Below, piece by piece: positions 1 through 64,000 of a stretch of DNA of 64,000 bases (the first letter of the stretch is position 1; each line of letters begins with the position of its first letter). This DNA is from Sphaerotilus sulfidivorans. Lineage in GTDB: Bacteria > Pseudomonadota > Gammaproteobacteria > Burkholderiales > Burkholderiaceae_C. The notes under the pieces are model-generated. The model saw only the letters and a program-made list of their open reading frames with translations, was not told where the DNA came from and made no database searches. The translations under genes were made by a program, and so were the position numbers. Location of the stretch: NCBI RefSeq assembly GCF_013426975.1, contig NZ_JACCPY010000006.1:1-64000 (forward strand). The letters run 5' to 3'.

Positions 1-1484
1 TGGGAGATGCGCAGCGCAAGGCAGGGCAAGGCGGACAGGCGCTGGAGGCGTACCGGGAGAGCCTGGGCCTGAGGCAGCAGTTGCGAGAGGTGCTGGGAGA
101 CAGCCCGCAGGTGCTGAGGGATCTGTCAGTCTCGCTCAACAAACTGGGAGATGCGCAGCGCGAGGCGGGGCAAGATGCACAGGCGCTGGAAGCGTACCGG
201 GAGAGCCTGGGCCTGAGGCAGCAGTTGCGAGAGGTGCTGGGAGACAGCCCGCAGGTGCTGAGGGATCTGTCGATCTCGCTGGACAAGCTGGGAGATGCGC
301 AGCGCAAGGCAGGGCAAGGCGGACAGGCGCTGGAGGCGTACCGGGAGAGCCTGGGCCTGAGGCAGCAGTTGCGAGAGGTGCTGGGAGACAGCCCGCAGGT
401 GCTGAGGGATCTGTCGATCTCGCTGGACAGGCTGGGAGATGCGCAGCGCGAGGCGGGGCAAGGCGGACAGGCGCTGGAGGCGTACCGGGAGAGCCTGGGC
501 CTGAGGCAGCAGTTGCGAGAGGCGCTGGGAGACAGCCCGCAGGTGCTGAGGGATCTGTCGATCTCGCTGGACAGGCTGGGAGATGCGCAGCTTGCGGCGG
601 GGCAAGGTGCACAGGCGCTGGAGGCGTACCGGGAGAGCCTGGGGCTGAGGCGGCAGTTGCGCGAGGCGCTGGGAGACAGCCCGCAGGTGCTGAGGGATCT
701 ATCGATCTCGCTGGACAGGCTGGGCGATGCGCAGCGCGAGGCGGTGCAAGGTGCGCAGGCGCTGGAGGCGTACCGGGAGAGCCTGGGGCTGAGGCGGCAG
801 TTGCGCGAGGCGCTGGGAGACAGCCCGCAGGTGCTGAGGGATTTGTCGATCTCGCTGGAAAAGCTGGGAGATGCGCAGCTTGAGGCGGGGCAAGGCGGAC
901 AGGCGCTGGAGGCGTACCGGGAGAGCCTGGGGCTGAGGCGGCAGTTGCGCGAGGCGCTGGGAGACAGCCCGCAGGTGCTGAGGGATCTGTCGGTCGTGAT
1001 CAGCAAGCTGGGCGATGCGCAGCGCGAGGTGGGGCAAGGCGGACAGGCGCTGGAGGCGTGCCGAGAGAGTCTGGGGCTGATGCGGCAGCTGCGCGAGGCG
1101 CTGGGAGACAGTCCGCAGGTGCTGAGGGATCTATCGATCTCGCTGGACAGGCTGGGCGATGCGCAGCGCGAGGCGGTGCAAGGTGCGCAGGCGCTGGAGG
1201 CGTACCGGGAGAGCCTGGGGCTGAGGCGGCAGCTGCGCGAGGCGCTGGGAGACAGTCCGCAGGTGCTGGATGACCTGGCCGTCTCGCTGGAGCGGCTGGC
1301 CGGGGTCGAGCCGAATCGGCAGCAACGCGTTGTCTTGCGAGACGAAGCATTGGCGTGGCGGCAGCGGCTGGTCGATGGGTGTCCGGACCCGCTGGCCCAG
1401 TCGCGGTACCGCCAGCGGCTGGAGGCGGCGAGGCGACTTTTCGAATCCGACCGGCCGCTGGGCGACAATCCGGGGTCGGTTTGA
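1..1484 (+). CDS. TPR-like tandem-repeat protein, 5' partial
   Basis: The reading frame is already open at the left edge (first whole codon at base 3), so the N-terminus lies outside the window. From base 81 it consists of eight consecutive 48-residue units (144 bp each, starting at 81, 225, 369, 513, 657, 801, 945 and 1089), then a ninth that diverges after about 25 residues and a unique Arg-rich C-terminal tail. Each unit reads roughly REALGDSPQVLRDLS, LDRLGDAQ, QALEAYRESLGL. The A-Y and L-G-D-A spacing resembles TPR helices of the kind found in bacterial NB-ARC or CHAT-associated scaffolds. That points to a protein-protein interaction solenoid; the effector domain, if any, is upstream. The units are nearly identical at DNA level, so copy number probably varies between strains. 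It ends 16 bases before thrC. Confidence 0.8.
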   Translation, partial: GDAQRKAGQGGQALEAYRESLGLRQQLREVLGDSPQVLRDLSVSLNKLGDAQREAGQDAQALEAYRESLGLRQQLREVLGDSPQVLRDLSISLDKLGDAQRKAGQGGQALEAYRESLGLRQQLREVLGDSPQVLRDLSISLDRLGDAQREAGQGGQALEAYRESLGLRQQLREALGDSPQVLRDLSISLDRLGDAQLAAGQGAQALEAYRESLGLRRQLREALGDSPQVLRDLSISLDRLGDAQREAVQGAQALEAYRESLGLRRQLREALGDSPQVLRDLSISLEKLGDAQLEAGQGGQALEAYRESLGLRRQLREALGDSPQVLRDLSVVISKLGDAQREVGQGGQALEACRESLGLMRQLREALGDSPQVLRDLSISLDRLGDAQREAVQGAQALEAYRESLGLRRQLREALGDSPQVLDDLAVSLERLAGVEPNRQQRVVLRDEALAWRQRLVDGCPDPLAQSRYRQRLEAARRLFESDRPLGDNPGSV

Positions 1485-1500
1485 AGAATCCAGCGTACCC

Positions 1501-2919
1501 ATGAAATACATCAGCACCCGAGGCGACCAGACCCCCCGCCGTTTCTGCGAGATCCTGCTGGAGGGCCTGGCGCCCGATGGCGGCCTGTACCTGCCGGTCA
1601 GCTACCCCGTGATCGACGCGGCCAAGCTGGCGCGCTGGCGCGGCCTGTCGTATGCCGAACTGGCCTTCGAGATCCTGTCGCTCTACATCGACGACATCCC
1701 GCCGCTGGACCTGAAGGCGCTGGTCGACAGGACCTACACGGCCGAGGTCTTCGGCACCGCCGCGATCACGCCGCTCACCGCGCTGGAACCGGGCCTGTGC
1801 CTGGAGGGCCTGTCCAACGGCCCGACGCTCGCCTTCAAGGACATGGCGATGCAGCTGCTGGGCAACCTGTTCGAGTACGAGCTGGGCCGCCGCGGCGAGC
1901 AGCTCAACATCCTCGGCGCCACCTCGGGCGACACCGGCAGCGCGGCCGAGTACGCGATGCGCGGCAAGAAGGGCGTGCGCGTGTTCATGCTGAGCCCGCA
2001 CGGCCGCATGAGCCCGTTCCAGCAGGCGCAGATGTTCAGCCTGCAGGACGAGAACATCCACAACCTGGCGGTCGAGGGCGTGTTCGACGACGCGCAGGAC
2101 ATCGTCAAGGCGGTCTCCAACGACCTCGAGTTCAAGCGCGCCTACCGCATCGGCACCGTCAACTCGATCAACTGGGCGCGCCTGCTGGCCCAGGTCGTCT
2201 ACTACTTCGCCGGCTACTTCCAGGCGACGAAGAGCAATGACGAGCAGGTCAGCTTCACCGTGCCGTCGGGCAACTTCGGCAATGTCTGCGCCGGCCATGT
2301 CGCGCGGCAGATGGGCCTGCCGGTCAAGCACCTGGTCGTCGCCACCAACGAGAACAACGTGCTGGAGGAGTTCTTCCGCACCGGCACCTACCGCGTGCGC
2401 GCCAGCAGCGAGACCTACGAGACCTCGAGCCCGTCGATGGACATCTCGAAGGCCTCGAACTTCGAGCGCTTCATCTGCGATCTGGTCGGCCGCGACGGCG
2501 CGCGCACCAAGGCGCTGTTCCATGACGCGATCGTCGGCGAGGGCGCCTTCACGCTGACCGCCGAGGAATTCGCGCGCGTGGCCGGCTACGGCTTCCAGGC
2601 CGGCCGCTCGACCCATGCCGACCGCCTGGCGACGATCCGCGCCACCTTTGAAGGCCAGGGCGTGCTGATCGACACCCACACCGCCGACGGCGTGAAGGTC
2701 GCGCGCGAGCTGTGCGAGGACGGCGTGCCGATGATCGTGCTGGAGACCGCGCTGCCGGCCAAGTTCGAAGGCACGATCGCCGAGGCGCTGGGCTCGGAGG
2801 TCAAGGCGCCGCGTCCGGCCGCGCTGGCCGATCTGGAGTCGCGTCCGAAGCGCTTCCAGGTGGTGCCGGCCGACACGCAGGTCGTCAAGCAGTACATCCG
2901 CGACCACGTGCCGCTCTGA
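1501..2919 (+). CDS. thrC: Threonine synthase
   Basis: Pyridoxal-phosphate enzyme converting O-phosphohomoserine to threonine in the cytoplasm, the last step of threonine synthesis. The 472-residue product has the family's N-terminal phosphohomoserine-site signature (YISTRGD, PDGGLYLP). The PLP lysine lies in TLAFKDMA near residue 113, and a glycine-rich cofactor loop is seen in ATSGDTGSA. Length fits the long (fungal/proteobacterial) threonine synthase class. I chose ATG 1501 because it gives the usual MKYISTRG start; the frame stays open further upstream only as an overlap with the repeat gene. In many Burkholderiales hom lies directly upstream of thrC, whereas here the repeat protein does. 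mobB follows after 20 bases. Confidence 0.97.
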   Translation: MKYISTRGDQTPRRFCEILLEGLAPDGGLYLPVSYPVIDAAKLARWRGLSYAELAFEILSLYIDDIPPLDLKALVDRTYTAEVFGTAAITPLTALEPGLCLEGLSNGPTLAFKDMAMQLLGNLFEYELGRRGEQLNILGATSGDTGSAAEYAMRGKKGVRVFMLSPHGRMSPFQQAQMFSLQDENIHNLAVEGVFDDAQDIVKAVSNDLEFKRAYRIGTVNSINWARLLAQVVYYFAGYFQATKSNDEQVSFTVPSGNFGNVCAGHVARQMGLPVKHLVVATNENNVLEEFFRTGTYRVRASSETYETSSPSMDISKASNFERFICDLVGRDGARTKALFHDAIVGEGAFTLTAEEFARVAGYGFQAGRSTHADRLATIRATFEGQGVLIDTHTADGVKVARELCEDGVPMIVLETALPAKFEGTIAEALGSEVKAPRPAALADLESRPKRFQVVPADTQVVKQYIRDHVPL

Positions 2920-2939
2920 GCGGCAAGGCCCGGCCCGCG

Positions 2940-3506
2940 ATGCAGGTCATCGGACTGTGCGGGAGCTCGAACTCCGGCAAGACCACGCTGGCCGAGAAGC
3001 TCATCCGTGCGCTGAAGGCGCGCGGCTGCCGCGTCTCGGTCGTCAAGCATGCGCACAAGCGCTTCGACATCGACCGTCCCGGCAAGGACAGCTTCCGCCA
3101 CCGCGAGGCCGGCGCCTTCGAGGTGCTGGTCGCCAACGGCCACCGGCTGGCGCTGATGCGCGAGTTCGAGACCGAGGCCGAGCTCTCGGTGCACCAGATG
3201 CTGGCCGAGCTGAGCGACCTCTCGGCGCTCGGCCTGGAGCACTGGGTGCTGGTCGAGGGCTTCAAGCACGCCGACCTGCCCAAGATCGAGGTCTGGCGCG
3301 CCGCGCATGGCGCGCGGCCGCTGTATCCGGACGACCCGTTCGTCGTCGCGCTGGCGGTGCCTGCCGCCGACGCGCTGCCCCATGCCTGCGGCCTGCCGCG
3401 CTTCGACCTCGACGAGGCCGAGGCCGGGGCGCTGGCCGATTTCCTTCGCAGCGATCCTTCCCGCTATGAGTACCACGCCCCCGTTCCCGACTTCGGTTCC
3501 CGCTGA
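2940..3506 (+). CDS. mobB: Molybdopterin-guanine dinucleotide biosynthesis protein B
   Basis: A 188-residue GTP-binding adaptor that assists MobA in attaching GMP to molybdopterin. The P-loop GSSNSGKT sits at the N-terminus after the first strand (IGLCG). The following VVKHAHKRFDID segment with its conserved KH..H is the MobB signature, and VEGFKHADLPKIEV is the typical central motif. ATG 2940 puts the P-loop within the first 20 residues, as in the family. Its end overlaps the start of moeA by 41 bases. mobA is not in the window. Confidence 0.95.
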   Translation: MQVIGLCGSSNSGKTTLAEKLIRALKARGCRVSVVKHAHKRFDIDRPGKDSFRHREAGAFEVLVANGHRLALMREFETEAELSVHQMLAELSDLSALGLEHWVLVEGFKHADLPKIEVWRAAHGARPLYPDDPFVVALAVPAADALPHACGLPRFDLDEAEAGALADFLRSDPSRYEYHAPVPDFGSR

Positions 3507-4764
3507 GGCGCCGCGCCGCGCCGCGCTGCGCAGTCTCGACGAGGCGCTCGCGGCCCTGCTGGCGGACCTGGCGCCGGTCTGCGCCGCCGCGCCCGAGACC
3601 GTGCCGACCGCCGAGGCGCTCGGCCGCGTGCTGGCCGCCGATGTCGTCTCGCTGCTGGACGTGCCGCCGGCCGACAACACCTCGATGGACGGCTACGCGA
3701 TGCGCGCCGCCGACGTGCCGCGCGAGGGCGCGGTGCTGCCGGTGTCGCAGCGCATCCCGGCCGGCGTGGTCGGCGAGCCGCTGCAGCCCGGCACCGCCGC
3801 GCGCATCTTCACCGGCGCGCAGGTGCCGGCAGGCGCCGATGCGGTGGTGATGCAGGAGGTCTGCGAGGCGCTGCCCGACGGCACGGTGCGCGTGAACCAG
3901 GTGCCGGCGCCGGGCCAGTGGGTGCGCCGTCGCGCCGAGGATGTCGCGCGCGGCGCGGTGGTGCTGGCCGCCGGCACCCGGCTGACGCCGGCGGCGCTGG
4001 GCCTGGCCGCCTCGGTGGGCGCCGCCACGCTGGCGGTGGCACGCCGGCCCCGCGTGGCGGTCTTCTCGACCGGCGACGAGCTGGTGATGCCGGGCGAGGT
4101 CGCCCCTGAGGCGATGCGCCCGGGCGCGATCTACAACTCCAACCGCTACACGCTGCGCGGCCTGCTGCAGGCGCTGGGCTGCGAGGTCGACGACCTCGGC
4201 ATCGTGCCCGACCGTCGCGAGGCCACCCGCGCGGCGCTGCGCGAGGCGGCGGCCGGCCATGACCTGATCGTCACCTCCGGCGGCGTCTCCGCCGGCGAGG
4301 AGGATCACCTCAAGCCCGCGGTCGAGGCCGAGGGCCGCCTGTCGCTGTGGCAGGTGGCGATGAAGCCGGGCAAGCCGCTGGCCTTCGGTGCGGTGCGCCG
4401 CCCCGAAGGCGCCGGCGAGGCCGCCTTCATCGGCCTGCCCGGCAATCCGGTGTCGGTCTTCGTGACCTTCCTGCTGACGGTGCGCCCGCTGCTGCTGGCG
4501 CTGCAGGGCGTGCCCGCCGCCCAGGCCACGCGCCTGCCGGCGCTGCCGCTGCCCGCCGGCTTCGACTGGCCCCGGCCCGACCGCCGGCGCGAGTTCGTGC
4601 GCGCCCGCGTGGGCGACGACGGCCGCGTGCTGCTGTTCCCGAACCAGAGCTCGGGCGTGCTGACCTCGGCGGTCTGGGCCGAGGGCCTGGTCGACATCGC
4701 CGCCGGCCAGGCGATCACGGCGGGCGAGACGGTGCGCTTCATCCCGCTGGCCGCGCTGAACTGA
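3466..4764 (+). CDS. moeA: Molybdopterin molybdenumtransferase MoeA
   Basis: MoeA inserts molybdate into adenylated molybdopterin to form active molybdenum cofactor. The 432-residue product shows the MoeA hallmarks in order: NTSMDGYAMRAADV near residue 70, FTGAQVPAGADAVVMQE, FSTGDELV, TSGGVSAGEEDHLKP and GLPGNPVSVFVTF. ATG 3466 lies inside the 3' end of mobB. The upstream extension of the frame reads as Arg-rich shadow sequence and was discarded. It sits in an operon with mobB before it and moaD 31 bases after. Confidence 0.96.
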   Translation: MSTTPPFPTSVPAEAPRRAALRSLDEALAALLADLAPVCAAAPETVPTAEALGRVLAADVVSLLDVPPADNTSMDGYAMRAADVPREGAVLPVSQRIPAGVVGEPLQPGTAARIFTGAQVPAGADAVVMQEVCEALPDGTVRVNQVPAPGQWVRRRAEDVARGAVVLAAGTRLTPAALGLAASVGAATLAVARRPRVAVFSTGDELVMPGEVAPEAMRPGAIYNSNRYTLRGLLQALGCEVDDLGIVPDRREATRAALREAAAGHDLIVTSGGVSAGEEDHLKPAVEAEGRLSLWQVAMKPGKPLAFGAVRRPEGAGEAAFIGLPGNPVSVFVTFLLTVRPLLLALQGVPAAQATRLPALPLPAGFDWPRPDRRREFVRARVGDDGRVLLFPNQSSGVLTSAVWAEGLVDIAAGQAITAGETVRFIPLAALN

Positions 4765-4795
4765 GCCGGACCGACCGATCCCGGAGACAAGAACG

Positions 4796-5056
4796 ATGAC
4801 GATCCAGATCCGCTATTTCGCCTCGCTGCGCGAGGCCCTGGGCGCCGGCGAGACGCTGGCACTCGAGCCGGGCGCGCCGGCGCTGACGGTCGGCGCGCTG
4901 CGCGAGCAGCTGATCGCGCGTGGCGGCGCGCATGCCGAGGTGCTGGCGCGCGGCCGCGCCCTGCGCGCCGCGCTGAACCAGACCATGTGCGCCGAGACCG
5001 CCGAGATCGCCGACGGCGCCGAGGTGGCCTTCTTCCCGCCGGTCACCGGAGGCTGA
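4796..5056 (+). CDS. moaD: Molybdopterin synthase small subunit MoaD
   Basis: An 86-residue ubiquitin-fold sulfur carrier whose C-terminal Gly-Gly (PPVTGG) is thiocarboxylated and supplies sulfur to MoaE. IQIRYFASLREALG is the typical MoaD N-terminus and EVAFFPPVTGG the typical end. A purine-rich ribosome site (GGAGACAAG) precedes ATG 4796. moaE begins four bases after the stop, so the two synthase subunits should be co-translated. Confidence 0.96.
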   Translation: MTIQIRYFASLREALGAGETLALEPGAPALTVGALREQLIARGGAHAEVLARGRALRAALNQTMCAETAEIADGAEVAFFPPVTGG

Positions 5057-5060
5057 GGCG

Positions 5061-5585
5061 ATGAGCTCGACGACGCCCGCGCGCCCGCGCGTCTCCATCC
5101 AGACGGAGGACTTCGACCTCTCCGCCGAGGTCGCCGCGCTGCGGGCCGGCGACGGCGCGGTCGGCGCGGTCACCACCTTCATCGGCACGGTGCGCGACCG
5201 CCACGCCGGCCAGCCCGACCCGGACAGCGCCTTGATCAGCGCGATGGAGCTCGAGCACTATCCCGGCATGACCGAGCGCGCCATCGAGGCGATGATCGAC
5301 GAGGCGCTGCGCCGCTTCGACATCCGCGCCGCGCGGGTGGTGCACCGCGTCGGCCCGCTGGCCATCGGCGACCAGATCGTGCTGGTGGCGGTCAGCTCGA
5401 TGCACCGCGGCGAATCCTTCCAGGCCTGCGAGTTCCTGATGGACTGGCTCAAGTCCGAGGCGCCGTTCTGGAAGAAGGAGACGACGCCCGAGGGTGCTCG
5501 CTGGGTCGACGCGCGCGTCAGCGACGAGCGGGCGCTGGCGCGCTGGGGCATCGCCAGCACGAACGCCTCGGTGCCCGCGCCGTGA
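5061..5585 (+). CDS. moaE: Molybdopterin synthase catalytic subunit MoaE
   Basis: Large subunit of molybdopterin synthase, which converts precursor Z (cPMP) to molybdopterin using MoaD thiocarboxylate. The 174-residue product contains the family motifs VGAVTTFIGTVRD, LEHYPGM, VHRVGPLAIGDQIVLVAV and the active-site stretch DWLKSEAPFWKKE with its conserved lysines. It is slightly longer than E. coli MoaE because of an N-terminal lead. Its TGA overlaps the GTG of crcB in a GTGA tetramer. Confidence 0.96.
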   Translation: MSSTTPARPRVSIQTEDFDLSAEVAALRAGDGAVGAVTTFIGTVRDRHAGQPDPDSALISAMELEHYPGMTERAIEAMIDEALRRFDIRAARVVHRVGPLAIGDQIVLVAVSSMHRGESFQACEFLMDWLKSEAPFWKKETTPEGARWVDARVSDERALARWGIASTNASVPAP

Positions 5586-5986
5586 GCCTGGCCGCGGTCG
5601 CGCTCCAGGCCGGCGCGGTCGCGCTCGGTGCTGCGCTGGGCGCGATCCTGCGCTGGCAGGCCTCGCTGCGGCTCGGCTTCGTCGTCGCCGGCTTTCCGCT
5701 GGGCACGCTCCTGGTCAACCTGGTCGGCGGCTTCCTGATCGGCCTGGCCCTGGTCTGGTTTCGTCTTCATCCAGAAGCTACTAACAGCCGGCTGTTGATC
5801 GTCACCGGCTTCCTGGGTGGCCTGACCACCTTCTCGTCCTTCTCGGGCGAGTCCCTGCTGCTGCTGCAGGCGGGGCAGGTGCCGCTGGCGCTGGCGCACA
5901 GCGCGGCGCACCTGCTGGGCGCGCTGGCGGCGGTGGCGCTGGGCTGGTGGCTGGGGCAGGCCATGCTGGGCGGGCCTGTCGCCTAG
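5582..5986 (+). CDS. crcB: Fluoride efflux channel CrcB/Fluc
   Basis: A 134-residue small membrane protein with four hydrophobic helices that dimerises to export fluoride. Family motifs visible: GAALGAILRW in helix 1, TLLVNLVGGFLIG in helix 2, and GFLGGLTTFSSFSGE in helix 3, which holds the Phe/Thr-Ser residues lining the fluoride path. The GTG start at 5582 overlaps the moaE stop, so it is probably translated from the Moco transcript. I see no fluoride riboswitch ahead of it, and with no gap there is no room for one. Confidence 0.93.
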   Translation: MSLAAVALQAGAVALGAALGAILRWQASLRLGFVVAGFPLGTLLVNLVGGFLIGLALVWFRLHPEATNSRLLIVTGFLGGLTTFSSFSGESLLLLQAGQVPLALAHSAAHLLGALAAVALGWWLGQAMLGGPVA

Positions 5987-6050
5987 GAGTCAAGCCGGCC
6001 GATGGTCGACCCGCAGACTTCAGGCCTTGTCTACCCCCGGAGCCTTGCCC

Positions 6051-7031
6051 ATGCGCGCCCTGATCTGCGATGCCTACGGTCCGATCGATCAACTGCAGGT
6101 GCGTGACGTGCCTGTGCCCGAGCCGGGCCCCGGCGAGGTGCGCATCCGGGTCGAGGCGGCGGCGGTGAACTTTCCCGATGCGCTGATCGTGCAGGGCCTG
6201 TATCAGGTCAAGCCGGTGCTGCCGTTCTCGCCGGGGGCGGAGCTGGCCGGCGTGGTGGAGGCGGTGGGCGAGGGCGTGCGCCATGTTCAGCCCGGTCAGC
6301 GGGTCATCGGCTTCTGCGGCCACGGGGCCTTCGCCGAGCAGGCGGTGGTGTCGGCCCTGCAGCTCATGCCCCTGCCCGACGGCATGGACATGGACACCGG
6401 CGCCGCACTGGTGCTGACCTACGGCACCTCGCTGCATGCGCTCAAGGACGTGGGCCGGCTGCAGGCGGGTGAGACGCTGCTGGTGCTGGGGGCTGCGGGT
6501 GGCGTGGGCCTGGCCGCCATCGAGATCGCCAGGCAGATCGGCGCCAGGGTCATCGCCGCTGCATCGAGCCAGCACAAGCTCGACCTGTGCCGCACCGTCG
6601 GTGCGGACGAATGCATCAACTACTTCACCGAGAACCTTCGCCAGCGCCTGGACACGCTGACGGGCGGGCAGGGCGTGCAGATGGTGTACGACCCGGTCGG
6701 CGGCGACTACACGGAGCATGCCCTGCGCGCGACGGCGTGGCGCGGCCGCTATCTGGTGGTGGGCTTCGCTGCGGGCACGATTCCGAAAGTGCCGCTCAAC
6801 CTGGCGCTGCTCAAGGAGCGGGCGATCCTGGGCGTGTTCTGGGGCGAGGCGGTACGGCGCGATCCGGCCGCCCATCTGGCGAACATGCAGCAGCTGGCCA
6901 CCTGGTTTGCCGAGGGGCGCATCCGGCCGGTGATCAGCGAGCGGGTCGGGCTGGAAGGTGCCCGCGATGCAATCGCGCGCATGGCCGCGCGCCAGGTGCT
7001 CGGCAAGGTGGTGGTCCGGCCGCAGCAATGA
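6051..7031 (+). CDS. Zinc-independent quinone oxidoreductase (QOR/MDR family)
   Basis: A 326-residue medium-chain dehydrogenase/reductase, probably NADPH-dependent and acting on quinones or enones. The N-terminal GroES-like fold carries PGPGEVRIRVEAAAVNFPDALI. The Rossmann motif is LVLGAAGGVGLAAIEIA near residue 150, followed by a VYDPVGG strand. Catalytic zinc ligands of the alcohol dehydrogenases are absent, as expected for QOR. ATG 6051 is preferred to an upstream TTG at 6027 because MRALICDAYG is the usual beginning. Its TGA (7029-7031) overlaps a possible ATG for dut. Confidence 0.9.
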   Translation: MRALICDAYGPIDQLQVRDVPVPEPGPGEVRIRVEAAAVNFPDALIVQGLYQVKPVLPFSPGAELAGVVEAVGEGVRHVQPGQRVIGFCGHGAFAEQAVVSALQLMPLPDGMDMDTGAALVLTYGTSLHALKDVGRLQAGETLLVLGAAGGVGLAAIEIARQIGARVIAAASSQHKLDLCRTVGADECINYFTENLRQRLDTLTGGQGVQMVYDPVGGDYTEHALRATAWRGRYLVVGFAAGTIPKVPLNLALLKERAILGVFWGEAVRRDPAAHLANMQQLATWFAEGRIRPVISERVGLEGARDAIARMAARQVLGKVVVRPQQ

Positions 7032-7051
7032 GCCCGGCGATAATCCGCCGG

Positions 7052-7552
7052 ATGAATGCTTCCTCCGCCCACACCTTCGCCCCCGAGATCGAGGTCCGCA
7101 TCCTCGACGAGCGCCTGCACGCCTGGGGCCTGCCGCGCTACCAGACCGATCTGGCCGCCGGCATCGACCTGATCGCCTGTCTGGATGCGCCGCTGCGCAT
7201 CGAGCCGCAGGCCGCCGCGCAGCTGGTGCCGACCGGCCTGGCGATGCACATGGACTCCGACGCCTTCTTCGCGATGATCGTGGCGCGCTCGGGCCTGGGC
7301 CACAAGAAGGGCCTGGTGCTGGGCAACGGCACCGGCATCATCGACGCCGACTACATGGCCCAGATCTATGTGAGCGTCTGGAACCGCAATCCGGCCGGCG
7401 AGGCCATCGTCATCGAGCCGGGCGACCGCATCGCGCAGCTGCTGTTCGTGCCGGTGGTGCGCCCGCGCCTGAAGGTGGTGGCCGAGTTCAGCGGCGACAG
7501 CGCCCGCGGCCAGGGCGGCTTCGGCTCGACCGGCGTGGCCGCCAAGGGCTGA
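7052..7552 (+). CDS. dut: Deoxyuridine 5'-triphosphate nucleotidohydrolase
   Basis: Trimeric dUTPase that hydrolyses dUTP to dUMP, keeping uracil out of DNA and feeding dTMP synthesis. All five family motifs are present in order: AGIDLIA, ARSGLGHK, GNGTGIIDADYMAQIYV (with the catalytic Asp), PGDRIAQLLF and the C-terminal GQGGFGSTG arm that closes over the substrate. I chose ATG 7052 (166 residues). An in-frame ATG at 7028 overlaps the previous stop as ATGA and would add eight residues. A GATAAT hexamer at 7039-7044, seven bases before 7052, could act as a -10 for a leaderless message. Confidence 0.96.
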   Translation: MNASSAHTFAPEIEVRILDERLHAWGLPRYQTDLAAGIDLIACLDAPLRIEPQAAAQLVPTGLAMHMDSDAFFAMIVARSGLGHKKGLVLGNGTGIIDADYMAQIYVSVWNRNPAGEAIVIEPGDRIAQLLFVPVVRPRLKVVAEFSGDSARGQGGFGSTGVAAKG

Positions 7553-7560
7553 GCACGACC

Positions 7561-8097
7561 TCAGTGCAGCGTGGCGCCGGGCGGGGCCAGATCGGTCAGG
7601 CTGACCGCGCTCTCGCCGCCGACGCCGCCGTTCTCGATCTCCTCGGCGCTGGCCTCGCGCACCGCGTGCACCTTGATCTGCAGCACCAGCGCGATGCCGG
7701 CCAGCGGATGGTTGCCGTCGAGCACCACATGGGTGTCGTAGACCTCGGTGACCGAATAGATCACGTCGGCGGGCAGGTCCGGCGTGGTGCTGCCGGGCGG
7801 CGGTCCCTCGAAGCGCATGCCGACCTCGACATGCTCCGGGAAGATCGCGCGTTCCTCGAAGAACACCAGCTGCGCGTCATAGTCGCCGAAGGCGTGTTCG
7901 GGCTCGAGATGCAGCGTCATCTCGTGGCCTTCGCCCTGGCCGGCCAGGGCTTCCTCGACCTTCGGAAAAAGGTCGTCGCCGCCGACGAGGAATTCGAGCG
8001 GTTCGGCCAGGTCGTCGATGAGCTGGCCATGGGCATCTTCGAGTCGCCAGCTCAGGCTGACGACGCAGGGGGCTTGGATCTGCATGGGCGCAATCAT
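7561..8097 (-). CDS. FKBP-type peptidyl-prolyl isomerase, SlyD-like
   Basis: A 178-residue cytoplasmic FKBP with an IF domain like SlyD/SlpA. Motifs: ISLSWRL-type first strand (VVSLSWRLEDAHG), LEFLVGGDDLFPKVEEAL with the FKBP pocket, and LEPEHAFGDYD at the start of the insert-in-flap domain, then DGNHPLAGIALVLQIKV. The His/Cys-rich metal tail of E. coli SlyD is missing. A second ATG four codons in (8085) gives MQIQAP and is equally possible. It is divergent from the L16 hydroxylase gene and ends eight bases after dut. Confidence 0.9.
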   Translation of the reverse strand: MIAPMQIQAPCVVSLSWRLEDAHGQLIDDLAEPLEFLVGGDDLFPKVEEALAGQGEGHEMTLHLEPEHAFGDYDAQLVFFEERAIFPEHVEVGMRFEGPPPGSTTPDLPADVIYSVTEVYDTHVVLDGNHPLAGIALVLQIKVHAVREASAEEIENGGVGGESAVSLTDLAPPGATLH

Positions 8098-8151
8098 CGC
8101 ATGCCGATCCGCTCAAGGCGTGCGTTCGTCACGCACCGGCACAATGCGCGG

Positions 8152-9351
8152 ATGAACACGAATCCTGTTTCCGCCTCCCGCCATCCCGATCCCGCGGTCG
8201 CTCCGATCGACCAGCCCGTCGCGCTGCTCGGCGGCCTGAGCGCGGCCGACTTCATGCGCACTCACTGGCAGCGTCAGCCGCTGCTGGTGCGTCAGGCGCT
8301 GCCGGGCGTGCAGCCGCCGATCAGCCGCGCCGATCTGTTCCGTCTGGCCGAGAGCGACGAGGTCGAGTCGCGTCTGGTGGTGCGCCACGGCCAGGGCGAC
8401 GATGCCGACTGGGCGCTGGTGCGCGGTCCGCTGGGCCGGCGCAGCCTGCCGCCGCTGAAGCAGCGCGACTGGACGGTGCTGGTGCAGGGGCTGGACCTGC
8501 ATGTGCCGGCAGCGCAGGAAATGCTGACGCGCTTTCGCTTCGTGCCGCAGGCGCGCCTGGACGACCTGATGATCTCCTGGGCGGCCGAGGGTGGCGGCGT
8601 CGGCCCGCATTTCGACTCCTACGACGTCTTCCTGATCCAGGTGGCCGGGCGGCGGCGCTGGCGCATCGGCCGCATGCCGGACGCGACGCTGCGCGAGGGC
8701 CTGCCGGTCAAGATCATCGAGAACTTCGCGCCCGAGCAGGAATGGGTGCTCGAGCCCGGCGACATGCTCTATCTGCCCCCGGGCTGGGCGCATGACGGCG
8801 ATGCGGTCGGCGGCGAGTGCATGACCTGCTCGGTGGGCTTCCGCTCGCCGCACCGCAGCGAGCTGGCGCGCGAGACGCTGCTGCGGGTGGCCGACGCGAT
8901 CGAGGATGAAGCGGATGCCGGCACCCGCCCGGTCGTCTACCTGGATCCGCAGCAGCCCGCCACCACCACGCCGGGACGCATCCCGACGGACCTGCTGCAG
9001 TTCACCGAGACGGCGCTGCGCCGGGTTCTCGACGAGCCGGGCGCACTGGCGCGCGCGCTGGGCGAATACCTGAGCGAGCCGAAGGCGAACGTCAGCTTCG
9101 AGATCGCGCAGGATCCGCTGCCCGAAGACGGCGGCGTGCGGCTCGACGCGCGCAGCATCATGCTCTACGACGACGCGCATGTCTTCATGAACGGCGACTC
9201 CTGGCACGCGGCCGACGAGGACGCCGAGGTGCTGCGCCGGCTGGCCGACGCACGCCATCTCGATGCTGCCGCAGTCGCCGCCGCCAGCCCGGAGCTGCGC
9301 GCACTGCTCGAGCAGTGGTGCGACGATGGCTGGATTCATCCGCTGGAATGA
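8152..9351 (+). CDS. roxA: Ribosomal protein L16 arginine 3-hydroxylase (RoxA/YcfD-type JmjC oxygenase)
   Basis: A 399-residue 2-oxoglutarate/Fe(II) oxygenase of the JmjC-cupin family that in E. coli hydroxylates an arginine of ribosomal protein L16. The metal-binding HxD lies in VGPHFDSYDVFLIQV, with the distal His in GWAHDGDAVGG. The C-terminal half (around TETALRRVLDEPGALARALGEYL) matches the dimerisation and winged-helix part of YcfD. The first 30 residues are a variable extension. No Shine-Dalgarno is evident before ATG 8152. A CACAAT hexamer at 8140-8145 ends six bases ahead of the start. Confidence 0.88.
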   Translation: MNTNPVSASRHPDPAVAPIDQPVALLGGLSAADFMRTHWQRQPLLVRQALPGVQPPISRADLFRLAESDEVESRLVVRHGQGDDADWALVRGPLGRRSLPPLKQRDWTVLVQGLDLHVPAAQEMLTRFRFVPQARLDDLMISWAAEGGGVGPHFDSYDVFLIQVAGRRRWRIGRMPDATLREGLPVKIIENFAPEQEWVLEPGDMLYLPPGWAHDGDAVGGECMTCSVGFRSPHRSELARETLLRVADAIEDEADAGTRPVVYLDPQQPATTTPGRIPTDLLQFTETALRRVLDEPGALARALGEYLSEPKANVSFEIAQDPLPEDGGVRLDARSIMLYDDAHVFMNGDSWHAADEDAEVLRRLADARHLDAAAVAAASPELRALLEQWCDDGWIHPLE

Positions 9352-9665
9352 CTCGGAGATGGCAGGCGTGCGCTCCCCGATCGTGGCGTAATTGAAACAG
9401 GCCGGGTGGCTGTCAACGGCTTTTTCGCCCCAGGCGTTACGATAACGGTGCTGTGCTGCAACATGATGGTGCCCCCGGCATGAGTTCCGGCGGGCCCCGC
9501 GTCAGCGAAGCACGAGGTTTGATGTTGTATAATGGAAGGCTGGTTGCAGGAATGCTCGAGCTTTCTGTTTCCCAGATGGCGCGTGAAGACCGCGGCAGGT
9601 TTGCCGCAAGTCCGACGAGCCGAAATTACCGGTAATTTTCTGTCTCTCTGACTGAGGTAAAAAGC
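9352..9665 (+). promoter_or_regulatory. 314-bp non-coding leader upstream of the lipoprotein gene
   Basis: No convincing gene. The segment is distinctly AT-richer than its surroundings. A perfect TATAAT lies at 9528-9533 with a poor -35, which would give a leader of about 125 bases. The leader holds a six-base-pair hairpin (GCGGCA/TGCCGC, 9592-9607) and a perfect 16-bp palindrome at 9623-9638 (AAATTACC/GGTAATTT) 27 bases before the start codon. A clear ribosome site (GAGGT) precedes ATG 9666. The palindrome could be an operator or a translation-controlling hairpin; neither can be decided here. Confidence 0.5.
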
Positions 9666-9911
9666 ATGAACAAGTCGCTCCTGATGGCCGCCCTGATCGC
9701 TGCCGCTGCCCTGGCCGCTTGCGGCAAGAAGGAAGAAGCCCCGGCCGCTCCGGCCGTTGACGCTGCTGCTTCGGCTGCCGCTCCGGTCGTCGAGGCCGCT
9801 TCGGCTGCTGCTGACGCCGCCGCTTCGGCTGCCACCGACGCTGCTTCGGCTGCTGCTGCTGCCGTCGTGGACGCCGCTTCGGCCGCTGTCGACGCCGCTG
9901 CCTCGAAGTAA
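9666..9911 (+). CDS. Small Ala-rich lipoprotein
   Basis: An 81-residue protein with an N-terminal lipoprotein signal (MNKSLLMAAL) ending in the lipobox LAAC, so Cys19 should be acylated and the protein membrane-anchored. The mature part begins GKKEEAPAAP and is then almost entirely Ala, Ser, Val and Asp, in a rough AAASAA period suited to a long helix. Comparable short KKEE-Ala/Ser-rich lipoproteins are common hypothetical genes in Burkholderiales; function is unknown. It has its own promoter region and its own terminator, so it is a single-gene unit. The good ribosome site and short strong terminator suggest high expression. Confidence 0.82.
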   Translation: MNKSLLMAALIAAAALAACGKKEEAPAAPAVDAAASAAAPVVEAASAAADAAASAATDAASAAAAAVVDAASAAVDAAASK

Positions 9912-9943
9912 TTCCTGATGTCGCACCGGATGGTGCGGCTCCG

Positions 9944-9976
9944 GAAAAAAGAACCGCCCCTTGGGGCGGTTTTTTC
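9944..9976. terminator. Bidirectional rho-independent terminator
   Basis: An eight-base-pair stem ACCGCCCC/GGGGCGGT (9953-9960 and 9963-9970) with a two-base loop is flanked by an A-run on the left and a T-run (9970-9975) on the right. It ends the lipoprotein transcript on the plus strand and, by symmetry, the bamC operon on the minus strand. Confidence 0.9.
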
Positions 9977-10026
9977 ATGGGCCCATGAATCCATGGGTAA
10001 AAGGAAAAGGGCCGAAGCCCCCAGGG

Positions 10027-11208
10027 TCAGCGCAGTTCGCCAACCAGCAGCTGCGCGATGCTGCGTGCACCCTCATCGGCCACCGGGCGGCTCTGTTCGT
10101 CGAGCACCACCACCTGGGTGCGTTCGCCGCTGCCGCTCAGGCGCAGGCGGTAGCGGGTGCCGCTGAGGTCGTCCTTGCGGGCGCCGAACATGCGCGACAG
10201 CAGGCTGGGCTCTTCCTTGCCGGCGAGCTTCGGATCGACATAGCGCAGGGTGTAGAGGCCTGCGCCACGATCGCGCTCCTCGACGGTGAAGCTGCTGCGA
10301 TCCAGCGCCAGGCCGACGCGGCGCCAGCTGCGCTCCAGGCTGTCGTCGATCTCCAGTACGGCGCCGGGCTGACCTTCGAGCAGGCGGGCGCGCTGCGCCG
10401 CAGCCGGTGCGGCGGTGACGGTCTTCAGCGCGCTGTCGACGGCCTGGGCCGAGGGCTTCGCATTCTCGTCAGCCGTGCCCAGACGCACCATGAGCCGTGC
10501 CAGCATTTCCGCCTCGAGGCCGGCATCGCTGGGCCGGGCGACCCAGCGCAGCGTCTCGGTGCGCTCCTTCGGGCCGGTGGCGATCTCCTCCAGGCCGCGG
10601 TGGCTGATGTAGATCTCGGTGAATTCGCCGTTGCGCTCGACCCGGGTGCGGTAGCGGTCGCGCTCGCCGGTGTCGCGCAGGCGGTCGAGCACCTTGCCGA
10701 CGGTGCGGCTGATCAGATCGTCGGGCAGCTTGGCGCGGTTCTCGGCCCAGTCGGTCTCCATGACGCCGGCCTGTGGCAGATCGCTGGCCAGCGCGAAGCC
10801 GCTGTCCTGCCAGAACTGGCGCAGCACCGGCCAGAGCTGCTCGGGCGTCTGGCGGGTGACCAGCCAGCGCTGCTGGCCGGAGCGCTCGATGCGCAGGTCG
10901 CCGCTGGACTGCGGCGCGATCGCGGTGGCCGACGACGCGCCGGCCTGCGGCTTGCCGCTGGCTTCGGCCGCTGCGGACTGCAGCGCGGTGGCGCTGACGC
11001 TGCCGCCCACCGGCGGCTGATAGCGCGGATCGCCGGAGAGCTGGGTCAGGTCGGGAGGCACCTGCAGCGTCGGCGCCGGCGTGGCGGCGGCTGCGCGGTA
11101 GTCGACGCGGCTCGACAGGAAGGAGTCGGTCGTCGTGGTGCAACCGGCCAGCGCGAGCGTGAACGCCGCGGTGCCGAGGGCGACCGGACGCAGGAACAGC
11201 GGGGACAT
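10027..11208 (-). CDS. bamC: Outer membrane protein assembly factor BamC (NlpB)
   Basis: A 393-residue lipoprotein of the BAM complex, which folds beta-barrel proteins into the outer membrane. The signal peptide ends in the lipobox LAGC (Cys23). The next segment, VDYRAAAATPAPTLQVPPDLTQL, is the unstructured N-terminal region that contacts BamD, followed by two helix-grip domains (near TRQTPEQLWPVLRQFWQDSGF and SWRRVGLALDRSSFTVEERD). A GAGG six bases before ATG 11208 favours that start over the ATG two codons upstream. It is last in the operon, 29 bases after dapA, a pairing also known from gammaproteobacteria. Confidence 0.9.
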   Translation of the reverse strand: MSPLFLRPVALGTAAFTLALAGCTTTTDSFLSSRVDYRAAAATPAPTLQVPPDLTQLSGDPRYQPPVGGSVSATALQSAAAEASGKPQAGASSATAIAPQSSGDLRIERSGQQRWLVTRQTPEQLWPVLRQFWQDSGFALASDLPQAGVMETDWAENRAKLPDDLISRTVGKVLDRLRDTGERDRYRTRVERNGEFTEIYISHRGLEEIATGPKERTETLRWVARPSDAGLEAEMLARLMVRLGTADENAKPSAQAVDSALKTVTAAPAAAQRARLLEGQPGAVLEIDDSLERSWRRVGLALDRSSFTVEERDRGAGLYTLRYVDPKLAGKEEPSLLSRMFGARKDDLSGTRYRLRLSGSGERTQVVVLDEQSRPVADEGARSIAQLLVGELR

Positions 11209-11237
11209 CGTCATCCTCGGGAAAACAGGGCGGAGGC

Positions 11238-12119
11238 TCAGAGCAGGCCGGCTTCGCGCATCGCGGCTTCCAGGCCGGGCATCAGCGCGTCGGTCATCGG
11301 CACCATCGGCAGGCGCAGCGTGCCGCCGCACAGGCCCAGGCGCTGCATCGCCCACTTGACCGGCACCGGGTTCGGCTCGGCGAAGAGCAGCTTGTTCAGC
11401 GTGGCCAGGCGGAAGTGGATGTCGCGCGCGGTCTTCACGTCACCCTCGACGGCGGCGTGGCAGAGCTGCGCCATCAGGCGCGGCGCGATGTTGGCGGTGA
11501 CGCTCACATTGCCTCGGCCGCCCAGCAGCATCAGCGCGATCGCGGTGCCGTCATCGCCCGAGTAGACGCCGAAGCCCTGCGGGGCGTGCTTGATCAGCCA
11601 GGCGGCGCGCTCGATGTTGCCGGTCGCCTCCTTGATGCCGATGACGCCGGGCAGCTGCGCGGCGCGCAGCGAGGTCTCGGGCAGCATGTCCGCCACCGTG
11701 CGGCCGGGCACGTTGTACAGCATCATCGGGATGTCCACCGCCTCGGCGATGGCCTTGAAGTGCTGGTACATGCCTTCCTGCGAGGGCTTGTTGTAGTAGG
11801 GCACGACGCTGAGCGTGCAGTCGGCACCGACCGCCTTGGCGAACTTCGCCAGCTCGATGGCCTCGCGGGTGGAGTTGCCGCCGGCGCCGGCCATCACCGG
11901 CACGCGGCCTGCGGTCTGCTCGACCGCGACGCGGATGATCTCGCAGTGCTCCTCGACCGACACCGTCGGCGATTCGCCGGTCGTGCCGACGACGCCGATG
12001 CACGCCGTGCCTTCGGCGACGTGCCAGTCGATCAGCCGGCGCAGGCTGGGGTAGTCGACGCTGCCGTCCTCGTGCATCGGGGTGACGAGGGCGACGATGC
12101 TGCCTGTGATCGGATTCAT
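11238..12119 (-). CDS. dapA: 4-hydroxy-tetrahydrodipicolinate synthase
   Basis: Condenses pyruvate with aspartate semialdehyde, the first committed step of lysine and diaminopimelate synthesis. The 293-residue TIM-barrel protein shows the start [10 protein letters not shown], the [14 protein letters not shown] substrate loop, YNVPGRT with the catalytic tyrosine, and GIKEATG with the Schiff-base lysine. Start ATG 12119 overlaps the TGA of the upstream methyltransferase as ATGA. An AAGGA lies about nine bases upstream, and a TAGAAT hexamer on the minus strand (12150-12145) may give it its own promoter. Confidence 0.97.
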
Positions 12120-12733
12120 GTGCTGAGGTCCTTGTGATCCGTGAATTCTAAACTGGCGGGAAGAGGGGGAAATTCCGCTGGCTTGCGCAGGGCAGCGATG
12201 CGCTGGACCCGTCGCGGCGGATCCGGCAGCACGCCGTCCTCGTAGGCGACCACCGTCAGGTCGTGGCGCCGCGCCAGCTCGAGCAGCTCGCCCGGGTGCA
12301 GCAGGAAGTCGGGCCGGCTCGGCCGGCCGAAGCGGGCGTGGCCCTGGGCGAAGGTCTCGTGCAGCAGCACGCCGCCGGGCGCCAGCAGCGCGACCGCCTC
12401 GTCCAGGCGCGGCCGCCACAGATAGTTGGTGATGATGACCGCGTCGAAATGCTGGCCGGCCAGTGGCCAGGGCGTGCCTTCGGGCGGCTCCAGATCGACC
12501 TCGAGCGGGGTGATGCCGGGCAGGCCCGCACCGGCCAGCGTGGCCAGTGCGGCGCGGTCCCTGTCGACCGCGGTGACCTGCGCGCCCTGCGCGGCCAGCC
12601 AGCGTGCGTGGCGGCCGGCGCCGCAGGCCAGGTCGAGCACCCGCGCGCCGCCGGCCAGACCGGCGATCAGCGGCGCGTGGCGGGTGATCCAGGACGAGGG
12701 CGCGCCGCTGCCATGCGCTGGCGGGGTCTGCAT
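12116..12733 (-). CDS. Class I SAM-dependent methyltransferase
   Basis: A 205-residue methyltransferase with the SAM-binding motif [17 protein letters not shown], an acidic motif II (VTAVDRD), and a motif IV-like [10 protein letters not shown]. It resembles the TehB/UbiE-type small-molecule methyltransferases; the substrate cannot be inferred. It is translationally coupled to dapA (ATGA overlap) and follows the 41-residue gene by 32 bases in the same minus-strand operon. No secretion signal, so cytoplasmic. Confidence 0.85.
12145..12150 (-). promoter_or_regulatory. Possible internal -10 element for dapA
   Basis: On the minus strand TAGAAT lies 26 bases before the dapA ATG, in an AT-rich pocket at the 3' end of the methyltransferase gene. 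A weak ATTTCC at -35 spacing lies near 12168-12173. Transcription would start near 12138 and keep the dapA ribosome site. Weak evidence; it would let dapA-bamC be expressed without the transporter genes. Confidence 0.3.
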
Positions 12734-12765
12734 GGACCGTGCGGGCGGGAAGGGTGCGGACGAAT

Positions 12766-12891
12766 TCAGAAGCAGCTCCAGAGACGGTTGCCGAGCTCGA
12801 CGATCATCGACGGGCGAAGATAGCTCATGAACACCAGCGCCAGCACGCCGGCGGCGAGCAGGCGCACGGCCCAGCGCTGCGGCGCGCGCAT
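12766..12891 (-). CDS. 41-residue single-span membrane protein
   Basis: A short gene read as MRAPQRW, then a hydrophobic stretch ([17 protein letters not shown]) of about 17 residues, then RPSMIVELG and the end NRLWSCF. The start is one base after the stop of the MFS gene (TGA, C, ATG), so it should be translationally coupled to it. A positive N-terminus, one membrane span and a short aromatic tail suggest an inner-membrane miniprotein. I recall similar YLxP...NRxWxCF miniproteins in Burkholderiales, but cannot verify this. It may stabilise or regulate the transporter or simply share its operon. Confidence 0.65.
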
Positions 12892-12892
12892 G

Positions 12893-14140
12893 TCAGGCCG
12901 GCTGCGCGGCCGTGCGCGCGATCGGGCCCTCGCGCACCGGCAGGTTGGCCAGCGCGGCCAGCAGGCCCAGCGCGATCGAGATCCACCAGACGATGTCGTA
13001 GCTGCCAGTGGCGTCGTAGAGCCGTCCGCCCAGCCACACGCCGAGGAAGGAGCCGATCTGGTGGCTCAGGAAGACGAAGCCGCCCAGCATCGACAGGTAC
13101 TGCACGCCGAAGATCTGCGCGATGACCGCATTGGTCGGCGGCACCGTCGACAGCCACAGCACGCCCATCACCGCCGAGAACAGGTAGACGCTGGCGGGGG
13201 TCAGCGGCGCGGCCAGGAAGAGCGTGATGGTCACCGAGCGCAGCAGGTAGATCGCCGACAGGATGTGGCGCTTGGCCAGGCGCTGGCCCAGCGCGCCCGC
13301 GGCATAGGTGCCGAAGACATTGAACAGGCCGATCAGCGCCAGCGCGGTGGTGGCCACCTCAGGGGCCAGGCCGTGGTCCTTCAGGTAGCTGGGCATGTGC
13401 ACGCCGATGAAGACCACCTGGAAGCCGCAGACGAAGTAGCCGGCCATCAGCCACTGGAAGCTGCGGTAGCCGAAGGCCTCGCGCAGGGCTGCGCCGATGC
13501 TCTGCTGCGCGCGCGCCGCGCCGCCCGCGGCGACCGGCTCGCGCAGGCCGCGCGCCAGCGGCACGATCACCAGCGCCGCACCGCCCAGCAGCATCAGCGC
13601 CTGCTGCCAGCCGAAGGTGGCGATCAGCCACTGCTCGACCGGCACCATCAGGAACTGGCCGAAGGAGCCGGCGGCGGCTGCCACGCCCATCGCCCAGGAG
13701 CGCCGCGCCGGGTCGATCTGGCGGCCGATGATGCCGTAGACCACCGCGTAGGTCGTGCCCGACTGCGCCACGCCGATCAGCAGTCCGGCACTGGCGGTGA
13801 AGGCCGCGCCGGTGGGCGACAGCGCCATCAGCACCAGCCCGAGCGCGTAGAGCAGCGCGCCGCCCGCCAGCACCCGGAAGGCGCCGAAGCGGTCGGCCAG
13901 CATGCCCGCCACCGGCCCGGCCAGGCCCCAGGCCAGGTTCTGCACCGCCATCGCGAAGGCGAAGGTCTCGCGGGTCCAGCCTCGCTCCTGGGTGATCGGA
14001 CCCAGCCACAGGCCGAAGCCGTGGCGGATGCCCATCGACAGCGTCACCACCAGCGCCCCGCACAGCAGGACCTGGTGCATCGACAGTCGGGCGGGCGGGC
14101 CGGACGGGGCGGGCGGCGAGGCGGAGGCTGGGGTGCTCAT
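12893..14140 (-). CDS. MFS transporter, monocarboxylate/oxalate-formate-like
   Basis: A 415-residue major facilitator protein with twelve predicted hydrophobic spans in two bundles separated by a cytoplasmic loop (around LREPVAAGGAARAQQ). The loop 2-3 signature appears as GMLADRFGAFRVL. The overall pattern (RHGFGLWLGPITQERGWTRETFAFA in span 1-2) resembles the oxalate/formate antiporter and monocarboxylate branch, so an organic-acid substrate is likely but unproven. It is first gene of the minus-strand operon ending in bamC. A TACAGT hexamer lies eight bases before the ATG on the minus strand, which would allow a leaderless start. Confidence 0.85.
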   Translation of the reverse strand: MSTPASASPPAPSGPPARLSMHQVLLCGALVVTLSMGIRHGFGLWLGPITQERGWTRETFAFAMAVQNLAWGLAGPVAGMLADRFGAFRVLAGGALLYALGLVLMALSPTGAAFTASAGLLIGVAQSGTTYAVVYGIIGRQIDPARRSWAMGVAAAAGSFGQFLMVPVEQWLIATFGWQQALMLLGGAALVIVPLARGLREPVAAGGAARAQQSIGAALREAFGYRSFQWLMAGYFVCGFQVVFIGVHMPSYLKDHGLAPEVATTALALIGLFNVFGTYAAGALGQRLAKRHILSAIYLLRSVTITLFLAAPLTPASVYLFSAVMGVLWLSTVPPTNAVIAQIFGVQYLSMLGGFVFLSHQIGSFLGVWLGGRLYDATGSYDIVWWISIALGLLAALANLPVREGPIARTAAQPA

Positions 14141-14238
14141 GGCCGGACACTGTAGCGAAATTCACGAACCCCGGCCGTCGCCGCCACGACGGACGCGAAT
14201 GTCGGCTCAGGCGGCCGACCTGCCTACAATCGCCCGCC

Positions 14239-16254
<2,016 letters not shown>

Positions 16255-16289
16255 CATTCCTCCCTTCCGAGAGACAGAGAGCTTTGCCC

Positions 16290-16961
16290 ATGAATGGCCC
16301 CCATGCCTCGCAGGCGCATCCCCATGCGCGGTTGCGCATTCTCATCGTCGACGACCACCCGATGATCCGCAACGGTCTGGCCGCGATGGTCCGTGGCGAG
16401 GCCGATTTCGAGCTGGTCGGCGAGGCCGCGCATGGCGCCGATGCGGTGCGCATCGCGCCGGAGCTGGCGCCCGACGTGGTGCTGATGGATCTGGTGATGC
16501 CGCAGATGGACGGCATCGAGGCGATGACACGGCTGCGCCCGCTCTTGCCCTCCACCCGCTTCGTCATCCTGACCAGTCTGACCGAGCCGGGCGAGGTGCA
16601 GCGCGCGCTGCAGGCCGGCGCCAGCGGCTACCTGACCAAGACCGCCTCGGCGCAGGAGCTGGTCAATGTGATCCGCGCCGCGCACGGCGGGCGCCGTGTG
16701 CTCTCGCCCGAGGCCACCGAGGCGCTGATCGCGGCCTCGCAGCCCGGCCAGCCCGGCGCTGACCTGACCCAGCGCGAGCGCGAGCTGCTGGCGCTGATGG
16801 CGCGCGGCCTGACCAACCAGGACATCGCCGAGCAGCTGCGCATCGCGCTGCCGACCGTCAAGTTCCACATCACCAACATCCTGTCCAAGCTGGGCGTGGG
16901 CAATCGCACCGAGGCGGTGCTGCTGGCGCTCAAGCACCGGCTGGTGCCGCCGGCGGGCTGA
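16290..16961 (+). CDS. NarL/FixJ-family response regulator
   Basis: A 223-residue DNA-binding response regulator. The receiver domain has the acidic pair in IVDDHPMIR, the phospho-acceptor Asp in VVLMDLVMP, the conserved Thr/Ser in VILTS and Lys in YLTKTA. A LuxR-type helix-turn-helix follows: LTQRERELLALMARGLTNQDIAEQ ending in KLGVGNRTEAVL. No histidine kinase gene lies next to it, so its partner is elsewhere. A purine-rich GAGAGACAGAGAG precedes the ATG. It lies 35 bases after parE and may be read from the parE transcript. Confidence 0.92.
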   Translation: MNGPHASQAHPHARLRILIVDDHPMIRNGLAAMVRGEADFELVGEAAHGADAVRIAPELAPDVVLMDLVMPQMDGIEAMTRLRPLLPSTRFVILTSLTEPGEVQRALQAGASGYLTKTASAQELVNVIRAAHGGRRVLSPEATEALIAASQPGQPGADLTQRERELLALMARGLTNQDIAEQLRIALPTVKFHITNILSKLGVGNRTEAVLLALKHRLVPPAG

Positions 16962-17254
16962 TGGCGGCGCGCCGCACGGGCGCCTCCGCGCAGGCTCATT
17001 CGCCGGGCCATGCTTTGGACGGGTGCGCCGGCGCCGGCCCTGTCTGAAAATTTCCTTCGCGGGCCGCATGTCCACTCCCCCCGCGGACGGCCCGCAGGGA
17101 ACATAACTGGCAGGGAGGAACTTTTTTTCGATATTCAGGAAATCTGCCAGATTTCCCCCTTGTTCCCGGGGCGCGGCCTTTCAGGTCGGCGAGAGATCCG
17201 GAATCGATACTGCGGCGAGAGCTTTCCCTCTTCTTGCCGACGACCTCGAATCCC
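16962..17254. other. 293-bp intergenic region with two inverted repeats
   Basis: No gene is supported here. An imperfect GC-rich stem pairs 17059-17065 with 17089-17095 (GCGGGCC/GGCCCGC) and 17070-17073 with 17085-17088. It could attenuate or end the response regulator transcript but lacks an adjoining T-run. A second, perfect eight-base-pair repeat GGAAATCT/AGATTTCC with a GCC loop lies at 17138-17156, after a run of seven Ts. It is a candidate operator for the secreted-protein gene at 17255. No convincing -35/-10 pair was found. Confidence 0.4.
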
Positions 17255-18439
17255 ATGATCTCTCGCCCGCGACCCGCCCGACCCTTTTCCGCATCTTCGT
17301 TCTGCGCGCCTGTGCGGCCGCTGCTCAGCCGTCTGGCTTGTCTGGCCGGTCTCGCTGGCCTGGTGCTGGGCTCGGCCACGCCCGCCACCGCCGCGCCGGT
17401 GCTGGCCGGCTGCACGATGTTCCCGCCGCAGGCGATCTTCAATCAGCGCATCGACGATGTGATGCGCTTTCCTGCCCATGCCCGCAGCGCCGAGTGGATC
17501 GCCATGATCGGCGCGGGCCGGCCTCTGCATCCCGACTGGGGCCGCGAGACCGACCCGAACCGGGTCGGCAAATACTATGGCATGCCGTGGAACCTGGTCG
17601 ACGGCAGCGAGCGCAGCACCCGCTGGCCGCTGGTCAGCCATGCGATCGTCGATCCGCGCGACGGCAACGGCGCCGGTGCGCCCGACCAGAGCGACTGCGC
17701 GGTCATCGAGCAGGGCCAGGTGTCGATCCGGGCCTGCGACAGCGTCATCGCGTCGCGGCGGCGGTTTCCCTTTCCGCTCGACAGCCAGATCCGCGTCGAG
17801 GGCGGCAACTGCACTGATCCGGCGCGCTGCGGCGACCGCCATGTGCTGGTGCTGGAGAACAGCGCCGGCGGCGCCTGCCGGCTCTGGGAGAGCTATTTCA
17901 GCTACCAGGACAGCGCCGGGCGCTGGAACGCCTATGCGACCGCCGCCTGGGATCTGGGTTCGCTGGCGATGCGCCCGGACGGCTGGACCTCGGGCGACGC
18001 CGCCGGTCTGCCGATCCTGCCGCTGCTGCTGCGTGCCGAGGAGGTCGAGTCCGGCGTGATCCGACATGCGCTGCGGGTGACCTTCCGCGATGCGGTGCTC
18101 GATCGCCGCCATGTCTGGCCGGCGCGCCATTCGGCCGGCACCACCCGGCCCGAGGGCATTCCCTTCGGCGCGCTGCTGCGCCTGCGCGCCGATTTCGAGA
18201 TCCCGTCCTGGTGGAATGCGCAGGCGCGCACCATCGCGCGGGCGATGCAGAAGCACGGTCTGTATGTCGCCGACATCGGCACCGACTTCTTCGTCCAGGG
18301 CGATCCGGACGAGCGCTGGAGCCCGCTGACGATGATGCTGCTGCGCCAGCTGAAGCTGAACCAGTTCGAGTTCGTCGACACCGGCGCCATCACCCGCCAT
18401 CCGCGCTTCGATCCCGATTCCTACGCCGCGAGCTGGTGA
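17255..18439 (+). CDS. Secreted protein of an uncharacterised family
   Basis: A 394-residue protein with a long N-terminal signal region: an Arg/Pro-rich start, a hydrophobic core (LACLAGLAGLVLGSA) and a likely cleavage at ATPATA-APV near residue 47. The mature part has conserved-looking blocks: DPNRVGKYYGMPWN, CRLWESYFSYQD, WNAYATAAWDLGS, MRPDGWTSGDAAGLPILP, EEVESGVIRHALRVT and WPARH. I recognise this block pattern from unnamed secreted proteins in actinobacteria and other soil bacteria, but know no function. Several cysteine pairs (for example CTDPARC) suggest disulfides and an extracytoplasmic location. ATG 17255 was chosen over an upstream TTG at 17234. Confidence 0.75.
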   Translation: MISRPRPARPFSASSFCAPVRPLLSRLACLAGLAGLVLGSATPATAAPVLAGCTMFPPQAIFNQRIDDVMRFPAHARSAEWIAMIGAGRPLHPDWGRETDPNRVGKYYGMPWNLVDGSERSTRWPLVSHAIVDPRDGNGAGAPDQSDCAVIEQGQVSIRACDSVIASRRRFPFPLDSQIRVEGGNCTDPARCGDRHVLVLENSAGGACRLWESYFSYQDSAGRWNAYATAAWDLGSLAMRPDGWTSGDAAGLPILPLLLRAEEVESGVIRHALRVTFRDAVLDRRHVWPARHSAGTTRPEGIPFGALLRLRADFEIPSWWNAQARTIARAMQKHGLYVADIGTDFFVQGDPDERWSPLTMMLLRQLKLNQFEFVDTGAITRHPRFDPDSYAASW

Positions 18440-18659
18440 GCCCGACCTTGGTCGGGTACCGGCCCGGTCCAGGGGCCGGTGCGGTGGCGGCCGCACCGGC
18501 CGATCATGCTCATGCCGGTGATTGTTTCCCCCCCCGCAGATCGCCGGCCCACGACAAACACTCAGGGAGGATCTTTTTTCGTGCAGTCATGCAGTCGTGC
18601 AGGCCGCCGGGAAAGGCATCCGGAGTGCGGGGGATGTCGATGAGATCAGGCTGACGAAC

Positions 18660-19460
18660 ATGAAGAACTTCCTCGCTCCCGTGCTGCCGGTGCTGATGAG
18701 TGCACTGTCGCTGGGTCTGGCCGCCAGCGCGGTCCAGGCCCAGACTGCAGCGCCTTCGGCGCCGCAGGCCACCCAGAAGGCCGACGGCCGTCTGCGCGCT
18801 GCGCTGGGCCTGGGCGCCAGCCACTCGTCGGGCAACAGCCGCACGTCCAGCTTCTCGCTGGCGGGCCAGGGCGTGCGCCTGACCGCACAGGACCGACTCA
18901 GCCTGAGCGCCAGCGCGCTCTACGCCAGCAGCGCCGGCACCACCACCGCCGAGCAGCTGCGCGCCGGCGCCCGCTATGACTACAACCTGGGCCCGAGCAC
19001 TTTCGCCTTCGGCCTGCTCGATCTGGAGCGCAACCGCCCGGCCAATCTGGCCGTCCGCGGCGTCGCCGGTGTCGGCGCGGGCCTGCACCTGCTGGCCACG
19101 CCCGAGCACAGCCTCGACGTCTTCGGCGGCGTGGCCTGGAATGCCGACCGCTACATCGATGCGGCCACCGTCGCCGGCGAGACCCGCAGCCGCTATGGCT
19201 ACGCCTCGCTGCTGCTGGGCGAGGAGTCTCAGCATCGCCTGAGCGAGACCGCCAGCGTCTACCAGCGTCTGCTCGTCTACCCGAACCTGCGTGACCGCGG
19301 CGAGTTCCGTGCCCATTTCGGCTCCGGTCTGGCGGTGGCGCTCTCCAGCGCGATGAACCTGAATGTCGGTCTGGCCTATGCCTACAACTCCGACCCCGGC
19401 CTGGGCCGCAAGAAGGGCGACTCGCTGCTGACCACCGGCGTGTCGGTCAAGTTCGACTGA
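18660..19460 (+). CDS. DUF481-type outer membrane beta-barrel protein
   Basis: A 266-residue protein with a signal peptide (LSLGLAASAVQAQ, cleavage near residue 28), then alternating polar/hydrophobic strands typical of an outer membrane barrel. LGLGASHSSGNSRTSSFSLAGQG at the beginning and the strand YGYASLLLGEESQHRLSE fit the DUF481 (YdiY, salt-induced outer membrane protein) family. The last strand ends VSVKFD, not in the usual terminal Phe. ATG 18660 places the signal peptide at the very start. The upstream 220 bases hold a perfect hairpin (CCCGACC/GGTCGGG, 18441-18456) without a T-run. Confidence 0.8.
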   Translation: MKNFLAPVLPVLMSALSLGLAASAVQAQTAAPSAPQATQKADGRLRAALGLGASHSSGNSRTSSFSLAGQGVRLTAQDRLSLSASALYASSAGTTTAEQLRAGARYDYNLGPSTFAFGLLDLERNRPANLAVRGVAGVGAGLHLLATPEHSLDVFGGVAWNADRYIDAATVAGETRSRYGYASLLLGEESQHRLSETASVYQRLLVYPNLRDRGEFRAHFGSGLAVALSSAMNLNVGLAYAYNSDPGLGRKKGDSLLTTGVSVKFD

Positions 19461-19519
19461 GACTGAAGCACCGTTCCTTCGGGACGGATCGAGGCGATTC
19501 CAGCAAGCGAGGGCCGGCG

Positions 19520-20002
19520 ATGTTCGACGATCTTGGCGTGGTGTCGGTTCTGGCCCAGCTGCTGCTGATCCTGGTGCTGCTGGCGCTGTATTCGGGGCGG
19601 CGCCATCTGCGCAGCCGTCAGCAGCGCTACCGCGATCCTGCCGCGCCGCGACGCCGCCGTGCCGGCGGTGGTGCGCCAGCCTCTGCTGCGCTGCTCGAGG
19701 CTGCGGCCGAAGAGGTCGCGCAAGCCGCACGCCGCGCGCAGCGCATCTCCGGCCTGCGCAGCGACGACCTGCTGCCGCCCGGCTTCGCCGACACCTGCGC
19801 CGACTGGACGCCGCTGGCAGCGCAGCCGGTCGAGCGTGCACGCGGCCCCGCTGCGGACCCGGCCTCGGACCGCATCGACCTGGACGCGCCGCTGCGCTGC
19901 ACCGCGCTGGAGCGGCCCTTCGACGAGGCGGATCGCGCGCACGCACGGGTCCGGCCCGTGTTGTCCTGCACAATCGGGCGCCAGGTGCACATGCACGCCT
20001 GA
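19520..20002 (+). CDS. Hypothetical single-span membrane protein
   Basis: A 160-residue open frame that begins with a hydrophobic helix (LGVVSVLAQLLLILVLLALY), then a strongly basic Arg-rich stretch and an Ala-rich cytoplasmic tail (LLEAAAEEVAQAARRAQRISG) that could form a helix. No known domain recognised. It lies between the DUF481 gene and parC on the same strand and ends nine bases before parC. The ATG and membrane-helix start support a real gene, but the long basic Ala-rich frame could partly be GC-rich chance. Confidence 0.5.
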   Translation: MFDDLGVVSVLAQLLLILVLLALYSGRRHLRSRQQRYRDPAAPRRRRAGGGAPASAALLEAAAEEVAQAARRAQRISGLRSDDLLPPGFADTCADWTPLAAQPVERARGPAADPASDRIDLDAPLRCTALERPFDEADRAHARVRPVLSCTIGRQVHMHA

Positions 20003-20011
20003 TGCCCGACG

Positions 20012-22378
20012 ATGGACCAGACGACGATCGACTTCTCTTCCCTTCCTCCCGCCACCCCGGCCGATGACGCGCTGACGCTGGCGCACTATGCCGAGCGGGC
20101 CTATCTCGAATACGCGCTGAGCGTCGTCAAGGGCCGCGCGCTGCCGGATGTCGGCGACGGCCAGAAGCCGGTGCAGCGGCGCATCCTCTACGCGATGCAC
20201 CGCATGGGGCTGGCGACGCAGCGCGCCAGCAACGGCGCCACCGGCGGCGCGCGGCCGGTCAAGAGCGCGCGTGTCGTGGGCGATGTGCTCGGCCGCTTCC
20301 ATCCGCACGGCGACACCGCCGCCTATGACGCGCTGGTGCGCATGGCGCAGGACTTCTCGCTGCGCTATCCGCTGATCGATGGCCAGGGCAACTTCGGCAG
20401 CCGCGACGGCGACGGCGCGGCGGCGATGCGCTACACCGAGGCGCGCCTGGCGCCGATCGCGCGGCTGCTGCTCGACGAGATCGACGAGGGCACGGTCGAC
20501 TTCGTGCCCAACTACGACGGCTCGACCGAGGAGCCGCGCCAGCTGCCCTCGCGCCTGCCCTTCGTGCTGCTCAACGGCGCCAGCGGCATCGCCGTCGGCC
20601 TGGCCACCGAGGTGCCCAGCCACAACCTGCGCGAGGTGGCCGCGGCGGCGGTCGCGCTGATCCGCGACGAGCATCTGAGCGACGACGCGCTGCACGCGCT
20701 GGTGCCCGGCCCGGACTATCCCGGCGGCGGCCAGATCATCAGCAGCGAGACCGAGATCCGCGAGGCCTACCGCACCGGGCGCGGCTCGCTGAAGGTGCGC
20801 GCGCGCTGGAAGATCGAGGAACTCGCGCGCGGCCAGTGGCAGCTGGTGGTCACCGAGCTGCCGCCGGGCACCAGCAGCCAGAAGGTGCTCGAGGAGATCG
20901 AGGAGATCACCAACCCGAAGATCAAGGCCGGCAAGAAGGCGCTGACGCCCGAGCAGGTCCAGCTCAAGGGCGCGGTGCTGGCGCTGCTCGACGGCGTGCG
21001 CGACGAGTCCGGCAAGGAGGCGGCGGTGCGCCTGGTCTTCGAGCCGCGCAGCCGCACGATCGAGTCCCGCGAGCTGATCACCGCGCTGCTGGCGCACACC
21101 AGCCTGGAGAGCTCGGCGCCGATCAACATGACGATGATCGGGCTGGACGGTCGCCCGACGCCCAAGAGCCTGCGCCAGGTGCTGCTCGAGTGGACTGGTT
21201 TCCGGCTCGACACGGTGCGCCGGCGCACCGCGCACCGCCTGGAGCGGGTCAGCGAGCGCATCCATGTGCTGGAGGGCCGCCAGCTGGTGCTGCTCAACCT
21301 CGACGAGGTGATCCGCATCATCCGCGAGAGCGACGAGCCGAAGGCTGCGCTGATCGCGCGCTTCCGCCTGAGCGAGCGCCAGGCCGAGGACATCCTGGAG
21401 ATTCGCCTGCGCCAGCTCGCGCGGCTGGAGGCGATCAAGATCGAGCAGGAGCTGGCCGAGCTGCGCGGCGAGCAGGCGAAGCTCGAGGACATCCTGGGCA
21501 ACCCGGCCTCGCTGCGCCGCCTGGTCATCCGCGAGATCGAGGCCGACGCGAAGCAGCACGGCGACGAGCGCCGCACGCTGATCCAGGCCGAGCGGCGTGC
21601 CGTGGCCGAGGTCCGGGTGGCCGACGAGCCGGTCACGGTCGTCGTCAGCCAGAAGGGCTGGGTGCGCGCGCGCACCGGCCACGGCCATGATCCGGCCGGC
21701 TTCGCGTTCAAGGCAGGCGATGCGCTGCACGGCACCTTCGAGTGCCGCACCGTCGACACCCTGGTGGCCTGCGCGAGCAACGGCCGCGTCTACTCGGTGG
21801 CGGTCAGCGCCTTGCCCGGTGCGCGCGGCGACGGTGCGCCGATCACCTCGCTGATCGACCTGGAGCCGGGCACGCAGGTGCTGCACTACCTGGCCGGGCC
21901 GGCCGACCGCATGCTGCTGATGGCGCACAGCGGCGGCACCGGCCTGCTGGCGCGCCTGGGCGACCTGTTCGCGCGCAACAAGGGCGGCAAGGCCTTCCTG
22001 ACGCTGGAGCCGGGCGAGCAGTGGTTCGCGCCGGTGCCGGTGGAGGCCAGGCACACCCGCGTGGCCTGCCTGAGCGCCACCGGCCGGCTGCTGGTCTTCG
22101 GCCTGGACGAGCTCAAGCACCAGGCCGGCGGCGGTCGGGGCCTGATGCTGATGGCCGACATCGACCTGCAGGCCGATCCGCTGCTGGCGGTGACGGTGCT
22201 GGGCGAGGGCGGTCTGCGCGTCAGCGGCCTGGGCCGCGGCGCCAGGCCGCGCGACGAGGACCTGAAGCCGAACGCCCTGGCGGGCTGGGTCGGCCGGCGT
22301 GCGCGCAAGGGCAGGCCGCTCGAGACGACGATGAAGGTGCTCGGTCTGGCGGCCTGGCCTGCATCGCCCGGGGCTTAA
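20012..22378 (+). CDS. parC: DNA topoisomerase IV subunit A
   Basis: DNA-cleaving subunit of topoisomerase IV. The 788-residue protein shows the winged-helix region [14 protein letters not shown], the quinolone-determining stretch [18 protein letters not shown], and the catalytic tyrosine in [10 protein letters not shown], then the GyrA-box-poor ParC tail. At the two classical resistance positions it has Thr and Asp where E. coli has Ser80 and Glu84. These look like natural variants, since residues there differ among betaproteobacteria. ATG 20012 follows the upstream hypothetical gene by nine bases. Confidence 0.97.
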
Positions 22379-22691
22379 TGCAATCCAAGATTTCTCCGGT
22401 AACCTGTCGACCATCTGAGATGATTGGTACCATTTGTAATATTCGTGAGCCGGTGCACGATCTCTGCCACCTCGGTGCATGATCGGGCACGCGCCGATGA
22501 AGATCGTCGGCGCCGGCGACGACAACCCGGAAGTCGTCACAGTTCCCCCGCACCGTGCCGCTTCGGCGGCGCGGGCTTTCAGGCCCTTCCGTCGGAAGGG
22601 CCTTTTTTTTCCCTCCCGCCGTGGCGACTAAGCCGGGATTCATCGCCCGCCGCTACGATCGGGGCCTGTCCACCGAGAAATCTTCCACATC
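22379..22691 (+). other. 313-bp intergenic region between parC and the two-component operon
   Basis: No protein gene is supported. It holds an AT-rich patch with TAATAT at 22437-22442 as a possible -10, a GC-rich middle part with several short inverted repeats, and a strong terminator at 22582-22610. A transcript of about 160 bases from the patch to the terminator would be a small RNA; the region may equally be just the parC 3' end. TACGAT at 22654-22659 may be the -10 for the following response regulator. Confidence 0.4.
22582..22610 (+). terminator. Rho-independent terminator
   Basis: A perfect nine-base-pair stem GGCCCTTCC/GGAAGGGCC (22582-22590 and 22594-22602) with a three-base loop is followed by eight Ts. 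It ends plus-strand transcription coming from parC or from a small RNA within the intergenic region. Confidence 0.92.
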
Positions 22692-23438
22692 ATGCGACTG
22701 CTGCTTGCCGAAGACGATCAGCTGCTCGGCGACGGTCTGCGTGCCGGCCTGCGGGCCCTGGGCTTCCAGGTCGACTGGGTGCGTGACGGCGTGGCCGCCG
22801 AGCGCGAGCTTCTGAACCAGACCTACACCGCCGCCATTCTCGACCTCGGCCTGCCGCGGGTCGACGGCATCGACGTGTTGCAGAGCCTGCGCAACCGGGG
22901 CGTGGCCACGCCGGTGCTGGTGCTGACCGCGCGCGACGGCGTGCCCCAGCGCATCCAGGCACTGGACATCGGTGCCGACGACTATGTCGTCAAGCCGGTC
23001 GACCTGCATGAGCTGGCTGCGCGGCTGCGTGCGCTGGTGCGCCGCTCGCACGGCCAGGCGCAGGACCGGCTCAGCAGCAACGGCGTCGATCTGCAGCCGG
23101 CCTCGCGCGAGGTCTGGGCCGACGGCGAGGCGGTCAAGCTCTCCAGCCGGGAGTTCAGCCTGCTGCATGTGCTGATGCTGCGCCCGGGCCGGGTGCTGAC
23201 CCGCGAGCAGCTCGAGAACCACCTCTACGGCTGGGGCGAGGAGGTCGGCAGCAACACCATCGAGGTGCATGTGCATCACCTGCGCCGCAAGCTTGGCTCG
23301 CACCGCATCCGCACGGTGCGCGGGGTCGGCTATGCCTTTGCCGCCTCGACGCCGGCGCCGGCGCCCGAGAGCGCACCTGCCGAGGCCGCGGCCGAGCTGG
23401 GCGCCGACACCGGCAGCATGCCGCTTTCCGCCTCGTGA
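22692..23438 (+). CDS. OmpR-family response regulator, QseB/PmrA-like
   Basis: A 248-residue regulator. The receiver domain shows LLLAEDDQLLGDGL, the phospho-acceptor in AILDLGLPRVDG, VLVLTARD and the Lys of YVVKPVDLHEL. The winged-helix domain carries LSSREFSLLHVLMLRPGRVLTREQLE and the recognition helix NTIEVHVHHLRRKLG, ending in IRTVRGVGYAF. The Ala/Pro-rich extension after that is unusual. The stop overlaps the GTG of the kinase gene as GTGA, so the two proteins form one unit. Confidence 0.93.
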   Translation: MRLLLAEDDQLLGDGLRAGLRALGFQVDWVRDGVAAERELLNQTYTAAILDLGLPRVDGIDVLQSLRNRGVATPVLVLTARDGVPQRIQALDIGADDYVVKPVDLHELAARLRALVRRSHGQAQDRLSSNGVDLQPASREVWADGEAVKLSSREFSLLHVLMLRPGRVLTREQLENHLYGWGEEVGSNTIEVHVHHLRRKLGSHRIRTVRGVGYAFAASTPAPAPESAPAEAAAELGADTGSMPLSAS

Positions 23439-24949
23439 GTCCGCTGCATCCGGCGCGGCGCAGCTCGCTGCGCGCGCGGCTGCTCGGCCGGGTGCTGGCT
23501 GGGGTGACGATGCTGTGGATGCTGGCGGCGGTGCTGGCCTGGGTCGACACCCGGCGCGAGCTCGACAGCCTGCTCGACGGTCATCTGGCGCAGTCGGCCG
23601 CGCTGCTGATCGCGCTGCAGCTCGAGGATGGCGGCGAGGCCGCGCTGCCGCCGGCCTCCAATCTGCACCGCTACTCGCCGCGGGTGGCCTTCCAGGTCTG
23701 GCGCGACGGCGCGCTGGAAATGCATTCCTGGAATGCGCCGGCCGAACCGCTGGCGCCGCTGGTGCCGGGCTTTCACGCCACCCATCTGTCGGGACGCGAC
23801 TGGCGGGTCTATGCCGCCCGGCCGCGGCAGGCCTCCGACGCGATCGTGCTGATCGGCGAGCTGGGCTACTCGCGCGAGGAGATTCTCGAGGCGGTGCTGC
23901 GCAGCTCGCTGCTGCCGCTGCTGGTGGCGCTGCCGCTGCTGGGCCTGAGCGTGTGGTGGGCGGTGCGTCTGGGCCTGGTGCCGCTGGACCGGCTCGGGCG
24001 CGAGCTGGCCACGCGCGATCCGGCCGAGCTGACGCCGGTGCGCATCGACGACGCACCGGCCGAGCTGCTGCCGCTGATCCAGGCGCTCAACGAGCTGTTC
24101 GATCGCACCCATGCGCTGCTGAGCTCGGAGCGGCGCTTCACCGCCGATGCCGCGCATGAGCTGCGCACCCCGATCGCCGGCATTCGCGCGCAGGCGCAGG
24201 CCGCGCTGGCGGTGGCCGATCCGGCCGCGCGCCGCCATGCGCTGCAGGCGACGCTGGCCGGCTGCGACCGCGCCACCCGTCTGGTGCAGCAGCTGCTGAC
24301 GCTGGCGCGGCTGGAGGCCGAGCCGCAGTGCCGCCAGGGCCGCGCCGACCTGGTGGCGCTGGCCCGCGACGAGGTGGTCGAGATCGCCGCCACCGCCTTC
24401 GAGGAGGGGCAGGATCTGCAATTCGAGGCGCCGGAAGAGGAGGGCTGGCTGCAGGTGCGCGGTGAGCCCACGCTGCTGGCGGTGCTGCTGCGCAACCTGA
24501 TCGACAACGCGCTGCGCTACAGCCCGGCCGGCGCGACGGTGCGGGTGACCGTGCTGCCCCCGGCACAGGCCGAGACTTCGACGTCGGTGATGCCCGACGG
24601 CACGGAAACGCCCGTGCCCCGCGCCCGGCTGATCGTCGAGGACAGCGGCCCCGGCCTGTCGCCGGAGCATCTGCAGCGCCTGGGCGAGCGCTTCTTCCGC
24701 GCGCTTGGCAATGACCGGCCGGGCAGCGGCCTGGGCTGGTCGATCGTGCGGCGCATCGCGATGGCGCTGCAGCTCGACATCCAGGTCGATCGCTCGCCCG
24801 AGCTTGGCGGGCTGCGGGTCAGCGTGGCGGTGGCGATGGCGCCGCAGGAGCCGGAGCCGGAGTCGACTGCGGCTGCTTCCGTCGCCGCGGCCGATCAGCC
24901 GGCGAGGCCGTCCGGCCCACCGCCGGAGCCGGAGCGCTCGCGCACATAG
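23435..24949 (+). CDS. Sensor histidine kinase, QseC-like
   Basis: A 504-residue inner-membrane kinase. A first span (VLAGVTMLWMLAAVLAWV) precedes a periplasmic domain of about 130 residues, then a second span (LLPLLVALPLLGLSVWWAV). The cytoplasmic part has the phospho-acceptor H-box FTADAAHELRTPIAGI, N-box LIDNALRYSPAG, G1 box VEDSGPGLS and G2 GSGLGWSIVRRI. Domain order matches QseC/TctE kinases, and it should phosphorylate the preceding regulator. The last 55 bases overlap the 3' end of the convergent gene at 24895. Confidence 0.93.
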   Translation: MSPLHPARRSSLRARLLGRVLAGVTMLWMLAAVLAWVDTRRELDSLLDGHLAQSAALLIALQLEDGGEAALPPASNLHRYSPRVAFQVWRDGALEMHSWNAPAEPLAPLVPGFHATHLSGRDWRVYAARPRQASDAIVLIGELGYSREEILEAVLRSSLLPLLVALPLLGLSVWWAVRLGLVPLDRLGRELATRDPAELTPVRIDDAPAELLPLIQALNELFDRTHALLSSERRFTADAAHELRTPIAGIRAQAQAALAVADPAARRHALQATLAGCDRATRLVQQLLTLARLEAEPQCRQGRADLVALARDEVVEIAATAFEEGQDLQFEAPEEEGWLQVRGEPTLLAVLLRNLIDNALRYSPAGATVRVTVLPPAQAETSTSVMPDGTETPVPRARLIVEDSGPGLSPEHLQRLGERFFRALGNDRPGSGLGWSIVRRIAMALQLDIQVDRSPELGGLRVSVAVAMAPQEPEPESTAAASVAAADQPARPSGPPPEPERSRT

Positions 24950-25704
24950 CGGCACAGCGTGCCGCTCTCGGGCAGCAGGTAGATCACCTGAGCCTCCTCG
25001 GCCTCGGTGAGGAGGCCGCCGCCGCTGCCGGTCTGTGCCCAGGCCGGGCGGCGGCGGCGTCCCTGCGGCAGCCGGGCAAAGGCCCGCACCCGGCGCTCCA
25101 GCGAGGCACTGTCCTCGCTGTCGAAGCGCTCCCAGGCCAGATCGACCGGCTCGCCGTCGATCAGGCGCAGCAGTGTCGCGCCTTCGTCGCGCGGCAGCAC
25201 CAGCACCGCGTCGGCATCGCGGATCTGACGGCCGACCCGCTGCCATTCGGCATGCAGCAGCGGCTCGATCCGACCGGCACGCAGGCCGGCGTGCTGAAGC
25301 GTCTCGGTCCAGGTCGCCAGATCGGCCGCCTCGAGCGCGCTGGCGAGCCAGCGCTGCCGGCCCATCGGCAGCAGCATCAGATGCCGCGCTCCGTCGCCGA
25401 GCACCGCCCGGAAGCGCTGCTGCGCCTCCTGCCGGACCTGGGCGTGCGAACCGTCATGGTGCAGCAGCAGGTGCAGCAGGTACTCGTCGGCCACCCGCAG
25501 CCGGGCCTGGCCCGGCAGCACCTCGACATCGGCCAGGCGCAGCGCCGACAGCGCCGCGCCCAGCGCGGCCGCGCCCCGCCCGCTGCCGCTGGCCGCGGCC
25601 AGGCTGCGCTCGCGCCAGCCCGCGCCGATGAGCCGGGCCTGGCAGCCGCGTGCACGCAGGTCGAGCCAGAGTTCAGGGCGCCAGCGGAGCGGCACGCTCG
25701 GCAT
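24895..25704 (-). CDS. Hypothetical protein, possibly PilM/GspL-like (actin-fold)
   Basis: A 269-residue protein with no confident family. The start (PELWLDLRARGCQARLIGAGW) has the look of the first strands of an actin/ASKHA fold. The middle (WTETLQHAGLRAGRIEPLLHAEW, then AVLVLPRDEGATLLRLIDGEPVDLAW) resembles PilM, MshI or the cytoplasmic part of GspL, which bind secretion ATPases. No membrane span is seen, so it would be cytoplasmic. Its start overlaps the end of the GspE-like gene by 32 bases, which supports a functional pair. Its own end overlaps the kinase gene. The PilM/GspL link is inference. Confidence 0.55.
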   Translation of the reverse strand: MPSVPLRWRPELWLDLRARGCQARLIGAGWRERSLAAASGSGRGAAALGAALSALRLADVEVLPGQARLRVADEYLLHLLLHHDGSHAQVRQEAQQRFRAVLGDGARHLMLLPMGRQRWLASALEAADLATWTETLQHAGLRAGRIEPLLHAEWQRVGRQIRDADAVLVLPRDEGATLLRLIDGEPVDLAWERFDSEDSASLERRVRAFARLPQGRRRRPAWAQTGSGGGLLTEAEEAQVIYLLPESGTLCRYVRERSGSGGGPDGLAG

Positions 25705-27190
25705 CCTCCTGTGCGATCTCGCCCGAGCGCAGCCGCTGCTGCAGCCGCTCGGCCATGCCGGGGATGCGCCGCTGTCGGGCCAGCCGGTCGAGCCGGGCCG
25801 CCGGCGCGCCGGTCTCGATCGCCTCGGCCAGCGCGCGGCTGGTGCCGATCCAGCTTTCGATCACGCAGCGGCCCAGCCGGCCGCTGCCCTCGCAGTCCGG
25901 ACAGCCGCTGCCTTCGCAGTGCGGGCAGATCCGCGGCAGCAGCTGCTGCACCAGCATCCCGCCGAGGCTGCGGCCGATCACCTGGCGCGGCAGGCCGGCG
26001 CGGTGCAGCCGCTCGATGGCCGACCAGGGCGAGGCCGCCCGCACCGCCAGCACCAGCGCCCGGCCCTCCAGCGCCAGATCGGCCAGCCGCTCGGCGGCGC
26101 CGGGGCTCATCTCGCCGCTCTGGTCGATCAGCAGCCGGTCGGGATCGCGCCTCAGGCCGTGCTCGACCGCATCGCGGTCCGGCGCGTCCAGCACCAGCGC
26201 GAGCTGGCCTTCCTGACGGCTTTGTCCGGCCAGCGCCCGCAGCAGGGTGCTCAGTCCCTGGCCTGGAGGCGCCACCAGCAGCGTCAGCCCGTGCACCGGC
26301 CGCAGCGCCTGGCGCAGCGCGGCACAGGTGGCCGGCGCCAGCCCCAGCGCCTCGAGCGAGGGGGGCGGCTGCCGATCGTCGCGGTCCGGCAGCCGCAGCA
26401 CGATGTGGCCGGGATGCAGCTCGACCGGCAGGCTCAGCGGCCGGCCGCCCTGGACGATGTCGAGCTGGCCATCGCGAAGGATCTGCGGGCTCAGCATCGC
26501 GGCCAGCGCATGCAGCATCTCGCCGGCCGGGGCGGGGCGCTCGTCGTCCGGATGCGACGGGCCGGCGGGCTGCAGCCGGCCGTCGATGCGCAGCCGCACC
26601 GAGGCGGCGGCCGGGTCATGGGCCGGCAGGTCCAGGTGCAGATGGCTGGCGCCGCGCTCGAACGCCAGGCGCAGCAGCCGGTTGAGCGGCTCCAGCGCCG
26701 GCGTGCCGGCTGCACCGATGTCGTCATGGCGGGAGGCGCGCACGCCGAAGCGGCTGACCTCATGCTCGAGCCGGGCCTGCTCGACCCGCTCGACGAAGGC
26801 CAGCAGCGCCGGTGCCGGTGCCACATACCAGCGGGTGCGCAGCCGTCCCTCCTGGCGCAGACGCGCCTCGATCCAGAGCCGCTCGGCGCGGTCGAAGGGG
26901 TCGGCCAGCACCAGCGCGGTGGCCTGGTCGGGTGTGCGCAGCGCCACGCACAGCCGCCGGCGCGCCTCGCCGGTGGGAATCAGTCGGGTGTCGGCCAGGG
27001 TCGGCTCGGCCCGCTCCATCGCCGCCGGCATCATGCCGCTGGCCAGTGCCAGCCAGCGCCGGAAGGCCGGATCCTGGCTGGAGTCCGGCGCCGGGCCGCG
27101 GGTGTCGGCGCTGTAGCGGCGCATCAGACGCTGCACCACCCGCTCGGCCTGTTCCGCCGCGCCGATGCGGCTCAGCTCATGCTCGCTCAT
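25673..27190 (-). CDS. Degenerate GspE/PilB-like secretion ATPase homologue
   Basis: A 505-residue protein that follows the type II secretion/type IV pilus ATPase plan: GASHLHLD (about residue 181), VRLRIDGRL, a P-loop region at 307-315, RDPD at 348-351, and a four-cysteine zinc motif with Cys422, 425, 430 and 433 (CPHC...CPDC) followed by GRCVIESW. The P-loop reads APPGQGLST, with Leu313 where the catalytic lysine should be. The GEIRD Walker B box is replaced by SGEMS, and the TLHTN histidine box by AVRAAS. It therefore probably does not hydrolyse ATP and may be structural or regulatory. No other secretion or pilus gene lies nearby except the possible PilM/GspL-like partner. Confidence 0.75.
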   Translation of the reverse strand: MSEHELSRIGAAEQAERVVQRLMRRYSADTRGPAPDSSQDPAFRRWLALASGMMPAAMERAEPTLADTRLIPTGEARRRLCVALRTPDQATALVLADPFDRAERLWIEARLRQEGRLRTRWYVAPAPALLAFVERVEQARLEHEVSRFGVRASRHDDIGAAGTPALEPLNRLLRLAFERGASHLHLDLPAHDPAAASVRLRIDGRLQPAGPSHPDDERPAPAGEMLHALAAMLSPQILRDGQLDIVQGGRPLSLPVELHPGHIVLRLPDRDDRQPPPSLEALGLAPATCAALRQALRPVHGLTLLVAPPGQGLSTLLRALAGQSRQEGQLALVLDAPDRDAVEHGLRRDPDRLLIDQSGEMSPGAAERLADLALEGRALVLAVRAASPWSAIERLHRAGLPRQVIGRSLGGMLVQQLLPRICPHCEGSGCPDCEGSGRLGRCVIESWIGTSRALAEAIETGAPAARLDRLARQRRIPGMAERLQQRLRSGEIAQEDAERAAPLAP

Positions 27191-27327
27191 GCGGGAATTG
27201 GACCGTGCCGGCCGCCTTCAGCCAGCCCCCGCGACGCGGGGACAGCGCTCCCTGACAGCAGGGACGAGGGCCGACGGAAAAAGGTCTTCATGCGAAATAC
27301 GCGGCAGTTTCTGCCAAGTATTTCACA

Positions 27328-27816
27328 TCATCGCGCTTGTGCGAGACGGACTGCGGCTGCGCCCAGCAGCACGAACAGCGCCGCGCTCCACAGCTCGAAG
27401 GGCACGCCCAGCAGCGACACCGCGGCCTCGGCGCAGGAGGCGCGCACCTCGAAGACCTCCGGCTGCCAGGCGTCCAGCCCCAGGCCGGAAATGATCCGGT
27501 CGGCCAGCGTCAGGTCGCAGGAGGGCAGCTTCGCGGCGACGAAGTGCTGGTAGAGCGCCGCTGCGGTGCCGGCCAGGGCCAGCAGCAGCACCAGCCCGCC
27601 CGAGAGCCGGCGCGACAGCCGCGTGGCGCCCGCCGCCTCGGGCAGCAGTGCCGCCAGGCCGGCCACCGTGCCGATCAGCAGGAAAAGAATGCGCTGCAGG
27701 ATGCACCACGGGCAGGGCTGCATGTCCAGGCGATGCTGGGCGAACAGCGCGCCGGCGACGCTGGCGAAGCAGGCCAGCGCCATCAGCGCCAGCAGCAGGC
27801 GCGGGCGCGGATTCAC
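27328..27816 (-). CDS. dsbB: Disulfide bond formation protein DsbB
   Basis: A 162-residue inner-membrane oxidase with four hydrophobic helices that reoxidises DsbA and passes electrons to quinone. The first periplasmic loop has the redox pair in QPCPWCILQR. The second loop has the other pair, Cys in KLPSCDLT and Cys in RASCAEA. It starts with GTG at 27816, which overlaps the stop of the RidA gene as GTGA. The 137 bases between it and the ATPase homologue hold no clear terminator. Confidence 0.95.
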   Translation of the reverse strand: MNPRPRLLLALMALACFASVAGALFAQHRLDMQPCPWCILQRILFLLIGTVAGLAALLPEAAGATRLSRRLSGGLVLLLALAGTAAALYQHFVAAKLPSCDLTLADRIISGLGLDAWQPEVFEVRASCAEAAVSLLGVPFELWSAALFVLLGAAAVRLAQAR

Positions 27817-28271
27817 TCGACCTCGGCGATCAGCTCGATCTCGACGCAGGCGCCCAGCGGGATCTGCGCGACGCCGAAGGCGCTGCGGGCATGCGCGCCG
27901 ACCTGGTCGCCGAAGACCTGGGCGAACAGCTCGGAGGCGCCGTTGGTGACCAGGTGCTGCTCGGTGAAGTCGGGCGTGCTGTTGACCAGGCTCATCACCT
28001 TGACGATGCGGCGCACCTTCGACAGGTCGCCGACGGCGGCCTGCAGCGTGCCCATCAGGTCGATGGCGATGGCGCGGGCGGCTTCGCGGCCGGTGGCGGT
28101 GTCCATGTCGCGGCCGAGCTGGCCGACCCAGGGCTTGCCGTCCTTCTTGGCGATGTGGCCGGACAGGAAGACCAGGTTGCCGGTGCGCACGAAGGGCACA
28201 TAGGCGGCGGCCGGCACGGCCACCGGCGGCAGGCTGATGCCGAGGTCCTGGAGGCGCTGGGAAATGCTCAT
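27813..28271 (-). CDS. RidA family protein (YjgF/YER057c/UK114)
   Basis: A 152-residue protein of the RidA superfamily, whose best-studied members hydrolyse reactive enamine/imine intermediates. It is the longer subtype beginning LGISLPPVAVPAAAYVPFVRTGNLVFLSG. Strands GNLVFLSGHI and GACVEIELIAEVE frame the fold, and the conserved Arg near the end of RidA is not obvious here, so catalytic activity is uncertain. ATG 28271 was chosen because upstream codons are low-complexity shadow. Coupled to dsbB by a GTGA overlap, and divergent from comEC. Confidence 0.85.
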   Translation of the reverse strand: MSISQRLQDLGISLPPVAVPAAAYVPFVRTGNLVFLSGHIAKKDGKPWVGQLGRDMDTATGREAARAIAIDLMGTLQAAVGDLSKVRRIVKVMSLVNSTPDFTEQHLVTNGASELFAQVFGDQVGAHARSAFGVAQIPLGACVEIELIAEVE

Positions 28272-28411
28272 GGCGGGAATCCGTGAATCGGTTCGGTTCG
28301 GGAAGGAATTTTTCGTTTCCGGAGCGATGCGTGCTGGCGCTGTCAAGCGCGGATCACCCGTGCACCGCCCGGCTGGGCGCGATCCTACACTGAGCCGAAA
28401 GGGGAGGACGC

Positions 28412-30967
28412 ATGGGCGCCAGCCTGCACGGGGTCTCGGCCGTGATGCCGCTGGGCGTGGCGGCCGGCGCGGTGCTGGCGGGCACGCTGCTGCAGATCCA
28501 GCAGCCACGCCTGCTGGCGTCGCCCGAGCGCCAGATGCTGCTGGGTGCCGCGCTGCTGCTGCTCCTGCTGGCGTGGATCGGGCCGCGGGCAGGGCGCGGG
28601 CGCAGCCGCTGGCCGCGGATTCTCGGTGCCCTCGCGCTGGCACCTGCCGCGCTGCTGCTGACCGATCTGCGCGCCGAGGCCGGCCTGCGCGACCGGCTCG
28701 ATCCGGCGCTGCAGGACCGGCTGGTGCAGGTCGAGGGCGTGATCGTCGGCCTGCCGGTCTGGCGCGAGGGCGCCTGGCGTGGCCAGATCGAGGTGGAGCG
28801 TGCCGGCTGGCCCGGCACCTTGAGCGGCGCACGCGTGGCGGATGCGCCCGCGCCGGTGCCGCTGGTCCTGCCGCGCCGGCTGCAGGTCTTCTGGGGCGAA
28901 AGCGGCTTGTCCGGACCGCCGCCTCGGGCCGGGGCGCCACGCGCCGGCCAGCGCTGGCGATTGGCGCTGAGGCTGCGGCCGGTCGAGGCGCCGGCACCGC
29001 TGCACGGGCCGGACCTGGCGCTGCGTGCGCTCGAGGAGGGCCTGGGCGGCCAGGGCCGGGTGGTGCAGCGCAGCGGCGTCGCTGACGACCGGCCGGTGCT
29101 GCTGGCCGAGACCGGCCAGGCACGCATCGACCGCTGGCGCCAGGATCGGCGCGAGCATCTGTTCTCGGTGCTGGGCGAGCGGCCGGCGGCCGGGGTGATC
29201 GCCGGCCTGAGCCTGGGTGACCAGAGCGCGATCGAGCGCGAGGACTGGGCGCTGTTCCGCCTGGCCGGCCTGAGTCATCTGATGGCGATCAGCGGCCTGC
29301 ATGTGACGATGTTCGCCTGGCTGGCCGGCGTGCTGATCGCGCTGCTGTGGCGGCGCGGGCCCGGGCCCGGGCTGATGCTGATCTGTCCGGCGCCGCGTGC
29401 GGCCCGTCTGGGCGGGGTGCTGGCGGCGCTGGGCTACGCGCTGCTGTCGGGCTGGGGCGTGCCGGCGCAGCGCACCGTGCTGATGCTGGCCACGGTGGCG
29501 CTGCTGCGCGAGGGCGCGCGCGACTGGCCGATGCCGCGCCTGCTGGCGCTGGTGGCGGCGGTGGTGGCGCTGGCCGATCCCTGGGCCTTGCTGCAGCCGG
29601 GCTTCTGGCTGTCCTTTGTCGCGGTGGCGCTGCTGATCGCCTCGGAGCCGCCCGGCGCACGGATGCGCACGAGACCGGCGCAGCGGCCGGGAGCGGCGTG
29701 GCTGCGCGAGTCGCTGCGCGCCTTGCTGCGCAGCCAGTGGGTGGCCACGCTCGGCCTGGCGCCGTGGACCTTGCTGTTCTTCCAGCAGATCTCGCTGCTT
29801 GGGCTGCCGGCCAATCTGGTGGCGATTCCGCTGATCACGCTGGTGGTGACGCCGCTGGCGCTGCTGGGCCTGCTGCTCGAGCCGCTGTGGCTGCCGGCGG
29901 TCTGGGCGATCGACCTGCTGCGCCTGATGCTGGAGCCGCTGCTGGCCTGGCCGGGCGCGGCCTGGAGTCCGGCGGCGGCGCCAGTCTGGGCCCAGGCGCT
30001 GGGTCTGGCCGCGGCGGTGCTGCTGACGCTGCCCTGGCCCTGGGCGCTGCGTCTGCTGGCGGTGCCGATGCTGCTGCCCCTGCTGTGGCCGGCGCTGGAG
30101 CGGCCGCAGCCCGGGCATTTCGAGCTGATCGTGCCCGATGTCGGCCAGGGCCATGCGGTGCTGGTGCGCACCGCAGGCCACGATCTGCTGCACGACACCG
30201 GACCGGCCTACGGCCGCCAGGGCGAGGCCGGCGACGCCGGCGAGCGGGTGCTGCTGCCGCTGCTGCGCCGCCTGGGCGTGCGCGAGCTTGACCATCTGGT
30301 GCTGAGCCACCGCGACAGCGACCACAGCGGCGGCGCCGCCTCGCTGCTGGCGGCGCTGCCGGTGCGGCTGATGCACAGCTCGCTCGAGCCCGGCCATGCG
30401 CTGCGCGGCCGCCCCGCCGGCAGGGCAGCGGCCGGCGTGCCGCACCAGCCTTGCCAGGCCGGCCTGCGCTGGCAGCGCGACGGCGTCGAGTTCGAGTTCC
30501 TGCATCCGACGGCTGCAGCCCTGGCCCGCACCGGGCCGGATCGGCCCGGCTCGAATGCGCTGTCCTGCGTGCTGCGGGTGGCCGGTGGCGGCCGGGTCGC
30601 GCTGCTGACCGGCGACATCGGCCAGGAGCAGGAGCTGATGCTGGTGCTGCGCCAGTCAGGGCGCCTGCGGGCCGATGTGATGCAGGTGCCGCACCACGGA
30701 AGTGCATCTTCATCGAGCTTGCAATTTGTCAATTCGGTGACTCCGGGCTGGGCTATCGTGCAGGCTGGGAGGTTCAATCCGCACGGTCATCCGGCGGTGG
30801 CGGTCGTGCAGCGTCTGCAATCACGCGGTACGAAAGTGATTCATGTGAACCGCTGTGGTGCATGGCACTGGTACGGTGCGAATGCATCGGAGTGGTGCGA
30901 ACAGGACGAACGCATCCGTTACTGGCATCAGCCGCTTCCGGGGACGACAGGCCGTGACTGGCCCTGA
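28412..30967 (+). CDS. comEC: DNA internalisation competence protein ComEC/Rec2
   Basis: An 851-residue inner-membrane channel for single-stranded DNA during natural transformation. An N-terminal hydrophobic and OB-like region leads into the Competence domain (GVIAGLSLGDQSAI, LSHLMAISGLHV), with many membrane spans. The C-terminal metallo-beta-lactamase domain has DVGQGHAVLV, the metal motif LSHRDSDHSGG and VPHHGS. A strong ribosome site (GGGGAGGA, 28401-28408) sits four bases before ATG 28412. The gene is full length and in frame, so uptake capacity is plausible if other com/pil genes exist elsewhere. Confidence 0.95.
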   Translation: MGASLHGVSAVMPLGVAAGAVLAGTLLQIQQPRLLASPERQMLLGAALLLLLLAWIGPRAGRGRSRWPRILGALALAPAALLLTDLRAEAGLRDRLDPALQDRLVQVEGVIVGLPVWREGAWRGQIEVERAGWPGTLSGARVADAPAPVPLVLPRRLQVFWGESGLSGPPPRAGAPRAGQRWRLALRLRPVEAPAPLHGPDLALRALEEGLGGQGRVVQRSGVADDRPVLLAETGQARIDRWRQDRREHLFSVLGERPAAGVIAGLSLGDQSAIEREDWALFRLAGLSHLMAISGLHVTMFAWLAGVLIALLWRRGPGPGLMLICPAPRAARLGGVLAALGYALLSGWGVPAQRTVLMLATVALLREGARDWPMPRLLALVAAVVALADPWALLQPGFWLSFVAVALLIASEPPGARMRTRPAQRPGAAWLRESLRALLRSQWVATLGLAPWTLLFFQQISLLGLPANLVAIPLITLVVTPLALLGLLLEPLWLPAVWAIDLLRLMLEPLLAWPGAAWSPAAAPVWAQALGLAAAVLLTLPWPWALRLLAVPMLLPLLWPALERPQPGHFELIVPDVGQGHAVLVRTAGHDLLHDTGPAYGRQGEAGDAGERVLLPLLRRLGVRELDHLVLSHRDSDHSGGAASLLAALPVRLMHSSLEPGHALRGRPAGRAAAGVPHQPCQAGLRWQRDGVEFEFLHPTAAALARTGPDRPGSNALSCVLRVAGGGRVALLTGDIGQEQELMLVLRQSGRLRADVMQVPHHGSASSSSLQFVNSVTPGWAIVQAGRFNPHGHPAVAVVQRLQSRGTKVIHVNRCGAWHWYGANASEWCEQDERIRYWHQPLPGTTGRDWP

Positions 30968-31010
30968 ACTTGCTAAACCCTGTGCACGCTCAACCACCAC
31001 GACGAGAACA

Positions 31011-32441
31011 ATGATGTTCGATGAAATGAATGCGAGCGGTCCGGTCGTCCGGGACCACTACCGTACCTATGAGCGCTGGCTGCAGCAGCAGCCCGGGGAG
31101 GTCATGCAGGCCCGCCGGGAGGAGGCGGAAATGATCTTCCGCCGCGTCGGCATCACCTTCGCCGTCTATGGCGACAAGGATTCCGGCGAAGGCACCGAGC
31201 GGCTGATTCCCTTCGACCTGATTCCGCGGGTGATTCCCGCCCACGAGTGGCGCGAGCTGGAAGCCGGCCTGCGCCAGCGGGTCACCGCGCTGAACCGCTT
31301 CGTGCATGACGTCTACCACGGCCAGGAGATCGTCAAGGCCGGCATCGTGCCGCCGGAGCAGATCCTGGCCAACGCGCAGTACCGGCCCGAGATGATCGGC
31401 GTGGACGTGCCTGGCGGCATCTACTCGCACATCGCCGGCATCGACATCGTCCGCGCGGCCAACCCCGACGGCTCGGGCACCTACTACGTGCTGGAGGACA
31501 ACCTGCGCGTGCCCTCGGGCGTGAGCTACATGCTCGAGAACCGCAAGATGATGATGCGGCTCTTTCCCGAGCTGTTCGCGCAGCACCGCGTGGCCCCGGT
31601 CGCGCACTATCCCGACCTGCTGCTGGAGACGCTGCGCTCGGTGGCGCCGGGCGGCATCAACGACCCGACGGTGGTGGTGCTGACGCCGGGCATGTACAAC
31701 TCGGCCTACTTCGAGCACGCCTTCCTGGCGCAGCAGATGGGTGTCGAGCTGGTCGAGGGCCAGGATCTGTTCGTCAAGGACAACTTCGTCTTCATGCGCA
31801 CCACGCGCGGGCCGAAGCGCGTCGACGTGATCTACCGCCGCCTCGACGACGACTTCCTCGATCCGCTGGCCTTCCGCCCGGACTCGACGCTGGGCTGCCC
31901 CGGCCTGCTGGCGGCCTACCGCGCCGGCAACGTGACGCTGTCGAACGCCATCGGCACCGGTGTCGCCGACGACAAGTCGATCTACGCCTATGTGCCGAAG
32001 ATGATCGAGTTCTACCTCGGCGAGAAGCCGATCCTGAACAACGTGCCGACCTACCTGTGCCGCGAGGCCGACGACTTCCGCTATGTGCTCGACCACCTGT
32101 CCGAGCTGGTCGTCAAGGAGGTGCACGGTGCCGGCGGCTACGGCATGCTGGTCGGCCCGGCCGCGAGCAAGGACGAGATCGCCAGGTTCCGCGAGCACCT
32201 GATCGCCAACCCCGGCAACTACATCGCGCAGCCGACGCTGAGCCTGTCGACCTGCCCGACCTTCGTGGAGAAGGGCATCGCGCCGCGCCACATCGACCTG
32301 CGCCCCTTCGTGCTGTCGGGCCGCAGCGAGGTGCAGATGGTCTGCGGCGGCCTGACCCGGGTGGCGCTGAAGGAGGGCTCGCTGGTGGTCAATTCCTCGC
32401 AGGGCGGTGGCACCAAGGACACCTGGGTGCTCGAGGACTGA
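31011..32441 (+). CDS. Circularly permuted type 2 ATP-grasp protein
   Basis: A 476-residue protein of the CP-ATP-grasp family (DUF404/DUF407), predicted to ligate a carboxylate to an amine with ATP. Conserved blocks: ERLIPFDLIPRVIPAHEW, the segment YVLEDNLRVPSGVSYMLENR that is diagnostic for the family, VVVLTPGMYNSAYFEHAFLA, VDVIYRRLDDDFLDPL and the C-terminal nucleotide-site region VVKEVHGAGGYGM, then SSQGGGTKDTWVLED. It is the first gene of a cluster with alpha-E and transglutaminase-like proteins, known from comparative genomics as a predicted peptide-modification system. The biochemical product is unknown. Confidence 0.92.
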   Translation: MMFDEMNASGPVVRDHYRTYERWLQQQPGEVMQARREEAEMIFRRVGITFAVYGDKDSGEGTERLIPFDLIPRVIPAHEWRELEAGLRQRVTALNRFVHDVYHGQEIVKAGIVPPEQILANAQYRPEMIGVDVPGGIYSHIAGIDIVRAANPDGSGTYYVLEDNLRVPSGVSYMLENRKMMMRLFPELFAQHRVAPVAHYPDLLLETLRSVAPGGINDPTVVVLTPGMYNSAYFEHAFLAQQMGVELVEGQDLFVKDNFVFMRTTRGPKRVDVIYRRLDDDFLDPLAFRPDSTLGCPGLLAAYRAGNVTLSNAIGTGVADDKSIYAYVPKMIEFYLGEKPILNNVPTYLCREADDFRYVLDHLSELVVKEVHGAGGYGMLVGPAASKDEIARFREHLIANPGNYIAQPTLSLSTCPTFVEKGIAPRHIDLRPFVLSGRSEVQMVCGGLTRVALKEGSLVVNSSQGGGTKDTWVLED

Positions 32442-32514
32442 GCGCGCGCCAGGACCGGACACCGGACTTGCCTCGACAAGAACCGACAAGAATCAAGACC
32501 CAAGGATTTTTCGC

Positions 32515-33468
32515 ATGCTGTCTCGAACCGCCGACCACCTGTTCTGGATGTCGCGCTACATGGAGCGCGCCGAGAACACCGCCCGGATGCTCGACGTCAA
32601 CTACCAGACCGCGCTGCTGCCGCAGTCGGCTGCGGTCTCCGAGCTGGGCTGGCGCGGCCTGCTGAGCATTTCCGAGCTCAGCGGCGACTTCGCGCGCCGC
32701 TATGGCGACGTGACCGCCGCCACCGTCATGACCTACATGGTCCGTGACGAGCGCAATCCCTCGTCGATCTGGAGCTGTCTGCGCGCGGCGCGCGAGAACG
32801 CCCGCGCGGTGCGCGGTGCGCTGACCACCGAGGTCTGGGAGACCACCAACCAGACCTGGCTGGAGTTCAACCGCCTGCTGCGCGACGGCCTGCTCGAGCG
32901 CGACCCGAGCGCGCTGTTCGAGTGGGTCAAGTTCCGCTCGCACCTGTCGCGCGGCGTGCAGGTCGGCACGATGCTGCAGGACGAGGCGCTGCACTTCGTG
33001 CGCATCGGCACCTTCCTGGAGCGCGCCGACAACACCGCGCGGCTGCTCGACGTCAAGTTCCATGCGGTCGAGAGCGACTTCTACGGCGCCGCCGACGACC
33101 GCGACCAGGAGTACGACTTCTACCACTGGGCCGCGATCCTGCGCTCGGTCTCCGGCTTCGAGGTCTACCGCAAGGTCTACCGCAATGTCATCCAGTCGGA
33201 CAAGGTCGCCGAGCTGCTGATCCTGCGCCCGGACATGCCGCGCTCGCTGGCCGCCTGCACCCAGGAGGTGGAGGTCAACCTGAAGCTGGTGGCCAACGAC
33301 CACTCGTCGGAGACGCTGCGCCGTGCCGGCCGGCTGCATGCCGATCTGGAATACGGCCGCATCGACGAGATTCTCGCCACCGGCCTGCATGCCTACCTGA
33401 CGCAGTTCCTCGACCGGGTCAACGAGCTGGGCGCGGGCATCAGCCGCGACTTCCTGGTCGCGGTCTGA
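32515..33468 (+). CDS. Alpha-E domain protein (DUF403)
   Basis: A 317-residue all-helical protein of the alpha-E family, recognised from MLSRTADHLFWMSRYMERAENTAR and from the internal repeat of this signature in RIGTFLERADNTARLLDVKF. Alpha-E proteins almost always accompany circularly permuted ATP-grasp ligases, as here. Their role is unproven; a substrate-binding or accessory function is assumed. ATG 32515 begins the standard MLSRTA start. It lies 73 bases after the ATP-grasp gene in the same direction. Confidence 0.92.
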   Translation: MLSRTADHLFWMSRYMERAENTARMLDVNYQTALLPQSAAVSELGWRGLLSISELSGDFARRYGDVTAATVMTYMVRDERNPSSIWSCLRAARENARAVRGALTTEVWETTNQTWLEFNRLLRDGLLERDPSALFEWVKFRSHLSRGVQVGTMLQDEALHFVRIGTFLERADNTARLLDVKFHAVESDFYGAADDRDQEYDFYHWAAILRSVSGFEVYRKVYRNVIQSDKVAELLILRPDMPRSLAACTQEVEVNLKLVANDHSSETLRRAGRLHADLEYGRIDEILATGLHAYLTQFLDRVNELGAGISRDFLVAV

Positions 33469-33603
33469 AGACTGGGCTGATTCCTGCCGCGGACCGGACC
33501 CGTGCCGGCCCCGCCCGCCCCGGCGAAGCGTCGTGCACCGTGCAGTCATGCACCGTGACTACGATCGCCGGGGTCGTCTTTTCATTTCAAGAAAGATCAC
33601 GCC

Positions 33604-36600
33604 GTGTCCATTCACGTCGCTCTCCATCACGTCACCCACTACCGGTATGACCGGCCGGTGACGCTGTCGCCCCAGGTGGTGCGCCTGCGCCCGGCGCCGC
33701 ATTGCCGCACGCCGGTGCTGTCGTACTCGCTGCGCGTCGAGCCCGAGACGCATTTCATCAACTGGCAGCAGGATCCGTTCTCGAACTATCTCGCCCGCCT
33801 GGTCTTCCCGGAGAAGACCACGCAGTTCAAGGTCACCGTCGATCTGGTGGCCGAGATGGCGGTCTACAACCCCTTCGACTTCTTCCTCGAGCCGGGCGCG
33901 GAGACCTTTCCCTTCGTCTACGAGGACGGTCTGAAGCAGGAGCTGGCCCCGTACCTGGAGCCGGCGCCGGCCACGCCCGCGCTGCAGGCCTTCCTCGACA
34001 CGATCGACCGCACCGAGGTGCGCACGATCGACTTCCTGGTCGGCCTGAACCAGCGCCTGCAGAACGACATCCGCTACACCATCCGCCTCGAGCCCGGCGT
34101 GCAGACGCCGGAGGAGACGCTGACCAAGGCCTCGGGCTCCTGCCGCGACACCGGCTGGCTGCTGGTGGAGACGCTGCGCCACATGGGCCTGGCCGCGCGC
34201 TTCGTCTCGGGCTACCTGATCCAGCTGAAGTCCGATGTCGTGGCCCTGGACGGCCCGAGCGGCACCGAGGTCGACTTCACCGACCTGCACGCCTGGTGCG
34301 AGGTCTACCTGCCGGGCGCGGGCTGGATCGGCCTGGACCCGACCTCCGGCCTGCTGGCCGGCGAGGGCCACATTCCGCTGGCCTGCTCGCCGCAGCCCTC
34401 GAGCGCGGCGCCGATCACCGGTGCGGTCGACGAGTGCGAGGTCGAGTTCGCGCACGAGATGAAGATCACGCGCATCTGGGAATCCCCGCGCGTGACCAAG
34501 CCCTACACCGAGGACCAGTGGGCCGCGGTGCTGGCGCTGGGCGAGCAGGTCGACGCCGAGCTGGTCGGCGGCGACGTGCGCCTGACGATGGGCGGCGAGC
34601 CGACCTTCGTGGCGGTCGACGACCGCGACGGCGCCGAGTGGAACACCGACGCGCTGGGCCCGACGAAGCGGCTCTACGCCACCGAGCTGGTGCAGCGCCT
34701 GCGTGACGAATACGGCCAGGGCGGCTTCCTGCACTTCGGCCAGGGCAAGTGGTACCCGGGCGAGCAGCTGCCGCGCTGGGCGCTGTCGGCCTACTGGCGT
34801 GCCGACGGCCAGCCATGCTGGCACGACATGTCGCTGTTCGCCGACGAGCGCGACAACCACCAGTACACCTCGGCCGATGCCAGGCGCTTCATGCTCGGCC
34901 TGACCGCGCGCCTGGGCCTGACCGACCAGTTCGTGCAGACCGGCTACGAGGACACCTGGTACTACCTGTGGCGCGAGCGCCGCCTGCCGGTCAACGTCGA
35001 CCCCTTCGACTCGCGGCTGGACGACGAGCTGGAGCGCATGCGCCTGCGCCGCGTCTTCGACCAGGGCCTGGAGCAGGAGATCGGCTATGTGCTGCCGATC
35101 AAGCCGGCCGAGGGCCCGGCGCTGGGCGGCCCGCGCTGGGTCACCGGCCCGTGGTTCTTCCGCGACGAGCGCATGTACCTGGTGCCCGGCGACTCGCCGA
35201 TGGGCTACCGCCTGCCGCTGGACTCGCTGCCCTGGGTGGCGAAGAAGGACTATCCCTTCCTGATCGAGCAGGATCCGTTCGCGCCGCGCGACGCGCTGCC
35301 CGCGGCCCATGTGGTGCGCCAGCAGTACGCCGCGCATGTGGCCGGCGGCGGCTTCGCCGAGGGCGGCACGGTGGCGCTGCAGGGCGGCGCCTTCGACGGC
35401 GACTACGGCTTCGGCGACATCTACGGCCAGGCCGATGCCAGCACCGCCACCGGCGGCACGGCCGGTCATCCCCGCGAAGGCGGGGACCCGCGCGGTCAGG
35501 CCGCGTCGGATGGCGACGTCGGCGGGACCGGCCGCGCGCGCGCCCTGTCGCCGCTCGACGGCCTGAGCGCCGAGGAGCTGGCGCGCCATCCGCAGCGCTT
35601 CGAGTCGGCGCACTGGATCACCCGCACCGCGCTGTGCGTCGAGGTGCGCGATCCGCGTCGCGCCAACGGTCCGAAGGCCGAGAAGGTCGGCAGCCCGTCG
35701 GGCGTGATGTATGTCTTCATGCCACCGCTGGCGCGCCTGGAGGACTACCTCGAGCTGCTCGCCGCGATCGAGGCCACCGCGGCCGCGCAGGGCGTGAAGA
35801 TCGTGCTGGAGGGCTACCCGCCGCCGCGCGACCCGCGCCTGACGCTGCTGCAGGTCACGCCCGACCCCGGCGTCATCGAGGTGAACATCCACCCGGCGAA
35901 GAACTGGCGTCAGCTGGTCCAGCACACCGAGTTCCTCTACGACGCGGCCTGGAAGACGCGCCTGTCGACCGAGAAGTTCATGCTCGACGGCCGCCACACC
36001 GGCACCGGCGGCGGCAACCACATGGTCATGGGCGGCGCCACGCCCGCGGACTCGCCCTTCCTGCGCCGGCCGGACCTGCTGGCCTCGCTGCTGGTCTACT
36101 GGCACAACCATCCCTCGCTGTCCTACCTGTTCTCGGGCCTGTTCATCGGCCCGACCAGCCAGGCGCCCCGGGTGGACGAGGCCCGCAACGACCAGGTCTA
36201 CGAGCTGGAGATCGCGCTGCGCGAGATCGAGCGCAACAAGGGCGTCTACGGCGAGGACATGCCGCCGTGGCTGGTCGACCGCACGCTGCGCAACGTGCTG
36301 ATCGATGTCACCGGCAACACGCACCGCAGCGAGTTCTGCATCGACAAGCTGTACTCGCCCGATTCCAGCACCGGCCGGCTGGGCCTGCTGGAGCTGCGCG
36401 CCTTCGAGATGCCGCCGCATGCGCGCATGTCGATCGTGCAGCAGCTGCTGCTGCGCACGCTGATCGCCCGCTTCTGGAACGAGCCCTACCGCGCACCGCT
36501 GGTGCGCTGGGGCACCGAGCTGCATGACCGCTTCCTGCTGCCGAGTTTCGTGCGCATGGACTTCGAGGATGTGATGGAGGACCTGCAGCGCGCCGGCTAC

Positions 36601-37182
36601 GGCTTCGATGCCGCCTGGTTCGCGCCGCACTTCGAGTTCCGCTTCCCGAAGGTCGGCGAGGTCTCGGCCAAGGGCGTGCATCTGACGCTGCGCAGCGCGC
36701 TCGAGCCCTGGCATGTCATGGGCGAGGAGGGCGCGATCGGCGGCACGGTGCGCTATGTGGACTCGTCGCTGGAGCGCATCGAGGTGCATGTCAGCGGCCT
36801 GGTCGAGCGTCGCCATGTGGTGACGGTCAACGGCGTGCCGCTGCCGCTGCAGCCCACCGGCCGGGTCGGCGAGTATGTGGCCGGCGTGCGCTACCGCGCC
36901 TGGCAGCCGCCTTCGGCGCTGCATCCGACCATCGGCGTGCACGCGCCGCTGACCTTCGATCTCGTCGACACCTGGAACGAGCGCTCGCTGGGCGGCTGCC
37001 AGTACCATGTCGCGCATCCGGGCGGGCGCAACCACGAGACCTTCCCGGTGAACTCCTACGAGGCCGAGAGCCGCCGCCTGGCGCGCTTCTTCGCGATGGG
37101 CCATACCCCGGGTCGCATGGTCGTCGGCGAGACGAAGCGCAGCCTGGAGTTCCCGTTCACGCTGGACCTGCGCCGGGGCTGA
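33604..37182 (+). CDS. Transglutaminase-like protein with C-terminal DUF2126
   Basis: A 1192-residue protein. The first third is a bacterial transglutaminase-type domain: N-terminal strand region VALHHVTHYRYDRPV, then the catalytic triad Cys in GSCRDTGWLL, His in LHAWCEVYLPG and Asp in WIGLDPTSG. The remainder is DUF2126 (blocks RLTMGGEPTFVAVDD, HFGQGKWYPGEQLPRW, GTGGGNHMVMGGA, FLRRPDLLASLLVYWHNHPSLSYLFSG). The start is GTG 33604, with a purine-rich AAGAAAG upstream. Between the two well-conserved parts of DUF2126, about residues 610-655, there is a low-complexity linker containing a translated REP-like palindrome (HPREGGDP). The protein has no signal peptide. Confidence 0.9.
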   Translation: MSIHVALHHVTHYRYDRPVTLSPQVVRLRPAPHCRTPVLSYSLRVEPETHFINWQQDPFSNYLARLVFPEKTTQFKVTVDLVAEMAVYNPFDFFLEPGAETFPFVYEDGLKQELAPYLEPAPATPALQAFLDTIDRTEVRTIDFLVGLNQRLQNDIRYTIRLEPGVQTPEETLTKASGSCRDTGWLLVETLRHMGLAARFVSGYLIQLKSDVVALDGPSGTEVDFTDLHAWCEVYLPGAGWIGLDPTSGLLAGEGHIPLACSPQPSSAAPITGAVDECEVEFAHEMKITRIWESPRVTKPYTEDQWAAVLALGEQVDAELVGGDVRLTMGGEPTFVAVDDRDGAEWNTDALGPTKRLYATELVQRLRDEYGQGGFLHFGQGKWYPGEQLPRWALSAYWRADGQPCWHDMSLFADERDNHQYTSADARRFMLGLTARLGLTDQFVQTGYEDTWYYLWRERRLPVNVDPFDSRLDDELERMRLRRVFDQGLEQEIGYVLPIKPAEGPALGGPRWVTGPWFFRDERMYLVPGDSPMGYRLPLDSLPWVAKKDYPFLIEQDPFAPRDALPAAHVVRQQYAAHVAGGGFAEGGTVALQGGAFDGDYGFGDIYGQADASTATGGTAGHPREGGDPRGQAASDGDVGGTGRARALSPLDGLSAEELARHPQRFESAHWITRTALCVEVRDPRRANGPKAEKVGSPSGVMYVFMPPLARLEDYLELLAAIEATAAAQGVKIVLEGYPPPRDPRLTLLQVTPDPGVIEVNIHPAKNWRQLVQHTEFLYDAAWKTRLSTEKFMLDGRHTGTGGGNHMVMGGATPADSPFLRRPDLLASLLVYWHNHPSLSYLFSGLFIGPTSQAPRVDEARNDQVYELEIALREIERNKGVYGEDMPPWLVDRTLRNVLIDVTGNTHRSEFCIDKLYSPDSSTGRLGLLELRAFEMPPHARMSIVQQLLLRTLIARFWNEPYRAPLVRWGTELHDRFLLPSFVRMDFEDVMEDLQRAGYGFDAAWFAPHFEFRFPKVGEVSAKGVHLTLRSALEPWHVMGEEGAIGGTVRYVDSSLERIEVHVSGLVERRHVVTVNGVPLPLQPTGRVGEYVAGVRYRAWQPPSALHPTIGVHAPLTFDLVDTWNERSLGGCQYHVAHPGGRNHETFPVNSYEAESRRLARFFAMGHTPGRMVVGETKRSLEFPFTLDLRRG
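35463..35490. repeat. REP-like palindrome inside the DUF2126 gene
   Basis: A seven-base-pair perfect stem, TCCCCGC/GCGGGGA with a GAAG loop, lies at 35469-35486 within GGTCATCCCCGCG...GGACC. This is the familiar short interspersed palindrome of many alpha- and betaproteobacterial genomes (it reads VIPAKAG or VPAFAGM in other frames). Here it is in frame and encodes HPREGGDP in a linker of a conserved protein. Confidence 0.7.
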
Positions 37183-37287
37183 ACGCCGCTGCGACAGTCG
37201 ATCTGAACTGCAATACCGGTACGTGGCGGGACACGATTGCGGCTCTCCCGGAGGCGCAAGTCCCGCGCTCCGGTGCATGATGCGCCG

Positions 37288-39882
37288 ATGCAATCGAGTC
37301 TTCTACCCGACGAGACGCCCGGGGCGGCCCTTCTGGCCGCCGCGTCGGCGCTGGCCGGAACGACCGGACACCATGACGAGCTGCGCGGGGTGCTCGTCGG
37401 ATCCGGGGCCCCGGCGACCCCCTCCGGCCTGGCGCCGGTGTGGGAACGCTTCTTCGAGGCCAACGGCGTGGCCGGCTGGCTGGACCTGTCCGCGCGCCTG
37501 TCGCGGGTGCAGCGCCGGGTGCGCGAGGACGGCGCGACCTACAACGTCTATGCCGAAGGCGGCGAGAGCGCACGCTCCTGGCCGCTGGAGCTGCTGCCGC
37601 TGCTGATCACGCCCGACGAGTGGCGCCACATCGAGGCCGGCGTGCGCCAGCGCGCGCGGCTGCTCGACGCGACGCTGGCCGATCTCTACGGCCCGCAGGA
37701 CCTGCTGCACGACGGCCTGCTGCCGCCCTCGCTGGTGCTGGCGCATCCGCAGTACCTGAGGCCGATGCACGGCGTGCGCCCGGCCGGCAACCGCTGGCTG
37801 CATGTGGTGGCCTTCGACCTGGCGCGCGCGCCCGACGGCGGCTGGCGGGTGGTCGGCCAGCGCACCCAGTCGCCCTCGGGCCTGGGCTATCTGCTGGAGA
37901 ACCGGCTGATCATCGGCCAGCAGTTTCCCGAGGCCTTCCGCTCGCTGAAGGTGCAGCGGGTGGCCTCGGCCTTCCGCACGATGATCGAGGGCCTGCTGCG
38001 CGACAGCCCGGCCGGCGCGCACTCGCGCATCGCGCTGCTGACGCCGGGGCCGCGCAACGAGACCTACTTCGAGCATGTCTTCCTGGCCCGCTACCTCGGC
38101 ATCACGCTGGTGGAGGGCTCGGACCTGACGGTGCGCGGCAACCGGCTCTATCTGAAGACGCTCGGCGGGCTGGAGCAGGTGCATGTGCTGCTGCGCCGGG
38201 TCGACGACGAGTGGCTCGACCCGCTGGAGCTGCGCCCGGACTCGGCGCTGGGCGTGCCCGGCCTGGTGCAGGCGGTGCGCGCCGGCGAGCTGGTTCTGGC
38301 CAACGCGCCCGGCGCCGGCGTGCTCGAGAGCCCGGGCCTGAGCGCCTTCTGGCCCGGCATCGCCGACCGGCTGCTGGACGAGCCCCTGAAGCTGCCGGCG
38401 CACACCAGCTGGTGGTGCGGCGAGGCCAGCGTCTGGGAGGCCACCCGCCCGCGGCTGCGCGACTACCTGATCGTGCCGACCTTCCCGGCCGGCGCGGTGA
38501 CACGCAGCTTCGCGCCGGTGATGACCAGCGAGCTCTCCCCGCAGGCGCTGCGCGAGTGGGAGGCGCGCATCGACGCCGACCGCGCCGCGCACACGCTGGT
38601 GATGCCCGCGCGCCCCTCCGAGCTGCCGGTCTGGCATGCCGGGCGGCTCGAGCCGCGCCCGGTGGTGGTGCGGGTCTATGCGGTGTCGGACGGCGCCGGC
38701 GGCTGGCAGGTGCTGCCCGGGGGCCTGACCCGGGTGGCCGGGCGGCACAGCGGCGTCGACGCCTATCTGTCGATGCAGTCTGGCTCGGCCAGCACCGACA
38801 CCTGGGTGCTGACCGACGGCGAGGTCGACGCCACCACGCTGCTGCCGCGTCCGCTCGATGCGGCCGACCTGGCCGGCTGGCGCCGCGTGGTCACCAGCCG
38901 GGCGGCGGAGAACCTGTTCTGGCTCGGCCGCTACACCGAGCGGGCCGAGAACAGCGTGCGGCTGGCGCGGCTGGCGCTGGAGGCGCTGCCCTCGGGCAGC
39001 GCGCCGGTGCTGCAGGTGCTGCACCGGCTGCTGGTCGGGCAGGGCATGATCGGCGCGGCGGTGCCGCTGCCGGTGCAGGGCTCGTCGCAGGCAGCGCGGG
39101 TGTTCGAGCGCGCATTGATGCATTCGCTCGGCGACACCCGCGGCAGCTTCAGCGTGGCCTACAACCTGCAGGCGCTGCGCCAGTGCGCCGAGGCGCTGCG
39201 CGAACGGCTCTCGACCGAGCACTGGGGCCTGATCAAGCATCTGAGCGAGCTGTTTTCCCGCCAGCTCGCCGGCATCGGCGCGCGCGAGGGCCACGAGCCG
39301 CTCAGCGATGTGCTGGGCGTGCTCAACCAGGCCGCGCTGCATCTGGCGGCGATCACCGGCGCGCAGACCGACCGCATGACCCGCGACGACGGCTGGCGCC
39401 TGCTCAGTGTCGCGCGCCAGATCGAGCGGCTGGACATGCTGGCACAGGCGCTGGAGGCCGGCTTCGAGGCCGGGCTGCATGACCTGGACGACGGCTTCGC
39501 GCTGCTGCTGGGCCTGTTCGACTCGACCATCACCTACCGCGCGCAGTTCCAGGCCCGCCGCGAGGTGCCGCCGCTGCTGCACCTGCTGGTGCAGGACACC
39601 GACAACCCGCGCTCGCTGGCCTGGGTGGCGCGCACGCTGCGCGAGCGGCTGCGCAAGCTCGCCCGCCACGATCCGGCCTGGGCCGAGGCGGTCGCGCTGA
39701 CCCTGCCGAGTCCGTCGGACTGGTCGCTCGAGACGCTCAGCACCCGCGATGCCCACGGCCGCCACAGCGCCCTGATGAGCGCGCTGCAGGAATGCCACCA
39801 GGCCGCGCTGGGCGTCTCCGGCGAGATCAGCCGGCATCTGTTCTCCCATGTCGGCCCGGCCGACCGCACCGTCTGGCAATGA
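37288..39882 (+). CDS. Fused circularly permuted ATP-grasp and alpha-E protein
   Basis: An 864-residue fusion. Residues up to about 530 are a second CP-ATP-grasp ligase: WPLELLPLLITPDEWRHIEAGVRQRA, QRTQSPSGLGYLLENR, ALLTPGPRNETYFEHVFLA, VHVLLRRVDDEWLDPLEL, and SMQSGSASTDTWVLTDG at the end. From about 540 an alpha-E domain follows (RAAENLFWLGRYTERAENSVRLARL). It thus repeats in one chain the two separate proteins at 31011 and 32515. ATG 37288 was chosen; the frame upstream of it is Arg-rich. The stop overlaps the next gene as ATGA. Confidence 0.9.
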   Translation: MQSSLLPDETPGAALLAAASALAGTTGHHDELRGVLVGSGAPATPSGLAPVWERFFEANGVAGWLDLSARLSRVQRRVREDGATYNVYAEGGESARSWPLELLPLLITPDEWRHIEAGVRQRARLLDATLADLYGPQDLLHDGLLPPSLVLAHPQYLRPMHGVRPAGNRWLHVVAFDLARAPDGGWRVVGQRTQSPSGLGYLLENRLIIGQQFPEAFRSLKVQRVASAFRTMIEGLLRDSPAGAHSRIALLTPGPRNETYFEHVFLARYLGITLVEGSDLTVRGNRLYLKTLGGLEQVHVLLRRVDDEWLDPLELRPDSALGVPGLVQAVRAGELVLANAPGAGVLESPGLSAFWPGIADRLLDEPLKLPAHTSWWCGEASVWEATRPRLRDYLIVPTFPAGAVTRSFAPVMTSELSPQALREWEARIDADRAAHTLVMPARPSELPVWHAGRLEPRPVVVRVYAVSDGAGGWQVLPGGLTRVAGRHSGVDAYLSMQSGSASTDTWVLTDGEVDATTLLPRPLDAADLAGWRRVVTSRAAENLFWLGRYTERAENSVRLARLALEALPSGSAPVLQVLHRLLVGQGMIGAAVPLPVQGSSQAARVFERALMHSLGDTRGSFSVAYNLQALRQCAEALRERLSTEHWGLIKHLSELFSRQLAGIGAREGHEPLSDVLGVLNQAALHLAAITGAQTDRMTRDDGWRLLSVARQIERLDMLAQALEAGFEAGLHDLDDGFALLLGLFDSTITYRAQFQARREVPPLLHLLVQDTDNPRSLAWVARTLRERLRKLARHDPAWAEAVALTLPSPSDWSLETLSTRDAHGRHSALMSALQECHQAALGVSGEISRHLFSHVGPADRTVWQ

Positions 39883-40949
39883 CGCTTCCCGAGATCCAAG
39901 AGCTCCCCGAGACGCCCGAGCGCCCCGCGATCGCGGCGGCAACTCCAGCCCCCGAGACGGCCCGTGCCGCCGAAGCGGCCGAGGCACAGGTGCCGCGCCG
40001 GCTGCGCGTGCTGCACGAGACCTGCTACGACTATGACGCGCCGGTCGAGCTGGCCCACCATCTGGGCATGCTGCGGCCGCGCCACACCCCGCTGCAGCAG
40101 GTGCTGGAGTGGCAGCTGACGGTCACGCCCCAGCCCGATGTCACCGCGGTGGCTGCTGGCGAGAGGGTGCGGCCGGCCGGGCTGCGTGCCGGCGACGAGA
40201 CGGTGCTGGTCACGCCGGGCGTGCAGCAGAGCCTCGATCCCTGGGGCAATCACCGGGTGAGCTTCTCGCATTCGCGGGTGCATGACCGGCTGGTGGTCAG
40301 CTCCAGCTTCGTCGCCGACATCGCGCCGCTGCCGCGGCTGCAGCCCGAGGCCAGTCCGGCCTGGGAGGAGGTCGCCGAGCGGCTCGACTACCGGCCCGGC
40401 GCCGGCTTCGAGCCGGCGGTGGAGTTCACGCTGGGCTCGCTGTACGCGCCGCGCGAGGCCTCGCTGGCGCGCTTCGGCGCCGAGGTCTTCCGTCCCGGCG
40501 TGCCGCTGCTGGCCGGGGCGCTGGCGATGATGCACCTGATCCATCGCCGCTTCGAGTACCGGCCGCTGGCCACCTCGGTCAACACCCGCGCGCCCGAGGC
40601 GCTGGCGCAGCGCCAGGGCGTCTGCCAGGACTTCGCCCATGTGATGATCGGCGCGATGCGCTCGCTCGGGCTGGCGGCGCGCTATGTCAGCGGCTATCTG
40701 CTGACCCAGCCGCCGCCGGGCCAGCCGCGGCTGGTCGGCGCCGACGCCTCGCATGCCTGGGTCGCGGTCTGGTGCCCGCTGCATGGCTGGGTCGCGCTCG
40801 ATCCGACCAATGCGGTGCCGGCCGGCCTCGACCATGTGACGCTGGCCTGGGGCCGCGACTATGCCGATGTGGCGCCGCTGCGCGGGGTGATCCGCGGCGG
40901 CGGCCGTGCGGTGCCCTGCGTCGGCGTGACGGTGATGCCGATGGAGTGA
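39879..40949 (+). CDS. Transglutaminase-like protein
   Basis: A 356-residue protein with a bacterial transglutaminase N-terminal domain (LRVLHETCYDYDAPVELAHH) and a transglutaminase core. The triad is complete: Cys in QGVCQDFAHVMIG, His in DASHAWVAVW and Asp in WVALDPTN. No signal peptide, so it should act in the cytoplasm, perhaps as a peptidase or amide-modifying enzyme. The first 40 residues are Pro/Glu/Ala-rich linker. Coupled by an ATGA overlap to the ATP-grasp/alpha-E fusion. Confidence 0.92.
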   Translation: MTLPEIQELPETPERPAIAAATPAPETARAAEAAEAQVPRRLRVLHETCYDYDAPVELAHHLGMLRPRHTPLQQVLEWQLTVTPQPDVTAVAAGERVRPAGLRAGDETVLVTPGVQQSLDPWGNHRVSFSHSRVHDRLVVSSSFVADIAPLPRLQPEASPAWEEVAERLDYRPGAGFEPAVEFTLGSLYAPREASLARFGAEVFRPGVPLLAGALAMMHLIHRRFEYRPLATSVNTRAPEALAQRQGVCQDFAHVMIGAMRSLGLAARYVSGYLLTQPPPGQPRLVGADASHAWVAVWCPLHGWVALDPTNAVPAGLDHVTLAWGRDYADVAPLRGVIRGGGRAVPCVGVTVMPME

Positions 40950-40995
40950 GCGCGCCCCGGTTGCGGGCGCGCTTCTTGCGTTCGTGGTGCGGATC

Positions 40996-41796
40996 GTGAA
41001 ACTGAAGATCCGTCACCTGACCCGCTACCGCTACGCCAGTCCGCTGCGCGCCGCGGTCCAGACCCTGTGCCTGACGCCCAGCTCCGGCGCCGGGCAGCAG
41101 GTCCACCACTGGTGCCTCGATGTCAGCGGCCGGCTGCAGCCGCACACCGATGCCTGGGGCAACCGCAGCCATCTGATGCACATCGAGGCCGGCGAGCGCG
41201 AGCTGCGCTGCGAGGCCTCCGGCATGGTCGAGACCTGCGGCCAGGCCTGGTCGCCGGAGCCCGCCGGGCCGGATCCCCGGGTCTATCTGGCGCCCTCGCC
41301 GCTGGCCGTGCTGGATGCGGCGATGCGCCATGATCTGCGCGATGCCGGCCTGGAGGCGCCGCGCGACGAAGACCTGGCGCTGGCGCTGGCCCGCCATGTG
41401 GCCGAGCGGGTGCGCTATCGCGCTGGCACCACCCATGCCGGCACCACCGCGGCGCAGGCCTGGCAGGGCGGGGAGGGTGTGTGCCAGGATCAGGCCCATG
41501 CCTTCGTGGCTGCCTGTCGTGGCCTGGGCGTGCCGGCCCGCTATGTCAGCGGCTATTTCCATGCGCCGGGCAGCGAGTCGCTGGCCAGCCATGCCTGGGC
41601 CGAGATCTGCCCCGATCCGGCCGCGCGCCGCTGGCTGGGCATCGACATCACCCATGTCGGTCGGGTCGACGAGCGCCATGTGCGGCTGGCGGTCGGCCCC
41701 GACTATGCGGCCTGCTCGCCGATCCGCGGCGTGCGCAGCGGCGGCGGGCGCGAGCGGCTGACGGTCGAGCTGGAGATCGTCGCGCTGCCGGCCTGA
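40996..41796 (+). CDS. Transglutaminase-like protein
   Basis: A 266-residue protein, third of its type in the cluster. The N-terminal beta domain begins KLKIRHLTRYRYASPLRAAVQTL. The catalytic core has Cys in EGVCQDQAHAFV, His in ASHAWAEIC and Asp in WLGIDITHVG. I chose GTG 40996, which yields the family-typical start; GTG codons at 40984 and 40987 would add three or four residues. It lies 46 bases after the previous gene and is probably in the same operon. Confidence 0.9.
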   Translation: MKLKIRHLTRYRYASPLRAAVQTLCLTPSSGAGQQVHHWCLDVSGRLQPHTDAWGNRSHLMHIEAGERELRCEASGMVETCGQAWSPEPAGPDPRVYLAPSPLAVLDAAMRHDLRDAGLEAPRDEDLALALARHVAERVRYRAGTTHAGTTAAQAWQGGEGVCQDQAHAFVAACRGLGVPARYVSGYFHAPGSESLASHAWAEICPDPAARRWLGIDITHVGRVDERHVRLAVGPDYAACSPIRGVRSGGGRERLTVELEIVALPA

Positions 41797-41917
41797 ACCG
41801 GCGGCGGGCTGGCGCGTCTCCCCCGGAAAGCATGGGAAGCTGCAGAACCGGCAGAACTTCAGCGCTGTCACGGTCTGGCCGATAAGGAGGCAGAGAAACC
41901 GCCTTCACCCGTCCACC

Positions 41918-42775
41918 ATGTTCAAGGCCTTGCAGAAGCTGCAGAAGATGTTCGGCTCCCGTCCGGAGGACGAGCCCGACTCGCGGCTGCTTGATGGCTG
42001 GGCCCACAGCCGTGGCCATCAGCTCAAGCGGGTGCGGCGCGGCGAAGGCCGGGTGATCGAGTTCGACTGCGATGACCGGCGCGGGCGCATGGAATGGGGC
42101 CCTTCGCACCGGGCCTACATCAAGGGGCACGAGCTGCGCATCCGCATCGACGCCGGGCTGCCCGGGCAGATGGAGATGATGATCATGTCGCGCCGGCTGG
42201 CCCAGCAGCTCGGTGGCGAGGCCTACCAGACGCTGACCAGCGCGCACCAGACCGGCATCGATGCCGATCTGCCCGAGGAGGTGCGCTGGCTGTCGATGCT
42301 CGAGAAGGTGCCGGTGCCCTCGTCGGCAGCGGGCTATGTGCTGATGTCATCCTCGCCGGTGCATGCGCGGCGCTGGCTCGATGGCGATCTGCTCAGCCGT
42401 GTCAGCCGCGCCTCCAATCTCTGGCTCGGTGACAGTGCACCGCTGGTGGTGATGACGCTGCGGGGCTGCATCTACCTGCGCACCGAAGCCGGCGCGCTGG
42501 AGGAGCCGATGCTCGACGGCGCCCGTGCACTGGCGGAGTCCGCGCTGCTGTCGGCCCGCCAGGCGCTGCTGCGCCCGGTCGACGAGCCTGATGCGCCGCC
42601 GCCGGCGCCGCTGCGCCCGGGCCTGTCGAGCGCGGCCGGCGGCCGGCGCATCGGTGCGATGGGGCCGCCGTCGGGTTTCGAGAATCCGTCGGTGCTGGAG
42701 CTGCCGATGGACAGCGACATGATGGCGATGTCGATGCCGGCGCCCACCCAGCCGCCGCCGACGCCGCGGCGCTGA
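41918..42775 (+). CDS. Hypothetical protein downstream of the transglutaminase cluster
   Basis: A 285-residue soluble protein I do not recognise. It starts MFKALQKLQKMFGSR and continues with two recognisable blocks, GWAHSRGHQLKRVRRGEGRVIEFDCDD and GPSHRAYIKGHELRIRIDAGLPGQMEM. The latter suggests a mixed alpha/beta fold. The last 80 residues are low-complexity Pro/Ala/Met. No signal or membrane span. It is in the same direction as the cluster but 121 bases away, so membership is uncertain. Confidence 0.65.
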   Translation: MFKALQKLQKMFGSRPEDEPDSRLLDGWAHSRGHQLKRVRRGEGRVIEFDCDDRRGRMEWGPSHRAYIKGHELRIRIDAGLPGQMEMMIMSRRLAQQLGGEAYQTLTSAHQTGIDADLPEEVRWLSMLEKVPVPSSAAGYVLMSSSPVHARRWLDGDLLSRVSRASNLWLGDSAPLVVMTLRGCIYLRTEAGALEEPMLDGARALAESALLSARQALLRPVDEPDAPPPAPLRPGLSSAAGGRRIGAMGPPSGFENPSVLELPMDSDMMAMSMPAPTQPPPTPRR

Positions 42776-42787
42776 GACCTCCCCCGG

Positions 42788-43888
42788 TCAGCGCGCTGCG
42801 GCGCGCTGCGCATGCCGCCAGGCCAGCTCGGCCATCGGGCGGGCGCCGGCCGCGGCCTGGCGGGCCTGTGCGCTCGAGGCAGTGCCGTCGACCACCCGGC
42901 GCGCGATGCCCTGCAGGATCGCGCCGATGCGGAACAGGTTGTAGGCGAGGTAGTAGTCCCAGTCGGCCAGCAGCGCCTCGACCGCGTCGACCGTCATGCC
43001 CGGGTGGGTGCGCGCCAGGTAGCGCCGCACGTAGTCGCCCTCGGCCGGAATGCCCAGCGCGGGCAGGTCGCAGCCACCGATGCCGCGGAAGGCGCCCGGC
43101 GGGATGTGCCAGGACATCGCGTGGTAGCTGAAGTCGGCGATCGGGTGGCCCAGCGTCGACAGCTCCCAGTCCAGCACCGCCAGCACCCGCGGCTCGGTCG
43201 GATGGAAGATCAGGTTGTCGAGCCGGTAGTCGCCATGCACCACCGCGACCTGCGTGTCGTCGCGCGCGGCCGCGGGCAGGTGCGCCGGCAGCCAGTCGAT
43301 CAGCCGGTCCATCTCGGCAATCGGCTCGGTGACCGAGGCCTGGTACTGGCGGCTCCAGCGCGCGATCTGGCGCTCGAAGTAGCTGCCCGGGCGGCCGTGG
43401 TCGCCCAGGCCGACCGCCTGCGGATCGACCCGGTGCAGCGCGGCGATCACCCGGTTCATCTCGTCGTAGATCGCGCCGCGTCCGGCCGGCGTCATGCCTG
43501 GCAGCGTCTGGTCCCACAGCACCCGGCCCTCGACATGCTCCATCAGGTAGAAGGCGCGGCCGATCACCGCCTCGTCCTCGCACAGCAGCAGCATGCGCGG
43601 CACCGGCACCTCGGTGGCGGCCAGCGCGCCCATCACCCGGTACTCGCGCTCGATCGCGTGCGCCGAGGGTAGCAGCTTCGCCGCCGGTCCCGGCTTGGCG
43701 CGCATCACCCATTGCCCGGCGGGCGTGCGCAGCCGGAAGGTCGGGTTGGACTGGCCGCCGCTGAACTGCTCGACCTGCAGCGGGCCGTCGAAGCCGTCGA
43801 GCCGCTCGCGCAGCCAGGCGGCGAGCGCGTCGGCGTCGAAGGCATGCTGCGGGGCCACCGGGCGGGTGGTCGGGGCGGAAGAGGTCAT
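42788..43888 (-). CDS. Phosphotransferase family protein (APH/ACAD10-like)
   Basis: A 366-residue protein with the aminoglycoside-phosphotransferase kinase fold: FSGGQSNPTFRL at the nucleotide loop, catalytic HGDYRLDNLIF, and metal-binding LDWELSTLGHPIADF. This subtype is usually found with acyl-CoA dehydrogenase genes and is related to the kinase half of human ACAD10; the substrate is unknown, and antibiotic resistance is not implied. An AGGAG nine bases before ATG 43888 favours that start over the ATG at 43897, which it abuts. Confidence 0.88.
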   Translation of the reverse strand: MTSSAPTTRPVAPQHAFDADALAAWLRERLDGFDGPLQVEQFSGGQSNPTFRLRTPAGQWVMRAKPGPAAKLLPSAHAIEREYRVMGALAATEVPVPRMLLLCEDEAVIGRAFYLMEHVEGRVLWDQTLPGMTPAGRGAIYDEMNRVIAALHRVDPQAVGLGDHGRPGSYFERQIARWSRQYQASVTEPIAEMDRLIDWLPAHLPAAARDDTQVAVVHGDYRLDNLIFHPTEPRVLAVLDWELSTLGHPIADFSYHAMSWHIPPGAFRGIGGCDLPALGIPAEGDYVRRYLARTHPGMTVDAVEALLADWDYYLAYNLFRIGAILQGIARRVVDGTASSAQARQAAAGARPMAELAWRHAQRAAAR

Positions 43889-43931
43889 CGCAGGCATCTC
43901 CTGGCAGGGGCGGAATCGGGGCGTTCGGCGT

Positions 43932-44636
43932 TCAGCGCTCGGCGATCGCCATCAGCTTCTCGCGCGAGAGCACCACCAGCCGGGTCGGCTCGACCCGCAC
44001 CGCGCCCTCGCGCTCGAAGCCCTTGAGCTCCTGGTTGACCCGCTGGCGCGAGGCGCCGACCAGCTGCGCCAGGTCTTCCTGCGCCAGCTGCAGGCCGATG
44101 CGGATCTCCTCGCCGTGGCTGATGCCGTAGCTGCGCGACAGGTGCAGCACCTGCTTGGCCAGCCGGGCCGACAGCGGCCGGGTGTTGAGGTCCTCGAAGG
44201 AGGCGAACATCAGCCGCAGCCGGCGGCAGTTCAGCCGCAGCAGCGCCTCCGACAGCTCCGCATGGCGCGAGAGCAGGTCGAAGAAGTCATGCTTGCGCAC
44301 GATCAGCAGCGTGGTCGGGCCGTGCGTGGTCGCGTCATGCGTGTGCGGCAGGCCGTCGAACAGCGAGATGTCGCCGAACCAGGTGCCGGGCTCGACATAG
44401 GTCAGCGTGATCTGCTTGCCCGACATCGACACCGAGCTGGCGCGCACCGCGCCGCTGGCCACCGCCACCCAGTCGGTGGCCGGCGCGCCGCGGGTGCCGA
44501 TCTGGATGCCGTCCGGATAGCGTCGGATGATGGTGCGGCTGATGATGTCGTGGCGCAGCGCCGGCGACAGCTTGGAGAACCAGGAGCCGGATTCGATGTT
44601 CCGGCGCTCCTCGGGGGTCAGGACAGGGGTGGTCAT
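43932..44636 (-). CDS. Crp/Fnr-family transcriptional regulator
   Basis: A 234-residue regulator. The cyclic-nucleotide-type beta barrel spans about residues 30-130 (WVAVASGAVRASSVSMSGKQITLTYVEPGTWFGDISLFDGLPHTHDA). The C-terminal HTH has LAQEDLAQLVGASRQRVNQELKGFEREGAVRVE. No cysteine cluster for an iron-sulfur centre, so it is Crp-like, not Fnr-like; the ligand is unknown. Its ATG overlaps the TGA of the phosphatase gene, and the two are likely one operon. Confidence 0.9.
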   Translation of the reverse strand: MTTPVLTPEERRNIESGSWFSKLSPALRHDIISRTIIRRYPDGIQIGTRGAPATDWVAVASGAVRASSVSMSGKQITLTYVEPGTWFGDISLFDGLPHTHDATTHGPTTLLIVRKHDFFDLLSRHAELSEALLRLNCRRLRLMFASFEDLNTRPLSARLAKQVLHLSRSYGISHGEEIRIGLQLAQEDLAQLVGASRQRVNQELKGFEREGAVRVEPTRLVVLSREKLMAIAER

Positions 44637-45373
44637 CGCGTCGTCAGGCCGCCGGCGTACTGCGCCAGCAGCCTTTCCATCGTGGTGGTGTGTTCGTCGG
44701 GCTGCAGCCAGTCGGTGGGCGAGAGGTTGACGGCGCGCAGCACCGTGCTCTGGCCGCCGGGGCCGAGGTCGACGATGTTGATGCAGGCCGGCGACTGTTC
44801 CAGCCGGCCGAGAAAGGCGCGGCCGCCGCACAGCCAGCCCGACAGCAGCGCGCGGTTGACGCCGCCGTGCAGCACCAGCAGCGCGGTCTGCCAGCCGGCG
44901 TCGTCCTGCAGCCGCGCCATCGCCGGCAGCACCCGGTCGAGCAGCGCGCCGATCGTCTCTCCGCCGAGAAAGGCCCGCTCTTCGATCGTCTCGCCGGGGG
45001 CCGGATCGAACGTGCTGGTGAAGGCCTCGCGCAGCTGCTCCGGTGCCAAGCTGGAGAGCCGGCCCGGGCGGATCTCCTCGAAGTCCGGCTCGATGTCGAT
45101 CGGCCGGCCGGACTGGCCGCAGGCGGCCAGCACCCGGCGCGCGGTCTCGAGCGTGCGCGGCAGGCCGCTGACGACGACGCGGTCGAAGACCACGCCGGCT
45201 GCGGCGAACAGCGCACCCGCCGCATCGGCCTGGGCACGGCCGGCGGCGTTCAGCGGCACCTCGTGCGGGGGCAGCGGCGTGCCGTCGGGCAGGAAATAGT
45301 CGACCGCCCCGTGCCGCATCAGGTAGAGGCGGCGACGGGGCGGCGGGGTGAAGAGATCGGCGGCATTCGGCAT
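44633..45373 (-). CDS. Histidine phosphatase family protein
   Basis: A 246-residue phosphoglycerate-mutase-type phosphatase. The catalytic RHG triplet is in LYLMRHGAVDY, followed by the conserved Arg in VVVSGLPRTLETARRV and the second His in LLVLHGGVNRALLSG. Substrate unknown. ATG 45373 was chosen; a frame extension to 45427 runs through the inverted repeat and reads as non-conserved. Coupled to the Crp-type regulator by an ATGA overlap. Confidence 0.88.
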   Translation of the reverse strand: MPNAADLFTPPPRRRLYLMRHGAVDYFLPDGTPLPPHEVPLNAAGRAQADAAGALFAAAGVVFDRVVVSGLPRTLETARRVLAACGQSGRPIDIEPDFEEIRPGRLSSLAPEQLREAFTSTFDPAPGETIEERAFLGGETIGALLDRVLPAMARLQDDAGWQTALLVLHGGVNRALLSGWLCGGRAFLGRLEQSPACINIVDLGPGGQSTVLRAVNLSPTDWLQPDEHTTTMERLLAQYAGGLTTR

Positions 45374-45396
45374 GGGCGCCGATTCTGGCACGCAAA

Positions 45397-45418
45397 AAAG
45401 AACGATCGTTCGTTCTTT
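45397..45418. promoter_or_regulatory. Perfect inverted repeat ahead of the phosphatase/regulator operon
   Basis: The arms AAAGAACGA and TCGTTCTTT (9 bp, 4-base spacer) lie 24 bases upstream of the phosphatase ATG and 37 bases after the aminotransferase stop. With its flanking A- and T-runs it could serve as a terminator for the aminotransferase. Its core GAACGATCGTTC is a perfect 12-bp palindrome, as in many TetR-type operators. Both readings remain open. Confidence 0.55.
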
Positions 45419-45455
45419 CTGGCGCAAACGGTTCCGATCAGATCGGGACTTTCCC

Positions 45456-46643
45456 TCAGGCCAGCGGACCGCGCGGGACCAGATGCTGGCGCAGCCGCGC
45501 CAGCGCGCGCTCGAGCGTCTCGTCGCGCTTGGCGAAGCACAGCCGCGCGAACTGCTGGTCGCGCCCGTCCGGGTAGAAGGCCGACAGCGGAATGGCGGCC
45601 ACGCCCACCTCGCGGGTCAGCCATTCGCAGAAGGCGGCCTCCGGCAGCGCGGCGATGTCCGGCGCCAGGCCGGCGTAGCTGACGCACTGGAAGTAGGTGC
45701 CTTCGCAGGGCAGCAGCGCCAGTCCGGTGCCGGCCAGACCGGCGCGGAACCGGTCGCGCTTCCTCTGGTAGAAGGCCGGCAGCTCAAGGTAGGGCGCCGC
45801 ATCGGCCATGAAGGCCGCCAGCGCGTGCTGCATCGGCGTGTTGACGGTGAAGACGTTGAACTGGTGGACCTTGCGGAACTCGGCCATCAGCGCTGCCGGC
45901 GCGGCGACGAAGCCGACCTTCCAGCCGGTGACATGGTAGGTCTTGCCGAAGCTGGAGATCAGCACGCCGCGCTCGGCCAGCGCCGGATGGCGCGCGATGC
46001 TCTGGTGCGTCGCACCGTCGTAGACCATGTGCTCGTAGACCTCGTCGGCCAGCACCAGGATGTCGGTGGGCGCCAGCAGCGCGGCGAGCTGCTGCATCTC
46101 GGCCTCGGTCCAGACGGTGCCGGTCGGGTTGTGCGGCGTGTTGACCAGGATGGCGCGGGTCCTGGGCGTGATCGCCGCGGCGATGGCGGCGAAGTCGGGG
46201 CGGAAGCTGCCCGGCGTCAGCGCCACATGCACCGCGCGCGCGCCCGCCAGCAGGATCGAGGGCTCGTAGCTGTCGTAGCAGGGATCGAGCACGATCACCT
46301 CGTCGCCCGGATGCACCAGCGCGAGCACCGCGGTCAGGATCGCCTGGGTGGCGCCGGCGGTGATGGTGATCTCCAGGCCGGGGTCGCAGGCGCGGCCGTG
46401 CAGCGCGGCGATCTTGGCCGCGATCGCCTCGCGCAGCGCCGGCACGCCGGCCATCGGCGGGTACTGGTTGTGGCCGGCGTCGAGCGCGTCCTTCACCGCC
46501 TGCATCAGCCGCGGGTCGCCGTCGAAGTCCGGGAAGCCCTGGCCGAGATTGACCGCGCCGTGCTGCTGCGCGAGTGCGCTCATCGTGGTGAAGATGGTCG
46601 TGCCGACGGCGGGCAGGCGGCTGGTGAGGGCGGGCGTGGGCAT
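45456..46643 (-). CDS. PLP-dependent aminotransferase, YbdL/KAT-like
   Basis: A 395-residue fold-type I aminotransferase. Signatures: NLGQGFPDFDGDP, TITAGATQAILTAVLALVHPGDEVIVLDPCYDSYEP, VNTPHNPTGTVW, LADEVYEHMVYD and the PLP lysine in SSFGKTYHVTGWKVGF. The whole matches YbdL methionine:2-oxo acid aminotransferases and kynurenine aminotransferases. A good ribosome site (GGAGA) lies seven bases before the ATG. Its position 34 bases downstream of a CysB-type regulator fits a role in sulfur amino-acid metabolism. Confidence 0.93.
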   Translation of the reverse strand: MPTPALTSRLPAVGTTIFTTMSALAQQHGAVNLGQGFPDFDGDPRLMQAVKDALDAGHNQYPPMAGVPALREAIAAKIAALHGRACDPGLEITITAGATQAILTAVLALVHPGDEVIVLDPCYDSYEPSILLAGARAVHVALTPGSFRPDFAAIAAAITPRTRAILVNTPHNPTGTVWTEAEMQQLAALLAPTDILVLADEVYEHMVYDGATHQSIARHPALAERGVLISSFGKTYHVTGWKVGFVAAPAALMAEFRKVHQFNVFTVNTPMQHALAAFMADAAPYLELPAFYQRKRDRFRAGLAGTGLALLPCEGTYFQCVSYAGLAPDIAALPEAAFCEWLTREVGVAAIPLSAFYPDGRDQQFARLCFAKRDETLERALARLRQHLVPRGPLA

Positions 46644-46677
46644 CGGGGGGTCTCCAGGGCAAGGGCGGTGGCAGGAC

Positions 46678-47646
46678 TCAGAGGCCGTCGCTGGCGGCGG
46701 GCTGGTCGATGCTCTGGCCGAGCATCGCGCGCTCGATCAGCGGCCGGCTCAGCCGGTCCGACAGCAGCTCGGCGAAGGTGTAGACGAAGTTGCGCAGGTA
46801 GGCGCCGCGCTTGAAGGCGATGCGCGCCACGTTCGGGCCGAACAGATGGCCGACCGGCCGCGCGGTCAGGTCGCCGCCCGGGGCGCACAGCACATCGTCG
46901 AGCACCGCCATCTCGGCGACGATGCCCACGCCCAGACCCAGCCGGACATAGGTCTTGATGACGTCCGAGTCGATCGCCTCCAGCACGAAGCTGGGCTTGA
47001 GGCCGCGCTGCTCGAAGGCGGCATCGATGCGCGAGCGGCCGGTGAAGGACGGGTGGTAGGAGATCAGCGGCTCGGCGGCGAGCTGCTCCAGCGTCGGGCG
47101 CTCCAGCCGCGCCAGCGGGTGGCCGACCGGCAGCACCGCGACATGGCGCCACTCGTAGCAGGGCAGCGTCACCAGGTCGTCGTACTGGGTCAGCCGCTCG
47201 GTGGCCATGCCGATCTCGGCCGCGTCGTCGAGGATCATCTGCGCCACGTCCTCGGGCGTGCCCTGGTGCAGGCTGACCGCGACCTTGGGGTAGCGCGAGC
47301 GCAGCGCCGCCACCGGCGTGGGCAGCACATAGCGCGCCTGGGTGTGGGTGGCGGCGATCGACAGCGTGCCGGCCTCCTGGCGCGAGTAGTCCTCGCCGAT
47401 GCGCTTGAGGTTGGCGACCTCGCGCATGATGATCTCGATCGACTGCAGCACCTGGCGGCCGGGTTCGGTCACGCGGCGCAGCCGCTTGCCGTGGCGCGCG
47501 AAGATGTCCACGCCCAGTTCCTCCTCGAGCTCGAGAATGGCCTTGGAGATGCCGGGCTGCGAGGTGTGCAGCGCGCGCGCGGTCTCGGTCAGGTTCAGGT
47601 TGCGCCGTGCGGCCTCCTGGACGAAGCGGAACTGGTGCAGGTTCAT
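46678..47646 (-). CDS. LysR-family regulator, CysB/Cbl-like
   Basis: A 322-residue regulator. The N-terminal HTH reads MNLHQFRFVQEAARRNLNLTETARALHTSQPGISKAI, the signature of the CysB/Cbl subgroup that controls sulfate and alternative sulfur-source genes. The effector domain has the CysB-type strand GTLSIAATHTQARYVLP, with Thr residues that bind sulfate or O-acetylserine in CysB. Its ATG overlaps the stop of the CbiX gene as ATGA, which ties regulator and chelatase together. Confidence 0.92.
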   Translation of the reverse strand: MNLHQFRFVQEAARRNLNLTETARALHTSQPGISKAILELEEELGVDIFARHGKRLRRVTEPGRQVLQSIEIIMREVANLKRIGEDYSRQEAGTLSIAATHTQARYVLPTPVAALRSRYPKVAVSLHQGTPEDVAQMILDDAAEIGMATERLTQYDDLVTLPCYEWRHVAVLPVGHPLARLERPTLEQLAAEPLISYHPSFTGRSRIDAAFEQRGLKPSFVLEAIDSDVIKTYVRLGLGVGIVAEMAVLDDVLCAPGGDLTARPVGHLFGPNVARIAFKRGAYLRNFVYTFAELLSDRLSRPLIERAMLGQSIDQPAASDGL

Positions 47647-48035
47647 GCGGCCGGCTCTTCCGCGGGGGGGGCGTCGACCAGCGTCAGCGCGGCCTGCGCG
47701 ATCGCGCGGGTGATGGCCTCGGTCTCGCCGATCGCGGCGGTGTCGCGGATCGTCACCGCCGGCAGCTGCGCGCGCAGGCCGGCCAGCAGCTCGGGCAGGT
47801 CGCGGCGCACATGGCCGCCGGCGCCCAGGAACAGCGGCACCACGGTGATCAGGGTGCAGCCCTGCGCGGCCAGCGCGTGCGCGGCCGCGTCCAGACGCGG
47901 CTCCATCAGCTCGAGATAGGCCAGCGCGACCGGGCGGCCGCCCGCGGCCTCGCGCATGCGCGCGGCGATGGTCTCGAAGGGGCGCGCCCAGGCGGGGTCG
48001 CGGGCGCCGTGGGCGAACAGCAGGATGCCTTGCAT
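47643..48035 (-). CDS. CbiX/SirB-type sirohydrochlorin chelatase
   Basis: A 130-residue short chelatase with ILLFAHGARDPAWARPF, whose His is the first metal ligand, and the second conserved segment ITVVPLFLGAGGHVRRDLP with the second His. The single-domain length fits CbiX-short/SirB, which inserts iron or cobalt into sirohydrochlorin. Next to a CysB-type regulator, siroheme for sulfite reductase is the likely use. ATG 48035 with GGAGA upstream is preferred over a start at 48083. Confidence 0.88.
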   Translation of the reverse strand: MQGILLFAHGARDPAWARPFETIAARMREAAGGRPVALAYLELMEPRLDAAAHALAAQGCTLITVVPLFLGAGGHVRRDLPELLAGLRAQLPAVTIRDTAAIGETEAITRAIAQAALTLVDAPPAEEPAA

Positions 48036-48090
48036 CGGAAGTCTCCGGACAGGTGGGACACAGGAAGGAGCGCAGGAAGGCAATGCGGCT

Positions 48091-49194
48091 TCAGCGGTAG
48101 CGCACCAGCCAGCTGAAGGCCGCCAGCGACATCAGCAGATAGACCACGCTGGGCACGCTGGCGGCCAGCCAGGGCGTCCAGTCGTGCAGCAGGCCCAGAT
48201 GGCCGCTGACATTGTTGAGCAGCACGAAGCTGATGCCCAGCAGGATGCCGCCGAAGACCTTCAGCGGCACGCCGCCGGCACGGGCGTGCAGATAGGCGAA
48301 GGGCAGCGCCAGGCCCAGCATCACCAGGCAGGCGAAGGGGTAGAGCGCCTTCTTCCAGAACTGGATCGCATGGCGCTGGGCGGTCTGCTCATGGTCGGAC
48401 AGGTGGCTCATGTAGGTCCACAGCGCCGCGGTCGACATGGTGCGCAGCGGCAGCACCGCGGCCGAGACCACCTCGCGGGTCAGCGTCGAGGGCCAGTCGA
48501 GCGTGGCATGGCGGCGGTCGGGCTGCAGCGTCGGCGTGGCGTCGGCCGCCCACTGCGACACCAGCACGCCTTCGAGCCGCCAGGTGCCGTCGGCGCCGAC
48601 CTGCGCGCGCTCGGCGGTGGTGCGGGTGCGCAGCTCGCCCTTCGGGCCGAACTCGAGAATGCGCACCCGCTCGAGCTCGCCCTCGTCGGGGGCTGCACCG
48701 ATGCTGATGGTGAAGCGGTGCTCGCCGTCGGCCTCGGTGCGGCTGTCGCGCAGCCACAGGCCGCCGGGCCCGACCGACAGCCCGCCGTGGCGGCGCGACT
48801 CGATCACGGTGGCCTGCGCATCGCACCAGGGTGCGACATAGTCGCCGACGACGAAGGTCAGCGCCGCCATCACCAGCCCGAGCCGGGCCAGCAGCCACAG
48901 CGCGCGCCCCGGCCCCAGGCCGCCGGTGCGCAGGATGGTGAACTCGCTCGACTGCGCCAGCCGGGCCAGCGCGTAGATCGCGCCGATCAGCAGCGCGATC
49001 GGCATCAGCTCGTAGAGATGGCCGGGCAGCTGCAGCACGCACACCAGCAGCGCCTGCTCGAGGCGGTAGTCGCGCCCGATCGCGTCGAGCTCGCCCACCA
49101 GGTCGATGAAGAAGAACAGGCCGAGAAAGGCCAGCGTGACGAACAGCGTCGCGCCGAGGATCTCGCGGTAAAGCAGCCGCCGGACGGTGCGCAT
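48091..49194 (-). CDS. lptG: LPS export ABC transporter permease LptG
   Basis: A 367-residue permease of the LptB2FG complex that extracts lipopolysaccharide from the inner membrane. Three N-terminal spans (ATLFVTLAFLGLFFFIDLVGEL, LPGHLYELMPIALLIGAIYALARL) carry the coupling segment SSEFTILRTGG, followed by a periplasmic beta-jellyroll of about 160 residues and three C-terminal spans ending SLAAFSWLVRYR. It starts seven bases after lptF. Confidence 0.95.
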   Translation of the reverse strand: MRTVRRLLYREILGATLFVTLAFLGLFFFIDLVGELDAIGRDYRLEQALLVCVLQLPGHLYELMPIALLIGAIYALARLAQSSEFTILRTGGLGPGRALWLLARLGLVMAALTFVVGDYVAPWCDAQATVIESRRHGGLSVGPGGLWLRDSRTEADGEHRFTISIGAAPDEGELERVRILEFGPKGELRTRTTAERAQVGADGTWRLEGVLVSQWAADATPTLQPDRRHATLDWPSTLTREVVSAAVLPLRTMSTAALWTYMSHLSDHEQTAQRHAIQFWKKALYPFACLVMLGLALPFAYLHARAGGVPLKVFGGILLGISFVLLNNVSGHLGLLHDWTPWLAASVPSVVYLLMSLAAFSWLVRYR

Positions 49195-49201
49195 GGGGTG
49201 T

Positions 49202-50308
49202 TCAGGAAGTCGGTGAAGGGGAGCGATGCCAGGGCAGGCGCGGCAGGTTCGAGCCTGCCACCCGCCAGCGCAGCAGCGCCAGCGCGCCGGCCAGCATCGA
49301 GCCGTGCACCGCCAGCAAGGCGCCCGCAGCCGGCAGCCGGCCGTTGGCCACCCAGGCCTGGCTCAGCGAGACCAGGTTGAAATAGACGACGAAGCCCAGC
49401 AGCGCGACCATCAGCACCCAGTTGTTGCCGCCGCGCGGCCCGCCCGAGGCCAGGCCGATGCCCCACAGCAGCAGGTTGAAGGCGGCCAGGATCATGCCCA
49501 GGCGCCAGACCAGCTCGCCGCGGCTGCGGGCCTGGTCCGAGCGCAGCAGTGTCAGCGTGTCCTGCGCCTTCGGGGGCAGCTCGGCCAGCGGCCCGGCGCT
49601 TTTCTCGCCGATGCGCACCACATAGCGCTCGAAGCGCGCGATGGTGCGGGTGCCGCCCTCGACATCGAGATCGGTGCGCGCGCCGTTCGACAGCACCAGC
49701 TCGCGCTGGCCGTCCTCGCGCGGCTCGATGCGTCCGGCCTGGGCGGTGGTCACCGACTCGCCGTCCTCGCGCTGGTCGAGAATGAAGATGTTGCGCCCGT
49801 CGCTGCTGTCGGCCGACTGCTTGTCGAGAAAGAACACCCGCCTGCCGTCGCTGGAGGTCTGGAACTGGCCCGGCGCGACCCGCGACAGGTCGGAGCGGCG
49901 CTCGTAGCGGTCGCGCAGCTCGGTGGTGTTGCGGTTGGCCCAGGGCCAGACCAGCAGCATCAGCGCCGTCACCGCCACCAGCACCGGCACCGCGAAGCGC
50001 AGCACCGGCCGCACGAAGCGCGCGATCGACACGCCGCTGCTGAACCAGACCGCCATCTCGCTGTCGCGGTACATGCGCGTGAGCACCGACACCACCGCGA
50101 CGAACAGCGACAGGCTCAGCATCGTCGGCAGCTGCGCCAGCGCGATGTAGCCCAGCAGCAGCACGACATCCTGCGGCGAGACCTTGCCGCCGGCGGCCAT
50201 GCCGAGGGTGCGGATCAGCATCATCGTCAGCACGATCGTCAGGATGACGATCAGCGTGCCGCCGAAACTGCGGGAAAGATCCTTGCGTAGGGTGGAATCG
50301 AATAACAT
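49202..50308 (-). CDS. lptF: LPS export ABC transporter permease LptF
   Basis: A 368-residue partner of LptG. Start [36 protein letters not shown] is typical, followed by the coupling helix [14 protein letters not shown], a periplasmic jellyroll ([23 protein letters not shown]) and three C-terminal spans. The frame continues far upstream on paper, but everything above ATG 50308 overlaps pepA and is shadow. It is divergent from pepA with only 27 bases between the start codons. Confidence 0.95.
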
Positions 50309-50335
50309 CGGCGCGTCTTGGAACAGCGCGGAATT

Positions 50336-51796
50336 ATGGACGTTCGAACTCTCGTGGCGGAATCGCCGGACTTTTCGCAACTCGATCGCGAGGCGCTGGT
50401 CGTGGTCGTGCCCTCGGATCGTGCCCAGTGGCAGCTCGACGCGGCGCTTTGCGCGCTGCTCGACGAGGCGGTGGCTGCCGGCGATCTGGCGCTCAAGCCG
50501 GGTCGCACGCTCTACATGCATCGCCCGGCCGGCCTGAAGGCCGCGCGGCTGGCGGTCGCGGTGGCGGCCGACGGCAGTGCCCGCGCCTGGAAGAAGGCGC
50601 TGGCCGCCGGCCTGGGCCTGATCAAGGGCGGTGGCGCCAGCCGCGCCGCGCTGGTCTGGGCTGGCGCGGGCCAGCCCGACGCCGCGATGGCCGAAGCCGT
50701 TGCCTGCGTGGCCTCCGATCTGGTCTATGTCTACCGTCTGACCAAGCCTAGCGCGCCGGAGGCCTCGCGCCTGGGCGCGGTCGAGCTGGTCTGCGCCACG
50801 GCCGCCGAGGCCGAGGTGTCCGCCGGCCTGGCGCGCGGCGCGGCGATCGCCGCCGGCGTCGAGCTGGCGCGCGAGGTCGCCAACCGGCCGGCCAACCACT
50901 GCACGCCCTCGCATCTGGCCGACGAGGCCCGCGCGCTGGCGAAGATGAAGGGCGTCAAGGCCGAGATCCTCGAGCGCAAGGAGATCGAGGCGCTGGGCAT
51001 GGGCTCCTTCCTGGCGGTCGCCCAGGGCTCGGCGGAGCCGCCGCGCTTCATCGTGCTGAAGTACCAGGGCGCGGGCAAGAAGGACGCGCCGGTGGTGCTG
51101 GTCGGCAAGGGCATCACCTTCGACACCGGCGGCATCTCGATCAAGCCTGCCGCCGACATGGACGAGATGAAGTTCGACATGGGCGGCGCCGCCAGCGTGC
51201 TGGGCACCTTCCGCGCGGTCGCCGCGCTGCGCCCGAAGGTCAACCTGATCGGCCTGATCCCGACCTGCGAGAACATGCCCGACGGCCGCGCGGTCAAGCC
51301 CGGCGACGTGGTCACCTCGATGTCGGGCCAGACCATCGAGATCCTCAACACCGACGCCGAGGGCCGGCTGATCCTGTGCGACGCACTGACCTACGCCGAG
51401 CGATTCAAGCCGGCGGCGGTGGTCGACATCGCGACGCTGACCGGTGCCTGCATCATCGCGCTGGGTCATCACCACGCCGGCCTCTTCAGCCCGGACGACG
51501 CGCTGGCCGACACCCTGCTGGCCGCAGGCCGCGCCGCGCAAGACACCGCCTGGCGCCTGCCGCTCGACGAGGAGTACGACGAGGCGCTCAAGAGCAACTT
51601 CGCCGACATGCCCAACGTCGGCCCGCGGGCTGGCGGCGCGATCACCGCGGCCAAGTTCCTGCAGCGCTTCGCCAAGGCCTACCGCTGGGCGCATCTGGAC
51701 GTGGCGGGTGTCGCCTTCCGCAGCGGCGCGGCCAAGGGCGGCACCGGGCGCCCGGTGCCGCTGCTGACGCACTTCGTGCTGTCGCAGGCCCAGTGA
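50336..51796 (+). CDS. pepA: Leucyl aminopeptidase (M17)
   Basis: A 486-residue cytosolic zinc/manganese aminopeptidase. Metal ligands and catalytic residues are present: Lys in [13 protein letters not shown] with the following Asp, Asp in MKFDMGGAA, and Asp/Glu plus catalytic Arg in [17 protein letters not shown] 50336 gives [13 protein letters not shown]; a TTG at 50318 is possible but would lie closer still to lptF. The lptGF/pepA-holC divergence is a common proteobacterial arrangement. Confidence 0.96.
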
Positions 51797-51810
51797 ACGC
51801 GGGCGCCGTG

Positions 51811-52245
51811 ATGCCGGCGGTCGCCTTTCACTTCAACGTGCCCGAGCGGCGTGGCTACGTCTGCCGGCTGCTGCGCAAGGCCTGGCGCAGCGGCGCGCGG
51901 GTGGTGGTGACCGGCGAGGCGGCGATGCTGGCCGAGGTCGACCGGCTGCTGTGGACCTTCGAGCCGCTGGAGTTCGTGCCGCACTGGCGTGGCGCAGGCG
52001 TCGACGCGGTGCCGGAGCGGCTGCGCGAGACGCCGGTGCTGCTGCTGGAGCAGCACAGCCCGGCGCTCGGCCATGACGTGCTGGTCAATCTCGGTCACGA
52101 GGTGCCGCCGGACTGGCAGCGGTACCGGCGTGTCATCGAGGTGGTCAGCCGCGACGAGTTCGATCGCGACCGCGCCCGTGCACGCTGGCGCCGCTACGGC
52201 GCCGCCGGTGCCGCCATCGAGAAGCACGAGGCGGGGGGCGCATGA
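51811..52245 (+). CDS. holC: DNA polymerase III subunit chi
   Basis: A 144-residue clamp-loader accessory protein that binds SSB and subunit psi. The beginning AFHFNVPERRGYVCRLLRKAWRSGARVVV and the later LWTFEPLEFVPHW are characteristic of betaproteobacterial HolC. I chose ATG 51811 by family alignment; a GTG at 51793 overlaps the pepA stop as GTGA and could be the real, coupled start. Its own stop overlaps the next gene as ATGA. Confidence 0.9.
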   Translation: MPAVAFHFNVPERRGYVCRLLRKAWRSGARVVVTGEAAMLAEVDRLLWTFEPLEFVPHWRGAGVDAVPERLRETPVLLLEQHSPALGHDVLVNLGHEVPPDWQRYRRVIEVVSRDEFDRDRARARWRRYGAAGAAIEKHEAGGA

Positions 52246-52712
52246 GCCCGACCGGTGTGCCGCCGCGCGTCGCGCCGCCCGAGGTGCCGGTCCTCACCGA
52301 GGTGGTGCTGCCAGCGCGCCCCGACGTCATGCCGCCGGAGCCGCCGCCGGTGGCGGGTGTCTCCGGCGCGCTGCCTGCGGCCGAGGCGGTGGCGGTCGCG
52401 CTGGCGATCGAGTCGGGTCGCAGCCCGCTGCCCGCGGGGACTCCGGCGATGGCCGTCGCTGCGCCGTCGCCACCCGTGGCCGCAGCGCTGCCGGCTGATC
52501 TGCAGGAGCAGATCGTGCTGCAGGTGCTCGGCGACATGCAGCGCCAGGTCGATCGGCTGCTGGAGTTCCGCCTGCGCGAAAGCCTGGCGCCGGTGCTCGA
52601 GCGCCTGGCCGACAGCCTGGTCGACGAGGTCCGCGAGCAGCTTGCGCTCACGCTGCGCGATGTGGTGCGCCGTGCGGTGGCCCAGGAACTGGCGCGGCAT
52701 CGCTCGCGCTGA
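52242..52712 (+). CDS. Hypothetical protein coupled to holC
   Basis: A 156-residue protein. The first 85 residues are Pro/Ala/Val-rich and probably disordered. The C-terminal 70 residues form a clear amphipathic helical region (LQEQIVLQVLGDMQRQVDRLLEFRL, then LAPVLERLADSLVDEVREQLA) ending DVVRRAVAQELARHRSR. I believe similar proteins follow holC in other Burkholderiales, but no function is known. The ATGA overlap with holC suggests a fixed stoichiometry or a replication-linked role. Confidence 0.75.
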   Translation: MSPTGVPPRVAPPEVPVLTEVVLPARPDVMPPEPPPVAGVSGALPAAEAVAVALAIESGRSPLPAGTPAMAVAAPSPPVAAALPADLQEQIVLQVLGDMQRQVDRLLEFRLRESLAPVLERLADSLVDEVREQLALTLRDVVRRAVAQELARHRSR

Positions 52713-52860
52713 AGTCTCCGGCCGTCATCCGGATCGGCTGCTCTGCCGTTGTCTGAGGGCTTACCCGCGAACTTGATCCAGCCGCTGGAGAGCGGTCCGG
52801 ATTTGGGTTAAGTTTTCTGCCTGTCATTCCCCATCATTCGCAACCCTGGAGTTCTGATCC

Positions 52861-54003
52861 ATGAATCACAAGCTCAATGTCGCTCTCGCTGGCCTGGCGC
52901 TGCTGGCTGCCGCAGGCACTGCCTCGGCCCAGGAAGTGGTCAAGATCGGCCATGTGGGCCCGACGAGCGGCGGCATCGCGCACCTGGGCAAGGACAACGA
53001 GAACGGCGCGCGCATGGCCGTGGACGAGCTCAATGCCAAGGGCGTGACGATCGGCGGCAAGAAGGTGAAGTTCGAGCTGCTGGCCGAGGACGACGGTGGC
53101 GATCCGAAGCAGGGCACGGCGGCGGCACAGAAGCTGGTGGACTCGAAGGTCGCCGGCGTGGTGGGCCACCTGAACTCGGGCACCTCGATCCCGGCGTCGA
53201 AGATCTACAGCGACGCGGGCATTCCGCAGGTGTCGCCGTCGGCGACGAACCCGAAGTACACCCGCCAGGGCTTCAAGACGACCTTCCGTCTGGTGGCGGA
53301 CGACGTGCATCTGGGCGGCACGCTGGGCAAGTACGCGGTGACGCAGCTCAAGGGCAAGTCGATCGCGGTGATCGATGACCGCACCGCCTACGGCCAGGGC
53401 GTGGCCGACGAGTTCGAGAAGGGCGTGAAGGCGGCCGGCGGCCGCACAGTGGCGCGCGAGTTCACCAACGACAAGGCGACGGACTTCACCGCGATCCTGA
53501 CCAACCTGAAGGCGAAGAAGCCGGACATCGTGTTCTTCGGCGGCATGGACGCGGTGGCGGGCCCGATGATCCGCCAGATGAAGCAGCTGGGCATCAAGGC
53601 GAAGTTCATGGGCGGCGACGGCATCTGCTCGGGCGAGCTGCCCAAGCTGTCGGGCGGCGCGATGGACGACAGCCAGGTGGTGTGCGCCGAGGCCGGCGGC
53701 GTCGAAGGCGAGCAGAAGAAGGGCATGGACGAGTTCAAGGCCCGCTTCAAGACGAAGTTCAACGCCGACGTGCAGATCTACGCGCCGTATGTGTACGACT
53801 CGGTGAACGTGCTGGTGGCGGCGATGGAGAAGGCCGGCTCGAGCGATCCGGTCAAGTACCTGCCGGTGCTGGCCAAGACGACGGGCTACAAGGGCGTGAC
53901 CGGCACGATCACCTTCGACGAGAAGGGCGACATCAAGAACGGTGCGCTGACGATGTTCACCTACAAGGGTGGCAACCGCGAGCAGATCGCGGTGGTGCGC
54001 TGA
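52861..54003 (+). CDS. Branched-chain amino acid ABC transporter substrate-binding protein
   Basis: A 380-residue periplasmic binding protein of the LivJ/LivK family. Signal peptide with cleavage near TASA-QEVV (residue 23/24). The mature protein shows KIGHVGPTSGGIAHLGKDNENGARMAVDELN, the Ser/Thr ligand region HLNSGTSIPASKIY and DRTAYGQGVADEF. No permease or ATPase genes are adjacent, so it is an orphan component. A GGAG nine bases before the ATG and a strong terminator after the gene fit a highly expressed single-gene unit. Confidence 0.95.
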   Translation: MNHKLNVALAGLALLAAAGTASAQEVVKIGHVGPTSGGIAHLGKDNENGARMAVDELNAKGVTIGGKKVKFELLAEDDGGDPKQGTAAAQKLVDSKVAGVVGHLNSGTSIPASKIYSDAGIPQVSPSATNPKYTRQGFKTTFRLVADDVHLGGTLGKYAVTQLKGKSIAVIDDRTAYGQGVADEFEKGVKAAGGRTVAREFTNDKATDFTAILTNLKAKKPDIVFFGGMDAVAGPMIRQMKQLGIKAKFMGGDGICSGELPKLSGGAMDDSQVVCAEAGGVEGEQKKGMDEFKARFKTKFNADVQIYAPYVYDSVNVLVAAMEKAGSSDPVKYLPVLAKTTGYKGVTGTITFDEKGDIKNGALTMFTYKGGNREQIAVVR

Positions 54004-54069
54004 ACGTCGCACTGTCGGTGTCGGGCGGATCTCGGTCCGCAGCGGTCACGGCAACAGCAACGACAACGA

Positions 54070-54090
54070 GGGGGCTTCGGCCCCCTTTTT
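54070..54090 (+). terminator. Rho-independent terminator after the binding-protein gene
   Basis: A perfect six-base-pair stem GGGGGC/GCCCCC closed by a stable TTCG tetraloop is followed by five Ts. It lies 66 bases after the stop codon and insulates the downstream tRNA gene. Confidence 0.93.
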
Positions 54091-54100
54091 CACGGCGCTC

Positions 54101-54130
54101 TTTTCAATCCGAAATTTCTCATGCTAGAAT
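54101..54130 (+). promoter_or_regulatory. Promoter of tRNA-Ser
   Basis: TTTTCA at 54101-54106 and TAGAAT at 54125-54130 are separated by 18 bases, in an AT-rich stretch between the terminator and the tRNA. The start of transcription would fall near 54137, just before the mature 5' end. Confidence 0.65.
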
Positions 54131-54142
54131 ACATGTCTTTCC

Positions 54143-54232
<90 letters not shown>

Positions 54233-54240
54233 GATGCAAA

Positions 54241-54270
54241 CCCCAAGTAATTGAATTACTTGGGGTTTTT
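54241..54270. terminator. Rho-independent terminator after tRNA-Ser
   Basis: An 11-base-pair perfect stem CCCCAAGTAAT/ATTACTTGGGG with a three-base loop is followed by five Ts, eight bases after the tRNA. The stem is followed by weaker T-richness on the other strand too, so it may also stop minus-strand transcripts of the CheY-like gene. Confidence 0.93.
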
Positions 54271-54298
54271 GCTTTGCGAGTGTCGTGCCTGGCGCAGC

Positions 54299-54661
54299 TC
54301 AGGCCAATCGGTCCACCACCGACAGCAGCTGGCGCGGGCTGAAGGGTTTGGTCAGGAAGGCGCTGGCGCCTGACTCCAGGCCACGACGACGGTCTGCCGC
54401 TTCGGTCTTCGAGGTCAGCATGATGACCGGCGTGCGGCGCAGCGTGGCATCGTCGCGCAGGCGCTGGCAGACCGCGAAGCCGTCGAGGGCGCCGGGCATC
54501 ATCACGTCGAGCAGCACCAGGTCCGGGCGCAGCCGCAAGGCGCAGGCCAGACCCTCGCTGCCATCGCCGGCCTCATGCACCTCGAGATTCTCGATCTCCA
54601 GGGTCATCCGGATCAGTTCGCGGATCTCGGGCTGGTCGTCGATGACGAGGACACGTTTCAT
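54299..54661 (-). CDS. Single-domain CheY-like response regulator
   Basis: A 120-residue stand-alone receiver domain. Acidic pair in VLVIDDQPEIRE, phospho-acceptor Asp in LVLLDVMMPGALDG, Thr/Ser in VIMLTSK and Lys in FLTKPFSPRQL. There is no output domain, so it acts by protein contact, as in chemotaxis or phosphorelay chains. The gene is divergent from the chemotaxis receptor gene and near a hybrid kinase with an HPt domain, which are natural partners. Confidence 0.92.
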   Translation of the reverse strand: MKRVLVIDDQPEIRELIRMTLEIENLEVHEAGDGSEGLACALRLRPDLVLLDVMMPGALDGFAVCQRLRDDATLRRTPVIMLTSKTEAADRRRGLESGASAFLTKPFSPRQLLSVVDRLA

Positions 54662-54820
54662 TGTCGGTTTCCGGTCGGCAAAGCAGGGCGATGCTGCCGA
54701 ATCTAGAGGCGTGACGCGTGTCTGATGGCGGAAACAGCCGGATCGGTCTGCGGCTGTTCGCTCGGACCCCTCGGCGCGAGGCGGCCTACGCTGCCGGTCG
54801 ACCCCTTGCGAGTCCTGCCG

Positions 54821-56177
54821 ATGTCCGACCGTTCCCTGGAAACGATTCCTTCTTCCTGGCCCAGCCGTGCAGCCCATCGGCTGGCGGTCGCCTTGCGCTC
54901 GCGGCCCGGGCTGCTGCTGCTCGGGCTGGCGGTGCTGGGCGCGGCAATCTGGCCATGGCAGAGGCCGGCCCAGACGCTGGCCCCGCTGCCCGGCGCGGTG
55001 CTGCTGATGCTGCTGCCGCTGCTGCAGAGGCCGCTGCTGCCCCTGCTGGCGGCGCTGGTGCAGGGCGTGGCGCTGCTGACAGCCGACCTGCCCGCCTGGC
55101 TGCTGCTGACGCTGGCCCAGGGCCTCTTCGGCGGGCTCGATGCCCGCCAGCGTGCGGGCCAGGCACAGGCGCTGTTCGATGTGGATTTCCTGGTGCGTGC
55201 GATGGGCCGCTCGGGGCGCATTCATCTCAACCTCGAGGTGCTGCGGGCCGAGACGCCGCTGGGGCAGCGCCTGAAGGATGTGCAGGAGCGCGTCGGTCAG
55301 ATGCTGGCGCAGGCCCGACGCTCCGCGCAGTCGACCGGCGAGTCCGCGGCCACGCTGCAGGACAGCGGCCAGCGCCTGGGCGAACGCAGCGAGCAGGCCG
55401 CGCGCGAACTGGGCGATGTGGCGGTGTCGCTCGACCAGGTCGCGGTGATCGTCAAGGACAGCGCCGGCGCGGCGATGGCTGCGCGCGCGACGGCGCAGTC
55501 GGCGACCGCGCTGGCCCGCGAGGGCGGCGAGATCGTCACCCGCATGGTCGCGCAGATGCACCGCATCGACGCCGACGCGCGTCGCATCACCGACATCATC
55601 GGCGTGATCGACGGCATCGCCTTCCAGACCAACATCCTGGCGCTGAATGCGGCGGTGGAGGCTGCGCGCGCCGGCGAGCAGGGACGGGGCTTCGCGGTGG
55701 TGGCGGGCGAGGTGCGCATGCTGGCGCAGCGTGTCACCCAGGCCGCGGCCGAGATCAAGGGGCTGATCGGCGAGTCGGTGCGGGCCTCGACCGAGGGCAG
55801 CGCGCTGGCTTCGGTCGCCGGCACCACGATCGAGCGGCTCAGCGAGGCGGTCACTCGGGTCGACACCACCTTCCACAACCTCTCGGCCGACACCAACGAG
55901 CATGCCGACGGGCTGCTGGCGATGCGCGACACGCTGTTCGCGCTGCGTGAGACCACCCGCGAGAACCTGCAGCTGGCCACCGAGACCTTCGCGATCGCGG
56001 ACGTGCTGGCGGCCCAGGCGCGCGATCTGGACGGGGTGCTGGCGCAGTTCAGGCTCTCCGGCATGAGCGAGGCCGTGTCCGCGCCGGGGTCGACGTCCGT
56101 CGCCCGGATGCCGGCCTTCGCCGCGACCGCTGCCGTCACGGCATCGGCATCGGCATCGAATCCGCCGGCAGCCCAGG

Positions 56178-56197
<20 letters not shown>
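54821..56197 (+). CDS. Methyl-accepting chemotaxis protein without periplasmic sensor domain
   Basis: A 458-residue receptor. Hydrophobic segments in the first 120 residues ([54 protein letters not shown]) are joined by very short loops, so no sizeable periplasmic domain exists. No HAMP signature is visible. The signalling tip is canonical: [35 protein letters not shown]. It may sense membrane state or an intracellular partner. ATG 54821 was chosen; an in-frame ATG at 54725 would add 32 non-conserved residues. Its 3' end overlaps the hybrid kinase gene. Confidence 0.88.
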
Positions 56198-59995
<3,798 letters not shown>

Positions 59996-60027
59996 AGCGC
60001 AGGCTCGCGCAGCGAGCCATTGGCTTG

Positions 60028-61311
60028 GTGGTCGAGCCAATTCGAGCCTTCCGCTTCCAGTTGCGCCCCACACCCGGCACCGCGCACACCCTGCGCCGGT
60101 TCGCTGGGTCGTGCCGCTGGGTGTGGAACCGGGCCATCGGCGAACAGCAGCGGCTGAGGGAGGCGGGCGAGAAGTTCTCGGGCTTTGCTGCGATGTGCCG
60201 CTGGCTGACGGCGTGGCGCAACGACCCGGACACGGCATGGCTGGCCGAAACCCCCGTGCAGGCGCAGCAGCAGACCCTGAAGCGACTGGAGGCGAGCTAC
60301 CGGCGCTTCTTCGAGGGCCAGGGCGGCTATCCGAGGTTCCGGGGTCGGGGCCAGGATGCGGGGCTGCGGTTTCCGAAGGCTTCGGACTGCAAGCTCGACG
60401 CTGAGAACCAGCGCATCAAGCCACCGAAGCTGGGCTGGATGCGGATGCGCCAGTCGCAGGCGGTCGAGGGTGAGGTTCGGAACTGGACGCTGACGCAGGA
60501 GCGAGGCCGCTGGTTCGTGTCGATCCAGGTGGAACAACCGGAGGTGATCCCGGCGGCGGGACTGGTGCCGACGCTAGGGATCGACTTCGGGGTGGCACTG
60601 TTCGCGGCGACGACGGACGGTGAGTGCGTGGCGCCGCTGAATGCGCTGAAGCGGCAGCAGAAGTACCTGAAGCGGGTCCAGCGCAGTGTCTCGCGCAAGG
60701 TGAAGGGGTCGAAGAACCGGCGCAAGGCGATTGACCGACTGGGCAGAGTGCATGCCCGGATCGCGGCGCAGCGCAAGGACTGGCTGCACAAGCTGACGAC
60801 GAAGTGGGCAGATGCGCATCCGGTGATCGCCATCGAGGATCTGAAGGTGGCGGCGATGAGCGCCAGCGCCAAGGGCACAGCCACCGAGCCAGGGCAACGA
60901 GTGCGGCAGAAAGCGGGACTGAACCGCTCGATCCTCGATCAGGCGTGGGGCGAGGCACGGCGACAACTGGAGTACAAGACAGCGGCCCGAGGCGGTGCAG
61001 TGGTGCCCGTGGACCCGGCGTACACGAGCCAGCGGTGCAGCGCCTGCGGGCACACGGCCAGGGAGAACCGGCCGACGCAAGCCCGCTTCGAGTGCGAAGC
61101 GTGCGGGCACAGTGAGAACGCGGACCTGAACGCCGCGAAGAACGTACTGGCCGCGGGACACGCGGTCTGGGTCGCAAGGCCCGAAGCCTGTGGAGCGGAG
61201 GTCAGACGTGCCAGACCCGTGAGGGGACGACACGCAGCCGCAATGAAGCAGGAACCCGCCGAAGGCTCGGCCGCGCAAGCGGTCGTGTCTGCCGGAATCC
61301 CCGTCCTTTAG
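60028..61311 (+). CDS. tnpB: RNA-guided endonuclease TnpB (OrfB)
   Basis: A 427-residue TnpB. The N-terminal RIRAFRFQLRPT-like segment (IRAFRFQLRPTPGTA) is typical. The RuvC-like catalytic residues are all present: Asp in LGIDFGVALFA, Glu in VIAIEDLKV and Asp in ENADLNAAKN. The zinc finger has CSACGHTARE and CEACGHSEN. It should therefore be an active nuclease, guided by an RNA from the right end. I chose GTG 60028 (TTG 60025 is an alternative). The stop codon TAG lies in the loop of the right-end hairpin. Confidence 0.92.
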   Translation: MVEPIRAFRFQLRPTPGTAHTLRRFAGSCRWVWNRAIGEQQRLREAGEKFSGFAAMCRWLTAWRNDPDTAWLAETPVQAQQQTLKRLEASYRRFFEGQGGYPRFRGRGQDAGLRFPKASDCKLDAENQRIKPPKLGWMRMRQSQAVEGEVRNWTLTQERGRWFVSIQVEQPEVIPAAGLVPTLGIDFGVALFAATTDGECVAPLNALKRQQKYLKRVQRSVSRKVKGSKNRRKAIDRLGRVHARIAAQRKDWLHKLTTKWADAHPVIAIEDLKVAAMSASAKGTATEPGQRVRQKAGLNRSILDQAWGEARRQLEYKTAARGGAVVPVDPAYTSQRCSACGHTARENRPTQARFECEACGHSENADLNAAKNVLAAGHAVWVARPEACGAEVRRARPVRGRHAAAMKQEPAEGSAAQAVVSAGIPVL

Positions 61312-61348
61312 GGCGGGGAGGATGTCAATGCCCCGGATTGAGGCCAGG
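61170..61348 (+). ncRNA. Predicted omega (right-end) RNA of TnpB with guide
   Basis: By analogy with characterised TnpB systems, a scaffold RNA overlaps the 3' end of tnpB and ends at the right tip (61328), followed by a guide of roughly 16-20 bases from the flanking DNA (61329-61348). The hairpin at 61299-61318 would be its terminal stem. The 5' border is a guess and no promoter was identified. The guide would match the empty donor site next to the TCAC motif. Confidence 0.5.
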
Positions 61349-62167
61349 CAGGAACTCGATGCCGGTGCGCTTGACCAGCTCCGCATAGCTGATCGGGCGC
61401 GGCATCGGTGCCTCGTCGCGGTTGTCGATCCAGTAGGCCCAGGCGCGGTTCTCGGCCTCGTCGTAGACCAGCTTGTAGAGCTGCGAGGGCACCCAGACCT
61501 GGTTGTCGCCGATGGTGCGCGGCCGCTTCGGGAACATCGGGCCGGTGTAGACCTGGACCGCGCCCTTGCTGCGCATCACGTACTTGCGGGTGGCCTGCTC
61601 GATGTCGGCCCAGGGGCCGCGGTTGTTCTGCTGCGCCTGCGGCACCATGTTGGCCATCGAGAAGCTCTGCGCCATCGCCTGCGCGGTGGGCATGTCGGCC
61701 GCCGGGGCCATGTGGCCTCGGTCGAAGCCGGAGTTGCGGTAGTCGTCCGGCGTGGCCCGGTCGGCCGAGGGCAGGCGGGCCTCCGGATAGAAGCGGTTGG
61801 TGCGCTCCTCGCCGCGCGCGTCCTGCAGCTGGCGCCGTGTCAGCCGCTCGATCACCAGCACCGGCGTGCGGCTCTGGCCGGAGTGAATGACCGCGAAGGC
61901 ATCGAAGCACAGCTCGCGCAGCCGGCGCTGCGGGCTGAGGTCGATGCGTGGCAGCACGCTCTTCTGCGGGAAGAACTGCGGGCAGCGGCTGCTGCTGCCA
62001 GGATAGCCCAGCGGGCCCCCGGCGGCGGGCGCGGCAGGGGGCGTCGCCTCGCCCGACTGTGGCAGCAGGGACTTCAGATAAGAGCTCAGATCGGTGTTCG
62101 ACAGCAGCAGTGCAACAACGCTGGCAATGCTGGCCAAGGTGATGGGGCGGGGGCGGAGCAGGGACAC
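61325..62167 (-). CDS. DNA/RNA non-specific endonuclease (NucA/Serratia nuclease family)
   Basis: A 280-residue nuclease. The catalytic motif is GFDRGHMAPAAD, with the general-base His, and the metal-binding Asn is in SMANMVPQAQQNNRG. An N-terminal hydrophobic stretch (LASIASVVALLLSN) acts as signal or anchor, so it is probably exported. I chose GTG 62167, since no ATG precedes the hydrophobic segment; there is no clear ribosome site. Its last codon and stop (CAT TGA) are formed by the tip of the TnpB element. Before insertion it would have ended PGQ, so the product is changed by only one residue. Confidence 0.88.
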   Translation of the reverse strand: MSLLRPRPITLASIASVVALLLSNTDLSSYLKSLLPQSGEATPPAAPAAGGPLGYPGSSSRCPQFFPQKSVLPRIDLSPQRRLRELCFDAFAVIHSGQSRTPVLVIERLTRRQLQDARGEERTNRFYPEARLPSADRATPDDYRNSGFDRGHMAPAADMPTAQAMAQSFSMANMVPQAQQNNRGPWADIEQATRKYVMRSKGAVQVYTGPMFPKRPRTIGDNQVWVPSQLYKLVYDEAENRAWAYWIDNRDEAPMPRPISYAELVKRTGIEFLPGLNPGH

Positions 62168-62287
62168 GTCGGAACAGGAAATGGACCTGAAGATTCGATG
62201 AAGGGTTGTGACACTAACCGAAGTCGACGCGGAACACCGCTCAGATCGGGGAGTCGACTCCTGCCTGTCGCTGCTAACGTCCTGCGC

Positions 62288-62785
62288 ATGAACGATTCCT
62301 CGATCCCGTCCCGTCTGCTGCGCGTCTGCACGCTGCCTGTGCTGCTCGCACTGGCTCAGGCCACTGCGGCGGTGCCTGCCGTCGCGGCCAGCACGGCGGC
62401 TTCCTCGGCGCTCGACAGCGCCTCCTCGTCGGTCGGCAGCCTGTCGACCTCGATCGGCCAGTCCAGCCGAAGCTCGTCGGGCGGCGATCTGGCCGCCGGC
62501 GACTGGCGGGTGACCGATGTCGCCGAGCTGGCGCCTGACGCCGCCGAGCCCGGGCGCGCGCTGCTGGCGCTGACGCTGCAGGCCGAGCCCGGCGGCGCCG
62601 AGCTGGTGCTGAAGCTGCCGCGCGTGCTGGCCGAGCGCCAGGTGCTGGGCACCGGCGCGCTGCTGAACGTGCGCCGTCAGGGCTGGGGCTTCGAGCTGGC
62701 CCGTGCCGGCGCCGCCGAACCCTTCTTCCTGGTGCTGGACGACATGCGCCACCGCGAGCTCGGCTCGCGCCCGGTCACGCTGTGA
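62288..62785 (+). CDS. Exported hypothetical protein
   Basis: A 165-residue protein with an N-terminal signal peptide (LPVLLALAQATAAVPAVAAS) followed by a Ser/Ala-rich linker of some 35 residues and a small C-terminal domain (DWRVTDVAEL, ELVLKLPRVLAERQVLGTGALLNVRRQGWGFELA). I do not recognise a family. It is translationally coupled to the DUF2145 gene through a GTGA overlap, which suggests joint function in the periplasm. It is divergent from the nuclease gene; the 120 bases between contain a 12-bp perfect palindrome (GGAGTCGACTCC, 62250-62261). Confidence 0.75.
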   Translation: MNDSSIPSRLLRVCTLPVLLALAQATAAVPAVAASTAASSALDSASSSVGSLSTSIGQSSRSSSGGDLAAGDWRVTDVAELAPDAAEPGRALLALTLQAEPGGAELVLKLPRVLAERQVLGTGALLNVRRQGWGFELARAGAAEPFFLVLDDMRHRELGSRPVTL

Positions 62786-63687
62786 TCCGGGCGGCGGCCT
62801 GGCCGCTGGCGCTGCTGATCCCGCTGCTGCTGCTGCTGGCGCCGCCGGCCCGGGCGGATCTGCTGCGGCCGTGCGCGGTCGCGCCGGATCCGGGGCCGCG
62901 CGCCATCGGCCGGATGCTGATGCTGGCCGAGCGGGTGCGCAGCACGCTGGAATCCTCCGGGCGTCGGGTCGCGCTGGTGTCGCGCGCCGGTCTTGACCTG
63001 GATCGCATCGGCCACCGCTTCTCGCATGCCGGCTTCAGCGTGCGTGCCAGCGCCGACGGGCCGTGGTCGGTGCGCCAGCTCTACTACGCCTGCGAGGAGG
63101 GACGCTCGCGCCTGTTCGACCAGGGGCTGGCCGGCTTCCTGGCCGGTGCCGAGCGGCCTGAGCGCGGCCATCTGTCGGTGGTGCTGCTGCCGCTGGAGGC
63201 CCGCGCCGACGAGGCCGCGCTGGAGACGGCGCTGCTCGATGCCGGCCGCTCGCTCGAGGTGCTGGGCACGGTCTACAGCCCCAATGCGCACGCCTTCTCG
63301 ACCCGCTACCAGAACTGCAACCAGTGGGCGATCGAGCTGATCGCGGCCGCCGGTGGCGCCGGTCCCGGGCGCGAGGCCGCGCAGGCCTGGCTGCGCCGCA
63401 CCGGCTACCAGCCCAGCCGCATCGAGCTGCCGCTCTGGGCGGTCGACCTCACGCGCCTGGTGCCCTGGCTGCACCATGACGACCATCCGCCCGAAGATCT
63501 TGCCGCCGGGCGAATGCAGGTCAGCCTGCCGGCGGCACTCGAGGACTTCCTGCGCCAGCGCTGGCCGGCGGCCGAGCGGCTGGCCTTCTGCCATGCCGGC
63601 GCCCGTGGCGTGCTGCGCCGGGGCTGGGCGCCGCTGAGCGACGACTGCATGCCGGAGCCGGGTGACGAGGTGTTCGCGCTGGAGTGA
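62782..63687 (+). CDS. DUF2145 domain protein, exported
   Basis: A 301-residue protein with a signal peptide (ALLIPLLLLLAPPARA, cleavage near residue 25) and the DUF2145 pattern: RVALVSRAGLDLDRIGHRFSHAGFSVRAS, WSVRQLYYACEEGRSRLFDQGLAGF and TRYQNCNQWAIELIA. The Cys/His/Asn arrangement recalls NlpC/P60- or CHAP-like papain folds, though I cannot confirm a catalytic triad. It starts with GTG 62782 inside the stop of the previous gene. Confidence 0.88.
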   Translation: MIRAAAWPLALLIPLLLLLAPPARADLLRPCAVAPDPGPRAIGRMLMLAERVRSTLESSGRRVALVSRAGLDLDRIGHRFSHAGFSVRASADGPWSVRQLYYACEEGRSRLFDQGLAGFLAGAERPERGHLSVVLLPLEARADEAALETALLDAGRSLEVLGTVYSPNAHAFSTRYQNCNQWAIELIAAAGGAGPGREAAQAWLRRTGYQPSRIELPLWAVDLTRLVPWLHHDDHPPEDLAAGRMQVSLPAALEDFLRQRWPAAERLAFCHAGARGVLRRGWAPLSDDCMPEPGDEVFALE

Positions 63688-63712
63688 CGGCCCGCTTCTT
63701 CGGCCGCGTGGC

Positions 63713-64000
63713 TCAGGCCGCCTCCATCGCCTCGATCTGCTCGCCGATCTCCAGCCACTCCATCTCGAGCGTCTCGATGCGATCGGCAAGCTCCTTGAGG
63801 CGGCGGCCCTGATCGGCGCGCTCGGCCGGGCTCAGGTCCGGGCGGGCCATCGCCTCCAGGAGCGCGGCATGTTCGGCCTGGGCCTTCTCCAGCGCCTGCT
63901 CGGCCTGCTGCTGGCGCTTCTTCAGCGGCCGGGTCAGCTCGGCGAGCTTCATGCGGGCGGCGGCCTGGGCCTTGCGCTCGTCGCGGCTGGACGGTGCGGC
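63713..64000 (-). CDS. ABC-F family ATP-binding protein, C-terminal part (5' partial)
   Basis: The minus-strand frame is open to the right edge of the window; only about 95 residues are visible. The sequence (SRDERKAQAAARMKLAELTRPLKKR, then RLKELADRIETLEMEWLEIGEQIEAM) is a charged coiled coil like the C-terminal extension of YheS/Uup-type ABC-F ATPases, which act on ribosomes. An ATG at 63952 would give a 79-residue protein but is more likely an internal Met. The two ATPase domains should lie to the right of the window. Confidence 0.7.
   Translation of the reverse strand, partial: AAPSSRDERKAQAAARMKLAELTRPLKKRQQQAEQALEKAQAEHAALLEAMARPDLSPAERADQGRRLKELADRIETLEMEWLEIGEQIEAMEAA

Follow-up and report, generated by a model that had tools for sequence, protein, structure and literature searches.

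A GspE/PilB-type pseudo-ATPase and its putative PilM/GspL-like partner in Sphaerotilus, at the site of a type II secretion-like operon

The closest described systems to the gene pair reported here are the type II secretion ATPase GspE/EpsE (4pht, 1p9r), the actin-fold proteins PilM and cytoplasmic GspL (5eox, 2ych, 1yf5) and a laboratory mutant of the Myxococcus xanthus motor PilB. In GspE/PilB extension ATPases the Asp box, the catalytic Glu and the His box are highly conserved, according to one account (PMC10191384). The M. xanthus report describes a Walker A mutant of PilB, K327A, whose ATPase-dead motor works in signalling without the filament, and proposes the nucleotide-free state as the signalling form of PilB (PMC5544727). 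Among the open-access literature matches listed, no title or abstract opening concerned a GspE/PilB pseudoenzyme or the operon discussed below.

P1 and P2 in the window

The window, a stretch of 64,000 nucleotides from the sheath-forming bacterium Sphaerotilus sulfidivorans, carries on its minus strand a 505-codon frame, P1 (25673..27190), followed by a second gene, P2. P1 belongs to the T2SSE family (PF00437, 4.8e-20; 72 bits where the cut-off is 24.9), and its best Foldseek match is GspE of 4pht (4pht_C, 7.9e-24). The GspE and PilB models of NCBIfam match it far under their equivalog cut-offs (for the GspE model TIGR02533, 70.6 bits where 630.25 is required), and an intact orthologue from a congener, G009, likewise falls below the TIGR02533 cut-off with 475.7 bits. 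P1 shares with GspE/EpsE the fold and the tetracysteine zinc motif (CPHC-CPDC, residues 422-433, 25892..25927, minus strand), but differs from it at each catalytic box. The Walker A segment APPGQGLST (residues 307-315, 26246..26272, minus strand) departs from GxxGxGK[ST], with Leu313 in the place of the lysine; VLDAPD-- stands where the Asp box TIEDPVEY is expected, RLLIDQSGE replaces RIMVGEMRD with its catalytic Glu, and AVRAAS replaces the His box TVHANN. The initial annotation had described P1 as keeping the fold markers and the four cysteines while losing the Walker A lysine, the GEIRD box and the histidine box, and the Pfam match and motif alignment agree with it on every point. P1 is thus apparently a motor-derived pseudo-ATPase that, judged from its motifs, is unable to burn ATP.

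The N-terminal domain of P1 (residues 1-140, 26771..27190, minus strand) is, by homology, the region that in GspE binds the adaptor. A match to the MshEN domain at residues 62-142 stays below threshold (19.3 bits against 23.1), and no canonical MshEN motif was spotted by eye; reception of c-di-GMP through such a domain was set aside on these grounds.

The P2 frame is open from 24895 to 25704 on the minus strand, which gives 269 residues with the ATG at 25704 or 266 residues with a GTG at 25695 (24895..25695). The GTG is the likelier start, because a GTG 23 nt inside P1 (overlap 25673..25695, minus strand) is consistent with every adjacent P1/P2 pair that we compared (17 of 18) except G168, which has an 11-nt overlap and a TTG. 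The proposed profile search of both proteins succeeded for P1 only: P2 has no match in Pfam, NCBIfam or the PDB sequences, and none of the 13 members of its family matches any PilM/GspL family in Pfam. The suspicion that the overlapping gene encodes an actin-fold partner of such ATPases was upheld by structure prediction, where an unrelated fold would have told against it. The AF2 model (pLDDT 80.3) matches PilM in Foldseek (5eox_B, 4.4e-12) as well as the GspL chains of the 4pht complex, and gives VIA Z scores of 14.1 to PilM (2ych_A, 224 residues) and 11.2 to 1yf5 (191 residues). On the same scale BT_3980 (14.4) and FtsA (13.4) do as well as PilM, so the actin-like fold, which in the model spans nearly all of P2, cannot by itself single out PilM. 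P2 models as a PilM/cytoplasmic GspL-like adaptor, and like those proteins is encoded directly after the ATPase; it differs from them in having no profile match, no membrane segment visible in sequence or model, and no PilN-like partner matched anywhere in the window genome.

The gene order at the site is ParC-RR-HK / P2-P1 / DsbB-RidA-ComEC. The histidine kinase gene (23435..24949, plus strand) overlaps the 3' end of P2 by 55 nt, and the DsbB gene (27328..27816, minus strand) lies upstream of P1, outside the module; both were assigned by Pfam and serve as syntenic markers. A scan of 24700-28500 for promoters and terminators found none. The remark that no pilus or secretion genes are near holds, as far as tested, for the whole 186-kb contig, where the T2SSE family matches nothing but P1 itself, in two pieces, and where the secretin, platform, PilN-like and GspM-like proteins of the G009 operon have no match. 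The locus resembles a GspE/EpsE system in placing the adaptor after the ATPase, as the intact operon does, but is without the secretin and platform protein of a type II secretion system. Elsewhere the window genome encodes separate GspE, PilB and TfpB-like ATPases whose motifs are intact, in a comparison that covered its T2SSE matches other than L004 and two on contig C74.

The same site in congeners

Across 13 congeners, P2 is always present and always adjoins P1, and the site takes three forms: a full operon resembling that of a type II secretion system (T2SS) in three species, the ATPase gene with P2 and a PilN-like gene in two, one of which also keeps an M-like gene, and the ATPase gene with P2 only in eight, the window included. 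A PilN-like gene thus lies beside P2 in 5 of 13. The full operon is found in Leptothrix discophora, Sphaerotilus mobilis and G009, each with an intact P1 orthologue, and rests on gene calls in G009 and G007 and on matches to the secretin, the platform protein and the N- and M-like proteins that G009, G007 and G002 show at the site. In G009 it comprises a transglycosylase, GspG, GspF, GspE, P2, PilN-like and GspM-like proteins, one unassigned protein, the secretin and pseudopilins; ten of these genes are assigned by Pfam or NCBIfam, with the secretin, the platform protein and GspG all included. The three operons share with the window orthologous P1 and P2, the 23-nt overlap and the flanking genes, which are common to pair-only and full-operon species, but differ from it in that their ATPase keeps all its motifs and sits amid secretin, platform, PilN-like and GspM-like genes.

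Fourteen congeneric loci (the 13 site copies and a second copy in G004) all keep the tetracysteine motif. Loss of the Walker A lysine, which the initial annotation proposed to survey across Burkholderiales, is confined to five of them (Leu, Leu, Arg, Arg, Ser); the other nine keep it. In four loci (G008, G004, G005, G003) the lysine is kept and the Asp box is gone, so that P1 may still bind nucleotide there. Conservation of the pair across Burkholderiales did not emerge either, as P2 was found in only 13 of 399 sampled genomes of the family, with one match marginal, and the pair is a feature of the genus. The P2 of G003 ends about 8 codons short of the profile match.

Among the full-operon trio identity is 89-96% for P1 and 72-87% for P2, and in a pair-only trio this order is reversed (69-76% and 81-85%); both proteins evolve faster than those of neighbouring genes. 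The identity, motif and omega sets cover loci other than G368/L079, where P1 is cut by a contig end, G023/L053 and the second copy in G009 (L054); G003 enters the trees and stands outside the omega sets, and the rpoB tree was built from genomes other than G005 and G006 (no rpoB match) and G362 (match in two pieces). In the P1 tree the site copies cluster together, separate from those of other genera (support 99); this and the conserved synteny led us to reject the horizontal arrival of a ready-made orphan. By gene content, synteny and phylogeny, the pair in the window is the residue of a T2SS-like operon that three congeners still carry at this position. The idea of a module derived from a secretion motor is thereby borne out, with an orthologue carrying an intact P-loop inside that operon.

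Selection on P1 and P2

Omega was obtained from a GY94/F3x4 likelihood fit in which the 55-nt P2/kinase and 23-nt P1/P2 overlaps were included unmasked. Between the window and S. natans, omega is 0.056 for P1 (LRT against 1: 120.6) and 0.11 for P2 (LRT 31.0), so that by codon comparison both genes are under purifying selection in the window lineage. Divided at residue 140, a boundary that we set after the N-domain had been seen to be better conserved, P1 gives about 0.001 for the N-domain (dN 0 over 140 codons) and 0.084 for the C-domain.

The full-operon species show a lower omega in the C-domain than in the N-domain of P1 (0.033 and 0.103, p=0.00064). This order is inverted in the pair-only S. 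natans group (N-domain 0.108, C-domain 0.219, p=0.01) and in the other pair-only set (0.042 and 0.139, p=0.00014); the omegas of these two wider sets are rough because dS is high in both (totals 1.3-2.9). The C-domain values of both exceed that of the full-operon species (p=9e-8 and 1.1e-7), and the N-domain of the S. natans group equals the full-operon value (p=0.87). On these estimates pair-only lineages have seen the strongest constraint within P1 shift away from the motor domain and onto the N-domain. For P2, the S. natans group (0.218) shows no reduction of omega relative to full-operon species (0.159, p=0.15); the pair-only trio does (0.053, p=1.2e-5).

Possible roles of the pair

The reading that we favour, with a probability of roughly 0.6, is that a T2SS-like type-4-filament machine was dismantled and left its cytoplasmic core behind, P1 being the motor and P2 the PilM/GspL-like adaptor, and that the two now act as a scaffold or signalling complex. 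Of the T2SS-like operon, the window lineage keeps only the ATPase gene and P2. By analogy with the N1 domain of GspE and GspL, the N-domain of P1 and P2 would form a stable complex, the dead, zinc-bearing C-domain would stay folded and nucleotide-free, and the complex, no longer a motor, would scaffold or signal at a different target in the cell envelope. The constraint on both proteins suggests that they took on a new task other than that of a motor. A point against the scaffold or signalling reading is that constraint on the C-domain is clearly relaxed in pair-only lineages, and P1 might therefore be losing that domain gradually.

PilB K327A resembles P1 as a GspE/PilB-type motor without the Walker A lysine, but it was made in the laboratory from a working motor that has its pilus genes (PMC5544727), whereas P1 is natural, fixed and machine-less, and its signalling is putative. 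A bolder version, which we consider unlikely, is a natural conversion of a secretion motor to a signalling protein: locked nucleotide-free, P1 would with P2 report to or control the assembly of exopolysaccharide, sheath or another part of the envelope in Sphaerotilus, with the filament machine long gone. Within one genus the loci form a graded series: at one end stands a secretion ATPase that looks functional and sits in its operon, at the other an ATPase-dead protein left with its adaptor alone, and constraint passes measurably from the motor domain to the N-domain. A second job of such motors without the machine becomes directly testable in laboratory strains, and the locus provides a minimal natural GspE/PilM-type pair that can be studied apart from the membrane machine.

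That the pair is a dying remnant, still open by chance, would fit the loss of the catalytic motifs and of the rest of the operon, the rapid protein evolution and the existence of intact relatives, which the initial annotation would have read as a pointer to local decay. Such relatives were found; decay itself is rejected by the omega values, which in the most closely related pair lie well under 1 for P1 and P2 alike, by dN of 0 in the N-domain and, for P1, by neutral simulation, and we consider it very improbable. The earlier view that long intact frames speak against simple decay reached the right conclusion from a weak argument, since at about 76% G+C long open frames come cheaply in P1, which is covered by an antisense frame of 641 residues; we replaced it by selection tests. 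The congeneric frames used, 14 of P1 and 14 of P2, are open without exception, and the tetracysteines persist throughout. In neutral simulation at 70% G+C, P1 acquires on average 2.44 stops at 0.135 changes per site, 4.05 at 0.27 and 8.58 at 1.2, with 7.6%, 2.4% and none of 500 runs left intact. The P2 frame survives neutral drift in 19.2% of runs at 0.135 and 9.2% at 0.27 changes per site, and its being open is weak evidence against decay.

P1 could instead inhibit or tune the cell's intact GspE, PilB or TfpB-like motors, either as a subunit mixed into their hexamers or by titrating the PilM/GspL adaptors that they use. The genome does encode such motors, and in one study (PMC5061722) EpsE mutated at the zinc site had a dominant-negative effect over the wild type. 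P1, however, is only about 30% identical to the TfpB-like ATPase of its own genome (on contig C75), its N-domain is under tighter constraint than its motor domain in pair-only lineages, and P2 adjoins it in all 13 congeners; we regard this role as quite unlikely. Unlikely, too, is the proposal that the function lies with P2 and that P1 survives only to stabilise or chaperone it through the N-domain. The low omega of P2 in the pair-only trio speaks for it, as does a genome of another genus, G088, that has P2 with no GspE in the surrounding 17 kb read. Yet the N-domain of P1 is about as constrained as P2, P1 is kept at full length with its zinc site, and a solitary P2 occurs in only one of four genomes of the genus of G088.

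Identity and distribution of the pair

P1 (25673-27190, minus strand, 505 aa), the pseudo-ATPase of the window, belongs to the GspE/PilB fold family: it matches Pfam T2SSE with 72 bits (cut-off 24.9), its PDB sequence matches are PilF and GspE/EpsE chains, and the top structural match of its AF2 model (pLDDT 80.0, with a moderate overall pTM of 0.51) is GspE in 4pht, an entry titled as the GspE/cyto-GspL complex. P1 reads APPGQGLST at the Walker A place (GPTGSGKTT) and VLDAPD-- at the Asp box, with RIMVGEMRD replaced by RLLIDQSGE and TVHANN by AVRAAS; both cysteine pairs are kept.

The adjoining gene P2 (minus strand) has an open frame from ATG 25704, and GTG 25695 (266 aa) is the more likely start. 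Sequence-profile searches gave no match for P2. Its AF2 model, built with nine sequences (pLDDT 80.3, pTM 0.75), has an actin-like fold, for which Foldseek ranks PilM first (5eox_B, 4.4e-12) and also returns cyto-EpsL and the GspL chains of 4pht. In the VIA ranking BT_3980 (Z 14.4), an actin-like protein whose function is unknown, is at the top, followed by PilM 2ych (Z 14.1 over 224 residues), FtsA (13.4) and cyto-EpsL 1yf5 (11.2). The predicted fold of P2 is PilM/GspL/FtsA-like, and we chose PilM/GspL because of the Foldseek rank and the gene context.

P2 was found in all 13 congeneric genomes (Sphaerotilus/Leptothrix, the window genome counted), each time with a P1 orthologue next to it, and in 13 of 399 genomes sampled from the family, one match being marginal. 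At 10 of the 13 site loci one flank has DsbB and RidA and the opposite flank a kinase and a response regulator. The G003 site keeps DsbB, RidA, ComEC and ParC, with no kinase found there, and in G012 and G011 ParC is the only marker kept within the 19.5 kb fetched. A solitary P2 homologue (L080, 6242-7018) is present in G088, one of four genomes of another genus, and the surrounding 17 kb that were read contain no GspE; this case may mean that P2 is the lasting component.

Selection on the pair

Using GY94 codon models on the window and S. natans ATCC 13338, we obtained an omega of 0.056 for P1 (dS 0.27; LRT against omega 1 = 120.6) and 0.11 for P2 (LRT 31.0). Within P1, omega is about 0.001 for the N-domain (residues 1-140), where dN is 0 over 140 codons, and 0.084 for the remaining C-domain, the motor part. 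Five of the seven neighbours fitted (ParC, kinase, response regulator, RidA and the gene at 31011-32441) fall between 0.025 and 0.061, with ComEC at 0.165 and DsbB at 0.292. In neutral simulations at 70% G+C with 0.135, 0.27 and 1.2 changes per site, P1 gained on average 2.44, 4.05 and 8.58 stops and stayed intact in 7.6%, 2.4% and 0 of 500 runs; P2 stayed intact in 19.2%, 9.2% and 1.2%. Since more neutral runs stay intact for P2, its open frame is weaker evidence than that of P1. We reject decay of the pair on the omega fits and, for P1, on the neutral simulation. The initial annotation had argued against simple decay from the long open frames; that conclusion stands, although such frames by themselves are poor evidence in this DNA.

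With an N/C boundary of our own choosing, set after seeing the conservation data, constraint changes places between the domains of P1. In the three full-operon species (G009, S. mobilis DSM 10617 and L. discophora CCM 2812) the C-domain is the tighter (omega 0.033 vs 0.103, p=0.00064), whereas the N-domain is the tighter in the pair-only trio G008, G004 and G005 (0.042 vs 0.139, p=0.00014) and in the S. natans group (0.108 vs 0.219, p=0.01); absolute omegas are rough in the two wider sets, because their dS totals 1.3-2.9. Compared with the full-operon species, C-domain omega is raised in both pair-only sets (p=9e-8 and 1.1e-7), and only the pair-only trio shows a tightened N-domain (p=0.019; S. 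natans group p=0.87). For P2, likewise, the trio alone falls below the full-operon species (omega 0.053 vs 0.159, p=1.2e-5); the S. natans group, at 0.218, does not (p=0.15). The identities turn about in the same way: 89-96% for P1 and 72-87% for P2 in full-operon species, 69-76% and 81-85% in the trio, and 52-62% and 62-71% in the S. natans group with its near-identical pair excluded. The intact G009 GspE shares 69-72% identity with its counterpart in g115, from another genus, and 31% with P1 of the window.

A T2SS-like operon at the same site

In the full-operon species DsbB and the kinase lie about 8 kb further apart than in the window, and an operon occupies the space between them. Pfam and NCBIfam, run on ten genes of the G009 operon (L046), identified an initial lytic transglycosylase (7040-7795), GspG, the platform protein GspF, an intact GspE, a weak PilN match, a GspM-type protein, a secretin with TPR repeats (13828-15816) and a pseudopilin. 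P2 is also present, without a match to a relevant family in either database; one operon protein has no Pfam match, and further pseudopilin-like frames follow by eye. As GspG passes its T2SS equivalog cut-off (172.9 bits vs 88.85) and E, F and D miss theirs, we call the operon T2SS-like; because E, F and D lie below the NCBIfam equivalog cut-offs, it may represent an unnamed T2SS-like class.

In S. mobilis and L. discophora the site has matches to the platform protein, the secretin and the N-like and M-like proteins, which suggests the same operon there (L046, L047 and L048 being the three full operons); these two species are Mn/Fe oxidisers, as G009 probably is. Near-full-length secretin matches of at least 60% identity occur in these three and in G004, there at contig C121; additional secretins (40-49%) lie elsewhere in the same four genomes, and the best match per genome in the other nine congeners is 26-31%. 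Platform proteins of at least 61% occur in the same four, and every other match listed stays at or below 37%. A PilN-like gene is present in 6 of 13 genomes (the four plus G012 and G011) and an M-like gene in 5 (the four plus G011), both in G004 at C121 only. From these component matches, the site holds the operon in three congeners, E, P2 and an N-like gene in G012 and G011 (with an M-like gene in G011), and only E and P2 in eight, window included; among these eight, the assemblies of G005 and G006 are incomplete (83% and 68%), but both cover the site.

At the ancestral site G004 has a degenerate pair, and on another contig (L049, C121, 5000-24500) it carries a complete T2SS-like operon whose GspE is intact. 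This operon adjoins apparent glycogen metabolism genes (by eye), and its P2 shares about 31% identity with the copy at the site. Because G004 is a metagenome-derived bin (estimated contamination 3%), this operon may be foreign or a binning contaminant. G009 also carries a more diverged second operon of the kind (L054, C1, 4352140-4359376) with platform, ATPase, N-, M- and secretin-like matches.

ATPase motif loss among the congeners runs along a ladder similar to operon loss. The full-operon species, the second copy of G004 and four genomes from other genera have every motif intact. In G012, GPPGSGKTS, the Asp box and GELRD are present but the His is missing; in G011 the lysine is gone (GPRGSGSSS), with the Asp box and His retained; G003, G008, G004 and G005 keep the lysine without Asp box, GEIRD box or His. 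Arg takes the place of the lysine in Leptothrix sp. C29 and G006, and Leu in S. natans and the window. Nine of the 14 congeneric loci have the lysine and five do not, and all 14 keep the four cysteines. If the tree is right, the lysine was lost at least twice, separately in G011. The rpoB tree (without G005 and G006) and the P1 tree agree on the order: full-operon species first, next G011/G012, next G003, and last the pair-only trio and the S. natans group. The deep rpoB supports are weak (48, 67, 68) and the P2 tree unites G011/G012 and the full-operon species (support 93), so the trees allow different numbers of operon losses.

Possible working of the pair

In the T2SS, the N-domain of GspE binds cyto-GspL. 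The substitution patterns indicate that selection now chiefly protects the N-domain and P2, plus the zinc site, and that the motor part drifts within limits. The N-domain and P2 would form a stable complex with a probably dead motor domain, and this complex might serve as a scaffold or signal. As Sphaerotilus makes a sheath, a link to an envelope polymer is a natural guess. According to PMC5544727, a Walker A lysine mutant of M. xanthus PilB has no ATPase activity and supports exopolysaccharide production in pilin-less cells beyond wild-type PilB, the apo form being the proposed signalling form. The mutant is a precedent for scaffold or signal use of an ATPase-dead motor. The alternative that P1 inhibits the cell's intact motors has a foothold, as zinc-site mutants of EpsE are described as dominant negative in PMC5061722, and the window genome itself encodes ATPases of the GspE, PilB, TfpB-like (scoring slightly below its cut-off) and PilT types whose motifs are intact.
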